From assembly GCF_004923205.2 (NCBI RefSeq), contig NZ_SELD02000018.1:248001-312000 (forward strand): 64,000 nucleotides of DNA. Reading direction: 5' to 3'. The notes below the pieces were generated by a model that saw nothing but the letters and a program-made list of their open reading frames with translations, had not been told where the DNA came from and did not search any database. This stretch comes from Paracoccus aeridis. GTDB taxonomy: Bacteria; Pseudomonadota; Alphaproteobacteria; Rhodobacterales; Rhodobacteraceae. Positions 1-64,000 of the stretch are shown piece by piece (position 1 is the stretch's first letter; each line of letters starts with the position of its first letter). The translations under genes and the position numbers were made by a program.

Positions 1-474
1 GCCCTTGGCGTCGCGGTCGGTGACCATCTCGGGGTCCACGAAGAACGTCACCGGCATCTCGACCCGCTCGCCCGGCTTCAACGTCTGCTCGGTGAAGCAG
101 AAGCAGTCGATCTTGTCGAAGTAGTAGCCGGCGGCGTCGGGCGAGACGTTGTAGGACGCCGTGCCGGTGATCGTCTCGCCGGTGATGTTCACCGCCTCGT
201 AGAAGGCGAGGCCTGTTTCGCCGATCCGCAGCGTCATTTCCCGCTGCACGGGCCGGAACTCCCACCCCATGCCGGGGGCCACGTTGGAATCGAAGCGGAT
301 CGTGACGGTCTCGTCCAGCACGTCGCCGGGCGCGGCCGCGGCGATGTTGGTGGTGCCGCCGAAGCCCGTCACCCTGCAGAACCACGAATAGAACGGCACC
401 GCCGCCCAGGCGAGCGCGCCCATCGTCAGGACGACGGCCAGCAGCCGGACAACGACGCGGGTGTTGCTGTTCAT
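1..474 (-). CDS. ctaG: Cytochrome c oxidase assembly protein CtaG/Cox11 (3' end missing)
   Basis: This copper chaperone helps deliver Cu to the CuB site of cytochrome c oxidase subunit I on the periplasmic side of the inner membrane. The first 158 codons are visible and the C-terminus lies beyond the left edge. Residues 7-29 form one hydrophobic anchor, followed by a periplasmic domain with a CFCF motif at residues 124-127, the copper-binding cysteine pair of the Cox11 family. The ATG at 474 overlaps the stop of the upstream small ORF (ATGA), so the two are translationally coupled. It lies in the ctaC-ctaB-ORF-ctaG order typical of Rhodobacteraceae, where ctaE usually follows. Confidence 0.95.
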
Positions 475-731
475 CGCGCCACCTCGGGTGCGGGGCCGGG
501 CGGATCCAGCGGGGCGGCCGGGGCGGGCCCCGGATCGGCCGGCGCGTCGCCCGCCGGCGGCAGGGCCGAGGCGCGGGGCTGGTGGTCGAACGCCTCCATC
601 ATGTCGCCCTGCTCGATCTTGACGATCGAGAGGCCGAAGACCAGCGCCACGAACAGCACGAGCACGACGCCCAGCGCGACATTCCGCCCCCGCCTGCGAC
701 GGTGAAGATCGTGTTCACGGGCCAGCGCCAT
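471..731 (-). CDS. Small single-span membrane protein of the cta operon (CoxF-like)
   Basis: An 86-residue protein with a basic N-terminus (residues 5-16 rich in R/H), one hydrophobic helix at about residues 18-36 and a Pro/Ala-rich tail after residue 50. It sits between ctaB and ctaG and overlaps both by four bases (ATGA at each junction), which supports a translated gene. A small membrane ORF at this place is known in Paracoccus and Rhodobacter cta operons and is usually annotated as a putative oxidase assembly protein. The function is not established; an assembly role is inferred from context only. Confidence 0.8.
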
Positions 732-1648
732 CACAAGCCCCCCACCGCGTGCTGGGCCAGCAGCGCCGCGAAATGCAGGAAGGTGTAATAGAGCGACAGC
801 TTGAAGAACGACCGTTCCACCGCGTAGCCGTCGGCCTGCGCCTGCGGTTCGGTCCGGCGCAGGATCCGCCAGCCGCCCGCGATGAACAGGACGTTCAGCA
901 CCGCGGAGACCGCGAGATAGACCGGCCCGCCCACCGAGGTCAGCCCCAGCGCCAGCGCGAACGGCGCCAGCACCAGCGTGTAGGCGAAGATGTGGCGGCG
1001 CGTCACGGTGCGGCCGTGGGTCACGGTCAGCATCGGCACGCCGGCGTCGGAATAGTCGTCCTTCATGAACAGCGCGAGCGCCCAGAAGTGCGGCGGCGTC
1101 CAGAAGAAGATGAGCGCGAACATAAGCAGCGACTCGATGCCGATGCCGCCGGTCGCGCAGGCCCAGCCGATCATGGGCGGGAACGCGCCCGCCGCGCCGC
1201 CGATGACGATGTTCTGCGGCGTCCAGCGCTTGAGCCACATCGTGTAGACGACGGCGTAGAAGAAGATGGTGAAGGCGAGGAACGCGGCCGCGAACCAGTT
1301 CGCCGCGAGCCCCAGCATCATGACCGACAGGCCCGACAGGAACAGGCCCACGCCCAGCGCCTCGGGCCCCGCGATCCGGCCTGCCGGAATCGGGCGGCCC
1401 TGCGTGCGGCGCATCACCGCGTCGATGTCGGCGTCGTACCACATGTTCAGCGCGCCCGACGCGCCGCCGCCCAGCGCGATGAACAGCACCGCGCAAAAGG
1501 CCACGAACGGGTTCACCGCGACCGGCGCGATCCACAGCCCGACGAAGGCCGTGAACACCACCAGCGACATCACCCGCGGCTTGAGCAGCGCGACGTAGTC
1601 GCGGAACTCCGCGTCGCCGCCGGCCTCGTATGCAGGGATGTCGCTCAC
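731..1648 (-). CDS. ctaB: Protoheme IX farnesyltransferase (haem O synthase)
   Basis: This integral membrane prenyltransferase converts haem B and farnesyl diphosphate to haem O, the precursor of the haem A of aa3 oxidase. The 305 residues contain multiple transmembrane helices and the UbiA-family substrate motif NMWYDADID (residues 68-76), followed by RTxGRPIP. The start is GTG at 1648, preceded by GGAA a few bases upstream; no better ATG fits the N-terminus. It lies 16 bp downstream of ctaC and overlaps the next small ORF, so it is part of the cta operon. Confidence 0.97.
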
Positions 1649-1664
1649 GCCCGTTCCTTCCGGC

Positions 1665-2561
1665 TCAGTTCGCCAGTGCCAGCTTGACCGGCGCGCCCGG
1701 CGCCGCCGGGATCACGTCGCCCGCGTCGGCGGCGAAGGTGGTCTTCGCCTCGGCAAGCCAGGCGTCGTACTTGTCCTGGGTCACGGCCTTGATGGTGATC
1801 GGCATGTAGGCATGGTTGATCCCGCACAGTTCCGAGCACTGGCCGAAATAGACCCCCTCCCGGTCGACCTGGAACCACGCCTGCGCGATGCGGCCCGGAA
1901 CGCCGTCCTGCTTGATCGCGAAGGCGGGCATCGCCCAGGAATGGATCACGTCGGCCGAGGTGACCTGCAGCAGCACCGTCGCGCCCACCGGGACCACGAC
2001 CGCGTTGTCGGTCGCGAGCAGGTAGTGGTTGTCGGCATAGCCCGCCGCGGCCAGGTCGTCGCGTTCCAGCATCAGCGCGTCGAAGGCGACGGCGTCGTTG
2101 GGGTATTCATAGGACCAGTACCACTGGTGCCCGACCGCCTTGATGACGACGTCGGGATCGTTCGGCATGACCTGCGACCGGAACAGCGCCGGCAGCGAAT
2201 AGGCGCCGATGACGATCAGGATCAGCACCGGGACCAGCGTCCACAGGATCTCGACCGGGGTGTTGTGGGTGAAGCGGGCCGGAACCGGGTTCATCCGGCG
2301 GTTGAAGCGCACGATACTCCACGCGAGCAGGCCCACCACGAACGCCGTGATGATTGCGATGATGATCAGCAGCATGTGGTCCAGCGCCTGCTGTTCCACC
2401 GCGATCGAGGTCACGGCGGGCTGGAAGCCGGTGCCGCCGTTCACGGGCTGGCCGATGACCGGCAGGTCGCCTAGCATGTCCTGCGCGGCGGCGGGCAGCG
2501 CTGCCGCCGCCCAGATCGCTGCGCCGAAAGCCGCCCTGCGGCGCGTTGCCCATCCTGCCAT
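1665..2561 (-). CDS. ctaC: Cytochrome c oxidase subunit II
   Basis: The CuA-carrying subunit of the terminal oxidase, which accepts electrons from cytochrome c in the periplasm. The 298-aa protein has a signal peptide ending near AAAQ (about residue 27), two transmembrane helices (about residues 62-83 and 105-125), the aromatic QWYW cluster at 146-149, and a cupredoxin domain with the CuA ligands H207, C242, C246, H250 and M253 ([13 protein letters not shown]). It is the first gene of the leftward cta operon and is divergent from tldD across a 143-bp gap holding a candidate promoter. Confidence 0.98.
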
Positions 2562-2632
2562 CGTCGTCCTCGTGTCCTGTCGTGCCGGGTCGCGCCGCCG
2601 AAAGCGGGCCTGCGCGATTCAGCGCCTCGAAA

Positions 2633-2661
2633 AGCATACTTGGCCCGGCGCGACAAGCCAA
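2633..2661 (-). promoter_or_regulatory. Candidate sigma-70-like promoter for ctaC
   Basis: On the minus strand TTGGCT (2656-2661) and TATGCT (2633-2638) are separated by 17 bp and lie about 75 bp upstream of the ctaC start in the ctaC/tldD divergent gap. The spacing is ideal and the boxes are moderate matches. This is a motif match only. Confidence 0.35.
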
Positions 2662-2704
2662 ACCTATCGACAAGACCGGCGAAACCCCATACCGCTTCCC
2701 GATC

Positions 2705-4123
2705 ATGACAGACAGTTTCCTGCCCTTTCAGCAGTTGATCGACCCCGGCCGCGCGCTGCGGATCCTGCGCGACGCGACCGACGGCGCCGACGACGGCGAG
2801 CTGTTCCTGGAACGCACCCGGTCCGAGTCGCTGGTCTTCGACGACCGCCGCCTCCGCAACGCGGGATACGGCGCGGCGCAGGGTTTCGGCCTGCGTGCGG
2901 TGCGCGGAGAGGTCACCGGCTACGCCCATTCGACCGACATCTCGGAAGCCGCGCTCCGCGACGCCGCCGACACCGCGCGGCTTGCCGTGGGCGCGGGCGG
3001 CGGCATCATGGCACCCGCGCCGGGGGGACCGGGACCGGCGCTGTACCAAGGGCTCGACCCCGTGCAGGGGATCGACTTCGCGGCCCGCGTGGCCACCCTG
3101 CGAGATATTGACGCATACGCCCGCGACCTCGACCCGCGGGTCGTCCAGGTGACCGCCTCGCTGGCCTCGTCGCTGCAGGAGATCGCCATCCTGCGCCCCG
3201 AGGGCGGGATCGTCACCGACATCCGCCCGATGGCGCGGCTGAACGTGTCGGTCATCGTGGAATCGAACGCGCGGCGCGAAAGCGGCAGCGCCGGGGGCGG
3301 CGGCCGCCACGGGCTTTCGGCGCTGATGGACCCGGCGCACTGGCAGGGCCTCGTCGCCGAGGCGCTGCGGATCGCGCTGGTGAACCTGCGCGCGGTCCCC
3401 GCGCCGGCGGGCGTCATGGACGTGGTGCTCGGCCCCGGCTGGCCCGGGATCCTCCTGCACGAGGCGGTGGGCCACGGGCTGGAAGGCGACTTCAACCGCA
3501 AGAAGGCGTCGGCCTTCGCCGGGCTCGTCGGCACCCGCGTGGCCGCGCCCGGCGTCACCGTGATCGACGACGGCACGATCCCCGACCGCCGCGGCTCGAT
3601 CACGGTCGACGACGAGGGCACGCCGCCCGCCCGCAACGTCCTGATCGACGACGGCGTCCTGCTGGGCTACCTTCAGGACCGGCAGAACGCGCGGCTGATG
3701 GGCGTGGACCCGACCGGCAACGGGCGGCGCGAAAGCTTCGCCCACGCACCGATGCCGCGGATGACCAACACCTTCATGCTGGCGGGGAACGACGATCCGG
3801 CCGCGATCCTGTCGGGGCTGGACGACGGCATCCATGCCGTGGGCTTCGGCGGCGGTCAGGTCGACATCACCTCGGGCAAGTTCGTGTTTTCCTGCACCGA
3901 GGCGTACCGCGTGAAGAACGGCGTCGTGGGCGATCCGATTCGGGGCGCCACGCTGATCGGCGACGGGGCGACCTCGCTCCAGCATGTGCGCGGGGTCGGG
4001 AACGACCTGAAGCTGGACCCCGGCATCGGCAACTGCGGCAAGCAGGGGCAATGGGTCCCGGTGGGCGTGGGCCTGCCCACGCTGAGGATCGGCGGCCTGA
4101 CGGTGGGCGGCTCGGCGGCCTGA
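2705..4123 (+). CDS. tldD: Metalloprotease TldD
   Basis: TldD/PmbA family zinc metallopeptidase, which works as a TldD-TldE heterodimer to process unstructured peptides such as modified peptide precursors. The HExxxH zinc motif of the family is visible as HEAVGH at residues 252-257, followed by GLEGDFNRKK. The protein has 472 aa, close to the usual 470-480. The ATG at 2705 was chosen because the family's N-terminus begins just after it; open sequence upstream lies in the promoter gap. The partner gene (pmbA/tldE) is not in this window. Confidence 0.96.
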   Translation: MTDSFLPFQQLIDPGRALRILRDATDGADDGELFLERTRSESLVFDDRRLRNAGYGAAQGFGLRAVRGEVTGYAHSTDISEAALRDAADTARLAVGAGGGIMAPAPGGPGPALYQGLDPVQGIDFAARVATLRDIDAYARDLDPRVVQVTASLASSLQEIAILRPEGGIVTDIRPMARLNVSVIVESNARRESGSAGGGGRHGLSALMDPAHWQGLVAEALRIALVNLRAVPAPAGVMDVVLGPGWPGILLHEAVGHGLEGDFNRKKASAFAGLVGTRVAAPGVTVIDDGTIPDRRGSITVDDEGTPPARNVLIDDGVLLGYLQDRQNARLMGVDPTGNGRRESFAHAPMPRMTNTFMLAGNDDPAAILSGLDDGIHAVGFGGGQVDITSGKFVFSCTEAYRVKNGVVGDPIRGATLIGDGATSLQHVRGVGNDLKLDPGIGNCGKQGQWVPVGVGLPTLRIGGLTVGGSAA

Positions 4124-4192
4124 GCGGGCGCGGTTTCGCGGCTCCGCTAACGGCCTGTTAACGACTGGCGGCGCACAACACCCCTGCAAGTC

Positions 4193-5554
4193 ATGCGAAG
4201 GGGCGCCGCGATGCTGACCGGATTGTTGTCGTTCGAGATGCCGCAGGCGCGCCCGGCGCACGCGGGCGATGACGTGGCGTTCCTTCGGCTGATCCGGTCG
4301 CGCCGGGTCGGACCCGCGACCTTCCGCCGCCTGCTGGCCGAACATGGCAGCGCGGATGCGGCGCTGGACGCCCTGCCGCAGATCGCCGCGGCAACCGGCC
4401 TGCGGGACTACAGCCCGTGCACCGTGGCGCAGGCAGAGGCCGAGCTTCGCGCGGGCCACCGCGCGGGCGCGCGGCTGATCCGCTGCGACCACCCCGACTA
4501 CCCGGCGCTGCTGCGCGACATCGACGACGCGCCGCCCGTGATCTGGGTGCGCGGCGACCCGGCCTGCCTGTCGCGCCCGCAGGTGGCGCTGGTGGGCGCG
4601 CGGAACGCCTCGTCTCTGGGACTGCGGATGGCCGCGGGCATGTCGCGGGCGCTGGTTGAGGCGGGACGGACCGTCACCGCAGGGCTCGCGCGGGGCATCG
4701 ACACCGCCGCGCACGAGGCCGCCTGCGCCGGCGGCACAATCGCCGTCATGGCGGGCGGCATCGACGTGATCTACCCGGCCGAGAACGCGAAGCTCGCCGA
4801 CCGGATCTGCGAGGCCGGCGCGCTCGTATCCGAGCAGCCGCCGGGGATGGAGCCGATCGCGCGGCATTTTCCGCTCCGCAACCGCATCATTTCTGGCCTG
4901 GCGAGCGCGGTGGTCGTGGTCGAGGCCGCGCACAGGTCCGGCAGCCTGATCACCGCGCGCCAGGCGCTGGACCAGGGGCGCGAGGTGATGGCGGTGCCCG
5001 GCCACCCGATGGACGCGCGCGCGTCGGGCTGCAACGCGCTGATCCGCGACGGCGCGACGCTGGTGCGGAACGCGGACGACGTGCTGGCCGCGCTGGCGAA
5101 CGCGCCCGAGCGGGACGCGGCAGCGCCCGCGGCGGCGACGGCGACAAACCCCGCAGCGGCGGCGACGAATCCCGCAGCGGCGACGGCAAAGCCGGCCCGC
5201 GCGGCGCGGCCGATCGTTCCTGCCGCTGCACCGACGTCCGCGCCGCGCGCGCTCGCGCAGCCCGCCGCGACCCACCCCGCGCCCTGTCCCGGCGACACCC
5301 GCGACCAGGCGCGGCTGCGCCAGGCGGCGCTGGACCGCGCCCGCACCCGGCGCCCCGGCCCCTCGGCGGACGCCGGCGGCCCCGTGGCGGTCGAGCGGCG
5401 GATCCTCAACCTGCTGGGCCCGAGCCCCACCGACGAGAACATGCTGATCCGCGACCTGGGCCTGACCGCCGCCGTCGTCAGCGCGGCGATCCTCAACCTG
5501 GAACTGGCGGGCCGTATCGTCCGGGTTCCGGGCGGTCGCGTCGCGCTGACCTGA
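4193..5554 (+). CDS. dprA: DNA-processing protein DprA
   Basis: DprA loads RecA on incoming single-stranded DNA during natural transformation. After a helical N-terminal domain comes the Rossmann-like core with GARNASSLGLRMA, GLARGIDTAAH, GGIDVIYP and GSLITARQALDQGR, followed by a long Ala/Pro-rich linker (about residues 305-370, encoded by 5115-5300 with imperfect repeats) and a C-terminal winged-helix domain. The 453 aa are longer than the roughly 370 of most DprA proteins because of this linker. ATG 4193 or 4211 is possible. No competence genes lie nearby. Confidence 0.95.
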   Translation: MRRGAAMLTGLLSFEMPQARPAHAGDDVAFLRLIRSRRVGPATFRRLLAEHGSADAALDALPQIAAATGLRDYSPCTVAQAEAELRAGHRAGARLIRCDHPDYPALLRDIDDAPPVIWVRGDPACLSRPQVALVGARNASSLGLRMAAGMSRALVEAGRTVTAGLARGIDTAAHEAACAGGTIAVMAGGIDVIYPAENAKLADRICEAGALVSEQPPGMEPIARHFPLRNRIISGLASAVVVVEAAHRSGSLITARQALDQGREVMAVPGHPMDARASGCNALIRDGATLVRNADDVLAALANAPERDAAAPAAATATNPAAAATNPAAATAKPARAARPIVPAAAPTSAPRALAQPAATHPAPCPGDTRDQARLRQAALDRARTRRPGPSADAGGPVAVERRILNLLGPSPTDENMLIRDLGLTAAVVSAAILNLELAGRIVRVPGGRVALT

Positions 5555-6165
5555 CACTTGGCGCGAACGGGCGTGTCGGGCGTGTTCAGGGCGGGGCACC
5601 ACCGGCCCGAGTCGCGGCCGCGCACATCTCGCCGGATCGAAGCGGTGCCATCCGGCAGCCGTTCCTGCCTGGCGGCGATAGTCCATGCAGGCGGGAACGG
5701 CGGAAGCGCTGCGAGGATGCCTTGCGAGAATGCCGCGCCCGTGCGCGGCGGGGATCAGCGACCTCCACAGGCGTCCCGCCGGCGATCCCGCGGCCTCATG
5801 CAAGAAGGGTTCGGGCGCCGCACCCGGGCTAGTCCGGCCGATGATGGCGGACGGATCTTGCAGCGGCTGCTCGCGGGCGCCGCGTCTGCGTGATCGCAGC
5901 CTCGGGACAGGTCCAGCATCCGCGCCGCTGCGGAACCCTTTCGGCAACTGCTACCCTGTCAAGCTGCACGGTGCCGTGCATGACGCCAGCGGAACGTGCC
6001 AGGCCAACCTGCCGGGAAGGCCCCCTTAGCCCTCCCATGCCGTTCCGCGAGGCTTCTCCGGCCCTCCCCTTGCGCACCCCCCTCGGCAACCCAACCGGTC
6101 ACGCAGCGCGGTGCCGTTGATGAGGCCCAACGGACCGTGCCGGGCTGGCCCGCGGGAACAGCCCC
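5555..6165. other. Intergenic region with no recognisable gene
   Basis: About 610 bp between convergent dprA and the FliM-like gene. Open frames exist on both strands, but none has a family signature or a good ribosome binding site. The right half carries degenerate direct repeats (see the repeat entry) related to the 3' end of the FliM-like gene. I see no tRNA or clear terminator. Confidence 0.6.
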
Positions 6166-6215
6166 CTACCCCGTCATGCCGTTCCGAAAGACCTCACCAG
6201 CCCGCGATCCTTGCG
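5965..6215. repeat. Degenerate direct repeat, period about 140 bp
   Basis: Two diverged copies can be aligned by eye. Copy 1 runs from the GTGCCG at 5971 to about 6075. Copy 2 runs from the GTGCCG at 6111 to about 6215. Both contain CATGCCGTTCCG (from 6036 and 6175) at the same relative place, and copy 2 covers the stop codon of the FliM-like gene. A weaker third copy may begin near 5831. This looks like an old tandem duplication of that gene's 3' end. Confidence 0.55.
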
Positions 6216-7374
6216 GCGCATCTTCGCCAGCCATGTCCCCCTCGCCGGGCCGGACCGATGCAGGATCGATCGAGCCCGCGCCGGCGGGATCACCGGTGGC
6301 GGGATCGAAGGGCACGGCGCCTTCGCCCGTCCTGTTCGCCGACCGGTCCGCAACCCAGTCCGCAGCCCGGTCCGCCGGGGCGCCAGCCCCGCGCGCGCCG
6401 GCGCCGCCGTGCAGGCGCACGGCATGGCAGCCGGCGGATTCGCCCGCCTTGCCGGTGGCGAGGACCTGCCCCGATGCCGTTTCCAGCGTGGCGTTCTCGA
6501 GGCAGCTGCGGGGAAGCGTCAGCATCTGGCCGGGGGCGAGCGCCTTGAGTTCGCCCAGCGACAGCTTGCGCCGCGCGAGCACGGCGCGTAGCCGGACGCC
6601 CGCGGCCGCGACCGCTTCGCTCAGGTCGGACGCAGGCCGCGCGGCCGAGGTCACCCCGCCGTCCGCGTGAGCCGCCGCCCCCGACGTCCCTGCCGCGTCG
6701 CCGGTCATGTCGGGCAACGCACGGTGCGGGCAGGCCAGCGGCAGAAGAAATGTCAGCGTTCCGTCGCGCTGTCCCGAATCGCCCGCCCGCAGGGCAAGGT
6801 GGACGCGGCGATAGGCGACGTCCTCCAGCAGCAGGTCCAGCGGGCGCGGGTCGCCCAGGAAGCTCGCGTAGCGGTAGCTTCCGACCCCGTCGTACCCCGG
6901 CATCGTCGCAAGCTCGGCGGCGAGTTCCGACAGGCAGGCATCGACGAAGTCGGCGCACACGGCCGCGTCGGTCGCGGTGGGCCGGCGGGCGTGCATCTGG
7001 CGCGAGGACACCCGGCCGATCGCCTGCATCTCGATCAGCGATCCCAGCAGCGTGGGCGAGATCGCGACCACGCCGATCGCGTCGCCCGGCCCTTCGACAA
7101 GCGACAGGAGCGCCTGTTCCGGCAGGCATTCGGCGATTTCGGCCAGCGTGGTCTGCGTGGTCTCGACCCGGTCGAAGTACAGCGGCAACTGGTGCACCCG
7201 GTCCGCCGCCCGCGATACCGCCGCGGCGATCACCCGTTCGGGGTTGCGCGGCGCGGGCGCGGGCGGGGGCCCGTCGCGGCGGATCCTGACCAGCCTTCCC
7301 CGCAGCACGTTGCCCGCTGGACGCGGCGGCACCGGTGCCCGGTCATCTGGTCGCGTGTCGGATGTGGTCTGCAT
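6166..7374 (-). CDS. FliM/FliN-family protein with SpoA domain, outside a flagellar cluster
   Basis: The protein resembles the flagellar switch protein FliM. A middle domain is followed by a SpoA-type segment (AGVRLRAVLARRKLSLGELK...LTLPRSCLENATLE) and then a low-complexity tail of about 80 residues rich in Ala, Gly, Asp and Arg. FliM binds phospho-CheY and builds the C-ring with FliG and FliN; whether this copy does so is unknown, because no other flagellar gene is nearby. ATG 7374 is preferred; a TTG at 7425 would add 17 residues. It is 70 bp downstream of the DUF815 gene. The 402-aa length exceeds typical FliM because of the tail. Confidence 0.7.
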   Translation of the reverse strand: MQTTSDTRPDDRAPVPPRPAGNVLRGRLVRIRRDGPPPAPAPRNPERVIAAAVSRAADRVHQLPLYFDRVETTQTTLAEIAECLPEQALLSLVEGPGDAIGVVAISPTLLGSLIEMQAIGRVSSRQMHARRPTATDAAVCADFVDACLSELAAELATMPGYDGVGSYRYASFLGDPRPLDLLLEDVAYRRVHLALRAGDSGQRDGTLTFLLPLACPHRALPDMTGDAAGTSGAAAHADGGVTSAARPASDLSEAVAAAGVRLRAVLARRKLSLGELKALAPGQMLTLPRSCLENATLETASGQVLATGKAGESAGCHAVRLHGGAGARGAGAPADRAADWVADRSANRTGEGAVPFDPATGDPAGAGSIDPASVRPGEGDMAGEDAPQGSRAGEVFRNGMTG

Positions 7375-7444
7375 GATCTGCCCGAATCGTCCCGTTCCCG
7401 GAACATTCGCAGACAAGGATTGCAAAACGGTTAGCGCATCCCGA

Positions 7445-8317
7445 TCAGACCGAAAGCCCGTGCCGCCCGGCGAGATCGGTGAAGAACTGCCACGCCACCC
7501 GGCCCGACCGCGCGCCGCGGGTCGCCTGCCACTCGATCGCCTCGGCGCGCAGCACGGCCGGGTCGATCCTCAGGTCGTGGGCCGCGCAGTACCCCTCGAC
7601 CATCTGCAGGTACTCGTCCTGGCCGCAGGCGTGGAACCCAAGCCACAGGCCGAAGCGGTCCGACAGCGAGACCTTCTCCTCGACCGCCTCGCCCGGGACG
7701 ATCGCGGTGGCGCGTTCGTTGTCGATCATGTCGCGCGGCATCAGGTGGCGGCGGTTCGAGGTCGCGTAGAGGATCACGTTCGACGGACGTCCCGCGATGC
7801 CGCCGTCCAGCACCGCCTTCAGCGACTTGTACTGCGTGTCGTCGTGGCTGAACGACAGATCGTCCGCGAACAGCACGAACCGGCGGTCGGCCCGGCCCAG
7901 CATGCCGAGCAGGCGCCCCACCGAATCAAGATCCTCGCGCGCGATCTCGACCAGCACCAAAGGCAGCCCCTGCGCCAGCGCCTCGGCGTGGACGGCCTTC
8001 ACCAGCGACGATTTCCCCATCCCGCGCGCGCCCCACAGAAGCGCGTTGTTGGCGGCGTGGCCGCGCGCGAACTGCAGCGTGTTGGCCAGCAGCGTGTCGC
8101 GGGCGCGGTCGATGCCGACGAGCGCCGACAGGGGCACGCGGGCAACGTCGTGCACCGGCTGCAGGCGGTCGGGGTCGGGATGCCAGACGAATGCATGGGC
8201 TTCGGAAAAATCGGGCGCAGGCTGCGGCGGCGGCGCCAGGCGTTCGAGCGCCGCGGCGATGCGGTTCAGCGGTGCGTCGGGTGCCAGCGCGCGGGCGGGG
8301 TCGGACAGGTCAGTCAT
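7445..8317 (-). CDS. DUF815-family AAA-like ATPase
   Basis: A 290-aa P-loop ATPase of the DUF815 family. The Walker A motif GARGMGKS lies at residues 96-103, and a Walker B-like [10 protein letters not shown] is followed by a sensor-like [11 protein letters not shown]. The family is widespread in alphaproteobacteria and its cellular role is not defined. Its ATG at 8317 lies inside the 3' end of tatC (8-bp overlap), so it is probably cotranscribed with tatABC, but no functional link to Tat is shown by the sequence. Confidence 0.9.
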
Positions 8318-9191
8318 CGACCCACAGCCCCTCGGCCCGCAGCTTCGCCTCGCGCCGCCTTTCCATGCGGCGGATCAGCAGGATGGAGATTTCATACAGC
8401 GGGTAGACCGCCGCGAACATGATGATCTGGCTGGTCATGTCGGGGCCGGGCGTCACGACCGCGGCCACGACCAGCATCGCGACCAGCGCGAACTTGCGGA
8501 CGCTCGCCAGCCCCTCCGAGGTCACGATCCCGGCCTTGCCGAGCAGCGTCAGCAGCACCGGCAGCTGGAAGCAGATCCCGAAGGCGAGGATCAGCCGGAT
8601 CGTCAGCGACAGGTAGTCGCCGAGCGAGCCCTGGAACACGATCCCCGCCGCGGGACCGGCGGGCGTGGCCCGGGCCACCGCCTGGGCGGCGTCGGCCGCG
8701 CTTTCCACGACCGGCGTCACCATCGGCGCGGTCTGGAAGCCCAGGAAGAAGTCGAACATCTGCGGCAGCACGGCGTAATAGGCGAACGCCCCGCCCAGAA
8801 GGAACATCAGCGGCGAGGCCAGCAGGAACGGCAGCAGCGCGTTCTTTTCCGACCGGTAGAGGCCCGGCGCGACGAAGCGCCACAGCTGGAACCCGATCAC
8901 CGGGAACGCCAGCGCGAACCCGCCCATGAACGAGATCTGCAGCGCGACGAAGAACCCTTCCTGGGGGCGCAGCATCACGAGGCCGCAATCCTGCCCGCGC
9001 CGCGCCAGCGCGTCGCAGATCGGGTGGGTCATGAAGTCGCGGATCGGGTTGGCGAAGGAATAGCAGACGACCATCGCCACGACGAAGGCCAGCACCGACC
9101 AGATCAGCCGCGTCCTGAGTTCGCGCAGATGTTCGATCAGCGGGGCCGAGCTGTCCTCGATCTCGTCCTGGCGCGTGGGGGAAGCGGACAC
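8310..9191 (-). CDS. tatC: Sec-independent translocase subunit TatC
   Basis: TatC is the receptor for twin-arginine signal peptides and forms the Tat translocase with TatA and TatB. The 293-aa protein has the six transmembrane helices of the family and the early [12 protein letters not shown] motif of the cytoplasmic N-terminus that contacts the RR signal. The start is GTG at 9191, directly next to the tatB stop at 9192-9194. The region between helices 3 and 4 (about residues 145-190) is longer and Ala-rich. Confidence 0.98.
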
Positions 9192-9761
9192 TCAGCTGTC
9201 TTTCGGATCGGAGCGGCGGACGGCGTGCAGCCGCCGGCGCCCCGGCGCCTCGGCGGCGGGCGGCGTGGCGGGGCTGCTGCCGGGCACCGGGCGCAGGGTG
9301 GTCACGGTATGGGCGGACATCGCCGGGTCGGCGCTGACGGAGGGATCGGCGGCAGGTCCCGCGGCGGCGTTCGCAGCGATCGGCGCGGGAACGGCCGCCG
9401 GTCCCGACGGGCCGGGACTGGACGGGCCGGGACTGGACGGGTCGGGCTGGGCGCGGGCACCCGCGCGGGGGAGCTTGGGGTCCCACTTCTCGAACTTGTC
9501 GGCCGCACGGTCCAGCGCGTCGAGGCCCAGCGCCTTCGTCGAGGTCATCGCCTTCACGTCGCGCAGGCTTTTCGTCGCGTCCTCGATCCCGCTGGATCGG
9601 GCGGCGTCGTCCATCGCCATCGAAAACTCGCGCGCCATGCCCCGCGCCTTGGCCGTGATGCGGCCGAGGGTGCGGAACATGCGCGGCAGATCCTCGGGGC
9701 CGATCACGATCAGCGCGACGATGCCGATCAGCAGCAGCTCGCTCCAGCCGACGTCGAACAT
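9192..9761 (-). CDS. tatB: Sec-independent translocase subunit TatB
   Basis: TatB partners TatC in the substrate receptor. It has an N-terminal helix (residues 3-21, WSELLLIGIVALIVIGPEDLP), the conserved glutamate/proline hinge, an amphipathic helix to about residue 60 and a long disordered Ser/Pro/Ala tail. The tail contains a perfect 15-bp tandem duplication (9409-9438) encoding repeated SSPGP. The 189-aa length is on the long side because of this tail. It lies between tatA (13 bp) and tatC (adjacent). Confidence 0.97.
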   Translation of the reverse strand: MFDVGWSELLLIGIVALIVIGPEDLPRMFRTLGRITAKARGMAREFSMAMDDAARSSGIEDATKSLRDVKAMTSTKALGLDALDRAADKFEKWDPKLPRAGARAQPDPSSPGPSSPGPSGPAAVPAPIAANAAAGPAADPSVSADPAMSAHTVTTLRPVPGSSPATPPAAEAPGRRRLHAVRRSDPKDS

Positions 9762-9774
9762 GGGCTGTCGCGGC

Positions 9775-10092
9775 TCAGCTGCGCGGCGGGGTGTCGCGGC
9801 GCGGTTCGGCCCGCGGGGTCACGTCGCGCAGGTGCTCGTCGGCGCGGGCGCGGGCGCGGTCGGCCGCGGCCTGCACGTCGTCGGCGGTCCGGTCGAGCGA
9901 GCGGTCGGTGGTCAGCCTCGGCTCGCCCGCACCGCGGCGGATTTCCTCTTCGCCGTCGTTCACGCCGCGCTTGAAGGCGGTGATGCCCTTGCCGACCTCG
10001 CCCATCAGCGACGACACCTTGCCCCGTCCGAACAGGACCAGCACCACGACGGCGATGAGCAGAAGGCCGGGAAGGCCGATGTTGTTGAGCAT
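9775..10092 (-). CDS. tatA: Sec-independent translocase subunit TatA
   Basis: TatA polymerises to form the Tat pore. The 105-aa protein has an N-terminal transmembrane helix (about residues 6-20), the conserved FGRGK hinge, an amphipathic helix with GEVGKGITAFKRG and a charged C-terminal tail. It is the first gene of the tatABC-DUF815 cluster. The 215-bp gap to the divergent aspartyl protease gene must contain its promoter. Confidence 0.97.
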   Translation of the reverse strand: MLNNIGLPGLLLIAVVVLVLFGRGKVSSLMGEVGKGITAFKRGVNDGEEEIRRGAGEPRLTTDRSLDRTADDVQAAADRARARADEHLRDVTPRAEPRRDTPPRS

Positions 10093-10307
10093 GTCGTCTC
10101 CTCCATCAGGGCATGCCGGCCCCGGATCGATCCCTTGTCTAGTCCCCCCACCCCGGTTTGCAAAGACCGATCACGGACAGGTGCGCTTGGCCGCAGCCCG
10201 CGATCCGGGCATAAGCGGGGGATGGACCGTCCCCTTCCGCGCTTCCGGCCGCGACCTGCGGCCGCCCCTCGCAAGTCCCGCCGCGCGCCTGTCCGGTGCC
10301 GCGCGCG

Positions 10308-10886
10308 ATGATGGATTTCGACTACATGCGGCTGGCCTACCTGGTCGTGCTGCTGGTCGCGCTCGGCGGCTTCGTCGTCACCGACTTCCGCCAGCGCCCG
10401 GGCCAGACCGGCCGGCAGGCTCTGGCGTGGGTGCTGATCTTCGTGGCCGTGATCGCCGCCGCCGGGCTGTGGGAGGACCTGCGCGACACGGTGGCGCCCC
10501 GGCAGCAACTCGTCGGTCCCGGCCGGATCGAGGTGCCGGTGTCGCCCGACGGCCACTTCCATCTCAGGGCGGAGCTGAACGGAGAGCCGGTGCGCTTCGT
10601 CGTGGATACCGGCGCGTCCTCGCTGGCGCTGCGGCGGGATGACGCGCGCCGGATCGGGATCGACGTGGACGGGCTGGCGTTCGCGGGCCAGGCCGTCACG
10701 GCGAACGGGACGGTGCCCACGGCGCGGGTGATGATCGGCACGCTCACCGTCGGCGACATCACCGACACCGACGTGCCCGCCGTGGTGATCGGCGGCGAGC
10801 TGGACCAGTCGCTGCTCGGCATGAGCTACCTGCGCCGCTTCGCCCGCGTGGGCATCGAGGGCGACACGCTGGTGCTGGAACGCTGA
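10308..10886 (+). CDS. Membrane-anchored retropepsin-like aspartyl protease (TIGR02281 family)
   Basis: A 192-aa protein with two hydrophobic helices near the N-terminus (about residues 5-20 and 38-58) and a single retropepsin-fold domain whose catalytic motif is VVDTGASSLAL, with a later LLGMSYL segment typical of clan AA single-domain proteases. It presumably acts in the periplasm as a dimer; the substrate is unknown. ATG 10308 and ATG 10311 are adjacent and a GTG at 10296 is also possible. Confidence 0.85.
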   Translation: MMDFDYMRLAYLVVLLVALGGFVVTDFRQRPGQTGRQALAWVLIFVAVIAAAGLWEDLRDTVAPRQQLVGPGRIEVPVSPDGHFHLRAELNGEPVRFVVDTGASSLALRRDDARRIGIDVDGLAFAGQAVTANGTVPTARVMIGTLTVGDITDTDVPAVVIGGELDQSLLGMSYLRRFARVGIEGDTLVLER

Positions 10887-11091
10887 CGTCGGCGGGTTGG
10901 CCGCGTCAAGGCAATCACGACAGGCAGAACCAGAAGCGGGAACAGGTCGGCGACGGCGTGCCGCGCCGCTGCCCGTCACCATGATTCCGACCACGGCAAC
11001 GGCGGTCGCCGTCCAGCCGGCCAGGCGCCGGCCCCGAACCCGCGCGCCAGCGGGCAGGCGAGAGCTGAAAGGCATCGCCGCCGGGCGGGTC

Positions 11092-11550
11092 TCAGGCCTT
11101 CTTCTCCCATTTCCCGCTGCCCTCGGACCAGTATTCCGCAGCCACCCCCGCAGCGGCCAGCGCGCGCCACTGGCCGCGGGCCTGTTCCACCGCGCGCTCG
11201 TCGTTGCCGTCGAACAGGATGCAGACCCGTTCCAGCGCGCCGCACTCGGCCGCCTGAACCGCCGCGCCGTCTAGCGTGATGACGCAGGCGGGATCGTTTG
11301 CCGTGGCGGGCGCTTCCCCGTCCGCCACGGTCAGCAGCACCGGCTGGCGCGCGTCGTGCGGGCCGCCGGCAAGGCCGTGGGCCATGAACCCGTCGCCCTG
11401 CCACAGCTGTTCGTCAAGCGCGGCCATGCGGGCGGCGTCGGTGCCGCGCAGTTCGATCCGCCAGCCTTGCGCCTGGCACTTCCCGATCAGCGTCGGCACC
11501 ATGCGGTCGGCCGGCGTGCGGGTCAGGTGATAGAACAGCGCGGCGGCCAC
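11092..11550 (-). CDS. holC: DNA polymerase III subunit chi
   Basis: HolC (chi) links the clamp loader to single-stranded DNA-binding protein. The 152-aa protein has the family's N-terminal FYHLTRTPADRMVPTLI segment and the central FMAHGLAGG and later ILFDGND segments. It starts at GTG 11550, four bases after the pepA stop. The pepA-holC pair is a common arrangement, so cotranscription is likely. Confidence 0.93.
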   Translation of the reverse strand: MAAALFYHLTRTPADRMVPTLIGKCQAQGWRIELRGTDAARMAALDEQLWQGDGFMAHGLAGGPHDARQPVLLTVADGEAPATANDPACVITLDGAAVQAAECGALERVCILFDGNDERAVEQARGQWRALAAAGVAAEYWSEGSGKWEKKA

Positions 11551-11553
11551 GGC

Positions 11554-13254
11554 TCAGCCCCCGGACGCGCCCGGTGTCGCGCCCGGTTTCGCATCGGCTT
11601 TCGCATCGGCTTTCGTGCCCCCTTTCGCCTCGAACCCGTCGCGGATCATCCGGTCCAGGGTCATCACGCCCCAGCCGGTCGCCCCCTTCGGCGCCAGCGT
11701 CGTGGAGCCCGGGGGCAGCGCCACGCCCGCGATGTCGATATGCGCCCAGGGCGTTCCCTTGCGGATGAAGCGCTGCAGGAACTGCGCCGCGGTGATCGAC
11801 CCTGCGGGCCGCCCGGCCGAGTTCTTCACGTCCGCAAGGCGCGAATCGATCAGCTCGTCATAGGCCGGCGCAAGGGGCAGCCGCCACGCGCCCTCGCCTT
11901 CGGCCTTCGCTGCGGCAAGCACCTGCCCGGCCAGCCTGTCGTCGTTGGAAAAGACCCCGGCGTGCTCGTGTCCCAGCGCGACGATGACGGCGCCGGTCAG
12001 CGTGGCGAGGTCGATGACGGCGGCCGGGTCGAAGCGGTCCTGCGCGTACCAGAGGACATCGGCCAGCACCAAGCGCCCCTCGGCGTCGGTGTTGATGACC
12101 TCGATCGTGTCGCCCTTCATCGACCGGACGATGTCGCCGGGCCGCTGCGCGCGGCCGTCGGGCATGTTCTCGACCAGCCCGACCAGCCCCACGACATTGG
12201 CGCGCGCGCCCCGCAGCGCGAGCGTCCGCATGACGCCCGCCACGACGCCCGCGCCGCCCATGTCCATCGTCATCTCCTCCATCCCCTGCGCGGGCTTGAT
12301 CGAGATGCCGCCGGTGTCGAACACCACGCCCTTGCCGACCAGCGCCAGCGGCGGCTCGTCCCCGCCGCCCTGCCAGCGCATGACGACGACCTTGCTCGGC
12401 GCCTCGCTGCCCTGCCCCACGGCGAGCAGCGCGCGCATCCCCAGCCGGCCAAGCTCCTCCTCGTCCAGCACCTCGACCTCCAGCCCCAGGTCGCGCATCG
12501 CGAGCAGGCGGTCGGCGAAGTCGGTGGTGGTGAGGATGTTGGCGGGTTCGTTCACGAGGTCGCGGGTGAAGAAGACGCCCTCGGCCACGGCGGCGCCGTC
12601 GGTGGCGGCGCGCGCGGTCGCTTCGGCGTCGGCGACGATCATGGTGACGGTCGCGCGCCCGGGCTGAGGCGCGGGGGTGCCGGCGTCGGCCTCTGCGTCG
12701 GCCCGGCCGTCGGCCGGGGTGCCGTTCGCGTCGGCCAGCAGCGCGTCGTCGGCCGCGCCGGTGCGGCTGACGGCCTGCGGCGGGTTCCGCGGCGCGTCGG
12801 CGCCGCCGCCGGGCGTGGCGTCCGCCGCCTCGTCCTTCTTCTGCGTCTTGTGGACCGAGAAGTCGTAGCCGCGAAGCGCCAGCCCCATCGCGATGTCGGC
12901 CGCGCGGGGGTGGTTGCCGGCGATCACCGTGACCTCGCCCTTGCCCATCCGCGCGCCGATCGCGGCGCCCGCCTTGCGGGCGACCAGCGCATCGGCGCGC
13001 CGAGGCAGATGCACGAGCTGGATCGCCTCCGCCTCCATCCCCGCCGGAAAGGAAAGCTCCATCGCCTCGCCCGGCTTCACCTTGCGCCACGCCTCGGACG
13101 CCAGGGCCCGCGTCAGCGCCTGCCGCGCCGCGCCCGGCAGCCCGGCGGGCGGTCGGCCCTGCTCTCCCACCAGAAGCGCCACGCGCCCGCGCGCGGATCT
13201 CAGGTCCGGCGCGTCGGCGGCGGCGATGAAGCGGATTTCGACGGGGTGAGACAT
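11554..13254 (-). CDS. pepA: Leucyl aminopeptidase (M17 family)
   Basis: A hexameric two-metal aminopeptidase that removes N-terminal residues from peptides in the cytoplasm. The catalytic half contains VGKGVVFDTGGISIK, the metal-binding NTDAEGRLVLAD signature and the GAVIVALGHEHAG segment. The 566-aa product is longer than the usual 480-500: an Ala/Asp/Pro-rich insert lies between the N-terminal and catalytic domains (about residues 137-205), and the C-terminus ends in repeated KADAKADAK encoded by a 12-bp duplication (11588-11611). ATG 13254 matches the family N-terminus. Confidence 0.95.
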   Translation of the reverse strand: MSHPVEIRFIAAADAPDLRSARGRVALLVGEQGRPPAGLPGAARQALTRALASEAWRKVKPGEAMELSFPAGMEAEAIQLVHLPRRADALVARKAGAAIGARMGKGEVTVIAGNHPRAADIAMGLALRGYDFSVHKTQKKDEAADATPGGGADAPRNPPQAVSRTGAADDALLADANGTPADGRADAEADAGTPAPQPGRATVTMIVADAEATARAATDGAAVAEGVFFTRDLVNEPANILTTTDFADRLLAMRDLGLEVEVLDEEELGRLGMRALLAVGQGSEAPSKVVVMRWQGGGDEPPLALVGKGVVFDTGGISIKPAQGMEEMTMDMGGAGVVAGVMRTLALRGARANVVGLVGLVENMPDGRAQRPGDIVRSMKGDTIEVINTDAEGRLVLADVLWYAQDRFDPAAVIDLATLTGAVIVALGHEHAGVFSNDDRLAGQVLAAAKAEGEGAWRLPLAPAYDELIDSRLADVKNSAGRPAGSITAAQFLQRFIRKGTPWAHIDIAGVALPPGSTTLAPKGATGWGVMTLDRMIRDGFEAKGGTKADAKADAKPGATPGASGG

Positions 13255-13486
13255 GGGTGGGCCTTCCTGTTGGCAAGCGGGGCGGAGCCTAGACCCGCCG
13301 CCGCGCGATGGCCAGAGCGGCGGCTTCGCGCCCCATGCGGCCCGTGTGCGGTCGCCGGATGCCTGCAAGACAAAGATTGCGCGCCCCGCGCCGGGCTTTC
13401 GCCGCAGCCCGTCTGCGGCTAATCAGGGGCAGCGGGAACAACCGGGGCCAACCCGGACGACCCCGGGGGGCGGAGCAAGGGCGCCG

Positions 13487-14635
13487 ATGACGCGCATCGA
13501 CAAATACATCCTGTCGCAGTTCCTGGGGCTCTTCGGCTTCTTCGGGCTGGTGCTCGTGTCCGTCTACTGGATCAACCGCGCCGTGCAGCTGTTCGAGCAA
13601 CTGATCCAGGACGGGCAGACCGCGCTGGTGGTGCTGGAGTTCACGGCCCTGACCCTGCCGCTGGTGATCTCGGTCGTGCTGCCGGTCGCGGCCTTCGCGG
13701 CGGCGGCGTTCGGGACCAACCGGCTGGCGTCGGAATCCGAGCTTGCGGCGATGCAGGCCGCCGGCATGTCGCCCTGGCGGCTCGCGCGGCCGGTGCTGAT
13801 GTTCGGGCTGGTGGCGGGGGTGATGGTCGCGATCCTCGTGCACGGGCTGGTGCCGATGGCGCGGTCGCGGCTGGCCGACCGGCAGGCCGAGGTCGCCGAG
13901 GACATCACCGCCCGTTTCCTGCGCGCCGGCCAGTTCCAGTACCCCGGCGCGAGCGTCACCGTCTTCATCCGCGACATCGCCGACGACGGCCGGCTGCTCG
14001 ACGTGTTCCTTCAGGACGCGCGCGATCCGGCCCGCGTCACCGACTACACCGCCGCGCAGGCGCTGGTCGTGCGGGCCGACACCGGGCCGCGCATCGTCAT
14101 GCTGCAAGGCATGGTCCAGACCCTCGCCCGCGAGGGCGACCGGCGGCAGCTGTCGGTCACCCGGTTCGAGGACCTGACCTACGACCTGGGCAACCTGCTG
14201 CCCGCGGACGAGGACGAGCGGGATCTTCGCAGCTATTCGACCGCCCGCCTGCTGTCCCCCGACGCCGACCTGCTGGCGGCCACCGGAGAGTCCGCCGCCC
14301 GCGCCCGGGCCGAGGGGCACGAGCGCATCGTCCAGCCCGCGATGGCGCCGGTGGGGGCGCTTCTGGGCTTCGCGATCCTGCTGCTGGGCGGGTATTCGCG
14401 CTTCGGCGTCTGGAAGCAGGTCGCGGGCGCGGTAGTGGCGCTGATCCTCGTCCAGATGCTGGCCACGGCGGCGGCGAGCGTCACCGCCGCGTCGCCCGAC
14501 CGCTGGCCGCTTCTCTACCTCCCGCCGATCGCGGGGGGCGCGGTGGTGGTGGCGGTGCTGGGCTGGGTCGCGCGGCCCCGGCGAGTCGGCCGCGCGGGCG
14601 GCGTGGTCCCGGGCGCCACGGGGGGTGCGGCATGA
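13487..14635 (+). CDS. lptF: LPS export ABC transporter permease LptF
   Basis: LptF and LptG form the inner-membrane permease that extracts LPS and passes it to LptC. The 382-aa protein has the YjgP/YjgQ layout: transmembrane helices at the N-terminus, a periplasmic jellyroll domain in the middle and helices at the end. MTRIDKYILSQFLG is the typical N-terminus. It starts the rightward string to rsmA, and lptG overlaps it by four bases. Confidence 0.95.
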   Translation: MTRIDKYILSQFLGLFGFFGLVLVSVYWINRAVQLFEQLIQDGQTALVVLEFTALTLPLVISVVLPVAAFAAAAFGTNRLASESELAAMQAAGMSPWRLARPVLMFGLVAGVMVAILVHGLVPMARSRLADRQAEVAEDITARFLRAGQFQYPGASVTVFIRDIADDGRLLDVFLQDARDPARVTDYTAAQALVVRADTGPRIVMLQGMVQTLAREGDRRQLSVTRFEDLTYDLGNLLPADEDERDLRSYSTARLLSPDADLLAATGESAARARAEGHERIVQPAMAPVGALLGFAILLLGGYSRFGVWKQVAGAVVALILVQMLATAAASVTAASPDRWPLLYLPPIAGGAVVVAVLGWVARPRRVGRAGGVVPGATGGAA

Positions 14636-15792
14636 TCCTGCATCTCTACCTCGCGCGCCGCTGGGTCCGGCAGTTCCTGATCGTCGGCGGGGCGTTCCTC
14701 GCGATCCTGTTCCTGATCGACCTGGTCGAGCAGATCCGCCGGTTCGGCGGCGCGGGCATCGGCCTTCGCGGCACCGCCGGGGTCGCGGCGCTGAACGTGG
14801 CGGGCAGCTTCTACGGCATCCTGCCGCTGATCGCGCTGCTGGCGGGGCTGTCGCTGTTCCTGTCCATGTCGCGGTCGTCCGAGATGGCGGCGGTGCGCGC
14901 GTCGGGCCGGTCGGGCCTGCGGGCGCTGTCCGCCCCCGTGATCGCCGCGACGCTGGTCGGCGCGGCCTGCGTGGCGATCCTGAACCCGATCGTCGCGGGC
15001 ACGTCCAAGCGCTACGACGCCGCGGTCGCGCGGATCGACCGTCAGGGCCAGCAGACCGTCAGCCTGGGCGAAGGCGCGGTCTGGCTGCGGCAGGGGCTGC
15101 CTGCCGGCCAGGTGCCGGGCACGCTGCAGGCCGGAGCAGCCGCCGCGCAAACGGACGCCGGGTCCGAAGGCGGGCAGATCGTCATCCGCGCCACCCGCGC
15201 CAGCCCCGACGCGACGACGCTCTACGATCCGACCTTCATCGTCTTCACCCCCGGCGCCGGCCCCACCATGCGGTTCGAGGCGCAGTCGGCCCAGCTGGAA
15301 CCCGGCGCGTGGCTGCTGCGCGGGGTTAAGGAATGGCCGCTCGCCGCCGACAACCCCGAGGTCGCCGCCCGCGACCTGCCGATGCTGCGCCTGCCCACGG
15401 AACTGACCGCCGCCCGGATCCGCGACGGCTTCGGCGCGCCGGACGCGATCCCCGTCTGGCAGCTTCCCGGCTTCATCAGGGGTCTGGAAAGCGCCGGCTT
15501 CTCGGCCATGCGGCACCGGGTCTGGCTGCAGATGGAACTGGCGCGGCCGTTCCTCATGGGCGCGATGGTCCTGATCGCCGCGGCCTTCGCCATGCGCCCG
15601 ACCCGCGGGCGGCGGATCGCGGCGATGGTGCTGGGCGGCTTCGGCGCGGGGCTCGCGCTGTTCTTCCTGCGCAACCTCGCGCAGGTGCTGGGAGAGACGG
15701 GGCAGGTCCCGCCGGTCATGGCGGCCTTCGCGCCGGTGGCGGTCGCGGTCATGCTGGCGCTCGCCCTGCTTCTGAAGCTGGAGGAAGGATGA
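14632..15792 (+). CDS. lptG: LPS export ABC transporter permease LptG
   Basis: Second permease of the LptB2FG complex. The 386-aa protein begins MILHLYLARRWVRQFL and has the same arrangement of terminal helices around a periplasmic domain as LptF. The ATG overlaps the lptF stop (ATGA), and its own stop overlaps the lptD start (ATGA), so the three are translationally coupled. The ATPase LptB is not encoded here. Confidence 0.95.
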   Translation: MILHLYLARRWVRQFLIVGGAFLAILFLIDLVEQIRRFGGAGIGLRGTAGVAALNVAGSFYGILPLIALLAGLSLFLSMSRSSEMAAVRASGRSGLRALSAPVIAATLVGAACVAILNPIVAGTSKRYDAAVARIDRQGQQTVSLGEGAVWLRQGLPAGQVPGTLQAGAAAAQTDAGSEGGQIVIRATRASPDATTLYDPTFIVFTPGAGPTMRFEAQSAQLEPGAWLLRGVKEWPLAADNPEVAARDLPMLRLPTELTAARIRDGFGAPDAIPVWQLPGFIRGLESAGFSAMRHRVWLQMELARPFLMGAMVLIAAAFAMRPTRGRRIAAMVLGGFGAGLALFFLRNLAQVLGETGQVPPVMAAFAPVAVAVMLALALLLKLEEG

Positions 15793-18236
15793 GACGCGCA
15801 GCCCTGACCCTCGCCGTGCTGGCGGCGGCCGACCTGACGCTGGCCGGCATGGCCGCGACCCTCGCCCCGGCCCCCTGGGCGGGCGGCGCGGCGCAGGCCC
15901 AGCCGATCCCGGGCGGCGACCTCGCGCGGGACCCGCTCGCCGACGGCCCGGCGCTCGCCCCGACCGAGGAGGACGTGACCGACGCGCAGCTTGCCGACGG
16001 CACTGCCGCCGCCAGCCTGCCCACGATCGACACGACGCCCACGGTGACCATCGGGCCGGGCGCGGCCGCGGGTCCGGGCGATCCGGGCGACGACGGGGCG
16101 GCGACGCTGCTCGCGGACCGGGTCGACGTGTCGGGCGACCGGGTCCTCACCGCTTCGGGCGGGGTCGTGGTGTGGTATGACGGCGCGCGGCTGGTGGCGT
16201 CGCGGGTGGTCTATAACGGCGGCACCGGGCAGCTGGCGATCGAGGGGCCGATCCACCTGTCCCGCCCCGACCTCGCCGGGACGCCCGACGACACGATCCT
16301 GATCGCCGACCAGGCGCAGCTGGACGAGGACCTTCAGGACGGCATCCTGCGCGGCGCGCGGCTGGTCCTTGCGCGCGAGCTGCAGCTCGCCGCGTCCGAG
16401 GTACGGCGCACCGGCCAGGGCCGCATGACGACGCTGAGCCATGTCGTGGCCTCCTCCTGCCAGGTCTGCGCCAGCGACCCGACGCCGCTGTGGGAAATCC
16501 GCGCCCGGTCGATCACCCACGACAACGTGACGCGCCGGCTCTACTTCGACCGGCCCGAGTTCCGCGCCTTCGGCGTGCCGATCGGCGTCCTGCCGGCGCT
16601 GACCACCCCCGATCCCACTGTCGAGCGGATGACGGGCTTCCTGCGGCCGCGCTTCCGCGCCACCACCGCGCTGGGGTTCGGGGTCAAGCTGCCCTACTTC
16701 GTGACGCTGGGCGATCATGCCGACGTGACGGTCACGCCCTATCTCGCGCTGAACCGGACCTCGACCGTCGAGCTGCGCTACCGCCAGGCGTTCAGCAATG
16801 GCGCGACCGAATGGAACGGCGCGATCTCGCGCGACGACATCCGCCCGGGCGAGACGCGCGGCTACGTCTTCGGCGCGGCGCGCTTCGACCTGCCCCGCGA
16901 CTATACGCTGGCGGCGCAGGTGCAAACCGCCTCGGACCGGGCGTACCTGCTCAACTACGACATCACCGAGGCCGACCGCCTGTGGAGCGGGCTGATGCTG
17001 GAACGCTATCGCCGCGACCGGATGCTGAACGCGCGGATCGGCAACTACCAGACGCTGCGCGACGACGAGAACGACTCGACCTCACCCGGCCTCGTGGCAG
17101 ACACGATGTGGCAGCGCGCCTTCACGCCGCCCGCGCCCATCGGCGGGCGGGGATGGCTGGAATGGTCGATCCACGCGCACCGGCGGTCGTCGGACGACGA
17201 CCAGTTGGGCCGCGACGCCGTGCGGGCGTCGGTCGCCGCGGACTGGCGCCGCCAGCAGCTGCTGGGCGGCGGTCTCGTCGGCGCGGCGCAGGCGCGGCTG
17301 GACGGCGACCTCTACGAGATCGGGCAGGACAGCCGCTACGACGACACCGTCGCCCGCGCCCACCCGGCCGTGGGCGTCGAGCTGCGCTGGCCGCTCGCGT
17401 CGCGGGGGACCGGCGCCACCCACATGCTCGAGCCGGTGGCGCAGCTGGTCTGGTCGCCCCGGCGCGACGACGGCGACGACGACGGCCGCACCGGGGGCGG
17501 CGACCGCGACGGCGACGGGGACGCCGACGAGGGCGACGAGGTCCCGAACGAGGACAGCACGCTGGCCGAGTTCGACGAGGGCAACCTGTTTTCGTTCAAC
17601 CGCTCGCCCGGCTGGGACCGGCGCGAGGGGGGGCTGCGCGCGAACCTCGGCCTGACCTGGACGCGGATCGACCCGACCGGCTGGTCGCTGGGCCTGACCG
17701 CGGGGCGGGTGCTGCGGTCCAGCGACAAGGACGGCGGACTGACCGGCCCCGTGTCGGGGCGGCAGTCGGACTGGCTTCTGGCCGCGCATTTCGCCGACCC
17801 GCGCGGGCTCGCCATTTCCAACCGGGCGCTGTTCGACGACGGGTTCGACCTGTCCAGCGACGAATTGCGCGTGGGCGTCCTGCGGCCGAACGTGCAGGTC
17901 AGCGCGGGCTACCTGTGGATCGACGCCGAGAACGAACCCGGCCGGGTCCGCGACGTGTCCGAACTGTCGGCGCGGACCGGGTTCCAGCTGGCCGCGGGCT
18001 GGTGGGCCACGACCGACACCCGCTACGACTTCGTCGCAGACCGCGCGCAGAAGACCGAGCTGGGGCTGCAGTACCGCAACGAATGCATCACCGTGGACCT
18101 GTCGCTCGACCGGCGCTTCACGTCCTCGGACAGCGTGTCGCCGGACACCTCGTTCGGGCTTTCGGTGCAGCTCGGCGGCTTCGGGCGGCAGGCCGACCTG
18201 CCGGGACAGGTGGCGCGGCGCGCCTGCGTGCGCTAG
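15789..18236 (+). CDS. lptD: LPS-assembly outer-membrane protein LptD
   Basis: LptD is the beta-barrel that inserts LPS into the outer leaflet with LptE. The 815-aa protein has a signal peptide, an OstA-type beta-jellyroll (about residues 110-230, DRVDVSGDRVLTASGG...) and a long barrel region. The cysteine pair SCQVC near residues 222-226 lies in the jellyroll. An unusual acidic loop at residues about 560-590 contains an EF-hand-like DxDxDGxxD stretch (17502-17540). The start overlaps lptG. The order lptF-lptG-lptD-surA is standard in alphaproteobacteria. Confidence 0.95.
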   Translation: MRRAALTLAVLAAADLTLAGMAATLAPAPWAGGAAQAQPIPGGDLARDPLADGPALAPTEEDVTDAQLADGTAAASLPTIDTTPTVTIGPGAAAGPGDPGDDGAATLLADRVDVSGDRVLTASGGVVVWYDGARLVASRVVYNGGTGQLAIEGPIHLSRPDLAGTPDDTILIADQAQLDEDLQDGILRGARLVLARELQLAASEVRRTGQGRMTTLSHVVASSCQVCASDPTPLWEIRARSITHDNVTRRLYFDRPEFRAFGVPIGVLPALTTPDPTVERMTGFLRPRFRATTALGFGVKLPYFVTLGDHADVTVTPYLALNRTSTVELRYRQAFSNGATEWNGAISRDDIRPGETRGYVFGAARFDLPRDYTLAAQVQTASDRAYLLNYDITEADRLWSGLMLERYRRDRMLNARIGNYQTLRDDENDSTSPGLVADTMWQRAFTPPAPIGGRGWLEWSIHAHRRSSDDDQLGRDAVRASVAADWRRQQLLGGGLVGAAQARLDGDLYEIGQDSRYDDTVARAHPAVGVELRWPLASRGTGATHMLEPVAQLVWSPRRDDGDDDGRTGGGDRDGDGDADEGDEVPNEDSTLAEFDEGNLFSFNRSPGWDRREGGLRANLGLTWTRIDPTGWSLGLTAGRVLRSSDKDGGLTGPVSGRQSDWLLAAHFADPRGLAISNRALFDDGFDLSSDELRVGVLRPNVQVSAGYLWIDAENEPGRVRDVSELSARTGFQLAAGWWATTDTRYDFVADRAQKTELGLQYRNECITVDLSLDRRFTSSDSVSPDTSFGLSVQLGGFGRQADLPGQVARRACVR

Positions 18237-18266
18237 TCTCGCGCTCGATCTTCAGGGGAACGACCA

Positions 18267-19610
18267 ATGCGGCGGATCATTCGGGTAACGGCCTTGGCCA
18301 TGATGCTGGGCGGCGCGGCGCTGCCGGTGGCGGCGCAAAGCCCCTTTGCGCCGGTCATCTACGTCAACGACGCGGCCGTGACCGCGTTCGAGCTGGACCA
18401 GCGGATGCGCTTCGTGCAGGTGCTGGGCGGCGCCAACGCGGACCGCGAAAGCGTGCTGCGCGAACTGGTCAACGACCGCCTGAAGACGCAGGCCGCGCGC
18501 CAGATCGGGATCGAGATCACCGACGAGGCGCTGCAGCAGGGCCTGGCCGAGTTCGCCGGCCGCGCGAACCTCGGCACCGACGAATTCATCGCGGAACTGG
18601 GCCGCGCCGGGGTCGAGCCGCAGTCGTACCGCGACTTCGTGCGCGCGGGCATCGCCTGGCGCGAGGTCGTGCGCGCGCGCATCGTGCCCCAGATCAACGT
18701 GACCGACCGCGAGGTGGAACAGGCCCTGACCCGCCAGCTGCAGGCCCCGATCGTGACGGACGTGCTGCTGTCGGAACTGGTAATCCCCGCCCCGCCCGGC
18801 GCGGAATCGCGGGCGCTCGCGCAGGCCACCGAGGTCGCCGGCAGCGTCAGGTCCGAAGCCGACTTCGCCGCCGCCGCCCGGCGCCTGTCGGCCACCCCCA
18901 CCGCGCCGCAGGGCGGGCGGCTGCCGTGGACGCCGCTCGACAACCTTGCGCCGTCGCTGCGCCAGATCGTGCTGCGTATCGAGCCGGGGCGAAGCTCCGC
19001 CCCGCTGACGGTGCCGGGCGCGGTCGTCCTGTTCTTCGTGCGCGACACCCGCGGCACCCAGCGCGCCGGCGCGAACGACCAGACGGTCGATTACCTGACG
19101 ATGACGCTGCCGTCGGCCGCCGAAGGGGCGCGCATCCTTTCCGTGGCCCGGTCCTGCGAGGAGGTGCGTGCCGAGGCGCGCCGCTACTCCCCCGACCCGG
19201 TCAGCCGCCAGACCGTCCCGCTGGGCGCGGTGCCCGCCGACATCGCCCAGCGGCTGGCGAGCCTCGACGACAACGAAGGGTCGGTCATCGACTACGGCGC
19301 CGGCGCCCGGCTGGTGATGCTGTGCGACCGCACCCCCACCGCGCTGGTCGAGGCAGAGCCCGCCTGGATCACGCCCCCGGGCGTCGCCCCGACCGCCACG
19401 CGCGAATCGCAGGCGGCGGCAGTCCCGGCTGCACCCGCGGGCGACGCTGCATCCGCGGACGCCGCGCCGGCCGAAACCGCCGAGCCGGGCGTGCCGCCGC
19501 TCGCCGCGCGCGCGGACGTACGGGAGGACATCTTCAACGCGCGGATCAGCGCCGCCGCGGACGCCTATCTGGCCGAACTGCGCGCCGACGCGCTGGTGCG
19601 CCAGCCGTGA
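18267..19610 (+). CDS. surA: Periplasmic chaperone/peptidyl-prolyl isomerase SurA
   Basis: SurA escorts outer-membrane proteins such as LptD through the periplasm. The 447-aa precursor has a signal peptide ending near VAAQ, an N-terminal SurA domain (about residues 30-150, YVNDAAVTAFELDQRMRF) and a PpiC-like parvulin domain with the GGRLPW motif (about residue 217). The C-terminal part contains an Ala/Pro-rich stretch. It lies 30 bp after lptD with GGGGA just before the ATG. Confidence 0.9.
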   Translation: MRRIIRVTALAMMLGGAALPVAAQSPFAPVIYVNDAAVTAFELDQRMRFVQVLGGANADRESVLRELVNDRLKTQAARQIGIEITDEALQQGLAEFAGRANLGTDEFIAELGRAGVEPQSYRDFVRAGIAWREVVRARIVPQINVTDREVEQALTRQLQAPIVTDVLLSELVIPAPPGAESRALAQATEVAGSVRSEADFAAAARRLSATPTAPQGGRLPWTPLDNLAPSLRQIVLRIEPGRSSAPLTVPGAVVLFFVRDTRGTQRAGANDQTVDYLTMTLPSAAEGARILSVARSCEEVRAEARRYSPDPVSRQTVPLGAVPADIAQRLASLDDNEGSVIDYGAGARLVMLCDRTPTALVEAEPAWITPPGVAPTATRESQAAAVPAAPAGDAASADAAPAETAEPGVPPLAARADVREDIFNARISAAADAYLAELRADALVRQP

Positions 19611-19638
19611 CGCGGGCGCGCGCGCGGACCTGCGCCTG

Positions 19639-20625
19639 ATGCCGCAGCCCATCATCCTGACCTGCGGCGAACCCGCCGGGATCGGGCCGGAACTCGCGCC
19701 GCAGGCGCTGGCCGCGGGCGTGCCCGTCGTCTGGATGGGTGATCCCGCGCACCTGCCGCCGGGCACCCCGTGGCAGGCGGTCGAGCGCCCGTCCGATCCG
19801 GTCGGTGTCGGCGTCCTGCCGGTGCTGGCCCATCCGTTCCCGGCCGCCGCCACGCCCGGCACGCCCGACCCCGCGAACGCCGCCGCCGTGATCGAGGTGA
19901 TCGCGCGCGCCGTCGCCCTTGCACGCTCGGGCGCTGCGGGCGGGATCTGCACCCTTCCCATCAGCAAGCAGGCGCTGATCGACGGCGCGGGCTTCGCCTT
20001 TCCGGGGCATACCGAATACCTCGCCCATCTCGCCGGGGGCGTGGACGTGGCGATGATGCTGGCGTCCACGACGGTGAACCCGCCCTGCCGGGTGGTGCCG
20101 GCGACCATCCACATCGCGCTGGATGCGGTGCCCGCCGCCTTCACCCCCGACCTGCTGACCCGCGCGATCCTCACCACCCACGACGCGCTGGTCCGCGACT
20201 TTGGCATCCGCGCGCCCCGGATCGCCGTCGCGGGGCTGAACCCGCACGCGGGCGAAGGCGGCCGCATGGGCCGGGCCGAGGTCGACTGGATGGCGCCGCT
20301 TCTGGGCGCGCTGCGGCAGCGCGGGCTGGACCTGCTGGGGCCCCTGCCCGCCGACACCATGTTCCACGCGCCCGCGCGGGCGCAGTGGGACGCGGCCGTC
20401 TGCGCCTATCACGACCAGGCGCTGATCCCGATCAAGACGCTGGACTTCGCCGGCGGGGTGAACGTCACGCTGGGGCTGCCGTTCGTGCGGACCTCGCCCG
20501 ACCACGGCACCGCCTTCGACATCGCCGGGCGCGGCATCGCCGATCCGTCCAGCATGCTGGCGGCGCTGAGGATGGCGTGGAACATGGCCTCGGCCCGCGC
20601 CTCCGGCGACGTCGCGACCCTATGA
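19639..20625 (+). CDS. pdxA: 4-hydroxythreonine-4-phosphate dehydrogenase
   Basis: PdxA performs the NAD-dependent oxidation step of pyridoxal phosphate synthesis. The 328-aa sequence begins with the family's [13 protein letters not shown] and contains the metal-binding histidines in [21 protein letters not shown] and [11 protein letters not shown], followed by [16 protein letters not shown]. It is placed between surA and rsmA as in many proteobacteria, and its stop overlaps the rsmA start. Confidence 0.97.
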
Positions 20626-21473
20626 CGCGGATCGACGCGCTTCCGCCCCTGCGCGAGGTCATCGCCCGCCACGACCTGCGCGCGAAGAAGCAGCTGGGCC
20701 AGAACTTCCTCCTGGACCTGAACCTGACCGCGCGGATCGCCCGCGCCGCGGGCGACCTGACACAGTGCGACGTGCTCGAGATCGGGCCGGGTCCGGGCGG
20801 CCTCACGCGCGGGCTGCTGGCCGAAGGGGCGCGCCACGTCCTCGCGATCGAAAAGGACGCGCGCGCGATCCCGGCCTTGCAGGAAATCGCGGACGCCTGT
20901 CCGGGGCGGCTGACGATCATCCACGGCGACGCGCTGGACGTCGATCCGCTGGCGCACCTGACCCCGCCGGTGCGGATCGCGGCGAACTTGCCCTACAATG
21001 TCGGGACGGAACTGCTGATCCGCTGGCTGACGCCGCCGCAATGGCCGCCCTTCTGGCAGTCGCTGACGCTGATGTTCCAGAAGGAGGTCGCGCAGCGGAT
21101 CGTCGCGAAGCCGGGAAGCAAGGCCTACGGGCGGCTCGCGCTGCTCGCGCAGTGGCGCTGCGACGCGCAGATCGTGCTGACGCTGCCGCCGCAGGCCTTC
21201 GTGCCGGCGCCCAAGGTCGAATCCGCCGTGGTGCAGCTGACCGCCCTTCCCGGCCCCCGCTTTCCTGCCGATCCGGCGGTGCTGTCCGAACTGACCGCCG
21301 CCGCCTTCAACCAGCGCCGCAAGATGCTGCGCGCGGCGCTTCGTGGCGTGCACCCCGAAATCGAGGCGCTGCTGACCGCGTCCGGGATCCCGCCGACCGC
21401 CCGCGCCGAGGAGATCGGGCTGGAAGCGTTCTGCACCCTCGCCCGCAACCTGGCGGAGGCGCGGCGGACCTGA
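20622..21473 (+). CDS. rsmA: 16S rRNA (A1518/A1519) dimethyltransferase RsmA/KsgA
   Basis: This enzyme dimethylates two adjacent adenosines near the 3' end of 16S rRNA. The 283-aa protein has [11 protein letters not shown], the SAM-binding motif [16 protein letters not shown] and the catalytic [11 protein letters not shown]. The ATG at 20622 overlaps the pdxA stop. It is the last gene of the string that starts at lptF. Confidence 0.98.
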
Positions 21474-21495
21474 CGCCGCCATTGCTGCAATGAAA

Positions 21496-21524
21496 AGCGG
21501 CGGCGCCCGGAAGGCGCTGCCGCT
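21496..21524 (-). terminator. Rho-independent terminator for the DUF4167 gene
   Basis: A 12-bp stem (21496-21507 with 21513-21524, one mismatch) with a 5-nt loop, followed on the minus strand by TTTTC. It lies just after the stop of the leftward DUF4167 gene in the 73-bp convergent gap with rsmA. Confidence 0.6.
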
Positions 21525-21546
21525 GGTCCATCTCATCCCCGGCCGT

Positions 21547-22662
21547 TCAGTCCTCGGCGGCGGCTTCCGCTTCGGGCGCGGCCTTCTTGCGCCGCGTACG
21601 CGGGGCGGCGGTCGCATCGGCAGCGGCGCCGGCGGCAGCGCGCGGGGTCCGCGCACGGGGCGCGCGCGCCGGGCGCGGCTGCTCGGTCGCCTGCGTCTCG
21701 GGCGTGGTCACCGGACCATGGTCCTCGTCGGTCGCAATCGCCTCGGGGATCGCCGGGAGGGCTGCGGCAGGAATTGCCGCAGGACTCTCCGTCACGTCGG
21801 CGTCGTCGGCGCTCGCAGCAACGGCCGAGCGCAGGAAGGCAGGGGCGCTGTCCTCGTCCCGCAGGCGCAGCGCGTCGTCGGCATCGTCGCCGTCGTCCCC
21901 GGCCGTTGCCGGTGCGATCAGGCTGCGCGCGTCGAGCGAAGCGGTGTCCGTGTCGGCGGGACGGTCCACGACCTCCTCGATGGCGTCGTCGCGATCCTCG
22001 AACGGATCGGCGCGGCCCTCGGATTGCGCGGCGGCCCCGGTCTCGGCACGAATGTCGGGCTGGACATCGGCCGGCCGGTCGCCCGCGCGATCGTCGCGGC
22101 GGCCGTCCCGAGGGGCATCACGAGAGGCATCGCGAGAGCCGTCACGGCGGTTGTCGTCCCGGCGCCCGTCGCGCCGATCATCGCGACGCCCGTCGCGGCG
22201 ATCGTCGCGGCGGTCATCACGATCGTTGCGGATGCCTTCGGCGCGGTTGTCGCGGTTGTCCCGGCGCTCGCCACCGTTCTGCTGGCCGTTCTGCTGCCCG
22301 TGCTGCTGCCCGTTCTGCTGACGGTCGTAGCCCTGCTGGCCGCCGTTCTGGCGATCCTCGCGGTCGTCGCCGTACTGCTGGCCCGGCTGGCCGGATTGCT
22401 GCTGGCGCTCGTTCTGTTCGCGCGCCGCCTCGGCCAGCATGCGGGTGTAGTGCTCGGCGTGCTGGAAGAAGCTCTGTTCCGCCACCCGGTCGCCCGAAAG
22501 CTGGGCGTCGCGGGCGAGGGCCAAGTATTTCTCGATGATCTGCTGGGGGGTGCCGCGGACCTTGCCTTCGGGGCCGGAGCTGTCGAAGACGCGGTTGACG
22601 ACATTGCCAAGCGTGCGCTGGCCGCGGGACTTGTTACGCGAACGGGATTTCGATGATCTCAT
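21547..22662 (-). CDS. DUF4167 domain-containing protein
   Basis: The N-terminal 75 residues (RSRNKSRGQRTLGNVVNRVFDSSGP..., then QQIIEKYLALARDA) match the conserved basic and helical DUF4167 domain common in alphaproteobacteria. After residue 90 the 371-aa protein becomes low complexity: Q/N/G-rich, then tandem RDDRRDG-like repeats (22080-22260), an acidic region and a basic Lys/Arg C-terminus. It may bind nucleic acid, but no function is established. ATG 22662 is chosen because the conserved domain begins there. Confidence 0.85.
   Translation of the reverse strand: MRSSKSRSRNKSRGQRTLGNVVNRVFDSSGPEGKVRGTPQQIIEKYLALARDAQLSGDRVAEQSFFQHAEHYTRMLAEAAREQNERQQQSGQPGQQYGDDREDRQNGGQQGYDRQQNGQQHGQQNGQQNGGERRDNRDNRAEGIRNDRDDRRDDRRDGRRDDRRDGRRDDNRRDGSRDASRDAPRDGRRDDRAGDRPADVQPDIRAETGAAAQSEGRADPFEDRDDAIEEVVDRPADTDTASLDARSLIAPATAGDDGDDADDALRLRDEDSAPAFLRSAVAASADDADVTESPAAIPAAALPAIPEAIATDEDHGPVTTPETQATEQPRPARAPRARTPRAAAGAAADATAAPRTRRKKAAPEAEAAAED
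22080..22262. repeat. Hexanucleotide-like coding repeats in the DUF4167 gene
   Basis: Short imperfect repeats of a TCGCGGCGATCG-type unit encode RDDRRDGRRDD runs on the minus strand. They are in frame with the gene and are likely a product of slippage. Confidence 0.7.
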
Positions 22663-22941
22663 CAGCTTTTTTCGGTTGGCGTCCGAGCGGGCTTTCGGCG
22701 CACGTCGATGGGTTCGAGTCAGAGCCACGGCGTGCCGCACGGGAGCGAAGTTCCAGAGGGCAGGCGCATTCAAGGCTGGCATGTTCGACGCTGGCGCATG
22801 CAGCGCGCCGGTCGAGCGAACGATGTCAGATTGACCCGTGCGGATAACATCAATCCGTCACAATGCCGAATAAGCATGCAGCGGGCAGGCTTACAAGCGA
22901 AAAATCCGTGAGCTTTGCAGAAAGCGGGCGTCCGGCGCGGA

Positions 22942-23763
22942 TCAGCCCGCCTGCCCCATGACGACGCGATCACGCCCGTCGAGGTCGAGCAGCACCCGCA
23001 CGCCGCCGAAGCCCGCGGCCGTCATCATGTCGCCCACCGCCGATCCCTGCGCGGGCCCGATCTCGACCAGCAGCCAGCCCCCGGGCGACAGGTGCGAGGG
23101 CGCGCCGGTCGTGATGGCGCGGTAAGCGGCAAGGCCGTCGCCCTCGTCGGTCAGGGCCGACCGCGGCTCCCAGTCGCGCACCTCGGGCGATAGGCCGTCC
23201 ATCTCGTCCAGCGCGATATAGGGCGGGTTCGACACGATCAGGTCGAAGCGGCCGTCGACCTGCGCGAACCAGTCCGAGCGGACGAAGGCCGCATCGATCC
23301 CCAGCGCGGCCGCGTTGCCGCGCGCGACGGCAAGCGCCGCCTCCGACAGGTCGGTGGCCGTTCCTTGAGCGCCGGGCCGGTCCGCCAGCAGCGACAGCAG
23401 GATCGCCCCGGTCCCGGTGCCGAGGTCGAGGACCGAGCGCCACGGCAGGTCCAGCGCCGCCGCGACCAGCGTCTCGGTTTCGGGGCGCGGGTCCAGCGTA
23501 TCGCGCGTCACGCGGAAGCGGTGCTTCCAGAAGTCGCGGCAACCGATGATCTGCGACACCGGCTGGCGCGACGCCCGCGCTGCAAGCGCGGCGTCGAGCA
23601 CCTGGAGCTGCCGGTCCGTCGGGGCATGGTCCGACCAGCGCACCCGGTCCGGGGCGATCCCGAGCGCATGCGCCAGCAGCCGCCGCGCGTCGCCCTGCGG
23701 ATCGGCGATGCCCGCCTCTGCCAGCCGGGCCGTCGCCTGTGCCAGCAGCGCGGCGGGCGTCAC
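22942..23763 (-). CDS. prmC: Peptide chain release factor N5-glutamine methyltransferase
   Basis: PrmC (HemK) methylates the glutamine of the GGQ motif in release factors. The 273-aa protein has a helical N-terminal domain and a SAM-dependent methyltransferase domain with [13 protein letters not shown] and the substrate-glutamine motif SNPPYIAL. It starts at GTG 23763, overlapping the prfA stop by four bases (GTGA). Pairing with prfA matches the function. Confidence 0.97.
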
Positions 23764-24815
23764 CCCTCGGCCTCGGCCAGCTTCGCGGCCTGGTCGTGGG
23801 CGACGAGCGCGTCGATGATCTCGCCCAGGTCCCCCTGCATCACCCGGTCCAGCGAATACAGCGTCAGGTTGATGCGGTGGTCCGTCACCCGGCCCTGCGG
23901 GAAGTTGTAGGTGCGGATGCGTTCGCTGCGGTCGCCGCTGCCGACCTGGCTGCGGCGATCCGCCGACCGCTCGGCCTCCGCGCGCGCGCGTTCCATCTCG
24001 TAGAGCCGCGCCCGCAGCACCGACATCGCGTTGGCGCGGTTCTGGTGCTGCGACTTTTCCGACGAGGTGACGATGATCCCGGTCGGCAGGTGGGTGATCC
24101 GCACCGCCGAATCGGTGGTGTTGACGTGCTGCCCGCCCGCCCCCGACGCGCGCATCGTGTCGATGCGGATGTCGGCGGCGGGAATGTCGATGTCGACCTC
24201 CTCCGCCTCGGGCAGGACCGCGACGGTGGCGGCCGAGGTGTGGATGCGGCCGCCGGATTCCGTTTCCGGCACGCGCTGGACCCGGTGCACGCCGGATTCG
24301 TACTTGAGGCGTGCGAACACGCCCTCGCCCTCGACGCGGACGGTCGCCTCGCGCACCCCGCCGAGTTCCGAGAGCGCCAGTTCGAGGACCTGGAAACTCC
24401 ACCCCTGCGCCTCGGCGTGGCGCTGGTACATGCGAAGCAGGTCGCCCGCGAACAGCGCCGCCTCGTCGCCGCCGGTGCCGGGGCGGATCTCGATGATGGC
24501 GGGGCGGGCGTCGGCGGCATCGCGGGGCAGCAGCGCCAGCCGCAGCGCCTGTTCCTGCCCGGGCATGGCGGCGCGAAGGCGCGACAGCTCGTCCTCGGCC
24601 AGCTCGCGCATCTCGGGATCGGCGAGCATCGCCTGCGCCTCGGCCAGCGCGTCCCGCGCGGCGTTCCATTCGTCGATCTGCGCGACGACCGGCTTCAGCT
24701 CGGCATATTCGCGGCTGATCCGCGCGATCTCGTCGGGCGGCGGGCCGGCATTCAGCCGCGCCTCGAGGAACTCGAACCGCTGGGTGATCTGGGCAAGGCG
24801 CTCGGCGGGCAGCAT
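23760..24815 (-). CDS. prfA: Peptide chain release factor 1
   Basis: RF1 terminates translation at UAA and UAG. The 351-aa protein carries the GGQ motif ([17 protein letters not shown]), which triggers peptide release, and the PxT codon-recognition tripeptide as PET in [21 protein letters not shown] or PVT is the usual form. It is the first gene of the prfA-prmC pair. Confidence 0.98.
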
Positions 24816-24891
24816 GGTGCGGGATTAGCCGCCGGGCCGGGGCGCGGCAAGCCGCCGCGGCGCGGGCGCCGCAACGAAAGACCGGGGTCGT

Positions 24892-25584
24892 TCAGCCCTT
24901 CGCGGCTTCGGCAGAGATTTCCAGCCTCACCTCGTCGCCGATCGCGGGGACGAACGCGCCAAGGCCGAAGTCCGACCGCTTCAGCGTGCCGGTGATGTCG
25001 AACCCGGCCGCGGGCTGGCCGGTCATCGGGTGCTTGCCCAGCCGGCGCAGCGTCACGTCCAGCGTGAAAGGCGCGGTCACGTCGTTCAGGTGCAGGTCGC
25101 CGGTCACGCGGGCGGTGTGGGGGCCGGTCGGCTCGACGGCGGTCGAGGTGAAGGTGACGGCGGTCGCGGGCGCGGCGCCGTCGAACAGGTCGGGGCCGAA
25201 CATCTCTTCGTCGAGCTGGCGCGACACGGTCTGGATCGCGGACAGCGGGAACGCGACCTCGACCCTGCTGCTGGCGGGCGCCGCCGGGTCCAGCGTGATC
25301 GTGCCCGACACGCCCCGGATGATGCCGCGGCTGGTGGACGAGCCGAGGTGGTCGTAGCTGAAGACGATCGCGCTGTGTTCCTGGTCCAGCACGTAGTCGC
25401 CCCCAGGCGCCTCGGGGTCGATGGCCGGGGCGGCTGCGGCCGCCGGCGCTGCATGGGTCGCGGCGGCCCCGTCCGGGGGCGCGGCCGCCGCGGCGGGGGG
25501 CGTGCCCGTGGGTGGGGCCGCGTCCTGGGCCAGCGCGGGCGAGACCAGCGCGAGAAGAAGGACGGCGGGAACGAGGCGGGTCAT
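24892..25584 (-). CDS. YceI-family periplasmic lipid-binding-like protein
   Basis: A 230-aa precursor with a signal peptide (cleavage near ALAQ, about residue 20), an Ala/Pro linker of about 40 residues and a YceI domain (YVLDQEHSAIVFSYDHLG to the end), a lipocalin-like barrel that binds isoprenoid lipids in characterised members. The C-terminal motif RSDFGLGAFVPAIGDEVRL is diagnostic. ATG 25584 gives the complete signal peptide. It ends 76 bp upstream of the prfA start on the same strand. Confidence 0.93.
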   Translation of the reverse strand: MTRLVPAVLLLALVSPALAQDAAPPTGTPPAAAAAPPDGAAATHAAPAAAAAPAIDPEAPGGDYVLDQEHSAIVFSYDHLGSSTSRGIIRGVSGTITLDPAAPASSRVEVAFPLSAIQTVSRQLDEEMFGPDLFDGAAPATAVTFTSTAVEPTGPHTARVTGDLHLNDVTAPFTLDVTLRRLGKHPMTGQPAAGFDITGTLKRSDFGLGAFVPAIGDEVRLEISAEAAKG

Positions 25585-25682
25585 GGAGCAATCCCTTGCT
25601 GGATCCGTCTGATGACCGGACGCTAGCGGGGCTGCCCGCGCCGGGCAAGCGCCGGCGACCCGCGCCCCTGCCCCGATTCGCC

Positions 25683-25710
25683 TTGCGCGCCGGGCGCGCC
25701 CCTGTATAAG
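25683..25710 (+). promoter_or_regulatory. Candidate promoter of the rpsF-rpsR-rplI operon
   Basis: TTGCGC (25683-25688) and TATAAG (25705-25710) are 16 bp apart, about 100 bp upstream of rpsF. The -10 box is a good sigma-70 match in otherwise GC-rich DNA. The leader between it and rpsF could hold the ribosomal-protein autoregulatory structure, but I cannot identify one by eye. Confidence 0.45.
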
Positions 25711-25812
25711 GCCGCATCCTTCCGCAACGATGCGAATCCGGCGCAGCCTCTCGTGGCGGGGCGCGGAAGGGATTTCCCGCCTATGAAGCGCGCCCGAGAC
25801 GAAAGGGATGGC

Positions 25813-26313
25813 ATGCCGCTTTACGAGCATGTGCTGATCGCCCGCCAGGACCTGTCGAACACGCAGGCCGAAGGGCTGGTCGAACACTTCTCCACCGTGC
25901 TGACCGACAACGGCGGCACCGTGAAGGACAGCGAATACTGGGGCGTGCGGACGCTCGCCTACAAGATCAACAAGAACCGCAAGGGCCACTACGCGCTGCT
26001 GCGCACGGACGCGCCCTCGGCCGCCGTGCAGGAGATGGAGCGTCTGGCCCGCCTGCACGACGACGTCATGCGCGTGCTGACCATCAAGGTCGATGAGCAC
26101 CAGGAAGGCCCCTCGGTCCAGATGCAGCGCCGCGACGACCGCGACGGGCGTGACCGTGGCCCCCGTGGCGACCGTGGTGGCGATCGCGGCGACCGCGGTG
26201 ACCGCGGCGGCGACCGTGGTGATCGTGGTGGCGACCGTGGCGATCGTCCGCGCTTCGACCGCGACGATCGTGGTGGCGACCGGGGCGGCGAACGCCGCGA
26301 AGACCGCGTCTGA
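25813..26313 (+). CDS. rpsF: 30S ribosomal protein S6 with Gly/Arg/Asp-rich tail
   Basis: S6 binds 16S rRNA with S18. Residues 1-100 form the S6 fold ([15 protein letters not shown]..., [20 protein letters not shown]). The protein has 166 aa rather than the roughly 100-135 common elsewhere, because the last 50 or so residues are tandem [11 protein letters not shown]-like repeats. AAAGGGAT precedes ATG 25813; an ATG 21 bases upstream is in frame but would add a non-conserved lead. First gene of rpsF-rpsR-rplI. Confidence 0.97.
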
Positions 26314-26333
26314 GCACAGGGAGAGACAGACCA

Positions 26334-26561
26334 ATGGCGACCAAACCGTTTTTCCGCCGCCGGAAAGTCGATCCGTTCGGGGGCGACAACGCGCCCGCGA
26401 TCGACTACAAGGACACCCGCCTGCTGCAGCGCTACATCAGCGAGCGCGGCAAGATCGTCCCGTCCCGCATCACCGCAGTTTCCGCGAAGAACCAGCGCAA
26501 GCTGGCGCAGGCGATCAAGCGCGCCCGCTTCCTCGCCCTGCTGCCCTACGCCGTGAAGTAA
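26334..26561 (+). CDS. rpsR: 30S ribosomal protein S18
   Basis: The 75-aa S18 protein forms a heterodimer with S6 on the small-subunit platform. It has the family's [12 protein letters not shown] start, [27 protein letters not shown] core and a [17 protein letters not shown] end. A GGGAGAGA ribosome binding site lies just upstream, and it sits 20 bp after rpsF. Confidence 0.98.
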
Positions 26562-26571
26562 GGAGAGACCG

Positions 26572-27174
26572 ATGCAAGTCATCCTGCTGGAACGTGTGGC
26601 CAAGCTTGGCCAGATGGGCGAAGTCGTGAAGGTGAAAGAGGGCTTCGCCCGCAACTACCTTCTGCCCCAGGGCAAGGCGATGCGCGCGAACGACGCCAAC
26701 ATCGCCGCCTTCGAGGCCCGCAAGGCCGACCTGGCAACCCGCAACGACGAGACCCGCGCCGAGGCGCAGAAGGTCGCGGAGCGTCTGGACGGCCAGAGCT
26801 TCGTCATCATCCGCTCGGCATCGGACGCCGGCGCGCTGTATGGCTCGGTCACGCCGCGCGACGTGGCGGAAGCCGCGGCCGCCGAAGGCTACGCCGTCGA
26901 GCGCCGCCAGATCGTCCTGACCGGCCCGATCAAGGAACTGGGCCTGCACACGGTCAACGTGCACCTGCACCCCGAAGTGGACGCGCAGATCACGATGAAC
27001 GTGGCCCGCTCGCCCGAGGAAGCCGAGCTTCAGGCTTCGGGCAAGTCGATCCAGGACCTCGCCGCGGAAGAGGACGCCGCCGCCGAGTTCGAGATCGCCG
27101 AGCTGTTCGACGACCTGGGTTCGGCCGGCCGCGACGACGACGAGGGCCCGGCGCCCGCGCGCGACAACGCCTGA
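26572..27174 (+). CDS. rplI: 50S ribosomal protein L9
   Basis: L9 has an N-terminal rRNA-binding domain ([31 protein letters not shown], here residues 2-32), a long connecting helix and a C-terminal domain. The 200-aa protein is longer than the 150 of E. coli; the last 50 residues are strongly acidic ([18 protein letters not shown]...), as seen in other Rhodobacterales. AAGGAGAGACC precedes the ATG. Last gene of the operon, followed by a clear terminator. Confidence 0.97.
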
Positions 27175-27198
27175 TCGGACCTGCCGCAACCGCCTTGA

Positions 27199-27229
27199 AA
27201 GGGCCGCGCCGCACTGGCGCGGCCCTTTT
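27199..27229 (+). terminator. Rho-independent terminator after rplI
   Basis: A 12-bp perfect stem (AAGGGCCGCGCC at 27199-27210 pairing with the segment starting at 27216) with a 5-nt loop and a T-rich end, 25 bp after the rplI stop. Confidence 0.85.
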
Positions 27230-27289
27230 CGTTGTGCGCGCGTGATCTTCAGGCGGGCGGCGGTCACAGCCCTCTGCGTGCGGCGACGG

Positions 27290-27314
27290 GGAACGAAGGA
27301 TGCCGGCCCGGGTT
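27290..27314 (+). promoter_or_regulatory. EcfG-like general stress promoter
   Basis: GGAAC (27290-27294) followed after 16 bp by GGTT (27311-27314), resembling the alphaproteobacterial EcfG consensus GGAAC-N16/17-CGTT. It lies 35 bp upstream of the 80-aa ORF at 27349, a plausible promoter distance. The -10 has one mismatch (G for C). This is a motif match only. Confidence 0.45.
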
Positions 27315-27348
27315 GCCTTCGGGACCACACAGTCGAAAGGACAAGCCC

Positions 27349-27591
27349 ATGGCAACCGATCCCCGCATCCTGTCGTCGCTCGTCAAACCCGACATGAAGG
27401 ACGACCAGACCCGCGAGACGACGCTGAACATCGAAGAGGATCTCGGCGTGCTGGGTTCCGACACGCCTGAAACCGACGACGAACGCGACCTCGCGGTCTC
27501 CTCTTCCCAGGACAACGGCCGGGATGGCGGCACCGCGCCGCGCGACACCGTCGGCGGCAGCGTCCGCCCCGGCAGCGACGGGAACAGCTGA
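27349..27591 (+). CDS. Small acidic protein of unknown function
   Basis: An 80-residue hydrophilic protein, acidic in the middle (NIEEDLGVLGSDTPETDDERD) and Gly/Ser/Asp-rich at the end, predicted to be largely disordered. It has no signal peptide or membrane segment and I do not recognise a family. GAAAGGACA precedes the ATG. An EcfG-like promoter lies upstream, and the next genes encode a membrane-anchored unknown and a YihY protein, so a stress role is a guess from context. Confidence 0.65.
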   Translation: MATDPRILSSLVKPDMKDDQTRETTLNIEEDLGVLGSDTPETDDERDLAVSSSQDNGRDGGTAPRDTVGGSVRPGSDGNS

Positions 27592-27641
27592 CCGTAGCGG
27601 CGCGGCACGCCCGCGCCACCTTCCCGCGCGCGTCGTTCGCG

Positions 27642-27667
27642 GGAACATTCCCCCGCCCTGCCGTGTT
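27642..27667 (+). promoter_or_regulatory. Second EcfG-like promoter
   Basis: GGAAC (27642-27646) followed after 17 bp by TGTT (27664-27667), upstream of the ORF at 27726. The -35 is perfect and the -10 has one mismatch to CGTT. It repeats the arrangement seen at 27290. Confidence 0.35.
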
Positions 27668-27725
27668 CCGTCCCGGATCAACTCGCGGCCGACAAGCTGC
27701 CGCCCCCGCGCAAGGAACGCATCCC

Positions 27726-28673
27726 ATGTCCGACTGGCCCGACGACAATCCCGACGCCGATCTTGAAGCGGGAACCGCCCGCCGGGGCGAACACCGCCTT
27801 GGCGCGCGGATCGACCGCAGCCAGGAAACCTACCGCCCTTCGCCGTATGGCTCTCAGCGGACGTTGCCGCACGGGACCGTGTCGCGCGACGGGATGAGCG
27901 CTGAGCCGGAAACGTCGCTGACGACCCGGATCCTCGTCTGGGGCGGCGCGGGGATCGCCGCGGCGGCCATTACCGCGGGCGGGATCCTGGCCGTCCGCAA
28001 GGTGGCCGACCTCGTGGCCGGCGACGATGACGACGACGACCGCGAGGTGCAGCGCGCCGCCGACCGGGCGCGGAACCGCGCCTACAACAACTCGCGCGGG
28101 CGCGGCGGCTATGGAAGCCGCGACGACCGGACGCTTGCCCCACGCTTCGCCGACATGACCGAACAGGAACGCGACCGCATGCGGTCCCGCCAGCGCGCCC
28201 GCGAGGCCGAGATGGACGCCCATGCCCGTGCCATCCGGGCCGGCGCGCGCGAGGATCGCGACCGCGGGCGCGGCGAGGCGTATGGCAGCCGCCCGCGCCG
28301 TCCGCGGCCGCGCAAGATGGGGCTGCTCGAGGAGATCGAGCACACGGCATCGCGGGTGAGCGGCGGGGCCGAGAGCCTGGTCGCGACGCTGTCGGCGGCG
28401 ATGGCGGGGTTCCGCCAGGTCGCCGGTCAGGCGAGCCACGTGCTGGAGGAGTTCCGCAACACCGCCGACGAGATCCGCGGCTTCATCGATAGCGCCCAGC
28501 TGCCGGGCGCCGCGGGCAAGCGCCCTGCGCGTGCAAGCACGAACGAGGACGCCTATCACCGGCCGACGCGCCGCGATGTCGTGGACCTGCGCGACGACGC
28601 GCAGACCGGCCGCACGTCCGTCGACAACGCCCGCGACGATCACGGCGATCACGGCCGCACCCACCGGCTGTAA
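27726..28673 (+). CDS. Unknown single-span membrane protein, basic and low complexity
   Basis: A 315-aa protein with no recognised family. Residues 1-60 are polar; one transmembrane helix lies at about residues 67-90 (VWGGAGIAAAAITAGGILAV), followed by an acidic run of six Asp. A long Arg/Asp/Gly-rich region follows, and then an amphipathic helical segment (about 205-260, LLEEIEHTASRVSGGAESLVA...) that recalls proteins with YtxH-like or phasin-like helices. The stop codon is part of a 14-bp tandem duplication (28672-28699). It lies upstream of yihY. Confidence 0.75.
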   Translation: MSDWPDDNPDADLEAGTARRGEHRLGARIDRSQETYRPSPYGSQRTLPHGTVSRDGMSAEPETSLTTRILVWGGAGIAAAAITAGGILAVRKVADLVAGDDDDDDREVQRAADRARNRAYNNSRGRGGYGSRDDRTLAPRFADMTEQERDRMRSRQRAREAEMDAHARAIRAGAREDRDRGRGEAYGSRPRRPRPRKMGLLEEIEHTASRVSGGAESLVATLSAAMAGFRQVAGQASHVLEEFRNTADEIRGFIDSAQLPGAAGKRPARASTNEDAYHRPTRRDVVDLRDDAQTGRTSVDNARDDHGDHGRTHRL

Positions 28674-28699
28674 TCCGCCGCCTGCAATCCGCCGCCTGC
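28672..28699. repeat. 14-bp tandem duplication across a stop codon
   Basis: AATCCGCCGCCTGC is present twice in perfect tandem. The first copy includes the last two bases of the TAA stop of the 27726 gene. Confidence 0.9.
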
Positions 28700-28727
28700 T
28701 TTTCACCGCCAGCGGCGCCACGACATT

Positions 28728-28750
28728 ACCCCCGCGCACCGCGCGGGGGT
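28728..28750. terminator. Hairpin between the 27726 gene and yihY
   Basis: Perfect 10-bp stem (28728-28737 with 28741-28750) with a 3-nt loop, but no T-tract on the plus strand. It could be a weak terminator, a processing site or an attenuating structure ahead of the YihY-family gene. Confidence 0.45.
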
Positions 28751-28773
28751 TCCGCCCTGAAGGACGATCCCGA

Positions 28774-29886
28774 ATGCCCGATCCCCGCCCCGCCCCCGGT
28801 GTCTACGACGCCCTGTTCGGCGACCTTCCCCCGGACTGGAGGGAGCGGCGGGGACTGCCCCCTTCGCCGCAGCCGCAGGCGGGAAAGGGGGGGGCGAACG
28901 CGCCGGACACGCCCGGCAAGCCGCCCCAGCGGGCGGGTGCGCCGAAGTCGCCATGGCAGTTCAGCCGGTCGAGCTGGTTCACGGTCGCCAAGCGGACCGT
29001 GCACGAGATCGGGGCCGACCGCGTCACCTCGGTCGCGGGCGGCGTGTCCTACTTCGGCCTGCTCGCGCTTTTCCCGGCGATCACGGCGCTGGTCTCGATC
29101 TATGGCATGATCGCCGATGAAAGCACGATGGTCGACAACATCGCCATGCTGAACCGCTTCCTGCCAGACAGCGCGGTCGAACTGATCGCGGGTCAGATCC
29201 AGGCGATCGTCTCGGCGCCCAACTCGGCCCTGTCGCTGGCGGGCATCATCAGCATCCTGCTGGCGCTGTGGACGGCAAACGGCGGGATGAAGGCACTGAT
29301 CGAAGCCCTGAACGTCGCCTGGTACGAGACCGAGAAGCGCGGTTTCATCCGGCTCAACCTCGAGTCGCTCGCGCTGACGCTGGGCGCAATCGCGTTGATC
29401 ATCCTCATGGTCGTGACCATCACGGTCCTGCCGGTGCTGGCGCGCATCTTCTTTCCCGAAGGATTCGCGGGGCAGCTGGTCAGCCTTCTGCGCTGGCCGC
29501 TGATGTTCGCGGTGCTGCTGCTGGCGCTTGCGGTGCTGTACCGGGTGGGGCCCAGCAAGAACGATCCGGAATGGCAGTGGATTTCGCCGGGCGCTCTGTT
29601 CGCCGCGATCGGGCTGGTCGTCGCGTCGCTGCTGTTCTCGTGGTACGCGGCAAACTTCGCGAACTACAATGAAACCTACGGCTCGCTCAGCGCGGCCATC
29701 GTGCTGATGGTCTGGCTTTGGATCGCGGCAATTGTGGTGATGATCGGGGCCGAGCTGAACTCGGAAGCAGAGCGGCAGATGAAGATCGAGAATGGCGTGA
29801 TCCCGCAGGACGAACGCAACCGGCAGAAGCGGCGCGAGGCCGAGGATGCCGGCGAAAAGAAGACCGGCGACCCGATGGACCACTAG
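28774..29886 (+). CDS. YihY/virulence factor BrkB family membrane protein
   Basis: A 370-aa inner-membrane protein of the YihY/BrkB family. After a Pro/Gly-rich cytoplasmic N-terminus of about 65 residues come the family's TSVAGGVSYFGLLALFPAI segment and six predicted helices, with the conserved WQWISPGALFAAIGL and YGSLSAAIVLMVWLW motifs. Its transport role is not settled. GAAGGA lies before ATG 28774. It is followed by a bidirectional terminator. Confidence 0.93.
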   Translation: MPDPRPAPGVYDALFGDLPPDWRERRGLPPSPQPQAGKGGANAPDTPGKPPQRAGAPKSPWQFSRSSWFTVAKRTVHEIGADRVTSVAGGVSYFGLLALFPAITALVSIYGMIADESTMVDNIAMLNRFLPDSAVELIAGQIQAIVSAPNSALSLAGIISILLALWTANGGMKALIEALNVAWYETEKRGFIRLNLESLALTLGAIALIILMVVTITVLPVLARIFFPEGFAGQLVSLLRWPLMFAVLLLALAVLYRVGPSKNDPEWQWISPGALFAAIGLVVASLLFSWYAANFANYNETYGSLSAAIVLMVWLWIAAIVVMIGAELNSEAERQMKIENGVIPQDERNRQKRREAEDAGEKKTGDPMDH

Positions 29887-29924
29887 GCCCGCGCGGCGGT
29901 CGCGCGCGACGTCGAGCCACGAAA

Positions 29925-29948
29925 AAGGCCGCCCCTCGGGGCGGCCTT
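29925..29948. terminator. Bidirectional terminator between yihY and tig
   Basis: A perfect 11-bp inverted repeat (29925-29935 and 29938-29948) flanked by A-runs on the left and T on the right, in the 99-bp gap between the convergent yihY and tig genes. Confidence 0.8.
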
Positions 29949-29985
29949 CGTCATTGGCGGGAACCGGATCGGAGGGAAGGACCGA

Positions 29986-31320
29986 TCAGATCTCGTCCAG
30001 CTTCTCGACGGCGGCTTCCAGCTCTTCCTTGGTGATGTCGCGGTCGGTCACCTGGGCCTGGTCGAAGATGTAGTCGACGACCTTGTCCTCGAAGATCGGG
30101 GCGCGAAGCTGCTGCTGCGCCTGCGGGTTCTGCTGGATGAACTCGAAGAACGCCTTTTCCTGGCCCGGGAACTGGCGCGCCTGCTGCAGCACGGCCTGCG
30201 TCATTTCCTGGTCGCTGATGGTGACGTCGTTCTTCTGGCCGATCTCGGCCAGCAGCAGGCCCAGACGCACGCGGCGCTCGGCCAGGCTGCGATGCTCGTC
30301 CGTCGGCTCGATATGGCCGTGGCTGTGGCCGTGATCGTCCGGGTGCTCTTCGTGGTAGAGCTGGTGCGCGATCTGCGCCGCCTCGGCGTCCACCAGCGAC
30401 TGCGGCAGGTCGAACTTCACGCGCTCGTCCAGCTGGTCCAGCAGCGCGCGCTTCATGATCGCGCGGCTCGCGCCCTTGTACTCGGCCTCCAGCCGCTCGC
30501 GGATCTGGCTCTTGAGCGCGTCGAGGCTGTCGGCGCCGAAGCGCTTGGCCAGCTCGTCGTCGATCTCGGCCGCCTTGGGCGACTTGACCGAATGCACCGT
30601 CGTCTCGAACACGGCTTCCTTGCCCTTGAGGTGGGGGGCGCCGTAATCCTCGGGGAAGGTCACGTTGACCTTGACCTGATCGCCGGCCCTGGCGCCGGTC
30701 AGCTGGTCCTCGAAACCGGGGATGAAGCTGCCGCTGCCCAGGACGAGCGGGTAGCCCTGCGCCTCGCCGCCCTCGAACGCCTCGCCGTCAACGAAGCCCT
30801 TGAAGTCGATCGTGACCTGGTCGCCGCTGGCCGCAGCCTCGCCCTCGGGCTTGTCGTCGAAGGACTGCGCGTTCTTCGCGAGGTTCGCCAGAGCCTCGTC
30901 GACGGCCGCATCCTCGGCACGGACGGTCAGGCGCTCCAGCGTCAGGCCGGTCAGGTCGGCCGCCGGGATCTCGGGCAGGTTCTCGTAGCTGATGTTGACG
31001 ACGACATCGTCGCCTTCCTTCCAGCTCTCGCCGCCTTCCATCTCGACCTTCGGCTGCATCGCAGGACGCGCCTTCGACTCTTCCAGATGGGTGCGGATCG
31101 CGTCGTCGATCGACTTCTGCATCGCATCGCCAAGGACGCGCGGGCCGTACTGCTTCTTCAGCAGCGCCATCGGCACCTTGCCCTTGCGGAAGCCCTTCAT
31201 CTCGACGTTCGGCTGCGCCTCGGCCAGCTGGCGGTCGACCTCGGCCGCCAGATCGGCGGCGGGCAGCGTGAACTGGTACCCGCGCTTCAGACCTTCGTTC
31301 AGGGTTTCCTTGACCTGCAT
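29986..31320 (-). CDS. tig: Trigger factor
   Basis: A ribosome-bound chaperone and prolyl isomerase. The 444-aa protein has the ribosome-binding GFRKGKVP signature (residues 43-50), a central FKBP domain (about 150-245, [20 protein letters not shown]) and a C-terminal helical chaperone domain. An insert near residues 325-345 is rich in His/Asp (DDHGHSHGH) and could bind metal. AAAGGAT lies before ATG 31320, which is 20 bp from the 3' end of tRNA-Leu on the same strand. Confidence 0.97.
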
Positions 31321-31340
31321 CTTACATCCTTTGTCCATCC

Positions 31341-31425
31341 TGGTGCGGGTGGAGGGACTTGAACCCCCACGCCTTGCGGCGCCAGAACCTAAATCTGGTG
31401 CGTCTGCCAGTTTCGCCACACCCGC
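31341..31425 (-). tRNA. tRNA-Leu (anticodon UAG)
   Basis: The minus strand from 31425 to 31341 folds as an 85-nt tRNA. GCGGGTG pairs with CACCCGC in the acceptor stem, and the 3' CCA is encoded. The anticodon stem CCAGA/TCTGG encloses TTTAGGT (anticodon UAG, decoding CUN), and GGTTCAAGTCC forms the T arm. A variable arm (GCGCCGCAAGGCGT) makes it a class II tRNA. It lies 20 bp before tig. Confidence 0.97.
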
Positions 31426-31508
31426 AATGCCGAAGCCGGGCAGGCCCGAGGCCCGCCGGCAAATCCGGGGCGTCTTATCAAAGCCGGGCGGGGCGCGCGA
31501 GGGGGAAT

Positions 31509-33743
<2,235 letters not shown>

Positions 33744-33749
33744 TCCCGC

Positions 33750-33783
33750 GCCGCTTCACGAAGCATGCCGCTTCACGAATCAT
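33750..33783. repeat. 17-bp tandem duplication between glnB and glnA
   Basis: GCCGCTTCACGAAGCAT is followed directly by a copy with one mismatch, in the intergenic leader of glnA. Confidence 0.85.
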
Positions 33784-33827
33784 CAAGGATCGGCCGGTAG
33801 AAGTCCGGCACGAAGGAAGGAGAGACC

Positions 33828-35234
33828 ATGACGGTCAACGAGGTTCTGGATCTGCTGAAGTCGGAGGATGTCGCCTATGTCGACGTCCGCTTCACGGATC
33901 CGAAGGGCAAGCTGCAGCACGTGACGCTGGACATCGACCTGATCGACGAGGACTTCTTCGAGGAAGGCTTCATGTTCGACGGATCAAGCATCGCCGGGTG
34001 GAAGTCGATCGACCAGTCCGACATGAAGCTGATGCCCGATCCGGCTTCGGCCTATATCGACCCGTTCTACGCCGAAAAGACGCTGTGCCTGCACTGCAAC
34101 GTGGTCGAACCCGACACCGGCGAGCCCTATGACCGCGACCCTCGCGGCACCGCGACCAAGGCCGAGGCGTATCTGAAATCGACCGGCATCGGCGACGCGT
34201 TCTACTGCGGCCCGGAAGCCGAGTTCTTCGTCTTCGACGACGTGCGGTATTCCGTCTCGCCGCAGAAGGTCAGCTTCCAGATCGACAGCGTCGACGCCGC
34301 CTGGAACACCGACACCGAATACGACATGGGCAACACCGGCCACCGCGCGGCCCACAAGGGCGGCTACTTCCCGGTCAACCCGATCGACGCGGGCCAGGAC
34401 CTGCGCGGCGAGATGCTGACCACCATGAAGCGCATGGGGATGCGGACCGACAAGCACCACCACGAGGTCGCGTCCGGCCAGCACGAGCTGGGGCTGATCT
34501 TCGGCGGCCTGGTCGAGCAGGCGGACAACATCCAGAAATACAAGTACGTGATCCACAACGTGGCCCACGCCTACGGCAAGTCGGCGACCTTCATGCCCAA
34601 GCCGATGAAGGGCGACAACGGGTCGGGCATGCACGTCAACATGTCGATCTGGAAGGACGGCAAGCCTTTGTTCGCGGGCGACAAGTACGCCGATCTCAGC
34701 CAGGAGGCGCTGTGGTTCATTGGCGGCATCCTCAAGCATGCGAAGGCGCTGAACGCGATCACCAACCCCTCGACCAACAGCTACAAGCGGCTGATCCCGG
34801 GGTTCGAGGCGCCGGTGCTGCGGGCCTATTCGGCGCGCAACCGCTCGGGCTGCGTCCGGATCCCGTGGACCGAATCGCCCAAGGCCAAGCGCGTCGAGGC
34901 CCGCTTCCCCGATCCCTCGGCCAACCCCTATCTGTGCTTCGCGGCGCTGCTGATGGCGGGGCTCGACGGCATCCGGGGCAAGATCGACCCCGGCCCCGCG
35001 TCGGACAAGGACCTCTACGACCTCCCGCCCGAGGAGCTGGCCGAGATCCCGACCGTCTGCGGCAGCCTTCGCGAGGCGCTGGAGGAGCTGGAGAAGGACA
35101 TGGACTTCCTCCTCCAAGGCGACGTCTTCACCCGCGACCAGCTGCAGAGCTACATCCGGCTGAAGTGGGACGAGGTGTATGCCTACGAGCATACCCCGCA
35201 CCCCATCGAATACGCGATGTATTACAGCTGCTGA
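33828..35234 (+). CDS. glnA: Glutamine synthetase type I
   Basis: A dodecameric enzyme that joins ammonia and glutamate using ATP. The 468-aa protein shows MFDGSSIAGW, the ATP-binding KPMKGDNGSGMHVNMS and the NRSGCVRIP segment. The adenylylation site is in KDLYDLPPEEL, so activity is probably controlled by GlnE with P-II. AAGGAAGGAGAGACC is a strong ribosome binding site. Second gene after glnB and followed by a terminator. Confidence 0.98.
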   Translation: MTVNEVLDLLKSEDVAYVDVRFTDPKGKLQHVTLDIDLIDEDFFEEGFMFDGSSIAGWKSIDQSDMKLMPDPASAYIDPFYAEKTLCLHCNVVEPDTGEPYDRDPRGTATKAEAYLKSTGIGDAFYCGPEAEFFVFDDVRYSVSPQKVSFQIDSVDAAWNTDTEYDMGNTGHRAAHKGGYFPVNPIDAGQDLRGEMLTTMKRMGMRTDKHHHEVASGQHELGLIFGGLVEQADNIQKYKYVIHNVAHAYGKSATFMPKPMKGDNGSGMHVNMSIWKDGKPLFAGDKYADLSQEALWFIGGILKHAKALNAITNPSTNSYKRLIPGFEAPVLRAYSARNRSGCVRIPWTESPKAKRVEARFPDPSANPYLCFAALLMAGLDGIRGKIDPGPASDKDLYDLPPEELAEIPTVCGSLREALEELEKDMDFLLQGDVFTRDQLQSYIRLKWDEVYAYEHTPHPIEYAMYYSC

Positions 35235-35253
35235 GGCGCAGCCCGGCCGGACG

Positions 35254-35280
35254 AAGGGGCGCCCTGCCGGAGCGCCCCTT
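35254..35280 (+). terminator. Rho-independent terminator after glnA
   Basis: A 9-bp perfect stem (AAGGGGCGC at 35254-35262 with GCGCCCCTT at 35272-35280) with a 9-nt loop and a short T-rich end, 19 bp after the glnA stop. Confidence 0.75.
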
Positions 35281-35298
35281 TCCATTCCGCCGGGCGCC

Positions 35299-35352
35299 GT
35301 GCCGATGACGCAGCCAACGCACGCCGGGCGCGTTCGGCTGCGTCATCGGCAC
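35299..35352. repeat. Long inverted repeat between glnA and the amidohydrolase gene
   Basis: A 21-nt arm at 35299-35319 pairs with 35331-35352 with one bulged base and an 11-nt loop. It is distinct from the glnA terminator and has no T-tract. It ends 12 bp before the start codon of the amidohydrolase gene, so the mRNA leader would form a very stable stem. Confidence 0.8.
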
Positions 35353-35364
35353 GGGAGCTCGATC

Positions 35365-36726
35365 ATGACGATTTCACGCAGAACCCTTCTGACGACAGCG
35401 TCGGCCGCGCTGTTGTTGCCTGCCGTGGCGCGAGCACAGGGGCAGGAGCAGGGACAGGGGCAGGAACAGCCGCAGCCTGCGATCCTGTTCCAGAACGTCC
35501 GCCTGTTCGACGGCATCTCGGGCGCCCTGCGCCCCGCCAGCCTGCTGGTGCGCGGCGACAAGATCGCCGAGGTCAGCGATGGCGCGATCATCCCGCCCGA
35601 CGGCGCGCGCGTCATCGACGGCGGCAACCGGGTCCTGATGCCGGGGCTGATCGACGCGCACTGGCACATGGTCTTCGCCCCGAACACGATGGAGAACATG
35701 GTCGCCGCCGACACGGGCCTGATGTACGCCTATGCCGTGGCCGAGGCCGAGCGCACGCTGATGCGCGGCTTCACCACCATCCGCGACACCGGCGGCCCGA
35801 CCTTCGGGCTCAAGCAGGCGATCGACGCCGACGGCATCCCGGGCCCGCGCGTGTTCCCCAGCGGCGCGCTGGTGTCGCAGACCGCCGGGCACGGCGATTT
35901 CGGCGCGGCCTACGAGCGCCCGGTGAGCCTTGGCGGCAGGACCTCGCGCTATGAGGACATCGGCGCCTTCGCCATCGCGAACGGCGTCCCCGAGGTCGAG
36001 GCCGCCGTCCGGCTGCAGTTCAAGCGCGGCGCCAGCCAGTGCAAGATCGCCATGGGCGGCGGCGTGATCTCGGATTCCGACCCGATCGACACGCTGCAAT
36101 ACACCCCGGACGAGATCACGGCCGCGGTCAACGTGGCGCGCGACTGGGGCACCTACATCTGCGCCCACGTCTATACCGACGAAGGCATCCGCCGCGCGGT
36201 GGACAACGGCGTGATGTCGATCGAACACGGCCACATCGCCAGCCCGGAAACGCTGGCCCGGATGGCCGAGAAGGGCGTCTGGCTCAGCATCCAGCCGTTC
36301 GAGGCGGGCGACAACCCCCTGACCCCCGAACAGATGGCCAAGGCCGAGCCGACCTCGCACTGGGACAAGGTCGCCGCTGCGGCGCGGGACGCCGGCACGC
36401 GGGTGGCCTTCGGCACCGACCTGCTGTTCTCCCCCGATACCACCGACCTGCAAAGCGACCTGTTCGTGCGGTTCGGACAGGTGTTCGGCAACGCCGGCAC
36501 GCTGATGATCGGGACCTCGGGCAATGCCGACCTGATGCAGATGAGCGGGGAACGGAACCCCTACAAGGACGCCGCCCTGGGCGTGCTCAAACCCGGCGCC
36601 TGGGCCGACATGCTGCTGGTCGATGGCGATCCGACGCAGGATCTGGCCGTGCTGACCGACCACGGCCGCAACCTGGCCATGATCATGAAGAACGGCAAGC
36701 TGTACAAGGACACGCTGCCCGCCTGA
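35365..36726 (+). CDS. Exported amidohydrolase (imidazolonepropionase-like)
   Basis: A metal-dependent amidohydrolase of the imidazolonepropionase/prolidase-like group, 453 aa. The N-terminus MTISRRTLLTTASAALLLPA is a twin-arginine signal, followed by a Gln/Gly-rich linker. The metal-binding motifs are visible: LIDAHWHMV (in place of HxH), K in SQCKIAMGGG, ICAHVYTDEG, SIEHGH and FGTDLLF. The substrate is unknown. The Tat signal implies a cofactor loaded before export through TatABC, which is encoded in this window. Confidence 0.88.
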   Translation: MTISRRTLLTTASAALLLPAVARAQGQEQGQGQEQPQPAILFQNVRLFDGISGALRPASLLVRGDKIAEVSDGAIIPPDGARVIDGGNRVLMPGLIDAHWHMVFAPNTMENMVAADTGLMYAYAVAEAERTLMRGFTTIRDTGGPTFGLKQAIDADGIPGPRVFPSGALVSQTAGHGDFGAAYERPVSLGGRTSRYEDIGAFAIANGVPEVEAAVRLQFKRGASQCKIAMGGGVISDSDPIDTLQYTPDEITAAVNVARDWGTYICAHVYTDEGIRRAVDNGVMSIEHGHIASPETLARMAEKGVWLSIQPFEAGDNPLTPEQMAKAEPTSHWDKVAAAARDAGTRVAFGTDLLFSPDTTDLQSDLFVRFGQVFGNAGTLMIGTSGNADLMQMSGERNPYKDAALGVLKPGAWADMLLVDGDPTQDLAVLTDHGRNLAMIMKNGKLYKDTLPA

Positions 36727-36823
36727 CCTGCCCTCACCTGCCCGGCCGGCGCGCAGCTGCGGTTGCGCGCCGGTGCCTTCGGGGTCTAAGCGATGGCATC
36801 CGTCACGCCGCCCGAGGTTGCCC

Positions 36824-38152
36824 ATGATCCCCCGATATGCCCGCCCCGAGATGACCGCCATCTGGTCGCCCGAGACCAGGTTCCGCATCTGGTACGAGAT
36901 CGAGGCCCACGCCTGCGACGCGCAGGCCGATCTGGGGGTGATCCCGCGCGAAAACGCCCAGGCCGTCTGGCGCGCGAAGGACGTGCAGTTCGACGTCGCC
37001 CGCATCGACGAGATCGAGGCGGTGACGAAGCACGACGTGATCGCCTTCCTGACCCATCTGGCCGAGCATGTCGGGGCCGAGGATGCGCGCTTCGTCCATC
37101 TGGGCATGACCTCGTCGGACGTGCTGGACACCACCCTGAACGTCCAGCTGGTCCGGGCCGCGGACATCCTGCTGGCGGACATGGACCGGGTGCTGGCGGC
37201 ATTGAAGCGCCGCGCGCTTGAACACAAGGACACCGTCCGCATCGGCCGCAGCCACGGCATCCATGCCGAGCCGACGACGATGGGCCTGACCTTCGCCCGC
37301 TTCTACGCCGAATTCGCCCGCGGCCGCGAGCGGCTGGAACGCGCCCGCGAGGAGGTGGCGACCGGCGCGATCTCGGGCGCGGTCGGCACCTTCGCCAACA
37401 TCGACCCCGCGGTCGAGGCGCATGTCTGCGCGCAGATGGGCCTTCGCCCCGAGCCGATCTCCACCCAGGTCATCCCCCGCGACCGCCACGCGATGTTCTT
37501 CGCGACGCTGGGCGTGATCGCCAGCTCGATCGAGAACGTCGCGATCGAGATCCGCCACATGCAGCGCACCGAGGTGCTGGAGGCCGAGGAGTTCTTCAGC
37601 CCCGGCCAGAAGGGCTCGTCCGCGATGCCCCACAAGCGCAACCCCGTGCTGACCGAGAACCTCACCGGTCTTGCGCGCCTCGTCCGCATGGCGGTGGTCC
37701 CGGCGATGGAGAACGTGGCGCTGTGGCACGAGCGCGACATCAGCCATTCGTCGGTGGAACGCGGGATCGCCCCGGATGCGACCGTGACGCTGGACTTCGC
37801 CCTGAACCGGCTCGCGGGCGTGATCGACAAGCTGGTGATCTATCCCGACAACATGCTGAAGAACATGAATAAATTCCGCGGCCTCGTGATGTCGCAGCGG
37901 GTGCTGCTGGCCCTGACGCAGGCGGGGGTCAGCCGCGAGGACGCCTATCGGCTGGTCCAGCGCAACGCGATGAAGGTCTGGGAACAGGGCGCGGATTTCA
38001 GGACCGAGCTGCTGGCCGACCCCGAGGTGACGGCCGCGCTGACCCCCGCCGAGATCGAGGACAAGTTCGACCTCGGCTATCACACCAGGCACGTGGACAC
38101 GATCTTCGCGCGTGTTTTCGGCCCCGATGCGACCCCCGAGGGGGCGCGCTAA
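36824..38152 (+). CDS. purB: Adenylosuccinate lyase
   Basis: PurB acts twice in purine synthesis, on SAICAR and on adenylosuccinate. The 442-aa protein begins MIPRYARPEMTAIWSPE and has the fumarase/ASL-superfamily motifs: LGMTSSDVLDTT, RSHGIHAEPTTMG and the signature GQKGSSAMPHKRNP. ATG 36824 gives the family N-terminus. It stands alone between the amidohydrolase and FliG-like genes. Confidence 0.98.
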   Translation: MIPRYARPEMTAIWSPETRFRIWYEIEAHACDAQADLGVIPRENAQAVWRAKDVQFDVARIDEIEAVTKHDVIAFLTHLAEHVGAEDARFVHLGMTSSDVLDTTLNVQLVRAADILLADMDRVLAALKRRALEHKDTVRIGRSHGIHAEPTTMGLTFARFYAEFARGRERLERAREEVATGAISGAVGTFANIDPAVEAHVCAQMGLRPEPISTQVIPRDRHAMFFATLGVIASSIENVAIEIRHMQRTEVLEAEEFFSPGQKGSSAMPHKRNPVLTENLTGLARLVRMAVVPAMENVALWHERDISHSSVERGIAPDATVTLDFALNRLAGVIDKLVIYPDNMLKNMNKFRGLVMSQRVLLALTQAGVSREDAYRLVQRNAMKVWEQGADFRTELLADPEVTAALTPAEIEDKFDLGYHTRHVDTIFARVFGPDATPEGAR

Positions 38153-38213
38153 CCCGTTCTTAATCCGTCCCTGCCATGGTCGGACCCGACGAGGAAGATT
38201 GGGCGGGCGCAGG

Positions 38214-39311
38214 ATGTTGATGGCAGCGGGGGCGGCGGCAGCGATGCCGGCCGGGGTCGCGGTGGGGCTGGGGACGCAGCTGTCCTCGCGCCAGAAGGCC
38301 GCCGTGATCGTGCGCCTGATGCTGGCGGAAGGGGCGGAGCTGAAGCTTTCGTCTTTGCCGGTCGAAGCGCAGGCGCGGCTCGCCCACGACATGGCGACGA
38401 TGGACCTGATCGACCGCGACACCCGTGACGCAGTCGTGTCCGAGTTCTGCGACCGGCTGGAGGCGGTTGGCCTCGCCTTTCCCGGCACCATCGACGGCGC
38501 GCTGGACATCCTCGGCGCGCATCTGTCGCACGACACGACCAGCCGGCTGCGAAGGATGGCGGCGCTGTCGGGCGCGTCGGACCCCTGGGACCGGATCGCC
38601 TCGCTCGCGCCCCCGCAGCTGGCCGACCTTGCCCGGGCGGAAGCGGTGGAGATCGCGGCGGTGATGTTCCAGCGCCTGCCGGTTGCGCGCGCGGCCGAGG
38701 TGTTCGGCCTTCTCGACCCCGAACTCAGCCGCCGGATCGCCTATGCGATGTCGATGACCGGCGCGATCGGGGCCCCTGCCCTGCGCCGGATCGGGCTTGC
38801 GATGATGCGGACGATGGATTCGCTGCCGCAGCCCGCGATCGACCAGGCGCCGGTCGAACGCGTGGGCGCGATCCTGAACTCCTCGCCCTCGGCCACCCGC
38901 GAGACGGTGCTGGCGGGGCTCGACCAGGACGACGCGGCCTTCGCGGTCGAGGTGCGCCGCGCGATCTTCACCTGGGCCAACATTCCCCGCCGGATCGACC
39001 CGCGCGACGTGCCGCGGATCATGCGTGCGGCCGACCCCACGGCCGTCACGAAGGCCATGGCGGGATCGCACGGCGAGAACGTGGCGACGGTGGACTTCCT
39101 GCTGGCGGGGCTGTCGTCGCGCCTGGCCGAAACGATGCGCGAGGAGATCGGGGCTCTCGGCAAGGTCGCCACAAGGGACGCCGAGGACGCGATGAACGAG
39201 GTGATCGCCGGAATCCGGCGGATGGAGGCGGAGGGCGAGTTGTTCCTGATCGCGCCCGACGCCGACGAGGAGGGCGAGGCCGCGGCCGTGCCGGCCGGTG
39301 CCCCAGGCTGA
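38214..39311 (+). CDS. FliG-like protein outside a flagellar cluster
   Basis: A 365-aa protein with the FliG layout. The N-terminal domain is LSSRQKAAVIVRLMLAEG, the middle ARM-like repeats include AAVMFQRLPVARAAEVFGLL, and the C-terminal domain ends SSRLAETMREEIGALGKV followed by AMNEVIAGIRRMEAEGE. FliG carries the charged residues that face MotA in the flagellar switch. No other flagellar or motility gene is adjacent; a FliM-like protein is encoded alone at 6166. ATG 38214 or 38220. Confidence 0.78.
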   Translation: MLMAAGAAAAMPAGVAVGLGTQLSSRQKAAVIVRLMLAEGAELKLSSLPVEAQARLAHDMATMDLIDRDTRDAVVSEFCDRLEAVGLAFPGTIDGALDILGAHLSHDTTSRLRRMAALSGASDPWDRIASLAPPQLADLARAEAVEIAAVMFQRLPVARAAEVFGLLDPELSRRIAYAMSMTGAIGAPALRRIGLAMMRTMDSLPQPAIDQAPVERVGAILNSSPSATRETVLAGLDQDDAAFAVEVRRAIFTWANIPRRIDPRDVPRIMRAADPTAVTKAMAGSHGENVATVDFLLAGLSSRLAETMREEIGALGKVATRDAEDAMNEVIAGIRRMEAEGELFLIAPDADEEGEAAAVPAGAPG

Positions 39312-39480
39312 CCGCTGCCGGGCCGCGCGAGGACGTGGCTGCGGCGAACGACATGCGCGGCGTCCAGCGCTCGTGCCCCCGCCCTGCCGCCCTTGCCCCG
39401 GCCCGACCGCTTGGCTATCGGGCATCCGCACCCGCATCTTCGCGCGGGCGCGCGGCGGGTGACATGGGGAACCGCGACAG

Positions 39481-39624
39481 ATGACGAACACCATCACCGT
39501 GGCGCTGGTCCTGCTGATCGCCGGCGTGTTCGTCGTCGACGCCACGGTCCTGCACCTGGACCTGCCGCTGAATGCCGCAAGGTCGTTCGCGCAACTGGTG
39601 GAATGGGTCAGCTTCTGGCGCTGA
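39481..39624 (+). CDS. Small membrane protein (47 aa)
   Basis: The reading frame encodes a 47-residue peptide with one hydrophobic helix (residues 5-19, ITVALVLLIAGVFVV) followed by a short amphipathic end (LVEWVSFWR). GGGGAACCGCGACAG precedes the ATG. It lies 150 bp upstream of gap, on the same strand. The short helix-then-amphipathic layout is that of many small membrane proteins; I cannot assign a function. Confidence 0.6.
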   Translation: MTNTITVALVLLIAGVFVVDATVLHLDLPLNAARSFAQLVEWVSFWR

Positions 39625-39774
39625 TCCGGTGCGAAGCGCGGGGCCCGGGCGCCGCCTGAAGCGCCGCCTAAGTGCCACCAGAAAACGGATTACGGGCCGG
39701 TAGCGCTCACAGAATTGCAGTCGCTGGCGCTTTCCGGCATGGAACGGGCGACTTTTCAAAGCGGGAGAATGACG

Positions 39775-40794
<1,020 letters not shown>

Positions 40795-40818
40795 CCGGCC
40801 GTCACGACCAGCAGCCTG

Positions 40819-40844
40819 AAAGGCCCGGCATTGCCCGGGCCTTT
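40819..40844. terminator. Rho-independent terminator after gap
   Basis: Perfect 10-bp stem (AAAGGCCCGG at 40819-40828 with 40835-40844) followed by T5 on the plus strand and flanked by A on the other side, so it may serve both gap and the convergent gene at 40883. Confidence 0.85.
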
Positions 40845-40882
40845 TTCGTCGCCACTCGGGGGCGCGACGGCCGCGCCCGGGC

Positions 40883-41191
40883 TCAGCAGGCCTTGTAAAG
40901 CCGCAGCGCGTTCGCGCGGGTGCGCTGGCCATAGGGCTTCAGCGCCGCCGCCATGATCTGGTCGGGCCGCGCCCCGCGCGACACCTGCGCCAGCGCCGCG
41001 CCGATCGCCTCGCAGGCGGCGTCACTCTTTTCCGTCACCATGCGCGCGTTCTCGGCCGCGGCGTGGGGCATCAGCCCCATCATCCCCGCAAGGCGCATGC
41101 CGACGACGAACTGCGATTCAAGACCGATCCGGACCATGTCGGTCCACAGGCGCAGGCCGACGGTCGCATCGTAGACAGGGTTCAGCATCAT
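40883..41191 (-). CDS. Small conserved Rhodobacterales protein (phasin-like helical)
   Basis: A 102-aa, mostly helical protein (NPVYDATVGLRLWTDMVRIG..., ARMVTEKSDAACEAIGAAL). Proteins of this size and pattern from Rhodobacterales are sometimes labelled antifreeze protein, a doubtful name; the amphipathic helices are closer to phasins. Its function is unknown. Two consecutive ATGs (41191, 41188) follow AAAGGAAG. It is convergent with gap and divergent from pyrC. Confidence 0.72.
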   Translation of the reverse strand: MMLNPVYDATVGLRLWTDMVRIGLESQFVVGMRLAGMMGLMPHAAAENARMVTEKSDAACEAIGAALAQVSRGARPDQIMAAALKPYGQRTRANALRLYKAC

Positions 41192-41336
41192 TCTTCCTTT
41201 CGCCAGAGGCGTGATGCCCGAGTGTGATGCTGCGGCGCAGCAATGCCAACCTTTTTCAAGCGAAGTGCCGCAACGACGGACGCCGCGGCCTATCGCATCT
41301 TGGTGAACGCGGGAGCCTTGGTTATAGACCCACCCC

Positions 41337-42392
41337 ATGACCGGAAAATCGCCCGAGACCCTGATTCTCCGCCGCCCCGACGACTGGCACCTGCACCTGC
41401 GCGACGGCGCGATGCTGGAAGCCGTCGCCCCCGCCTCGGCCCGGCTGGGCCGCGCGATCATCATGCCGAACCTCGTGCCGCCGGTCGTGACGGGCGCCGA
41501 CGCCGCCGCCTACCGCGACCGCATCCGCGCCGCCCTGCCCGCGAACGCCACGCTGACGCCGCTGATGACGCTCTACCTGACCGAGGCGACCGATCCGGCC
41601 GACGTGGTCGCCGCGCACCGCGCCGGCATCATCGCCGCGGTGAAGCTGTACCCCGCCGGCGCCACCACGAACTCCGCCAGCGGCGTGCGCGACTTCGACC
41701 GGGTGCGCCCGGTGCTCGACGCAATGGCCGAGGCGGGCATCCCCTTGTGCGTCCACGGCGAGGTCACCGACCCCGAGATCGACATCTTCGACCGCGAGGC
41801 CGTGTTCATCGACCGCGTGCTCGACCCGGTGCGGCGGGCGACGCCCGGGCTGCGGGTGATCATGGAGCACGTGACCACCAGCGACGGCGTCGACTATGTC
41901 CGCGCGAACGACAACATCGGCGCGACGATCACGACCCACCACCTCGTCATCAACCGCAACGCGATCCTCGCGGGCGGAATCCGGCCGCACTACTACTGCC
42001 TGCCGGTCGCGAAGCGCGAAAGCCACCGCCTTGCGCTGCGCAAGGCCGCGACCAGCGGCGACGCGCGCTTCTTCTCGGGCACCGACAGCGCGCCGCACCC
42101 GGACCGCGCCAAGGAAAGCGCCTGCGGCTGCGCGGGCTGCTTCACCGCGCCGAACTGGCTTCCTATCGTCGCGCAGGTGTTCCAGAACGAAGGCGCGCTG
42201 GACCGGCTGGAAGGCTTCGTCAGCCTGAACGGCGCCGCCTTCTACGGCCTGCCGCCGGCCGAGGACCGGATCACGCTGGTCCGCCGCGACGCCCCCGCGC
42301 ACGGCCCCACCCACGTCACCGCCGGCGATGAAACCGTCACCGTCTTCGACCCCGGCTTTCCCATCCACTGGCATGTCGAGGACGACGCATGA
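41337..42392 (+). CDS. pyrC: Dihydroorotase
   Basis: The zinc enzyme cyclises carbamoyl aspartate to dihydroorotate in pyrimidine synthesis. The 351-aa length and [13 protein letters not shown] motif place it in the short homodimeric E. coli class. The carbamylated lysine is in [14 protein letters not shown], and later metal ligands lie in [17 protein letters not shown] and [10 protein letters not shown]. Its stop overlaps the pyrE start (ATGA). Confidence 0.98.
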
Positions 42393-43060
42393 CGCTTCCC
42401 TTCCCCCCGGCCGAGGAAATCGCCCGCCTGACCGCGCGCATGCTGCTGGAAATCGAGGCCGTCCACTTCAACGCCGCAGAGCCCTACACCTACGCCTCGG
42501 GCCTGAAGGGCCCGACCTACATCGACTGCCGGAAGCTCATCTCGTATCCGCGCATCCGCGGCACGCTGATGGATTTCCTCGCCGCGACCGTGATGCGGAA
42601 TGCGGGGTTCGAGGCGTTCGACAACGTCGCGGGCGGCGAGACCGCGGGCATCCCCTTCGCCGCCTTCATGGCCGAACGGATGGGCCTGCCGATGACTTAT
42701 GTCCGCAAGAAGCCCAAGGGCTACGGCCGCAACGCCCGGATCGAGGGCGCGATGACGGAAGGGCAGCGGGTGCTGCTGGTCGAGGACCTGACCACCGACG
42801 GCGGCAGCAAGCTGAGCTTCGTCGACGCGATCCGCGACACCGGCGCGACCTGCGCCGACACCGCGGTGATCTTCTACTACGGCATCTTCCCCGACACGAC
42901 GCAGCGCCTTGCCGATCACGGGGTCCGGCTGCATCACCTCTGCACCTGGTGGGACGTCTTGGCCGAGGCGCGGGCGCAGGGCAGCTTCGACGACGCCACG
43001 CTAACCGAGGTCGAGATGTTCCTCACCGATCCGCGTGCATGGCAGGCGGCGCATCCGTGA
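42389..43060 (+). CDS. pyrE: Orotate phosphoribosyltransferase
   Basis: PyrE couples orotate to PRPP to give OMP. The 223-aa protein contains the type I PRTase signature [13 protein letters not shown] and the upstream [13 protein letters not shown] and [12 protein letters not shown] motifs. It follows pyrC with a 4-bp overlap, so two pathway steps are cotranslated. Confidence 0.97.
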
Positions 43061-43155
43061 CTGCCTTCCCCGGACCGCCTTCCCGGGACCGGCAGCCCGT
43101 GGCTGCGCCCGTGAGCCCTTGACCACGGCATCGGCGGCGGCTGGCGCATCCGGGC

Positions 43156-43175
43156 TTATCCACAGCTTATCCAGA
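43156..43175. promoter_or_regulatory. DnaA box pair upstream of dnaB
   Basis: TTATCCACA at 43156-43164 is a perfect match to the DnaA box consensus, and TTATCCAGA at 43167-43175 is a one-mismatch copy in the same orientation, 11 bp apart. They lie 60-80 bp upstream of the dnaB start, in the promoter region. Confidence 0.65.
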
Positions 43176-43234
43176 TGGACCCCGCCCCCGCCCGCATGAG
43201 ATAGTCGCCGCCAGACCAGAATCGGACGACGCCA

Positions 43235-44737
43235 ATGAACGAGCTTCGCGCGCTCGCCCCCCGTGCCGCCTCGCAGGCTGGGCAAGGGGACGATGACGAC
43301 ACACCCTCCATCCCCTTCTCGATCGAGGCGGAGCAGCAGCTTCTGGGCGCGCTGCTGACCAACAACGACGTGTTCGATTCGATCACCCGGATCATCAAGG
43401 CCGAGCATTTCTTCGACCCGGTCCACCGCCGCATCTACGAACTCTGCGCCGAGCGCATCACCCGCAACGCGCTGGCGAGCCCGGTGACGATCAAGGCGTT
43501 CATGGAACAGGACGCGGGGCTCAAGGAACTGGGCGGTCCGCCCTATCTCGCGCGCCTCGCGGGCGCCGCGGTGTCGTCATATGCCGCGCGCGACTATGCG
43601 CAGATGATCCGCGAATTCGCGCTGCGGCGCGAGCTGATCGGGCTGGGCAACGACATCTCGGCCCGCGCCGCGACCATGGCGGTGGACGAGAACGCCGAGG
43701 ACCAGATCAAGGCCGCCGAGCAGACGCTCTACAAGCTGGCCGAGCAGGGGGTTGCCGAGCGCGGCTTCCAGTCGTTCCTGCAGGCGGTGACCGGCGCCCT
43801 CAACACCGCGAACGCGGCGTTCCAGCGCGGCGGCAAGCTGTCGGGGATCTCGACCGGGCTGAAGGACCTCGACAGCAAGATGGGGGGCCTGAACAACTCG
43901 GACCTCATCATCCTGGCCGGGCGCCCGTCGATGGGAAAGACGTCGCTCGCGACCAACATCGCCTTCAACATCGCCAAGGCGCACCGCATGGGCGAGCTGC
44001 CCGACGGCACCCACGGCACGGTCGATGGCGGCGTCGTGGGGTTCTTCTCGCTGGAGATGTCGGCCGAGCAGCTGGCCGCGCGGATCCTGTCGGAAGCCTC
44101 CGAGGTGCCGAGCGAGCTGATCCGCCGCGGCGACATGACAGAGGAGGAATTCCGCCGCTTCGTCACCGCCGCGCACGACCTGCAGAACTGCCCGCTGTAC
44201 ATCGACGACACGCCCGCGCTGCCGATCAACCAGCTGGCCGCCCGCGCCCGCAAGCTCAAGCGGACCCGCGGCCTCGACCTGCTGATCGTGGACTACCTTC
44301 AGCTTCTGCGCGCGGCGTCCGCCAAGGACAGCCGCGTGAACGAGGTGAGCGAGATCACGCAGGGCCTCAAGGCCGTCGCCAAGGAACTGAACATCCCGGT
44401 CATCGCCCTGTCGCAGCTGTCGCGCCAGGTCGAAAGCCGCGAGGACAAGCGGCCGCAGCTGTCGGACCTGCGCGAATCCGGCTCGATCGAGCAGGACGCC
44501 GACATCGTGATGTTCGTGTTCCGCGAGGAATACTACAAGGAACGCGAGAAGCCGGCCGACCACGAGCTGGACAAGATGGCGGCATGGCAGCAGGTCATGG
44601 AAGCCTGCCACGGCAAGGCCGAGGTGATCCTGGGCAAGCAGCGCCACGGCCCGATCGGCACGGTGGAGCTGAGCTTCGAGGGCAAGTTCACCCGCTTCGG
44701 CAATCTCGAGACGCACCACAGCCAGGGCTGGGGCTGA
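43235..44737 (+). CDS. dnaB: Replicative DNA helicase DnaB
   Basis: The hexameric helicase unwinds DNA at the fork. The 500-aa protein has an N-terminal domain (IPFSIEAEQQLLGALL), a linker helix and the RecA-like domain with Walker A GRPSMGKTS, the Walker B-like LLIVDYLQLL, and the later LSQLSRQVESREDKRPQLSDLRESG motif. ATG 43235 is the family start. DnaA boxes lie just upstream. Confidence 0.98.
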   Translation: MNELRALAPRAASQAGQGDDDDTPSIPFSIEAEQQLLGALLTNNDVFDSITRIIKAEHFFDPVHRRIYELCAERITRNALASPVTIKAFMEQDAGLKELGGPPYLARLAGAAVSSYAARDYAQMIREFALRRELIGLGNDISARAATMAVDENAEDQIKAAEQTLYKLAEQGVAERGFQSFLQAVTGALNTANAAFQRGGKLSGISTGLKDLDSKMGGLNNSDLIILAGRPSMGKTSLATNIAFNIAKAHRMGELPDGTHGTVDGGVVGFFSLEMSAEQLAARILSEASEVPSELIRRGDMTEEEFRRFVTAAHDLQNCPLYIDDTPALPINQLAARARKLKRTRGLDLLIVDYLQLLRAASAKDSRVNEVSEITQGLKAVAKELNIPVIALSQLSRQVESREDKRPQLSDLRESGSIEQDADIVMFVFREEYYKEREKPADHELDKMAAWQQVMEACHGKAEVILGKQRHGPIGTVELSFEGKFTRFGNLETHHSQGWG

Positions 44738-44739
44738 TC

Positions 44740-45114
44740 TTGGCGCTTCCGTCGCTGCCCGTCACGTCGCTGCCGGTCCCCGTCGTCACGATCGGGCTCC
44801 TGGTGCTGTCGAACCTGTTCATGACCTTCGCCTGGTACGGCCATCTCAAGTTCAAGACGGCGCCCCTCGTCACCGTCATCGCGATCAGCTGGATGATCGC
44901 GCTGTTCGAATACATCCTTCAGGTTCCCGCAAACCGGATCGGGCATGGACATTTCAGCGCCGCGCAGCTGAAAACCATCCAGGAGGTCGTCAGCCTGACG
45001 ATCTTCGCCGGATTCTCGTGGCTCTATCTCGGCGAGCGCCTGGGATGGCAGCACGCGGTAGGCTTCGCGCTCATCTGCCTGGGGGCATGGTTTGTCTTTC
45101 ACGACTGGGGCTAG
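44740..45114 (+). CDS. DUF486 (DMT-like) membrane protein
   Basis: A 124-aa protein with four transmembrane helices and the strongly conserved DUF486 segments LSNLFMTFAWYGHLKF, ALFEYILQVPANRIGHG and FSAAQLKTIQEV. No ATG precedes the first helix. TTG 44740, two bases after the dnaB stop, is the best start; the first ATG (44819) would remove helix 1. The family is thought to be related to small drug/metabolite transporters, and the substrate is unknown. Confidence 0.88.
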   Translation: MALPSLPVTSLPVPVVTIGLLVLSNLFMTFAWYGHLKFKTAPLVTVIAISWMIALFEYILQVPANRIGHGHFSAAQLKTIQEVVSLTIFAGFSWLYLGERLGWQHAVGFALICLGAWFVFHDWG

Positions 45115-46324
45115 GGCGGGGACACGGACCCCGCCGCACATCGCCACGCTGATCCTTCTGTCGGGGATGGGCGCGCTCAGCATGAACGTGTTCCTGCCGT
45201 CCCTGCCGGGCATGGCCCGCGATTTCGGGGTCGAATACGGTACCATGCAGCTGTCCGTCTCGGCCTATCTCGCGACCTCGGCGATGGTGCAGCTTCTGGT
45301 CGGGCCGCTGAGCGACCGCTGGGGCCGCAGGCCGGTCATGCTGGCGGCGCTGGCGGTGTTCCTGCTGGCCACCCTGGGCACGATCCTCGCCCCAAGCTTC
45401 GGCTGGTTCCTCGCCTTCCGGATGGTGCAGGCGGCGATCACGACGGGGCTGGTGCTGTCGCGCGCGGTGGTGCGCGACATGGTCGCGGGCGACGCGGCGG
45501 CCAGCCGGATCGGCTACGTCACGATGGGCATGTCGGTCGTGCCGATGCTCGCCCCGATGCTGGGCGGGCTGATCGACGAGGCGTGGGGCTGGCGCGCGGT
45601 GTTCTATCTGCTGGGCGCGGCCGGCCTCGCGATGTTCGCGCTGGTCTGGACCGACATGGGCGAGACGGCGGCCGGCGGCGGCACCAGCCTGCGCACGCAG
45701 GTCGCGAACTATCCGGTGCTGGCGCGCTCGGTCCCGTTCTGGGGCTATGCGCTGGCGGCGACCTTCGGGTCGGGGACGTTCTTCGCCTATGTCGGCGGCG
45801 CGCCGTTCGTGGGCGAGCAGGTGTTCCACATGACCCCGGCCGAGGTCGGCTACTGGTTCGCGGCGCCCTCGGTCGGCTACATGGCCGGCAACTACGTCTC
45901 CGGTCGCTGGTCGGTGCGGTTCGGGATCAACCGCATGATCGTCACCGGCGCGGTCCTGACGGTGCTGGCGCTGGTGCTGGTCGTCCTGGCGGACGCCGCC
46001 GGGCTGCACCAGCCGATCGTCTTCTTCGGCACCGTGGCCGTGGTGGGGCTGGGCAACGGGATGGTGCTGCCGAACGCCAATGCCGGGATGATGGGCGTGA
46101 TCCCGCGCCTTGCCGGGACCGCCAGCGGCTTGGGCGGCGCGATGGCCGTGGGCGGGGGCGCGGCGATGGCCGCCGTCGCGGGCGCGTGGCTGACGCCGGG
46201 CGCGGGCGCGATGCCGCTTCTGGTCATCATGCTGGTGTCCGCGACCGCGTCGCTTCTGGCGGTGGCGGCGATCATCCCCCGTTCGCCGCGCGCGCGGCCG
46301 GATCGGCAAAGGTCCGCCGACTGA
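45092..46324 (+). CDS. MFS drug-resistance transporter, Bcr/CflA type
   Basis: A 410-aa major facilitator with 12 predicted helices. It has the Bcr/CflA features: LSMNVFLPSLPGMARDF after helix 1, the motif A sequence GPLSDRWGRRPVML between helices 2 and 3, and SRAVVRDM in helix 4. It probably exports a drug or metabolite by proton exchange. The only in-frame start before helix 1 is TTG 45092, inside the end of the DUF486 gene (23-bp overlap), so translation may be coupled. Confidence 0.9.
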   Translation: MSFTTGARAGTRTPPHIATLILLSGMGALSMNVFLPSLPGMARDFGVEYGTMQLSVSAYLATSAMVQLLVGPLSDRWGRRPVMLAALAVFLLATLGTILAPSFGWFLAFRMVQAAITTGLVLSRAVVRDMVAGDAAASRIGYVTMGMSVVPMLAPMLGGLIDEAWGWRAVFYLLGAAGLAMFALVWTDMGETAAGGGTSLRTQVANYPVLARSVPFWGYALAATFGSGTFFAYVGGAPFVGEQVFHMTPAEVGYWFAAPSVGYMAGNYVSGRWSVRFGINRMIVTGAVLTVLALVLVVLADAAGLHQPIVFFGTVAVVGLGNGMVLPNANAGMMGVIPRLAGTASGLGGAMAVGGGAAMAAVAGAWLTPGAGAMPLLVIMLVSATASLLAVAAIIPRSPRARPDRQRSAD

Positions 46325-46413
46325 CCGGCGATCGTCCGCGTTTCCCTGCCGAAGCGCCGCAGGATGATCTATCCTGCGCACAACCATAACGATAACGAAC
46401 CGACGAGGCAGTG

Positions 46414-46899
46414 ATGATGTCCGCCCTTCCGCGCCTGGCCGCGCTGGCCCTTCTGGTGATGCTCGCCGCGTGCGGCGGCGGCCAGTCCGACAACCGGATG
46501 AACCTGCGCTCGCCCGGCGCTTCGCAGGCCGCCCTGCACCCGAACGAGACGCCGGAACTGCGCCGGCTGATCCACAAGTATTCCGCGGCCTATGGCGTCC
46601 CCGAGGACCTGGTCCACCGCGTTGTGATCCGCGAAAGCCGCCACCGCCCGTCGGCGCGCAACGGGCAGTATTACGGCCTCATGCAGATCGCCCCCGCGAC
46701 CGCGCGCGGGATGGGCTACAACGGGCCGGCGCAGGGGCTTCTGGATGCCGAGACGAACCTGAAATACGGCGTCAAGTACCTGCGCGGCGCCTACATGGTG
46801 GCGGGCGGCGACTACGACGACAGCGTCAAGTGGTATTCCCGCGGCTACTATTACGAGGCCAAGCGCAAGGGCCTGCTGAAGGCCACCGGCCTGCGCTGA
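46414..46899 (+). CDS. Lytic transglycosylase lipoprotein (SLT domain)
   Basis: A 161-aa protein with a lipoprotein signal (LLVMLAACGGG, lipidation at the Cys near residue 20) and an SLT domain. The catalytic glutamate lies in VIRESRHRPSARNGQ, followed by YYGLMQIAPATARGMGY and LKYGVKYLRGAY. It would cleave peptidoglycan glycan strands in the periplasm. GTG 46411, ATG 46414 and ATG 46417 are consecutive; GAGG at 46405-46408 favours one of the ATGs. Confidence 0.92.
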   Translation: MMSALPRLAALALLVMLAACGGGQSDNRMNLRSPGASQAALHPNETPELRRLIHKYSAAYGVPEDLVHRVVIRESRHRPSARNGQYYGLMQIAPATARGMGYNGPAQGLLDAETNLKYGVKYLRGAYMVAGGDYDDSVKWYSRGYYYEAKRKGLLKATGLR

Positions 46900-46944
46900 T
46901 CCTAGCGCTTCCCCCGACCTTCCCCGTTCCTGCGCGCCGCCGCC

Positions 46945-47421
46945 TCAGCTGCGGCGGCGGTAGCGGATGAACGGCGTCTTCACCGCCACCCGGTCGTAGA
47001 GCATCCGCCCCGCGTAGTTGTCCTCGGCCGTGAGCCAGTAGACGGCGGGCGTTCCCGCCGCGTCGGCCGCGGCATACACCGCCTCGATCAGCGCCCTCGC
47101 CACGCCCCTGCCCCGCGCGTCCGGCGCGGTGAACAGGTCCTGCAGGTAGCACACGCCCTCGGGCCGCCAGAGATGGGGGTGAAAGACGTAGTGCGTCAGC
47201 CCGACGATCCGGCCGCCATCCTCGGCGACCAGCCCGCGGAAGTCCTTCGCGTCGCCCGACAGCAGGCGCGCGAAGGCGGTGTCGTAGAAATCCTGCGGCA
47301 GGCCGGGGCGGTCATAGAACAGCTGGTAGCCTTCGTAGAGCGTCTGCCAGCCCGCCTTGTCGCCGGGCCGGACCGGCCGCGTGATCACGGCCGGCCAATC
47401 CGGCCGAGGCGTTGCGCTCAT
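46945..47421 (-). CDS. GNAT-family N-acetyltransferase
   Basis: A 158-aa acetyltransferase with the GNAT acetyl-CoA motif LFTAPDARGRGVARALIEAVYAAA region (Q/RxxGxG/A as ARGRGVA) and IVGLTHYVFHPHL in the preceding strand. The substrate is unknown. Its ATG at 47421 overlaps the stop of the GST gene (ATGA), so both are cotranslated. Confidence 0.9.
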   Translation of the reverse strand: MSATPRPDWPAVITRPVRPGDKAGWQTLYEGYQLFYDRPGLPQDFYDTAFARLLSGDAKDFRGLVAEDGGRIVGLTHYVFHPHLWRPEGVCYLQDLFTAPDARGRGVARALIEAVYAAADAAGTPAVYWLTAEDNYAGRMLYDRVAVKTPFIRYRRRS

Positions 47422-48026
47422 ATCAGCCCTTCCGATTTCATCGCCGCGACCACCGCGGGCCGTTCGGCCACCCGCGCGACGAAGGCCGCGACGTTGGGCC
47501 AGCGCGACAGGTCCACGCCCACGCGCGGCGACCAGTTCGCGACGACGAAGGCGTAGGCGTCCGCGACGGTGAAGTTCTCGCCGGTCAGGAACGGTCGCCC
47601 GTCCGACAGCAGACCTTCCAGCCAGTTCATGTTGCGGCCGATGTTTTCCCGCGCCTTGTCCTTGTCCGCATCCGAAAGGCCCGGCCCGAACATCGGCTTG
47701 AAGGCCGCGTGCAGCGCGCTGCCGGTGAAGTTCAGGATTTCCTGCACGCGCGCGCGCTCGATCGTGCCGGCCTTGGGCGCCAGCGTCGTGTCCCCGGCGC
47801 TGTCGGCCAGGAACTGCAGGATCGCGGGGCCTTCGGTCAGGTATTCGCCGTCGGCATATTCGAGCGTCGGCACCACGCCCTTGGGGTTGATCGCCAGGAA
47901 GTCGTCGCCCGATTCGGTCTTCTTGGCGGCGGTGTCGACCTTGTCCAGATCGAAGGGCTTGCCGATCTGTTCCAGCACGATGTGCGAAGCAAGCGAGCAG
48001 GCGCCGGGCTTGTAGTAGAGCTTCAT
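47418..48026 (-). CDS. Glutathione S-transferase, beta class
   Basis: A 202-aa GST with the beta-class start MKLYYKPGACSLASHIVLEQ, in which Cys10 is the glutathione-bonding residue of this class, and the cis-proline motif NPKGVVPTLE. The C-terminal helical domain includes FTVADAYAFVV. It detoxifies electrophiles or manages thiol stress. It lies between moxR (upstream) and the GNAT gene (downstream) on the minus strand. Confidence 0.94.
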   Translation of the reverse strand: MKLYYKPGACSLASHIVLEQIGKPFDLDKVDTAAKKTESGDDFLAINPKGVVPTLEYADGEYLTEGPAILQFLADSAGDTTLAPKAGTIERARVQEILNFTGSALHAAFKPMFGPGLSDADKDKARENIGRNMNWLEGLLSDGRPFLTGENFTVADAYAFVVANWSPRVGVDLSRWPNVAAFVARVAERPAVVAAMKSEGLI

Positions 48027-48065
48027 GGGGTCACTCCTTGAGTCGTGGATCGGGAACGGGGGGCC

Positions 48066-48908
<843 letters not shown>

Positions 48909-49111
48909 CGGCGTCTCCTTCGCGCGGCCCGTCGTCGTGCGGCGGGTTCGCGCGGCACGGCCCTGGTGCATGACGCCCGCAACCTAGGGGCGGGCGGGTC
49001 GGCCCGCAAGTTTGTCGGCCCCGGTCCGACAGAGTGCTTTCCTTCCAAACGCATCTCCTTTATTGCGGCGCCAACTGGAGCCGGGCCGCGTCCCGCCAGG
49101 CCGGAGGAGCC

Positions 49112-49534
49112 ATGAAGCGCCAGACTTTCCTGCCCGAAGACTACCGTCCGGCCGAGGACGAGCCCTTCATGAACGACCGGCAGCTCGAATATTTCCGCCG
49201 CAAGCTCGTTGCCTGGAAACAGGAGCTGCTGGACCAGTCCGCCGAGACGCTGGAGGTGCTGCAGGACAGCGCCCGCAACGTCCCCGACATTGCCGACCGC
49301 GCGTCCGAGGAAACGGATCGCTCGATCGAGCTTCGCACCCGCGACCGCCAGCGCAAGCTGGTCAGCAAGATCGACGCGGCGCTGCGCCGGATCGAGACGG
49401 GCGACTACGGCTATTGCGAGATGACGGGCGAGCCGATCAGCCTCAGGCGGCTGGACGCGCGCCCGATCGCCACGCTGACGCTGGAAGCGCAGGAACGTCA
49501 CGAACGCCGCGAGCGGGTCCACCGCGACGACTGA
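49112..49534 (+). CDS. dksA: RNA polymerase-binding transcription factor DksA
   Basis: DksA enters the secondary channel of RNA polymerase and works with ppGpp. The 140-aa protein has a coiled coil with the tip motif DIADRAS (DxxDxA) and a globular end. The zinc finger is degenerate: only one of the four usual cysteines remains (YGYCEMTGEPISLRRL). Similar variants are known from Rhodobacter, where they remain active. GGAGGAGCC is a strong ribosome binding site for ATG 49112. Confidence 0.95.
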   Translation: MKRQTFLPEDYRPAEDEPFMNDRQLEYFRRKLVAWKQELLDQSAETLEVLQDSARNVPDIADRASEETDRSIELRTRDRQRKLVSKIDAALRRIETGDYGYCEMTGEPISLRRLDARPIATLTLEAQERHERRERVHRDD

Positions 49535-49584
49535 CCGCCGCGGGCAAGGGCGGCGAATCGCGGGCGGGAGGGGGGAGGATCGAA

Positions 49585-49908
49585 ATGCCTGACACCGGCC
49601 GGAACCCTGCCCGCGACAATGACGCCGAAGACGCCCACCTTCCCGGCGGCAAGCGGCACTCTGGCTTCGGCCGCGACTGGTTGAACCACGTCCCGCCCGG
49701 CCTCGCGGACCTGCCGGTGGACCGGCCCTTGGCGCTGCGCGAATGTGACATCGTCACCGCCCCGGGCACCTCGCCCGCCCGCTTCGCGGCCGGGGTGCTG
49801 GCCGCCGCGGGCCTACCCGGCGACAGAGGCGACGAAGCCCGCAGCTTGCTCTGCGCCGGGCACGGGATCGGGCACCGCTCCGATCAAGCTGCGGGGCGAA
49901 CCGCCTGA
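49585..49908 (+). CDS. Small protein of unknown function (107 aa)
   Basis: An open frame starting at ATG 49585 behind an excellent ribosome binding site (GGGGGAGGAT, 49571-49580). The product is polar with no membrane helix (KRHSGFGRDWLNHVPPG...). I do not recognise a family. Its stop overlaps by four bases the CTG from which the next gene's protein can be read, so coupling to the monooxygenase is possible. The high GC content makes chance open frames common, hence moderate confidence. Confidence 0.5.
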   Translation: MPDTGRNPARDNDAEDAHLPGGKRHSGFGRDWLNHVPPGLADLPVDRPLALRECDIVTAPGTSPARFAAGVLAAAGLPGDRGDEARSLLCAGHGIGHRSDQAAGRTA

Positions 49909-51038
49909 GCAACCATCTTGCAGGACGGCCCGCGACCATCGTCGGCGCGGGCATCGGCGGCCTGACCGCCGCGCTGGCGCTGGCAAGGCGCGGTGCGCGC
50001 GTGACCGTGCTGGAACGCGCCGGCGCGCTGCGCGAGGTCGGCGCGGGGATCCAGGTCAGCCCCAACGCCTTCCGCGTCCTCGAGGCGCTGGGGCTGAGGG
50101 ACGCGATCACCGACGCCTCCGCCCCGTCCGGCGGCGTCGAGTTGCGCGGGGGCGCGACCGGCGCGCTCGTCGCCCGGATCGACTATGCCCGCCACCGCCC
50201 CGGCGCCCCCTTCCGCGTCATCCACCGCGCCCGCATGATCGAGGCGCTGGAGCGCGCCGCCCGCGCGCGCGGCGTGAGCATAGAGCTCGGCACCGAGGTG
50301 ACGGACCTGCCCCCCGCCCCGCTGCTGATCGGCGCGGACGGCCTGCACTCGCGCGTCCGCGCCGCGCTGAACGGGGCCGAGACGCCCTTCTTCACCGGCC
50401 AGGTCGCCTGGCGCGCGCTGATCCCGCTGGAACCCGGCGCCGCTTTCGTCGCGCAGCTGTTCATGGGCCGGGGCCGGCACCTCGTCAGCTACCCGCTGGC
50501 GGACGGGCTTCGCAACATCGTCGCGGTCGAGGAACGCAGCGGCTGGACCGAGGAGGGGTGGTCCCTGCCCGGCAACCCGGACGACCTGCGCGCGGCGTTC
50601 GCGGGCTTTGGCGGCCCGGTGACCGGCTGGCTGGACCGGGTGGCGGATTGCGGCCTGTGGGGCCTGTTCCGGCACGAGGTGGCGCAGCGCTGGCATGACG
50701 GCACCCGCGCGATCCTCGGCGACGCGGCGCACCCGACCCTGCCGTTCCTCGCGCAAGGGGCCGCGCTCGCGATCGAGGATGCGTGGGTGCTGGCCGCCTG
50801 CCTTGATGCCGACGCGGACCAGGGCGCGGCGCTGGCCCGCTACCAGTCGCTGCGGCAACCCCGCGCGACGCGCGTGGTCGCGGCGTCGAACGCCAACGCC
50901 CGAAACTATCACCTCGGCGGCCCGATGCGCGTCGCCGCGCAGGCGGCGCTGCGGGCCGGGTCAGCCCTCGCGCCCTCGCTGCTGTTCCGCCGGGTCGCGT
51001 GGGTGTTCGACCACGACCCGACGGACCTGCGCGCCTAG
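49905..51038 (+). CDS. FAD-dependent monooxygenase (salicylate hydroxylase/UbiH type)
   Basis: A flavin hydroxylase with the dinucleotide motif [18 protein letters not shown], the DG motif [13 protein letters not shown] and the GD motif [13 protein letters not shown]. The substrate is unknown. The reading frame has no ATG, GTG or TTG before the essential GxGxxG; the first one (GTG 50001) lies after it. CTG 49905 (giving [15 protein letters not shown]) overlaps the previous stop and makes a natural N-terminus of 377 aa. Either CTG is the start or a base differs from the original. Its stop overlaps the glmM stop on the other strand. Confidence 0.85.
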
Positions 51039-52378
51039 GCCGCGCGTTCCACCGCCGCCACGATCCCGTCCACGACCTCGCGCAGCGTCGCCTCGTCCTC
51101 GGCCTCGGCCATGACGCGGATCAGCGGCTCGGTCCCCGACTTGCGGATCAGAACCCGGCCGCTGCCCGCGAGACGCGTCTCCGCCGCCGCGATCTCGGCC
51201 CGCACCGCCTCGGTGGACAGCGGATCGGCCCCCGCGCCGTAGCGCACATTCCTGAGAAGCTGCGGAACCGGTGTGAACTGGCGCACCAACTCGCTCGCCG
51301 GGCGCTGGGTGTCGGCCATCGCGGCGAGGAACTGAAGTCCTGCGATCAGACCGTCGCCCGTGGTAGCGTAGTCGGTCATCACGATGTGGCCCGACTGCTC
51401 GCCGCCAAGGTTGAAGCCCTGCCCGCGCATCCGCTCGACCACGTAGCGGTCGCCCACCGCCGTCCGCTCGAGCCGCAGGCCGCGCTCGCCCAGGTAGCGC
51501 TCCAGCCCGAGGTTCGACATCACCGTCGCGACCAGCGCCCCGCCGCGCAGCCGCCCCTCGGACGCCCAGCGCCCGGCCAGCAGCGCCATGATCTGGTCCC
51601 CGTCCGCGACCGCGCCGGTCTCGTCCACGATCATCACCCGATCCGCGTCGCCGTCGAGGCTGATGCCAAGGTCCGCGCCGTGTTCCAGCACCGCCGCGGC
51701 ACAGGTTTCCGGGTAGGTCGACCCCACGCGGTCGTTGATGTTGGTGCCGTTCGGGTCCACGCCGAGCGGGATCACCTCGGCCCCCAGTTCCCACAGCACG
51801 GCGGGCGCCGCGCGATAGGCCGCGCCGTTCGCGCAGTCGATCACGACCTTGAGCCCGTCAAGCCGCTGGCCCTGCGGGAAGGTGGTCTTGGCGTATTCGA
51901 CATAGCGCCCGCGCCCGTCCTCGATCCGGCGCGCACGCCCGATCTCGCGCGGCGCCGCGAGGTCGGGGTCGGCGAAGGCCATCGCCTCGATCTCGGCCTC
52001 GGCCTCGTCGGACAGCTTGAAGCCGTCGGGGCCGAAGAACTTGATCCCGTTGTCGTCGGCGGGGTTGTGGCTGGCCGAGATCATGATGCCGAGGTCCGCC
52101 CGCATCGACCGGGTCAGGAACCCGACCGCGGGCGTCGGCACGGGGCCCAGCAGCAGCACGTTCATGCCGGTGCTGGTCAGCCCCGCCGTCAGCGCGTTTT
52201 CCAGCATGTAGCCCGACAGCCGCGTGTCCTTGCCGATCACCACCCGGTGCCCGTCGGTCCCGCCGCGGCGGAAGAAGCGGCCCGCTGCGGCGCCCAGGCG
52301 CAGCGCCATCTCGGCCGTCATGGGGTGGGTGTTGGCGCGCCCGCGCACGCCGTCGGTGCCGAAAAGCCGTCTCGTCAT
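51035..52378 (-). CDS. glmM: Phosphoglucosamine mutase
   Basis: GlmM makes glucosamine 1-phosphate for UDP-GlcNAc, peptidoglycan and LPS. The 447-aa protein starts [11 protein letters not shown] and has the phosphoserine motif [13 protein letters not shown], the metal-binding [10 protein letters not shown] and the sugar-binding GEQSGHIV. Its ATG overlaps the folP stop (ATGA). Its own stop overlaps that of the convergent monooxygenase. Confidence 0.98.
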
Positions 52379-53373
52379 TCCTGTGTCCCCGTTTCCTCGT
52401 CAAACACCGCCTGCCACAGGGCAAGCCCCTGCCGCGCGCCCGCAACATCATGGACGCGGTGAACCTGTATGCCCTGCGCGACCGCGGCAAGCGTCAGGGC
52501 AAGCGTGCCGGGATCGCGCGCGTCCGGCGCCTCTGCCCCGCCGATGGTGCCGATGAAGCGCTTGCGCGACAGCCCCAGCAGCACCGGGACGCCGAGCCCG
52601 TGATAGATCGAGATCCGGCGCAGGATCGCGAGATTGTGCGCCTGCGTCTTGCCGAACCCGATGCCCGGATCGACCACGATGCGGTCCCTTCCGATCCCGG
52701 CGGCGGTCGCGCGCGCGATGCGGTCGGCCAGCGAGTCGTAGACGTCCAGCAGCACGTCGTCGTAGCGCGGGTCGTCCTGCATGTTCTCGGGCAGGCCCTT
52801 GGCGTGCATCAGGCAGATCGCCGCCCCCGACCGCGCGACCTCGGCCGCCATGGCGGGATCGAAGTCGAGGCCCGAGACGTCGTTGACCAGCCCCGCCCCC
52901 GCCGCGACGCCCGCCCGCGCGACGTCCGCCTTGCGGGTGTCCACGCTGATGACGGCGCCCCGCAACCCTTCGATCACCGGGGCCACGCGGGCGATTTCCT
53001 CGGCCACCGGCACCTCGGCCGCGCCGGGCCGGGTCGATTCACCGCCGATGTCCAGCATGTCGGCGCCCGCCCTGGCCAGTGCGAGGCCATGCGCGACGGC
53101 CGCCGGCGCCGTGTCGTGCCGACCGCCGTCCGAGAAGCTGTCGGGGGTGACGTTCACGATTCCCATCAGCCGCGGCCGGTCCATCGACAGGCCCGCAAGC
53201 GGCGGCCGCGGCGCGGTCAGCGCCGCGATCACGTCATCGGGTGCGCCGTCCACGATCCTTGGGGCGGCGCCCCGCGCCAGAAGCTCCAGCCGTGAAAACC
53301 GCGCCCAGCCGCCCGCGATCGGCCAGCGGCCGCCATGCGGGTCGGGGATGGGGCGGTAGTAGGTCTGGGTCAT
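52375..53373 (-). CDS. folP: Dihydropteroate synthase
   Basis: The target of sulfonamides, joining p-aminobenzoate to the pterin diphosphate. The 332-aa protein has the family's [15 protein letters not shown] and [11 protein letters not shown] motifs, DPGIGFGKT and a C-terminal [11 protein letters not shown]. The first 65 residues are an extension found in alphaproteobacterial FolP. The folP-glmM overlap is the common order. ATG 53373 was chosen because it begins this extension. Confidence 0.97.
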
Positions 53374-53428
53374 GGCAGGGACGGCATGTCGTCCGCACTT
53401 TCGCCCCGCACCGGCGAAGTGGCAAGCA

Positions 53429-54313
53429 TCACCCGGGCAGCCGCCGCACCGGGATGCGGAAATCTGCCGGGATCGCGGCGTGTTCCCCCGGCGCGTCCGC
53501 GATGTCGAGCCGTTCGGCCCCGAGCCGCCCGGCGAGCCACAGCGCGAGCGCCAGCGGATCGGCCGGGACATCCGGATCGTCCGCGACCAGCCGGGTGGGC
53601 GCCCAGACGACGGCGCGGCGTTCGGCCGTGGCCCAGTCGAGCTCGGTCCGGCTGTCGGCGACGGTCAGGCCAAGCGGCCCCGCCATCGCCCACGCGGCCT
53701 GGTCTAAGGCCAGAAGCGCCACCCGCCGCGCGTCGCCGCCTTCGGGAAGCGGCAGGCGGGGCGCGTCGGGCACGATGACCAGCGGCCCGGCGCAGTCGGC
53801 CGGCGGCGCGGCACCGTCGAGCCGCAGCAGGACCACCGGCCCCGTCCGCGCCGGCCCCGTGCGTGCCGGGTCCGCCGCAACCTGCCCGGCGCGGCGGGCG
53901 ATGGTCACGCCGAGCGCGCCCGGCACCCGGTCGAGCTTTTCCACCGACACCTCGACCCGCGCGGCCGCCGGATGGGCCAGCACCTCGGCCGCGATGCGTT
54001 CGGCCAGCGTTTCCAGCAGGTCGTAGCGGCGGTCGGAAAGGCCCGCCGCCACCGCGCCCGTCAGCACGTCGTAGCTGAGGATCAGATCCACCTCGTCGCC
54101 GGCGGCGCTGACGGGCGCGGCGAGGTCTGCCGTCACGTTGAAGCGCAGGCGCTGGGTCTGCCCGCGCTCGGTCTGGAAGGCGCCGATCTCCGCCTCCACG
54201 ACGTGATCGCGCAAGTGGATGCGGTCGGGCTCGGGGCGGTCGGGCTCGGGGCGGTCGGGCTCGGTACCGTAAAGCTTGGTGATGTCGGGCCTGGTTCGGG
54301 CGGGCTGGTCCAT
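53429..54313 (-). CDS. folB: Dihydroneopterin aldolase with long C-terminal extension
   Basis: FolB cleaves dihydroneopterin to the hydroxymethyl pterin used by FolK and FolP. The FolB core (IHLRDHVVEAEIGAFQTERGQTQRLRFNV to about residue 150) is followed by about 140 residues of unknown function, so the 294 aa are more than twice the usual 120. A 15-bp triple repeat (54221-54265) gives EPDRPEPDRP near the N-terminus. GAGGGG before ATG 54313 supports this start; ATG 54358 would add 15 residues but abuts a terminator T-tract. Confidence 0.9.
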   Translation of the reverse strand: MDQPARTRPDITKLYGTEPDRPEPDRPEPDRIHLRDHVVEAEIGAFQTERGQTQRLRFNVTADLAAPVSAAGDEVDLILSYDVLTGAVAAGLSDRRYDLLETLAERIAAEVLAHPAAARVEVSVEKLDRVPGALGVTIARRAGQVAADPARTGPARTGPVVLLRLDGAAPPADCAGPLVIVPDAPRLPLPEGGDARRVALLALDQAAWAMAGPLGLTVADSRTELDWATAERRAVVWAPTRLVADDPDVPADPLALALWLAGRLGAERLDIADAPGEHAAIPADFRIPVRRLPG

Positions 54314-54360
54314 TCGCCCCTCATGGAAAACAATCCGCGCGTCCGCAAGGGAAGCCATGA

Positions 54361-54386
54361 AAAAGGCCCCGCCGCGAGGCGGGGCG
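54361..54386 (-). terminator. Rho-independent terminator after the SleB-type gene
   Basis: Perfect 8-bp stem (54367-54374 with 54379-54386), 4-nt loop and T5 on the minus strand. It ends within a few bases of the upstream alternative start of folB. Confidence 0.8.
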
Positions 54387-54440
54387 CAGGTGAGGGGCAG
54401 TCGAGGCAAGGGCCGCTTCAGCGACCCGTGCCGTTCATCC

Positions 54441-55049
54441 TCAGTTCGACGCCACGCGGCGGCCGCCCTGGCGGTAGAACACGTGCGCGCCGATCCTGGT
54501 CGTGCGGGTGAAGCGCTTCGACCACGACGGGCGAACCTTGGTGGTGTGGAAATAGGTGGCGCCGTTGGTCAGCGCGCGGGGGGCGCCAGCCAGCGCTTCC
54601 TCGGCCACGCGCCGGGCGGTGTTGAAGGCCGCGCCCTTGCGCATCTTGCCGACATTGCCGCGATAGCTGAACTGACCGCTCTGGTTCACGACGCCGCAGA
54701 CCGATTTCGGGAAGCGGGGGTCGTCCACGCGGTTCATGATGACCTCGGCCACCGCCTTCTGGCCCGACAGCGGCTCGCCGCGCGATTCGAAGTAGACCGC
54801 TTCGGTCAGGCATTCCAGCGAGGCCTTGTCCGCCGTCGCCGCCGTCCGCGCCTTGATGATCTGCTCGGGGCCGCCGGTGACTGCGCGGGTCTGCTTCATC
54901 CGCTCGGCATTGCGCTGCTGATACTGGACGACACGCTGCTGGTAGGTGCTGTCGTCGCGGCGTTCGGCAAGCGCGGGGGCGGAGAACAAGGGGGCGGTCA
55001 CAACTGCACACACACAAAGGCGCGCCAGCCACGAAGCGAGATGAGGCAT
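54441..55049 (-). CDS. Cell wall hydrolase (SleB/Hydrolase_2 family)
   Basis: A 202-aa exported protein: signal peptide (residues 1-28, ending near PALA), a Gln/Arg-rich coiled segment, then the Hydrolase_2 domain (LTEAVYFESRGEPLSGQKAVAEVIMNRV to the end), the domain of spore lytic SleB that cuts peptidoglycan. In alphaproteobacteria such proteins serve wall remodelling. GCAGGAA before ATG 55049 supports this start over GTG 55070. A terminator follows. Confidence 0.92.
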   Translation of the reverse strand: MPHLASWLARLCVCAVVTAPLFSAPALAERRDDSTYQQRVVQYQQRNAERMKQTRAVTGGPEQIIKARTAATADKASLECLTEAVYFESRGEPLSGQKAVAEVIMNRVDDPRFPKSVCGVVNQSGQFSYRGNVGKMRKGAAFNTARRVAEEALAGAPRALTNGATYFHTTKVRPSWSKRFTRTTRIGAHVFYRQGGRRVASN

Positions 55050-55258
55050 GGAGTTCCTGCAAACTGACACCCGGGGCCGCCGGGCAGATGCAGGCTGGAT
55101 GCGAAACCATGCGGGGCGGCGCTACTGTCGAACCCGTGAAGACGCCCGAACGTCATTAAAACGCCATTTTTGGGCAGGAACCCGCCGGGCGAGTAGGCCG
55201 TGGGTGGCAAGATCCGGCCAGAAACGTCGTCGCCTCGGAACCGTAGCGCGGCTAATCG

Positions 55259-57829
55259 TCAATCGTTTGCAGAGCGGCGGAGAATCGAAGTCCGCGCCGC
55301 GGCCAGCCGGGCGAGCGGGACGCGGAACGGCGAACAGGACACGTAGTCGACACCCGCGCGCAGGCAGAAGTCGATCGAATCCGCGTTGCCGCCATGCTCG
55401 CCGCAGACCGACAGCGTGATGCCGGGCCGGGCGTCCCGCGCGCGCTGCACCCCGGTCAGGATCAGCTCGCCCACGCCCTGCTCGTCGAGGATGCTGAAGG
55501 GATCCTCGTCATAGACGCCCTGCCCCACGTAGCTGCCCATGAAGCGCCCGGCGTCGTCGCGCGACAGTCCGAAGGTCATCTGCGTCAGATCGTTGGTCCC
55601 GAACGACAGGAAGGCGCAGTGTTCCGCGATGTCGCCCGCCCGAAGCGCCGCCCGCGGGGTTTCCACCATGACGCCCAGGCGGAAGTCGAAGCTCGCCCGC
55701 GTCTCGGCGCGGACGGCGGCGGCGACCGCGTCCACGCGGTGGCGCACCAGTTCGACCTCGCGCATGGCGCTGACGAGCGGGATCATGATCTCGGGTGTGA
55801 CACCCACGCCCTGGCGGCCGGCGGCGACCGTCGCCTCGAAGATGGCGCGGGCCTGCATGTCGTAGATCTCGGGCATGACGATGCCCAGGCGCACGCCGCG
55901 CATCCCCAGCATCGGGTTGAACTCGTCCAGCGCCTCGATCCGGCGGACCACGTCGGACAGCGGCAGGTCGAGCGATTCCGCAAGCTCGCGCATCCCCTCG
56001 CGGTCGTGGGGCAGGAACTCGTGCAGCGGCGGATCGAACAGGCGGATCGTGACGGGCAGGCCGTCCATGATCTGGAACAGCGTGGTGAAGTCCGCGCGCT
56101 GCATCGGCAGCAGCCGGTCCAGCGCGAGGCGGCGGTCCTCGGCCCGATCGGCGAAGATCATCTCGCGCATGGCGGGCAGGCGCGCCTCGTCGAAGAACAT
56201 GTGCTCGGTCCGGCACAGGCCGATGCCCTGCGCCTTGAACATCCGCGCCGTGCGCGCGTCCTCGGGCGTGTCGGCGTTGGCGCGGATGCCGATGGAGCAG
56301 GCCTCGTCGGCCCAGTCGAGCAGCTGGGTGAAGCTGTCGTCGAGCGCGGGTTCCAGCATCTCGGCCGCGCCCATGAGGACGTCGCCCGAAGTGCCGTCGA
56401 CGGTGATCTCGTCGCCTTCCTGCAACAGCCGCGTGCCGGCGCGGATGGTGCCGGCGCGGGCGTCGATCGCCAGCCCGTTCGCGCCGACGATGCAGGGCAG
56501 GCCCAGGCCGCGCGCGATCACCGCGGCATGGCTGGTCATGCCGCCGCGTTCGGTCAGGACGGCGACGGCCGCGTGCATGCCGCGCACGTCCTCGGGCGCG
56601 GTCTCGCGCCGGACGAGGATGCAGGGTTCCCCCCGCGCGGCGCTGGCCTGGGCGGCCGCGGGGGTGAAGACGATGCGCCCGGTGGCCGCGCCGGGGCTGG
56701 CGGCCATGCCGCGCACGACCACGTCGCGGCGCGCGCCCGGATCGACCTGCCGGTGCAGCAGGTCCGACAGGGTGCGCGGCTGGATCCGCATCACCGCCTC
56801 GTCGTGGGAGATCACGCCGTCGCGGGCGAGCGCGACCGCAACCCGGACGGCCGCGCGCGACGACCGTTCCACCTTCGTCGCGTCGATCAGCGACAGCCGG
56901 CTGTCGGTCACCACGAACTCGATCTGCATTTCCTCGCGCAGCCGCAGGCGCGCCGCCGCCCCGAACCGGATCAGGTCCGAAAAGACCTCGGGCGCCGCTT
57001 CCTCGAGCGAGGGGCCGCGCGGGTCGCGGGTCAGGTACAGCGTCTCGGCGTCCTTCCCGCGCCCGCGGCTTTCCGACCGGCCCTGCGACTGGCCGCGAAA
57101 GCGCCCCGTGATGCGGGGAAGCCCGGTCGAGCTGTCGACGTAGCGGATCGTCCCCGAACCGGTGACGCCCGGCCCCAGCGCCAGCGCCATGTCCTGCACG
57201 ATCAGCCCCAAGGGCGCGTCCGACGGCGCGCCCTTGGCCTGCCGCAGCAGCCGCGCGGTCGGCCCGTCCCACGCCCGCGCCATCGACCGCAGCACCTCGG
57301 CCAGCTGCCGGGTCGGGTCCTGCGGGAACTGCTCGTCGGTCTCGTGGCGATAGGCGGCGAGCGCGTCGGCAAGGCTCGCGTCGGGGTCCGAGAACATGTC
57401 GGGATCGAGCCGCGCGACGTGGACCGCGTAGGACTGGACGAACCCGCGATAGATCCCGTCGGCGGCCTCCTTTCCCCGGGTCTCGGACAGGCGCTTGTGG
57501 CATCTGTCGTTGATGCCCACGTTCAGCACCGTCCCCGGCCCGCCCCAGTCGGGATCGACGGCCGAGGGGCGCACGCCCACCAGCCCCGCCCCCTCGCCGA
57601 TCAGCCGCGCCAGCGCGCCGGGATCCAGCATCCGCCCCGCCGCGATCGCGCGCACCGCGTCCACCGACACGGCATGGCTGCGCGGGACCGGAAGCTCCAT
57701 CCGGATCAGGCGCTGAAGGCACTTCGCGCGCCAGCCGTGCCCGTCGATGCGGACGGGGGCGGACGGGGTGATCTCGACGATGTCGTCGAGGGGCGCGAGT
57801 ACCGGCGCGGCGGCTGCGGGTTTGTCCAT
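55259..57829 (-). CDS. Pyruvate phosphate dikinase-like PEP-utilising protein with altered ATP-grasp half
   Basis: An 856-aa protein related to pyruvate phosphate dikinase. The phosphohistidine domain is intact (ERGGMTSHAAVIARGLGLPC) and so is the PEP/pyruvate barrel (GLCRTEHMFFDEARLPAMR, FLSFGTNDLTQMTFGLSRDD and the catalytic cysteine in DYVSCSPFRVPLARLAAA). The N-terminal nucleotide-binding half diverges: the usual GGKGANLAEM, the QTR of the metal site and the AQGEDVVAG-like segment are not recognisable. It may be a PPDK with changed specificity, or a regulatory paralogue. ATG 57829. Confidence 0.82.
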   Translation of the reverse strand: MDKPAAAAPVLAPLDDIVEITPSAPVRIDGHGWRAKCLQRLIRMELPVPRSHAVSVDAVRAIAAGRMLDPGALARLIGEGAGLVGVRPSAVDPDWGGPGTVLNVGINDRCHKRLSETRGKEAADGIYRGFVQSYAVHVARLDPDMFSDPDASLADALAAYRHETDEQFPQDPTRQLAEVLRSMARAWDGPTARLLRQAKGAPSDAPLGLIVQDMALALGPGVTGSGTIRYVDSSTGLPRITGRFRGQSQGRSESRGRGKDAETLYLTRDPRGPSLEEAAPEVFSDLIRFGAAARLRLREEMQIEFVVTDSRLSLIDATKVERSSRAAVRVAVALARDGVISHDEAVMRIQPRTLSDLLHRQVDPGARRDVVVRGMAASPGAATGRIVFTPAAAQASAARGEPCILVRRETAPEDVRGMHAAVAVLTERGGMTSHAAVIARGLGLPCIVGANGLAIDARAGTIRAGTRLLQEGDEITVDGTSGDVLMGAAEMLEPALDDSFTQLLDWADEACSIGIRANADTPEDARTARMFKAQGIGLCRTEHMFFDEARLPAMREMIFADRAEDRRLALDRLLPMQRADFTTLFQIMDGLPVTIRLFDPPLHEFLPHDREGMRELAESLDLPLSDVVRRIEALDEFNPMLGMRGVRLGIVMPEIYDMQARAIFEATVAAGRQGVGVTPEIMIPLVSAMREVELVRHRVDAVAAAVRAETRASFDFRLGVMVETPRAALRAGDIAEHCAFLSFGTNDLTQMTFGLSRDDAGRFMGSYVGQGVYDEDPFSILDEQGVGELILTGVQRARDARPGITLSVCGEHGGNADSIDFCLRAGVDYVSCSPFRVPLARLAAARTSILRRSAND

Positions 57830-57903
57830 GATGGCGGGAACCCTAAGCGTGGCTCCGGCGATGCTGCAAGCGCGAAACATCCGCCGCGCGACTGCCACCG
57901 CCG

Positions 57904-58692
57904 TCAGGCGTCGAGTTCGACCCAGACCGGGACATGGTCGCTCGGCTTTTCCGTCCCGCGCTGGTCGCGGTCGATCCCGGCGTCGCGCAGAAGGTCGGCG
58001 GCCTGCGGCGACAGCAGCGCGTGGTCGATGCGGATGCCGTTGTCGCGTTCCCACCCCTGGCGCTGGTAGTCCCAGAAGGTGAACGGCCCCCGGGCGGCGT
58101 TCGGCGCGCGGATGCGGATGGCGTCGGTCCAGCCCTGGTTGACGATCCGCCGGAACGCGGCGCGCGTGTCGGGCATGAACAGCGCGTCGTCCACCCAGCG
58201 TTCGGGATGGGCGGCATCCCGGTGCTCGGGGATGACGTTGAAGTCGCCCAGCATCACCGCCGGCTGCTCGGTCGCGAGGATCGCCGCCGCATGGACCCGC
58301 AGCCGCTCCATCCAGGCGAGCTTGTAGTCGTATTTCGGCCCCGGCGCGGGGTTGCCGTTGGGCAGGTAGAGCCCCGAGATGCGGACCGCCGCCTTCGCCC
58401 CGGTCACCGTTCCCTCGATGAAGCGGGACTGCTCGTCGGCCTCGTCTCCAGGCAGGCCGCGGCTGACGTCCTCGACCGGCAGGCGCGACAGGATCGCGAC
58501 GCCGTTCCAGCTTTTCTGGCCGTGGGTCCAGACGGTCCAGCCGAGATCCTCGATCACCTCGGACGGGAAGCCCTCGTCCACCGACTTGATTTCCTGCAGC
58601 ACCACCACGTCGGGCTGCGCGTCGGGCAGCCAGGCGGTCAGCTGGTGCAGCCGCGCCTTGATGCCGTTGATGTTGAAACTGGCGATCTTCAT
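57904..58692 (-). CDS. xthA: Exodeoxyribonuclease III
   Basis: The AP endonuclease/3'-exonuclease of base-excision repair. The 262-aa protein begins MKIASFNINGIKARL and has the catalytic glutamate in VVLQEIKSVDEGFP, LGDFNVIPEHRDA with Asp and Asn, and a C-terminal RIDHALLSP plus SDHVPVW with the active-site histidine. It is followed on the same strand by the PPDK-like gene and preceded by a radical SAM gene. Confidence 0.97.
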   Translation of the reverse strand: MKIASFNINGIKARLHQLTAWLPDAQPDVVVLQEIKSVDEGFPSEVIEDLGWTVWTHGQKSWNGVAILSRLPVEDVSRGLPGDEADEQSRFIEGTVTGAKAAVRISGLYLPNGNPAPGPKYDYKLAWMERLRVHAAAILATEQPAVMLGDFNVIPEHRDAAHPERWVDDALFMPDTRAAFRRIVNQGWTDAIRIRAPNAARGPFTFWDYQRQGWERDNGIRIDHALLSPQAADLLRDAGIDRDQRGTEKPSDHVPVWVELDA

Positions 58693-58762
58693 GGCGGCGA
58701 CCGTAGCAGGCGCGCGCGCGGTGCCAAGGGGTCGCGCGCGGCGCCAGTGGGCGGGGACAAAA

Positions 58763-58790
58763 GCGTCAGAACAGCGGCGTCAGAACAGCG
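58763..58790. repeat. 14-bp tandem duplication across the radical SAM stop codon
   Basis: GCGTCAGAACAGCG occurs twice in perfect tandem. The right copy carries the last codons (SLF) and the TGA of the radical SAM gene; the left copy is just after the stop. Confidence 0.9.
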
Positions 58791-59859
58791 AAAGCTGGTC
58801 GCCCGCACGCGGCGGCGGGGCAAAGCGGCTCGCGTCGAGCGGCGGGCTTTCGGTCGCGTAGCCCAGCCGCTTGCGGGCCAGCCTGAAGCGCTGGTGCAGA
58901 AGCTCCGCCTCCACCCCCTCGCCCTTCATGCGGGTGCCGAAGCGGGGATCGTTGTCGCGGCCGCCGCGCATGGCCTGGATGCGCGTCATCACGTGGCCGG
59001 CCTTGCCGGGGTGATGGCGCTGCAGCCAGTCGCGGAACAGGGGCGCCACCTCAAGCGGCAGGCGGACCGGGATCATGCTGGCGGTGTGCGCGCCCGCCTC
59101 GCGGGCGGCGGCAAGGATGGCCTCGACCTCGTGCGCGGTCAGCACCGGGATCATCGGCGCGCACAGCACGCGGACCGGCACGCCAGCCGCGGCCAGCGCC
59201 CGGATCATCGCGAGACGGGTCGCGGGCGCGGGCGCGCGCGGCTCCATCCGCCGCGACAGGTCCGCGTCCAGCGTCGTGACCGACACGCCGACGAAGACCT
59301 GCTGCCGCGCCGCCATCGCCCCGATCAGGTCGAGGTCGCGCAGGATCGTGCGGCCGCGGGTCACGATGCTGACCGGGTGGTTCCAGTCGTGCAGCACCTG
59401 CAGGCAGGCGCGCATGATCCCCATCTTCGCCTCGGCCGGCTGATAGGGGTCGGTGTTGGTGCCGAAGGCGATCGGGCCCACCGCGTAGCCGGGGCGCGCG
59501 ATTTCCGCCGCGAGCAGGCGCGCGGCGTCCGGCTTGGCGGTGATCCGGGTTTCGAAGTCCAGTCCCGGCGACAGGCCGAGATAGGCGTGGGTCGGGCGCG
59601 CGAAGCAGTAGATGCAGCCGTGCTCGCAGCCGCGATAGGGGTTCACCGACCGGTCGAACGGCACGTCGGGGGACTGGTTGCGGGTGATGATGCGGCGCGG
59701 CTGTTCCGTCGTGACCTCGGTCCGCAGCACGCGTTCGTCCCGCTCTCCCTCCCAGCCGTCATCCTCGATCTCGGTCGTGTAGGGCTCGAACCGGGCCGCG
59801 GGGCGGTTCGCGGCACCGCGCGCCTTCAGGATCTCATCGGGGTCGCGGGCAGGAAGCAT
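58780..59859 (-). CDS. PA0069-family radical SAM protein with C-terminal QLSLF
   Basis: A 359-aa radical SAM enzyme. The iron-sulfur cluster motif is CEHGCIYCF (CxxxCxxC) within NPYRGCEHGCIYCFARPTH, with GTNTDPYQPAE and VSIVTRGRTILRDL as family segments. The group is related to COG1533 (spore photolyase-like), and the substrate is unknown. The last residues GDQLSLF match the QLxLF peptide by which many proteins bind the DNA sliding clamp. It lies upstream of xthA on the same strand, which fits a DNA-repair role, but this is inference. Confidence 0.92.
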   Translation of the reverse strand: MLPARDPDEILKARGAANRPAARFEPYTTEIEDDGWEGERDERVLRTEVTTEQPRRIITRNQSPDVPFDRSVNPYRGCEHGCIYCFARPTHAYLGLSPGLDFETRITAKPDAARLLAAEIARPGYAVGPIAFGTNTDPYQPAEAKMGIMRACLQVLHDWNHPVSIVTRGRTILRDLDLIGAMAARQQVFVGVSVTTLDADLSRRMEPRAPAPATRLAMIRALAAAGVPVRVLCAPMIPVLTAHEVEAILAAAREAGAHTASMIPVRLPLEVAPLFRDWLQRHHPGKAGHVMTRIQAMRGGRDNDPRFGTRMKGEGVEAELLHQRFRLARKRLGYATESPPLDASRFAPPPRAGDQLSLF

Positions 59860-59973
59860 GGACGCAGGTTAGAACAAAATACGAACAAAATGCAAGAACG
59901 ATGATCGAACGGGGGGACTTCCCTCCCCGCGGCCCGGTCCCCATATTGAAAGGCGGAGACGAGGAGCGAATCG

Positions 59974-60159
59974 ATGCCCCTGCCACATTTCCTGATGATG
60001 CTGGCCGCCGTCGTGGCCGCGGCCGCGGTGACGCTGTGGCTGGCGATCTCGCTGGGCGTGTCGTTCGGGGCGGTCGCGCTGGTCGTGCTGGTCGCCGCGG
60101 CGGTGCTGCACTTCACCCGTCCAGGCGACGACCATCCGCGGCATCATCCCGGCGCCTGA
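59974..60159 (+). CDS. Small two-helix membrane protein (61 aa)
   Basis: A 61-residue protein with two hydrophobic helices (about residues 6-25 and 29-46) and a polar His/Arg/Asp end (HFTRPGDDHPRHHPGA). GAGGAGCGAA precedes the ATG. No family is recognised. The stop codon lies inside the first unit of a 14-bp tandem repeat. Confidence 0.7.
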   Translation: MPLPHFLMMLAAVVAAAAVTLWLAISLGVSFGAVALVVLVAAAVLHFTRPGDDHPRHHPGA

Positions 60160-60208
60160 GGCGGGGTGCCTGAGTCGGGGTGCCTGAGTCGGGGCGCCTG
60201 AGTCGGGG
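60153..60208. repeat. Minisatellite: four 14-bp units
   Basis: Four tandem copies of a (C/T)GCCTGAGTCGGGG unit at 60153, 60167, 60181 and 60195. The first has one mismatch and includes the stop codon of the 61-aa protein gene. Confidence 0.9.
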
Positions 60209-60234
60209 CGCCGGATCCGGCCTGAAGGCGCGCG

Positions 60235-60837
60235 TCAGCTTTCCAGCTCTGCGTCCCAGTACAGGAAATCCATCCAGCTGTGGTGCAGGTGGTTCGGCGG
60301 GAAGCGCCGGCCGACCGCGTGCATTGCCTCGGCCGTGGGCCGCTCCGGCGCGCGGCGCAGCTTGAGGCCCGAGTTCCGCAGGCTCTTGTTCGCCTTCTTC
60401 AGGTTGCAGGGCGAGCAGGCAGCGACGACGTTTTCCCAGCTCGTCACCCCGCCGCGCGACCGCGGCACCACGTGGTCGAACGTCAGGTCGCCCCTGGCGC
60501 CGCAGTACTGGCAGCAGAATTCGTCCCGCAGGAAAAGATTGAAGCGCGTGAATGCCACGCGCTTCTGGGGTCTGACGAATTCCTTGAGCACCACGACCGA
60601 CGGTATCCGTATCGCCGATCGCTGGCTTCGGACCACGTCGTCGTATTCCGCGAGGATCGTGACCCGGTCGAGGAACACGGCCTTCACCGCCTCCTGCCAG
60701 GGCCAGAGCGACAGGGGATAGTAGGACAGCGGGCGGAAATCGGCGTTCAGCACCAGCGCCGGATTGCGCCTGAGCGATGACGGGTCACGCACGAACTGGG
60801 TGCGGAAATCCGTGTTCAGCTGCCGCTCGTCGAGCAT
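60235..60837 (-). CDS. HNH endonuclease family protein
   Basis: A 200-aa protein with an HNH domain in the middle: two zinc-binding CxxC pairs (FCCQYCGARG and AACSPCNLKKANKSL) enclose the catalytic TFDHVVPRSRGGVTSWENVV. The preceding 90 residues (LVLNADFRPLSYYPLSLWPWQEA) are typical of a chromosomal HNH family widespread in alphaproteobacteria, whose role is unknown and not linked to restriction here. ATG 60837 lies about 55 bp after a well-formed promoter. Confidence 0.93.
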   Translation of the reverse strand: MLDERQLNTDFRTQFVRDPSSLRRNPALVLNADFRPLSYYPLSLWPWQEAVKAVFLDRVTILAEYDDVVRSQRSAIRIPSVVVLKEFVRPQKRVAFTRFNLFLRDEFCCQYCGARGDLTFDHVVPRSRGGVTSWENVVAACSPCNLKKANKSLRNSGLKLRRAPERPTAEAMHAVGRRFPPNHLHHSWMDFLYWDAELES

Positions 60838-60894
60838 GTCGCGTGATCCGTCCCTTCGTCTGTCGCCTGCCGCCGGGTCGTCGCATTCCCGGCA

Positions 60895-60922
60895 ACTATA
60901 AGTCGCGGCCGACCGCTGGCAA
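60895..60922 (-). promoter_or_regulatory. Sigma-70-like promoter of the HNH gene
   Basis: On the minus strand TTGCCA (60917-60922) and TATAGT (60895-60900) are separated by 16 bp, 58 bp upstream of the HNH start codon. Both boxes have one or two mismatches to the consensus. Confidence 0.55.
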
Positions 60923-61044
60923 GCGCCTGCATGTTGATGGAAACCGTAATTCCGGACCGTTACGTTCGTGTGAATGCACGAAGATGGCCCGTGAAACAGG
61001 CGACGCCGTCTCGCCAACAGGCGCGCGACGTGCGAGCGTGAGGC

Positions 61045-61479
61045 ATGGGCAAGACGACTCCCCCGCTTCTCGGCACGCTCGAATCGGCCTTGTACGCATC
61101 GGACCTGGACGCGGCCGAGGCATTCTGGACCGGGATCATGGGCCTGGCGGTCTTCCAGAAGGTTCCGGGCCGGCACGTGTTCCTGCGCGTGGCCGAAGGC
61201 CCGCCCTCGCAGGTCCTGCTGGTGTTCAACCCCTCGGCGACCCGCGTTCCGCCCGCGGCGGACGCGCGCCTGCCCGTTCCGCCGCACGGGGCCGAGGGCC
61301 AGGGGCATTACTGCATGGCCGTCGATCCCGCGCGGCTGGACGACTGGCGCGCGCATCTGGAAGCGGCCGGGGTGGCGATCGAGGCCGACTTCCGCTGGCC
61401 GAACGGCCGCCGCTCGGTCTATTTCCGCGACCCCGCCGGGAACTCGATCGAACTGGCCGACCCGGCGATCTGGGACTGA
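61045..61479 (+). CDS. VOC-family (glyoxalase/dioxygenase fold) protein
   Basis: A 144-aa vicinal-oxygen-chelate protein made of two beta-alpha-beta-beta-beta repeats: LESALYASDLDAAEAFWTGIMG starts the first and GHYCMAVDPARLDDWRAHLEAAG the second, which ends RSVYFRDPAGNSIELADP. His in GHYC and Glu in SIELAD are likely metal ligands. It could be a dioxygenase, a fosfomycin-resistance-like enzyme or a lyase. No partner gene identifies the substrate. Confidence 0.9.
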   Translation: MGKTTPPLLGTLESALYASDLDAAEAFWTGIMGLAVFQKVPGRHVFLRVAEGPPSQVLLVFNPSATRVPPAADARLPVPPHGAEGQGHYCMAVDPARLDDWRAHLEAAGVAIEADFRWPNGRRSVYFRDPAGNSIELADPAIWD

Positions 61480-61501
61480 CGCGCGGGTCGGGCCCGCGGG
61501 C

Positions 61502-62152
61502 CTATCCCAGCACCTCGCGCACGAAGGACAGCGCCGCGCCGAGCCCGTCGGGCGAGATGCCGTGGCCCGTGTTCTTCATCACGTGGCTGTAGACCGTGAA
61601 CCCCGCCCCCAGCAGCGCGTCGCCCGCCAGCCCCATGTCCGCGAACGGCACCATCTGGTCCTGGTCGCCATGGACCAGCAGGATGGGCGGCTTGACCGTC
61701 GCCTCGTGCAGCAGTTGCGGCACCAGCAGCCGGCCAGAAAAGCCCACCACGCCCGCCACCTGCGCCGCGCGCCGCGGCGCCACGTGCAGCGCCATCATCG
61801 TGCCCTGCGAGAAGCCCACCAGCACCATGCGGTCCGCGCCCAGCCCCTCGCGCGCAAGCACCTCGTCCAGGAACGCGTTCAGGTCGTCGACCGACCGGAC
61901 CATCGACTCGCGCGCCTGGTCCTGCGTCGAGCCGTCGAGCCACGGCACCGGAAACCACTGCCGCCCCATCGGGTTGTTGGCGCAGGGCTCGGGCGCGTCG
62001 GGGGCGTAGAAGGCGGTGCCGGGCAGGTGCGGCGACAGCGGATCGGCCAGCCCCAGCAGGTCCGCCCCGTCCGCGCCGTAGCCGTGCAGCAGCACCACGA
62101 CAGAGGTGGCCTTTTCCGGCCCGCGCCGGTCCGATTGCAGTTTCCGTGCCAT
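61502..62152 (-). CDS. Alpha/beta hydrolase, phospholipase/carboxylesterase type
   Basis: A 216-aa esterase of the YpfH/carboxylesterase family. The oxyanion region is VVLLHGYGADGADLLGLAD, the nucleophile Ser lies in VLVGFSQGTMMAL, the acid is in HGDQDQMVPF and the His in HVMKNTGHGIS. It hydrolyses short-chain or lysophospholipid esters in related proteins. It lies 42 bp from the AlkA-type gene on the same strand. Confidence 0.94.
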   Translation of the reverse strand: MARKLQSDRRGPEKATSVVVLLHGYGADGADLLGLADPLSPHLPGTAFYAPDAPEPCANNPMGRQWFPVPWLDGSTQDQARESMVRSVDDLNAFLDEVLAREGLGADRMVLVGFSQGTMMALHVAPRRAAQVAGVVGFSGRLLVPQLLHEATVKPPILLVHGDQDQMVPFADMGLAGDALLGAGFTVYSHVMKNTGHGISPDGLGAALSFVREVLG

Positions 62153-62194
62153 GTGTCCTGTCCCTTGCTGTCCGTCGCGGGCCTGACGCCCGCC

Positions 62195-62836
62195 TCACCT
62201 GACGCCTTCGCGCCCCTTCGCGGTGCCGTAATAGGCCCAGAGCGCGCGGGCCGCGACCGACCGCCACGGCCGCCACGGCTCCGCCATCGCGATCAGCGCG
62301 GCGGGCGTGGGGCGTGCGGGCAGGTCGAACATCATCCGCGCCGCCTCCTGCAGCGCAAGGTCGCCCGCCGCGAAGGCATCGGCGCGGCCGAGCGCGAACT
62401 TGAGATAGATCTCCGCCGTCCAGCGCCCGATGCCGGGCAGCGCGACCAGCGTCTGCGTCACGTCGTCGTCGGGCAGGGTCCGCAGCGCGGCCCAGTCGGG
62501 CGCGGCCGCCGCGATGCCGCGCAGGTAGCGGATCTTCTGCGCCGACAGCCCGCAGGCCCGCAGCGCCTCGTCGGAAGCCGCCGCGATCGCGGCCGGGTCG
62601 GTCAGCCCCGCGGCGTCCAGCCTGGCCCCGATCGCGTCCGCCGCGTGGGTGGACAGCTGCTGCGAGACGACCGCGTTCAGGATCGCGGAAAACCCGTCCT
62701 CGCGCCGGCGCAGCGGCAGGGGCCCGAGTCCGGGCAGCACCCGCGCCCAGACCGGGTCCACCGCGGCAAGGAAGGCGAGCCCCTCCTCCAGGTCGGACGG
62801 CTCGCCGATCAGGCGCATGGCCGGCATTCCCGTCAT
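62195..62836 (-). CDS. DNA-3-methyladenine glycosylase II (AlkA-type)
   Basis: A 213-aa HhH-GPD glycosylase that removes alkylated bases. The helix-hairpin-helix with its Gly/Pro loop is LVALPGIGRWTAEIYLKFAL, and the catalytic aspartate follows in DAFAAGDLALQEA. QQLSTHAADAIGARL and SAQKIRYLRGIA also match the family. It is shorter than E. coli AlkA because the N-terminal domain is absent. Its ATG overlaps the stop of the GntR gene (ATGA), so the two are coupled. Confidence 0.95.
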   Translation of the reverse strand: MTGMPAMRLIGEPSDLEEGLAFLAAVDPVWARVLPGLGPLPLRRREDGFSAILNAVVSQQLSTHAADAIGARLDAAGLTDPAAIAAASDEALRACGLSAQKIRYLRGIAAAAPDWAALRTLPDDDVTQTLVALPGIGRWTAEIYLKFALGRADAFAAGDLALQEAARMMFDLPARPTPAALIAMAEPWRPWRSVAARALWAYYGTAKGREGVR

Positions 62837-63480
62837 TCCCGTCCCTGCTCCACCGTCTCGGCCCAGTCCTTGGCGCCCTGCCTCAGCCGGGTCTCGTAGG
62901 CGCGCGAGATATGCGCGCGCAGGGTGGCGTCGGCCGCATCCGGGTCGCCCGCCCCGATCGCCTGCACGATCTCGCGGTGTTCGGCCAGCGAATCGTCGCC
63001 CCGGCCCGGCACGGCGAGCGAGGAATGCGCCATCAGCGCCATGGTCCGGTGCACGATGTCGAGCTGCTGGACCAGGTAGCGGTTGTGCGACGCCAGGTGG
63101 ATCTGGTGATGGAAGCGCCGGTTCGCGCGCGCCAGCGCCTGCGGATCGTCGAGGATCGCGCGATCCTCCTCGACCATCGCGCCGAGAACGCGCACTTCCT
63201 CGCGGCTCGCGTGGCGGGCGGCAAGGCGGGCGGCCAGCGCCTCGAGCTCGGTGCGGACGGCGTAAAGCTCGGTCAGCTGGTTGTGGTCCAGCGCCGAGAC
63301 GATCAGGCTGCGCCCGTCGCGCGTCAGCATCGACTGCGTCTCGAGCCGCTGCAGCGCCTCGCGCACGGGGGTGCGGCTGACGCCGAACCGCTCTGCCAGT
63401 TCAGATTCGACCAGCCGGTCGCCGGGGCGGTAGGTGCCGTTGTCGATTGCCGACAGGATCAGGGAATAGGCGTCCTTCAT
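62833..63480 (-). CDS. GntR-family transcriptional regulator (FCD/FadR group)
   Basis: A 215-aa regulator with an N-terminal winged helix (YRPGDRLVESELAERFGVSRTPVREALQRLE, residues about 18-48) and an all-helical FCD ligand-binding domain with metal-binding histidines in RRFHHQIHLASHN and EHREIVQAI. Such regulators often respond to acids or sugar acids. It is the first gene of the three-gene leftward group with alkA and the hydrolase; the target genes are unknown. Confidence 0.94.
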   Translation of the reverse strand: MKDAYSLILSAIDNGTYRPGDRLVESELAERFGVSRTPVREALQRLETQSMLTRDGRSLIVSALDHNQLTELYAVRTELEALAARLAARHASREEVRVLGAMVEEDRAILDDPQALARANRRFHHQIHLASHNRYLVQQLDIVHRTMALMAHSSLAVPGRGDDSLAEHREIVQAIGAGDPDAADATLRAHISRAYETRLRQGAKDWAETVEQGRE

Positions 63481-63873
63481 GCGGCAGAGTTGGCCGCCCG
63501 GACGGCGCTTTGCAACCCGTCGGCGTCGGCGAATACGGGCCGGGGTCCGGGCAATGTGGCGCGGTCCCGCCCCCCCAAGCTCTGGCCGGGCTGGCCAGGC
63601 CGCTATGGTCATGGTGGGGGCGCCGCCCCGGGGCGGCAAGCCGCATTCTGCCGATGGACCACGCCGGACAGCCGCGGACTGCCGCGTGCCGGAGCAGACC
63701 GCATAGTTCCCGAGGGCGGTGAAGATGGGAACCAGCGCGGCCGCCATCCGCCGCCGCCGCGTCCCGGGCTTCACGGACAGCCCGTCCCAACGCTTCCCTC
63801 GGCACCCGAAGTGGTGATCCTTGAACCGCCATCCCCCTGACAGGACCGGCGCGGCGTGGTATCAGCACGGCGC
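63481..63873. other. Intergenic region between the GntR gene and the right-edge gene
   Basis: About 390 bp between divergent genes. I see no convincing coding frame. It contains a perfect 16-bp GC palindrome at 63622-63637 (GCCGCCCC/GGGGCGGC), which could be an operator or a hairpin. Promoters for both genes must lie here, but none is clear. Confidence 0.55.
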
Positions 63874-64000
63874 ATGGACACCGCCGCCGCCCCTTCCGCC
63901 ATGGATCCCGCCGCCCTGCGCGCCGACTTCGCGCATGTGGATACGTGGATCTTCGATCTCGACAATACGCTGTATTCCCCCGACGTGCGGCTGTTCGACC
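63874..64000 (+). CDS. HAD-family hydrolase, pyrimidine 5'-nucleotidase-like (3' end missing)
   Basis: Only the first 42 codons are present. They contain the HAD motif I in DTWIFDLDNTLYSPDVRLFD, with the nucleophilic aspartate, in the form typical of the Sdt1/PhoG-type pyrimidine 5'-nucleotidases. The start ATG 63874 gives an Ala-rich lead of about 25 residues; ATG 63901 is an alternative. Confidence 0.85.
   Translation, partial: MDTAAAPSAMDPAALRADFAHVDTWIFDLDNTLYSPDVRLFD

Follow-up and report, generated by a model that had tools for sequence, protein, structure and literature searches.

PA0069-family radical SAM proteins carry a conserved, probably clamp-binding C-terminal peptide behind LexA boxes: candidates for an SOS-induced DNA-repair enzyme

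Introduction

Why should a radical SAM protein end in a peptide that resembles the motif by which proteins dock on the bacterial sliding clamp? The question is raised by a gene in a 64,000-nucleotide stretch of the Paracoccus aeridis genome (contig NZ_SELD02000018.1, positions 248,001 to 312,000; hereafter the window, with positions counted from its first letter). A preliminary description of this DNA read the last residues of the gene product as a clamp-binding peptide, related the protein to COG1533 and spore photolyase, and proposed an uncharacterised DNA-repair enzyme that the clamp recruits. It held that this reading would stand or fall with the conservation of the pentapeptide in the family and with the binding of the peptide to DnaN, took the neighbouring exonuclease III gene as a further hint to function, and pointed out a 14-bp duplication at the end of the gene.

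Both halves of the proposal touch on published work. The clamp consensus QL[S/D]LF has been revised to Q-phi-x-[L/M][F/L] and Q-phi-x-[L/M]x[F/L] in the available excerpts of PMC13254535, and a consensus of the same QL[S/D]LF type is given in those of PMC4549789 and PMC9690074. As to regulation, the relevant part of PMC3323433 (2012) predicted SOS control for splB of alpha- and beta-proteobacteria, and the SOS networks of Gram-positives, Balneolaeota, Bacteroidetes and Streptomyces are reported to include radical SAM proteins (excerpts of PMC7739468, PMC8565304 and PMC9380542). An SOS-controlled radical SAM member has therefore been on record since at least 2012 (PMC3323433), and the portions of these papers that we examined name neither its substrate nor its place of action.

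Results

The gene encodes a PA0069-family protein

The gene lies on the minus strand at 58780..59859, running from an ATG at 59859 to a stop codon at 58780-58782, and encodes 359 amino acids. Its translation ends in GDQLSLF, of which the QLSLF codons (58783..58797, minus strand) form a predicted sliding-clamp-binding motif, judged from the sequence and from the family conservation described below. The protein matched NF033668, the NCBIfam model of the PA0069 family, with 477.8 bits (cut-off 360) over model positions 1-348 of 348, and the Pfam radical SAM model PF04055 with 57.3 bits (cut-off 29.5). The next-best family model, that of Rv2578c (NF038135), gave 234.4 bits, below its cut-off of 430, which places the protein outside that family. 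C78, C82 and C85 make up the cluster motif CxxxCxxC and were invariant in all 130 aligned sequences. The window protein is therefore a PA0069-family member of the radical SAM superfamily, and the family assignment and the ending GDQLSLF of the preliminary description are both real, with the NF033668 match reaching the last position of the model.

The C-terminal pentapeptide is conserved across the family

To read the C-termini of the family we used an even draw of 299 Pseudomonadota genomes, in which 117 had a match and 111 exceeded the NF033668 cut-off. The 111 C-termini read comprise 30 and 80 loci from the genome draw together with the window; the counts leave out the six of the 117 genomes that fell below the cut-off and the extra fragments present in two genomes, G090 and G001 (in the former, at locus L163, two partial PA0069-like fragments lie on the same contig as the intact gene). 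A second set consisted of the best 80 named loci by likeness to the window protein, giving 191 loci in all.

The pattern Qxx[LM][FLIW] was present within the last 20 residues of 105 of the 111 members, with 6.8 obtained when these same residues were shuffled, and it formed the very C-terminus in 89 (0.46 after the same shuffling). Even Q[LM]xL[FL] was the very C-terminus of 65 members, where the shuffle expectation is 0.025 of 111. Among the best 80 named loci 73 end in Q[LM]xL[FL] and 75 in Qxx[LM][FLIW], with 78 carrying the latter in their last 20 residues. As controls we took the ORFs of at least 150 amino acids within 2.5 kb of the gene at the 191 loci, many of them spurious: none of these 2022 ORFs ends in Qxx[LM][FLIW], and 32 have it in their last 20 residues. 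The six members lacking the pattern in the last 20 residues consist of three with six-residue variant ends (QMALDL twice, QMGLDF once), two in which the pentapeptide precedes an extension, and one with QLTLPGL. Within the 105 motif tails the search pattern itself imposes Q at position 1; at position 4 there are 104 L and one M, and at position 5 there are 71 F, 30 L, two I and two W.

An alignment was then built from 130 sequences out of the 191: 149 passed a redundancy filter, which removed L168, and 129 of these, with L154 among those dropped, were combined with the window protein; counts for columns, including Q355, L358 and the cysteines, refer to this subset, and tail counts refer to all 111. 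Q355 was found in 129 and L358 in 127 of the 130 sequences, residues 350-354 were variable or gapped, and an FxxP segment ahead of the tail was again well kept (F346 in 128, P349 in 122). The leucine at position 4 of the motif is encoded by six different codons across the family. Conservation of Q355 and L358 beside a variable flank, together with these six codons, suggests that the peptide is under selection. Of the two tests named in the preliminary description the computational one thus came out in its favour, the family alignment of C-termini finding the pentapeptide conserved.

Most tails fit the published clamp consensus

Within the last 25 residues, 55 of the 111 tails fit the printed pentapeptide consensus and 25 more do so with M at position 2; the six-residue consensus, again with M at position 2, fits three further tails, for a total of 83. 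The likeness to QL(S/D)LF on which the initial proposal was built consequently extends to most of the family. The 28 tails that stay off consensus even with M at position 2 include 21 with G, Q, R or K at that position, four with I or W at position 5, and the tails of L141, L154 and L168.

For comparison we read the internal clamp site of DnaE in 30 of the same genomes, where Q..[LMI][FLW] stood at one column in 24, G occupied position 2 in five of the 28 genomes read in frame, and the DnaE of the window's genome carried QSSLF. No co-variation of the DnaE and PA0069 motifs was seen across the 30 genomes (in four the DnaE motif starts with M or H and PA0069 keeps Q), so that this comparison shows that variants are tolerable and nothing further. 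A single DnaN match was found in the window's genome, and its sequence is close to those of clamps with solved structures.

LexA boxes precede the gene in most members

Two LexA (SOS) boxes that the preliminary description had left unremarked lie ahead of the gene on the minus strand, both perfect GTTCN7GTTC: a distal one at 59896..59910, reading GTTCGATCATCGTTC on the gene's strand, and a proximal one at 59872..59886, reading GTTCGTATTTTGTTC on that strand and placed 12 bp ahead of the ATG. We take GTTCN7GTTC to be the alphaproteobacterial LexA site and CTGTN8ACAG to be that of other proteobacteria. The former occurs 100 times in the 3.32-Mb genome (a control pattern 40 times), so that about 0.009 copies are expected per 310 bp, and it is also found about 40 bp ahead of the matched part of lexA in the same genome.

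The family as a whole follows this division. From -250 to +60, GTTCN7GTTC was present in 67 of 72 members of the window's class and absent from all 39 members outside it; CTGTN8ACAG was present in 28 of these 39 and in none of the 72. The box type of its own group therefore accompanies 95 of the 111 members, with reversed-pattern controls giving 5 and 1 of 111. At the best 80 named loci the numbers were 68 for GTTCN7GTTC and 10 for CTGTN8ACAG (controls 1 and 0). An exact box was absent from the -250 to +60 range in 16 of the 111 members, several of which have a one-mismatch box or a box just outside the range, as with the exact box of L198 just beyond it; families f36 and f57 (all six members) and f28 and f51 (all three), nine genomes together, have no exact box. 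Control of PA0069-family genes through LexA boxes is strongly supported by this distribution, and we infer from the boxes that the genes would be induced by DNA damage. SOS regulation was already known in kind, and the present boxes extend it to the whole PA0069 family.

On the other side of the boxes and divergent from the gene, about 60 bp away, a small ORF (59974-60159, plus strand, 61 residues, no Pfam match) could share them. A 14-bp tandem repeat of the unit GGCGCCTGAGTCGG lies at its end (60151-60212; 4.4 copies, 93% matches); it differs from the duplication, likewise of 14 bp, found where the PA0069 gene ends.

The predicted fold is that of spore photoproduct lyase

When the predicted model of the protein was compared with known folds the top six rows were all spore photoproduct lyase (SPL; Z 18.8-19.3 over 266-274 residues, rmsd 3.4-3.8), and the next fold, lipoyl synthase, followed at Z 14.8. 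The relation to COG1533 and spore photolyase given in the preliminary description is thereby borne out at the level of fold. SPL is also the sole DNA-repair enzyme by title among the 50 fold-match rows. Fold alone reveals this likeness: searches of the PDB by sequence found no SPL with the single protein or with a profile, and the SPL models TIGR04070 and TIGR03886 did not match it even at E values as high as 10, a search in which the HMMER filters may hide weak hits.

The PDB titles of SPL name mutants of C140, which we take to be the hydrogen donor that returns the hydrogen. No fourth conserved cysteine was found in the 130 sequences, the next column reaching at most 32% Cys. Since a fourth conserved cysteine and a match to the SPL models are both absent, the PA0069 family probably differs from SPL in substrate or in hydrogen path, and its lesion is probably other than the spore photoproduct itself.

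Gene neighbourhood, and the question of a DNA substrate

The gene xthA (exonuclease III; 57904..58692, minus strand, over the cut-offs of TIGR00195 and TIGR00633) lies 87 bp downstream of the PA0069 gene in the window and is possibly co-transcribed with it. It adjoins the PA0069 gene in one of 191 loci (flanks of about 1.5 kb for L001-L030 and of 4-5 kb otherwise, some limited by contig ends), so that its position says nothing about function. We therefore rejected xthA as a functional partner, and the hint drawn from this adjacency is not sustained. The 14-bp perfect tandem duplication (58763..58790; copies 58763-58776 and 58777-58790, unit GCGTCAGAACAGCG) is real and covers the LF-stop codons as described; it was absent after the stop codon in all five relatives compared, so that the peptide is not its product, and we judge it a local accident and not a feature of the family.

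No general DNA-repair operon emerged from the 191 loci, where neighbours vary by lineage, and a conserved repair operon was accordingly rejected. RNase HII-like ORFs occur near the PA0069 gene in 57 of the 191 loci (L066 included) and in 29 of 111 in the unbiased set; 54 of the 57 ORFs are downstream on the same strand, and one representative was confirmed by Pfam. Other neighbours, named by eye, are glycosyltransferase-like and MoaB-like ORFs upstream and homocysteine-methyltransferase-like ORFs in Rhodobacterales.

Some further genes near PA0069 loci may be recorded here. About 3 kb upstream in the window lies an HhH-GPD base-excision glycosylase gene (62198-62836, minus strand), which is near the PA0069 gene in seven of the 191 loci, the window included, all of them among the closest relatives. 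An HNH endonuclease gene (60238-60840, minus strand) reads as an ordinary HNH protein; its matches to IscB and Cas9d models fell far short of the cut-offs. In a Sphingomonas replicon (L278) about 0.4 kb separates dnaE from the PA0069 gene, whose tail is QGELF (1375-2442 and 2862-3939), and in two genomes (G087 and G229) the two genes lie within about 6 kb.

Fold, regulation and neighbourhood bear together on what the enzyme would act upon. Even if held at the clamp it might modify not a DNA lesion but a replisome-associated protein or RNA, for example a clamp-bound polymerase, as radical SAM maturases do. Most radical SAM families have a substrate other than DNA, the folds of lipoyl synthase and RiPP maturases appear at Z 14-15, the fourth conserved cysteine is absent, and neighbours vary between lineages, all of which would suit such a role. 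We nevertheless consider it rather unlikely, given that the fold leading by at least 4 Z units is that of SPL, with no other DNA-repair enzyme in the titles of the 50 rows, that LexA boxes precede the gene in both groups, and that RNase HII-like genes follow it in 57 of the 191 loci. On fold and regulation, DNA repair is the probable task of the family.

The tail resembles a docking peptide

The manner in which the tail is attached helps to tell what it does. In the AF2 model, whose mean pLDDT is 94.8, no block scores lower than the last, at 67; between FxxP and Q the linker measures 0 to 34 residues, most commonly 5 (104 read). Both features, as far as a prediction goes, are those of an accessible motif. 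All SPL alignments stop at model residue 338-339, so that the tail stands outside the shared fold. Moreover, 16 of the 105 motif tails carry 1-10 residues past the motif, which indicates that the carboxyl end is not what matters, and two members (L154 and L168) keep the pentapeptide ahead of C-terminal extensions that run to tens of residues. That pentapeptide and hexapeptide forms both occur, and that the motif is kept before extra residues, argues for a docking peptide and not for a signal at the carboxyl end.

These observations also weigh on two readings that dispense with the clamp. The tail could be a structural latch that packs on the radical SAM barrel and shapes the active site, which would suit its conservation at family level and its position near the conserved FxxP (F346 in 128 and P349 in 122 of 130); a linker that varies from 0 to 34 residues, the lowest pLDDT of the model, hexapeptide alternatives, a motif retained ahead of extensions, and SPL alignments that reach no further than residue 338-339 make this improbable. 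The tail could otherwise be a tag by which Lon or ClpXP would clear the protein after repair, the clamp likeness being secondary. Rapid turnover is known for several SOS proteins, and degrons can consist of hydrophobic residues at the C-terminus; one would not expect such a tag, however, to require Q at -5, or to work with 1-10 residues beyond the motif, as in 16 of 105 tails, or with the extensions of L154 and L168, and we find this reading hardly credible here.

The tail thus appears to be a tethered and probably clamp-binding motif, and from its sequence we regard docking of PA0069-family proteins on the clamp as likely; a conserved tail of this kind could also serve another partner.

Sister families have similar tails, distant relatives do not

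Outside Pseudomonadota we covered plasmid and phage records, in which 24 distinct genes were read: three PA0069-type, six Rv2578c-like, six clostridial-type and nine distant COG1533-type. All three PA0069-type genes carry the motif. On replicons of Actinobacteria and Gemmatimonadota, the six Rv2578c-like genes have the ends QLTLL, QLRLL, QESLF, QEPLF, QLALV and QLSLGI, and the five intact clostridial-type genes (three from plasmid records and two from unverified phage clones) show QQSLFD, QLSFF, QLGF, QMSLFE and QMTLADFM; several of these sister-family ends, such as QESLF, QEPLF, QLALV and QLGF, are loose fits. The sixth clostridial-type gene, from Subdoligranulum (L236/L282), was left uncounted owing to its interrupted frame, with an in-frame stop within the core. 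Two actinobacterial genes have GAACN4GTTC upstream, presumably the Gram-positive LexA box.

By eye, none of the nine distant COG1533-type proteins (two of mobile pair protein B, and those of Priestia, Runella, Paenibacillus, Staphylococcus, two haloarchaea and Nostoc) has a clamp-like tail, although one (L242) has QCSLV 17 residues from its end, which could count on the loosest reading. The tail therefore does not look general to COG1533. Viral contigs gave ten loci, four of them cut by a contig end and one (L224) with QLDLF, and no sign of a viral lineage; among phage records there were eight matches, none spanning 80% of the query.

Two of the distant genes have neighbours of their own to report. 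On a Staphylococcus saprophyticus plasmid (L243) the SplB-like radical SAM gene (1546-2307), without a clamp-like tail, has a 2OG-Fe(II) oxygenase gene on one side and a DNA glycosylase gene on the other, with an Ada-domain gene beyond the glycosylase, an arrangement like a small alkylation-repair cluster. On a conjugative Runella plasmid (L239) a radical SAM gene (1450-2298) overlaps a gene for a UvrD-type helicase at the start of the latter.

Discussion

Computation places the protein in the PA0069 family and supplies the conserved tail, the LexA boxes and the fold of the predicted model; together these make it quite probable that the gene encodes an SOS-induced radical SAM DNA-repair enzyme recruited by the clamp, with binding and reaction both predicted. 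DNA damage would lead to LexA cleavage and de-repress the PA0069-family gene. The enzyme, with one [4Fe-4S]-AdoMet core in the fold of SPL, would generate a 5'-deoxyadenosyl radical, and its flexible C-terminal peptide, QLSLF in this case, would dock in the hydrophobic pocket of the DnaN clamp. Docking would concentrate it where clamps remain, on DNA that is gapped or has just been replicated, and the clamp-held enzyme may then reverse a base lesion or a crosslink in place. DNA as the substrate and lesion reversal as the reaction are put forward with less certainty than clamp binding and induction.

If this is correct the fold of SPL would be tied to the replication machinery. The conserved docking peptide points to clamp-loaded DNA, at or behind the fork, as the place of work, and mutation of two residues of the tail would separate recruitment from chemistry. 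More tentatively, and with the balance leaning somewhat against it, the PA0069 family, the Rv2578c family and the clostridial-type relative might make up one class of radical SAM enzymes, spread across bacteria, tethered to the clamp and induced by damage. On newly replicated DNA this class would reverse some lesion distinct from the spore photoproduct, as a repair branch based on radical chemistry that operates at the fork beside translesion synthesis.

Among the literature matches listed, most subscription journals being outside their scope, none ties a radical SAM or SplB protein to the clamp. The words 'radical' and 'photolyase' are absent from the clamp review PMC9690074, and the texts that name 'radical SAM', 'sliding clamp' and 'SOS response' together are, by title, on other matters.

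How, then, does the family compare with known systems? The splB of PMC3323433, an SPL homologue with LexA sites in both classes, is probably the PA0069 gene or a close relative; section 8 of that paper takes it as photoreactivation, treats its regulation as predicted, gives no assay of a substrate and makes no mention of a clamp motif. Clamp-binding repair proteins and transposases with QLxLF share the peptide, often at the C-terminus, and are unrelated enzymes; those named in the available parts of PMC4549789, PMC13254535 and PMC9690074 include no radical SAM protein, in which they differ from the PA0069 family. The LexA-target radical SAM proteins of Gram-positives and Streptomyces (excerpts of PMC7739468 and PMC9380542) may belong to the Rv2578c family. 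That family (NF038135) is the actinobacterial sister and resembles PA0069 in the clamp-like tails of the six genes examined; the window protein falls under its cut-off of 430, whereas L234, one of the six genes, scored 478.9 bits.

The comparison returns in the end to SPL. To our knowledge DNA repair has been demonstrated for no other radical SAM enzyme. The SPL structures (PDB 4FHC and mutants) share with the PA0069 protein the radical SAM class and the same overall fold (Z about 19) at 13-14% identity, and relative to SPL the clamp-like tail is an addition in the PA0069 protein.
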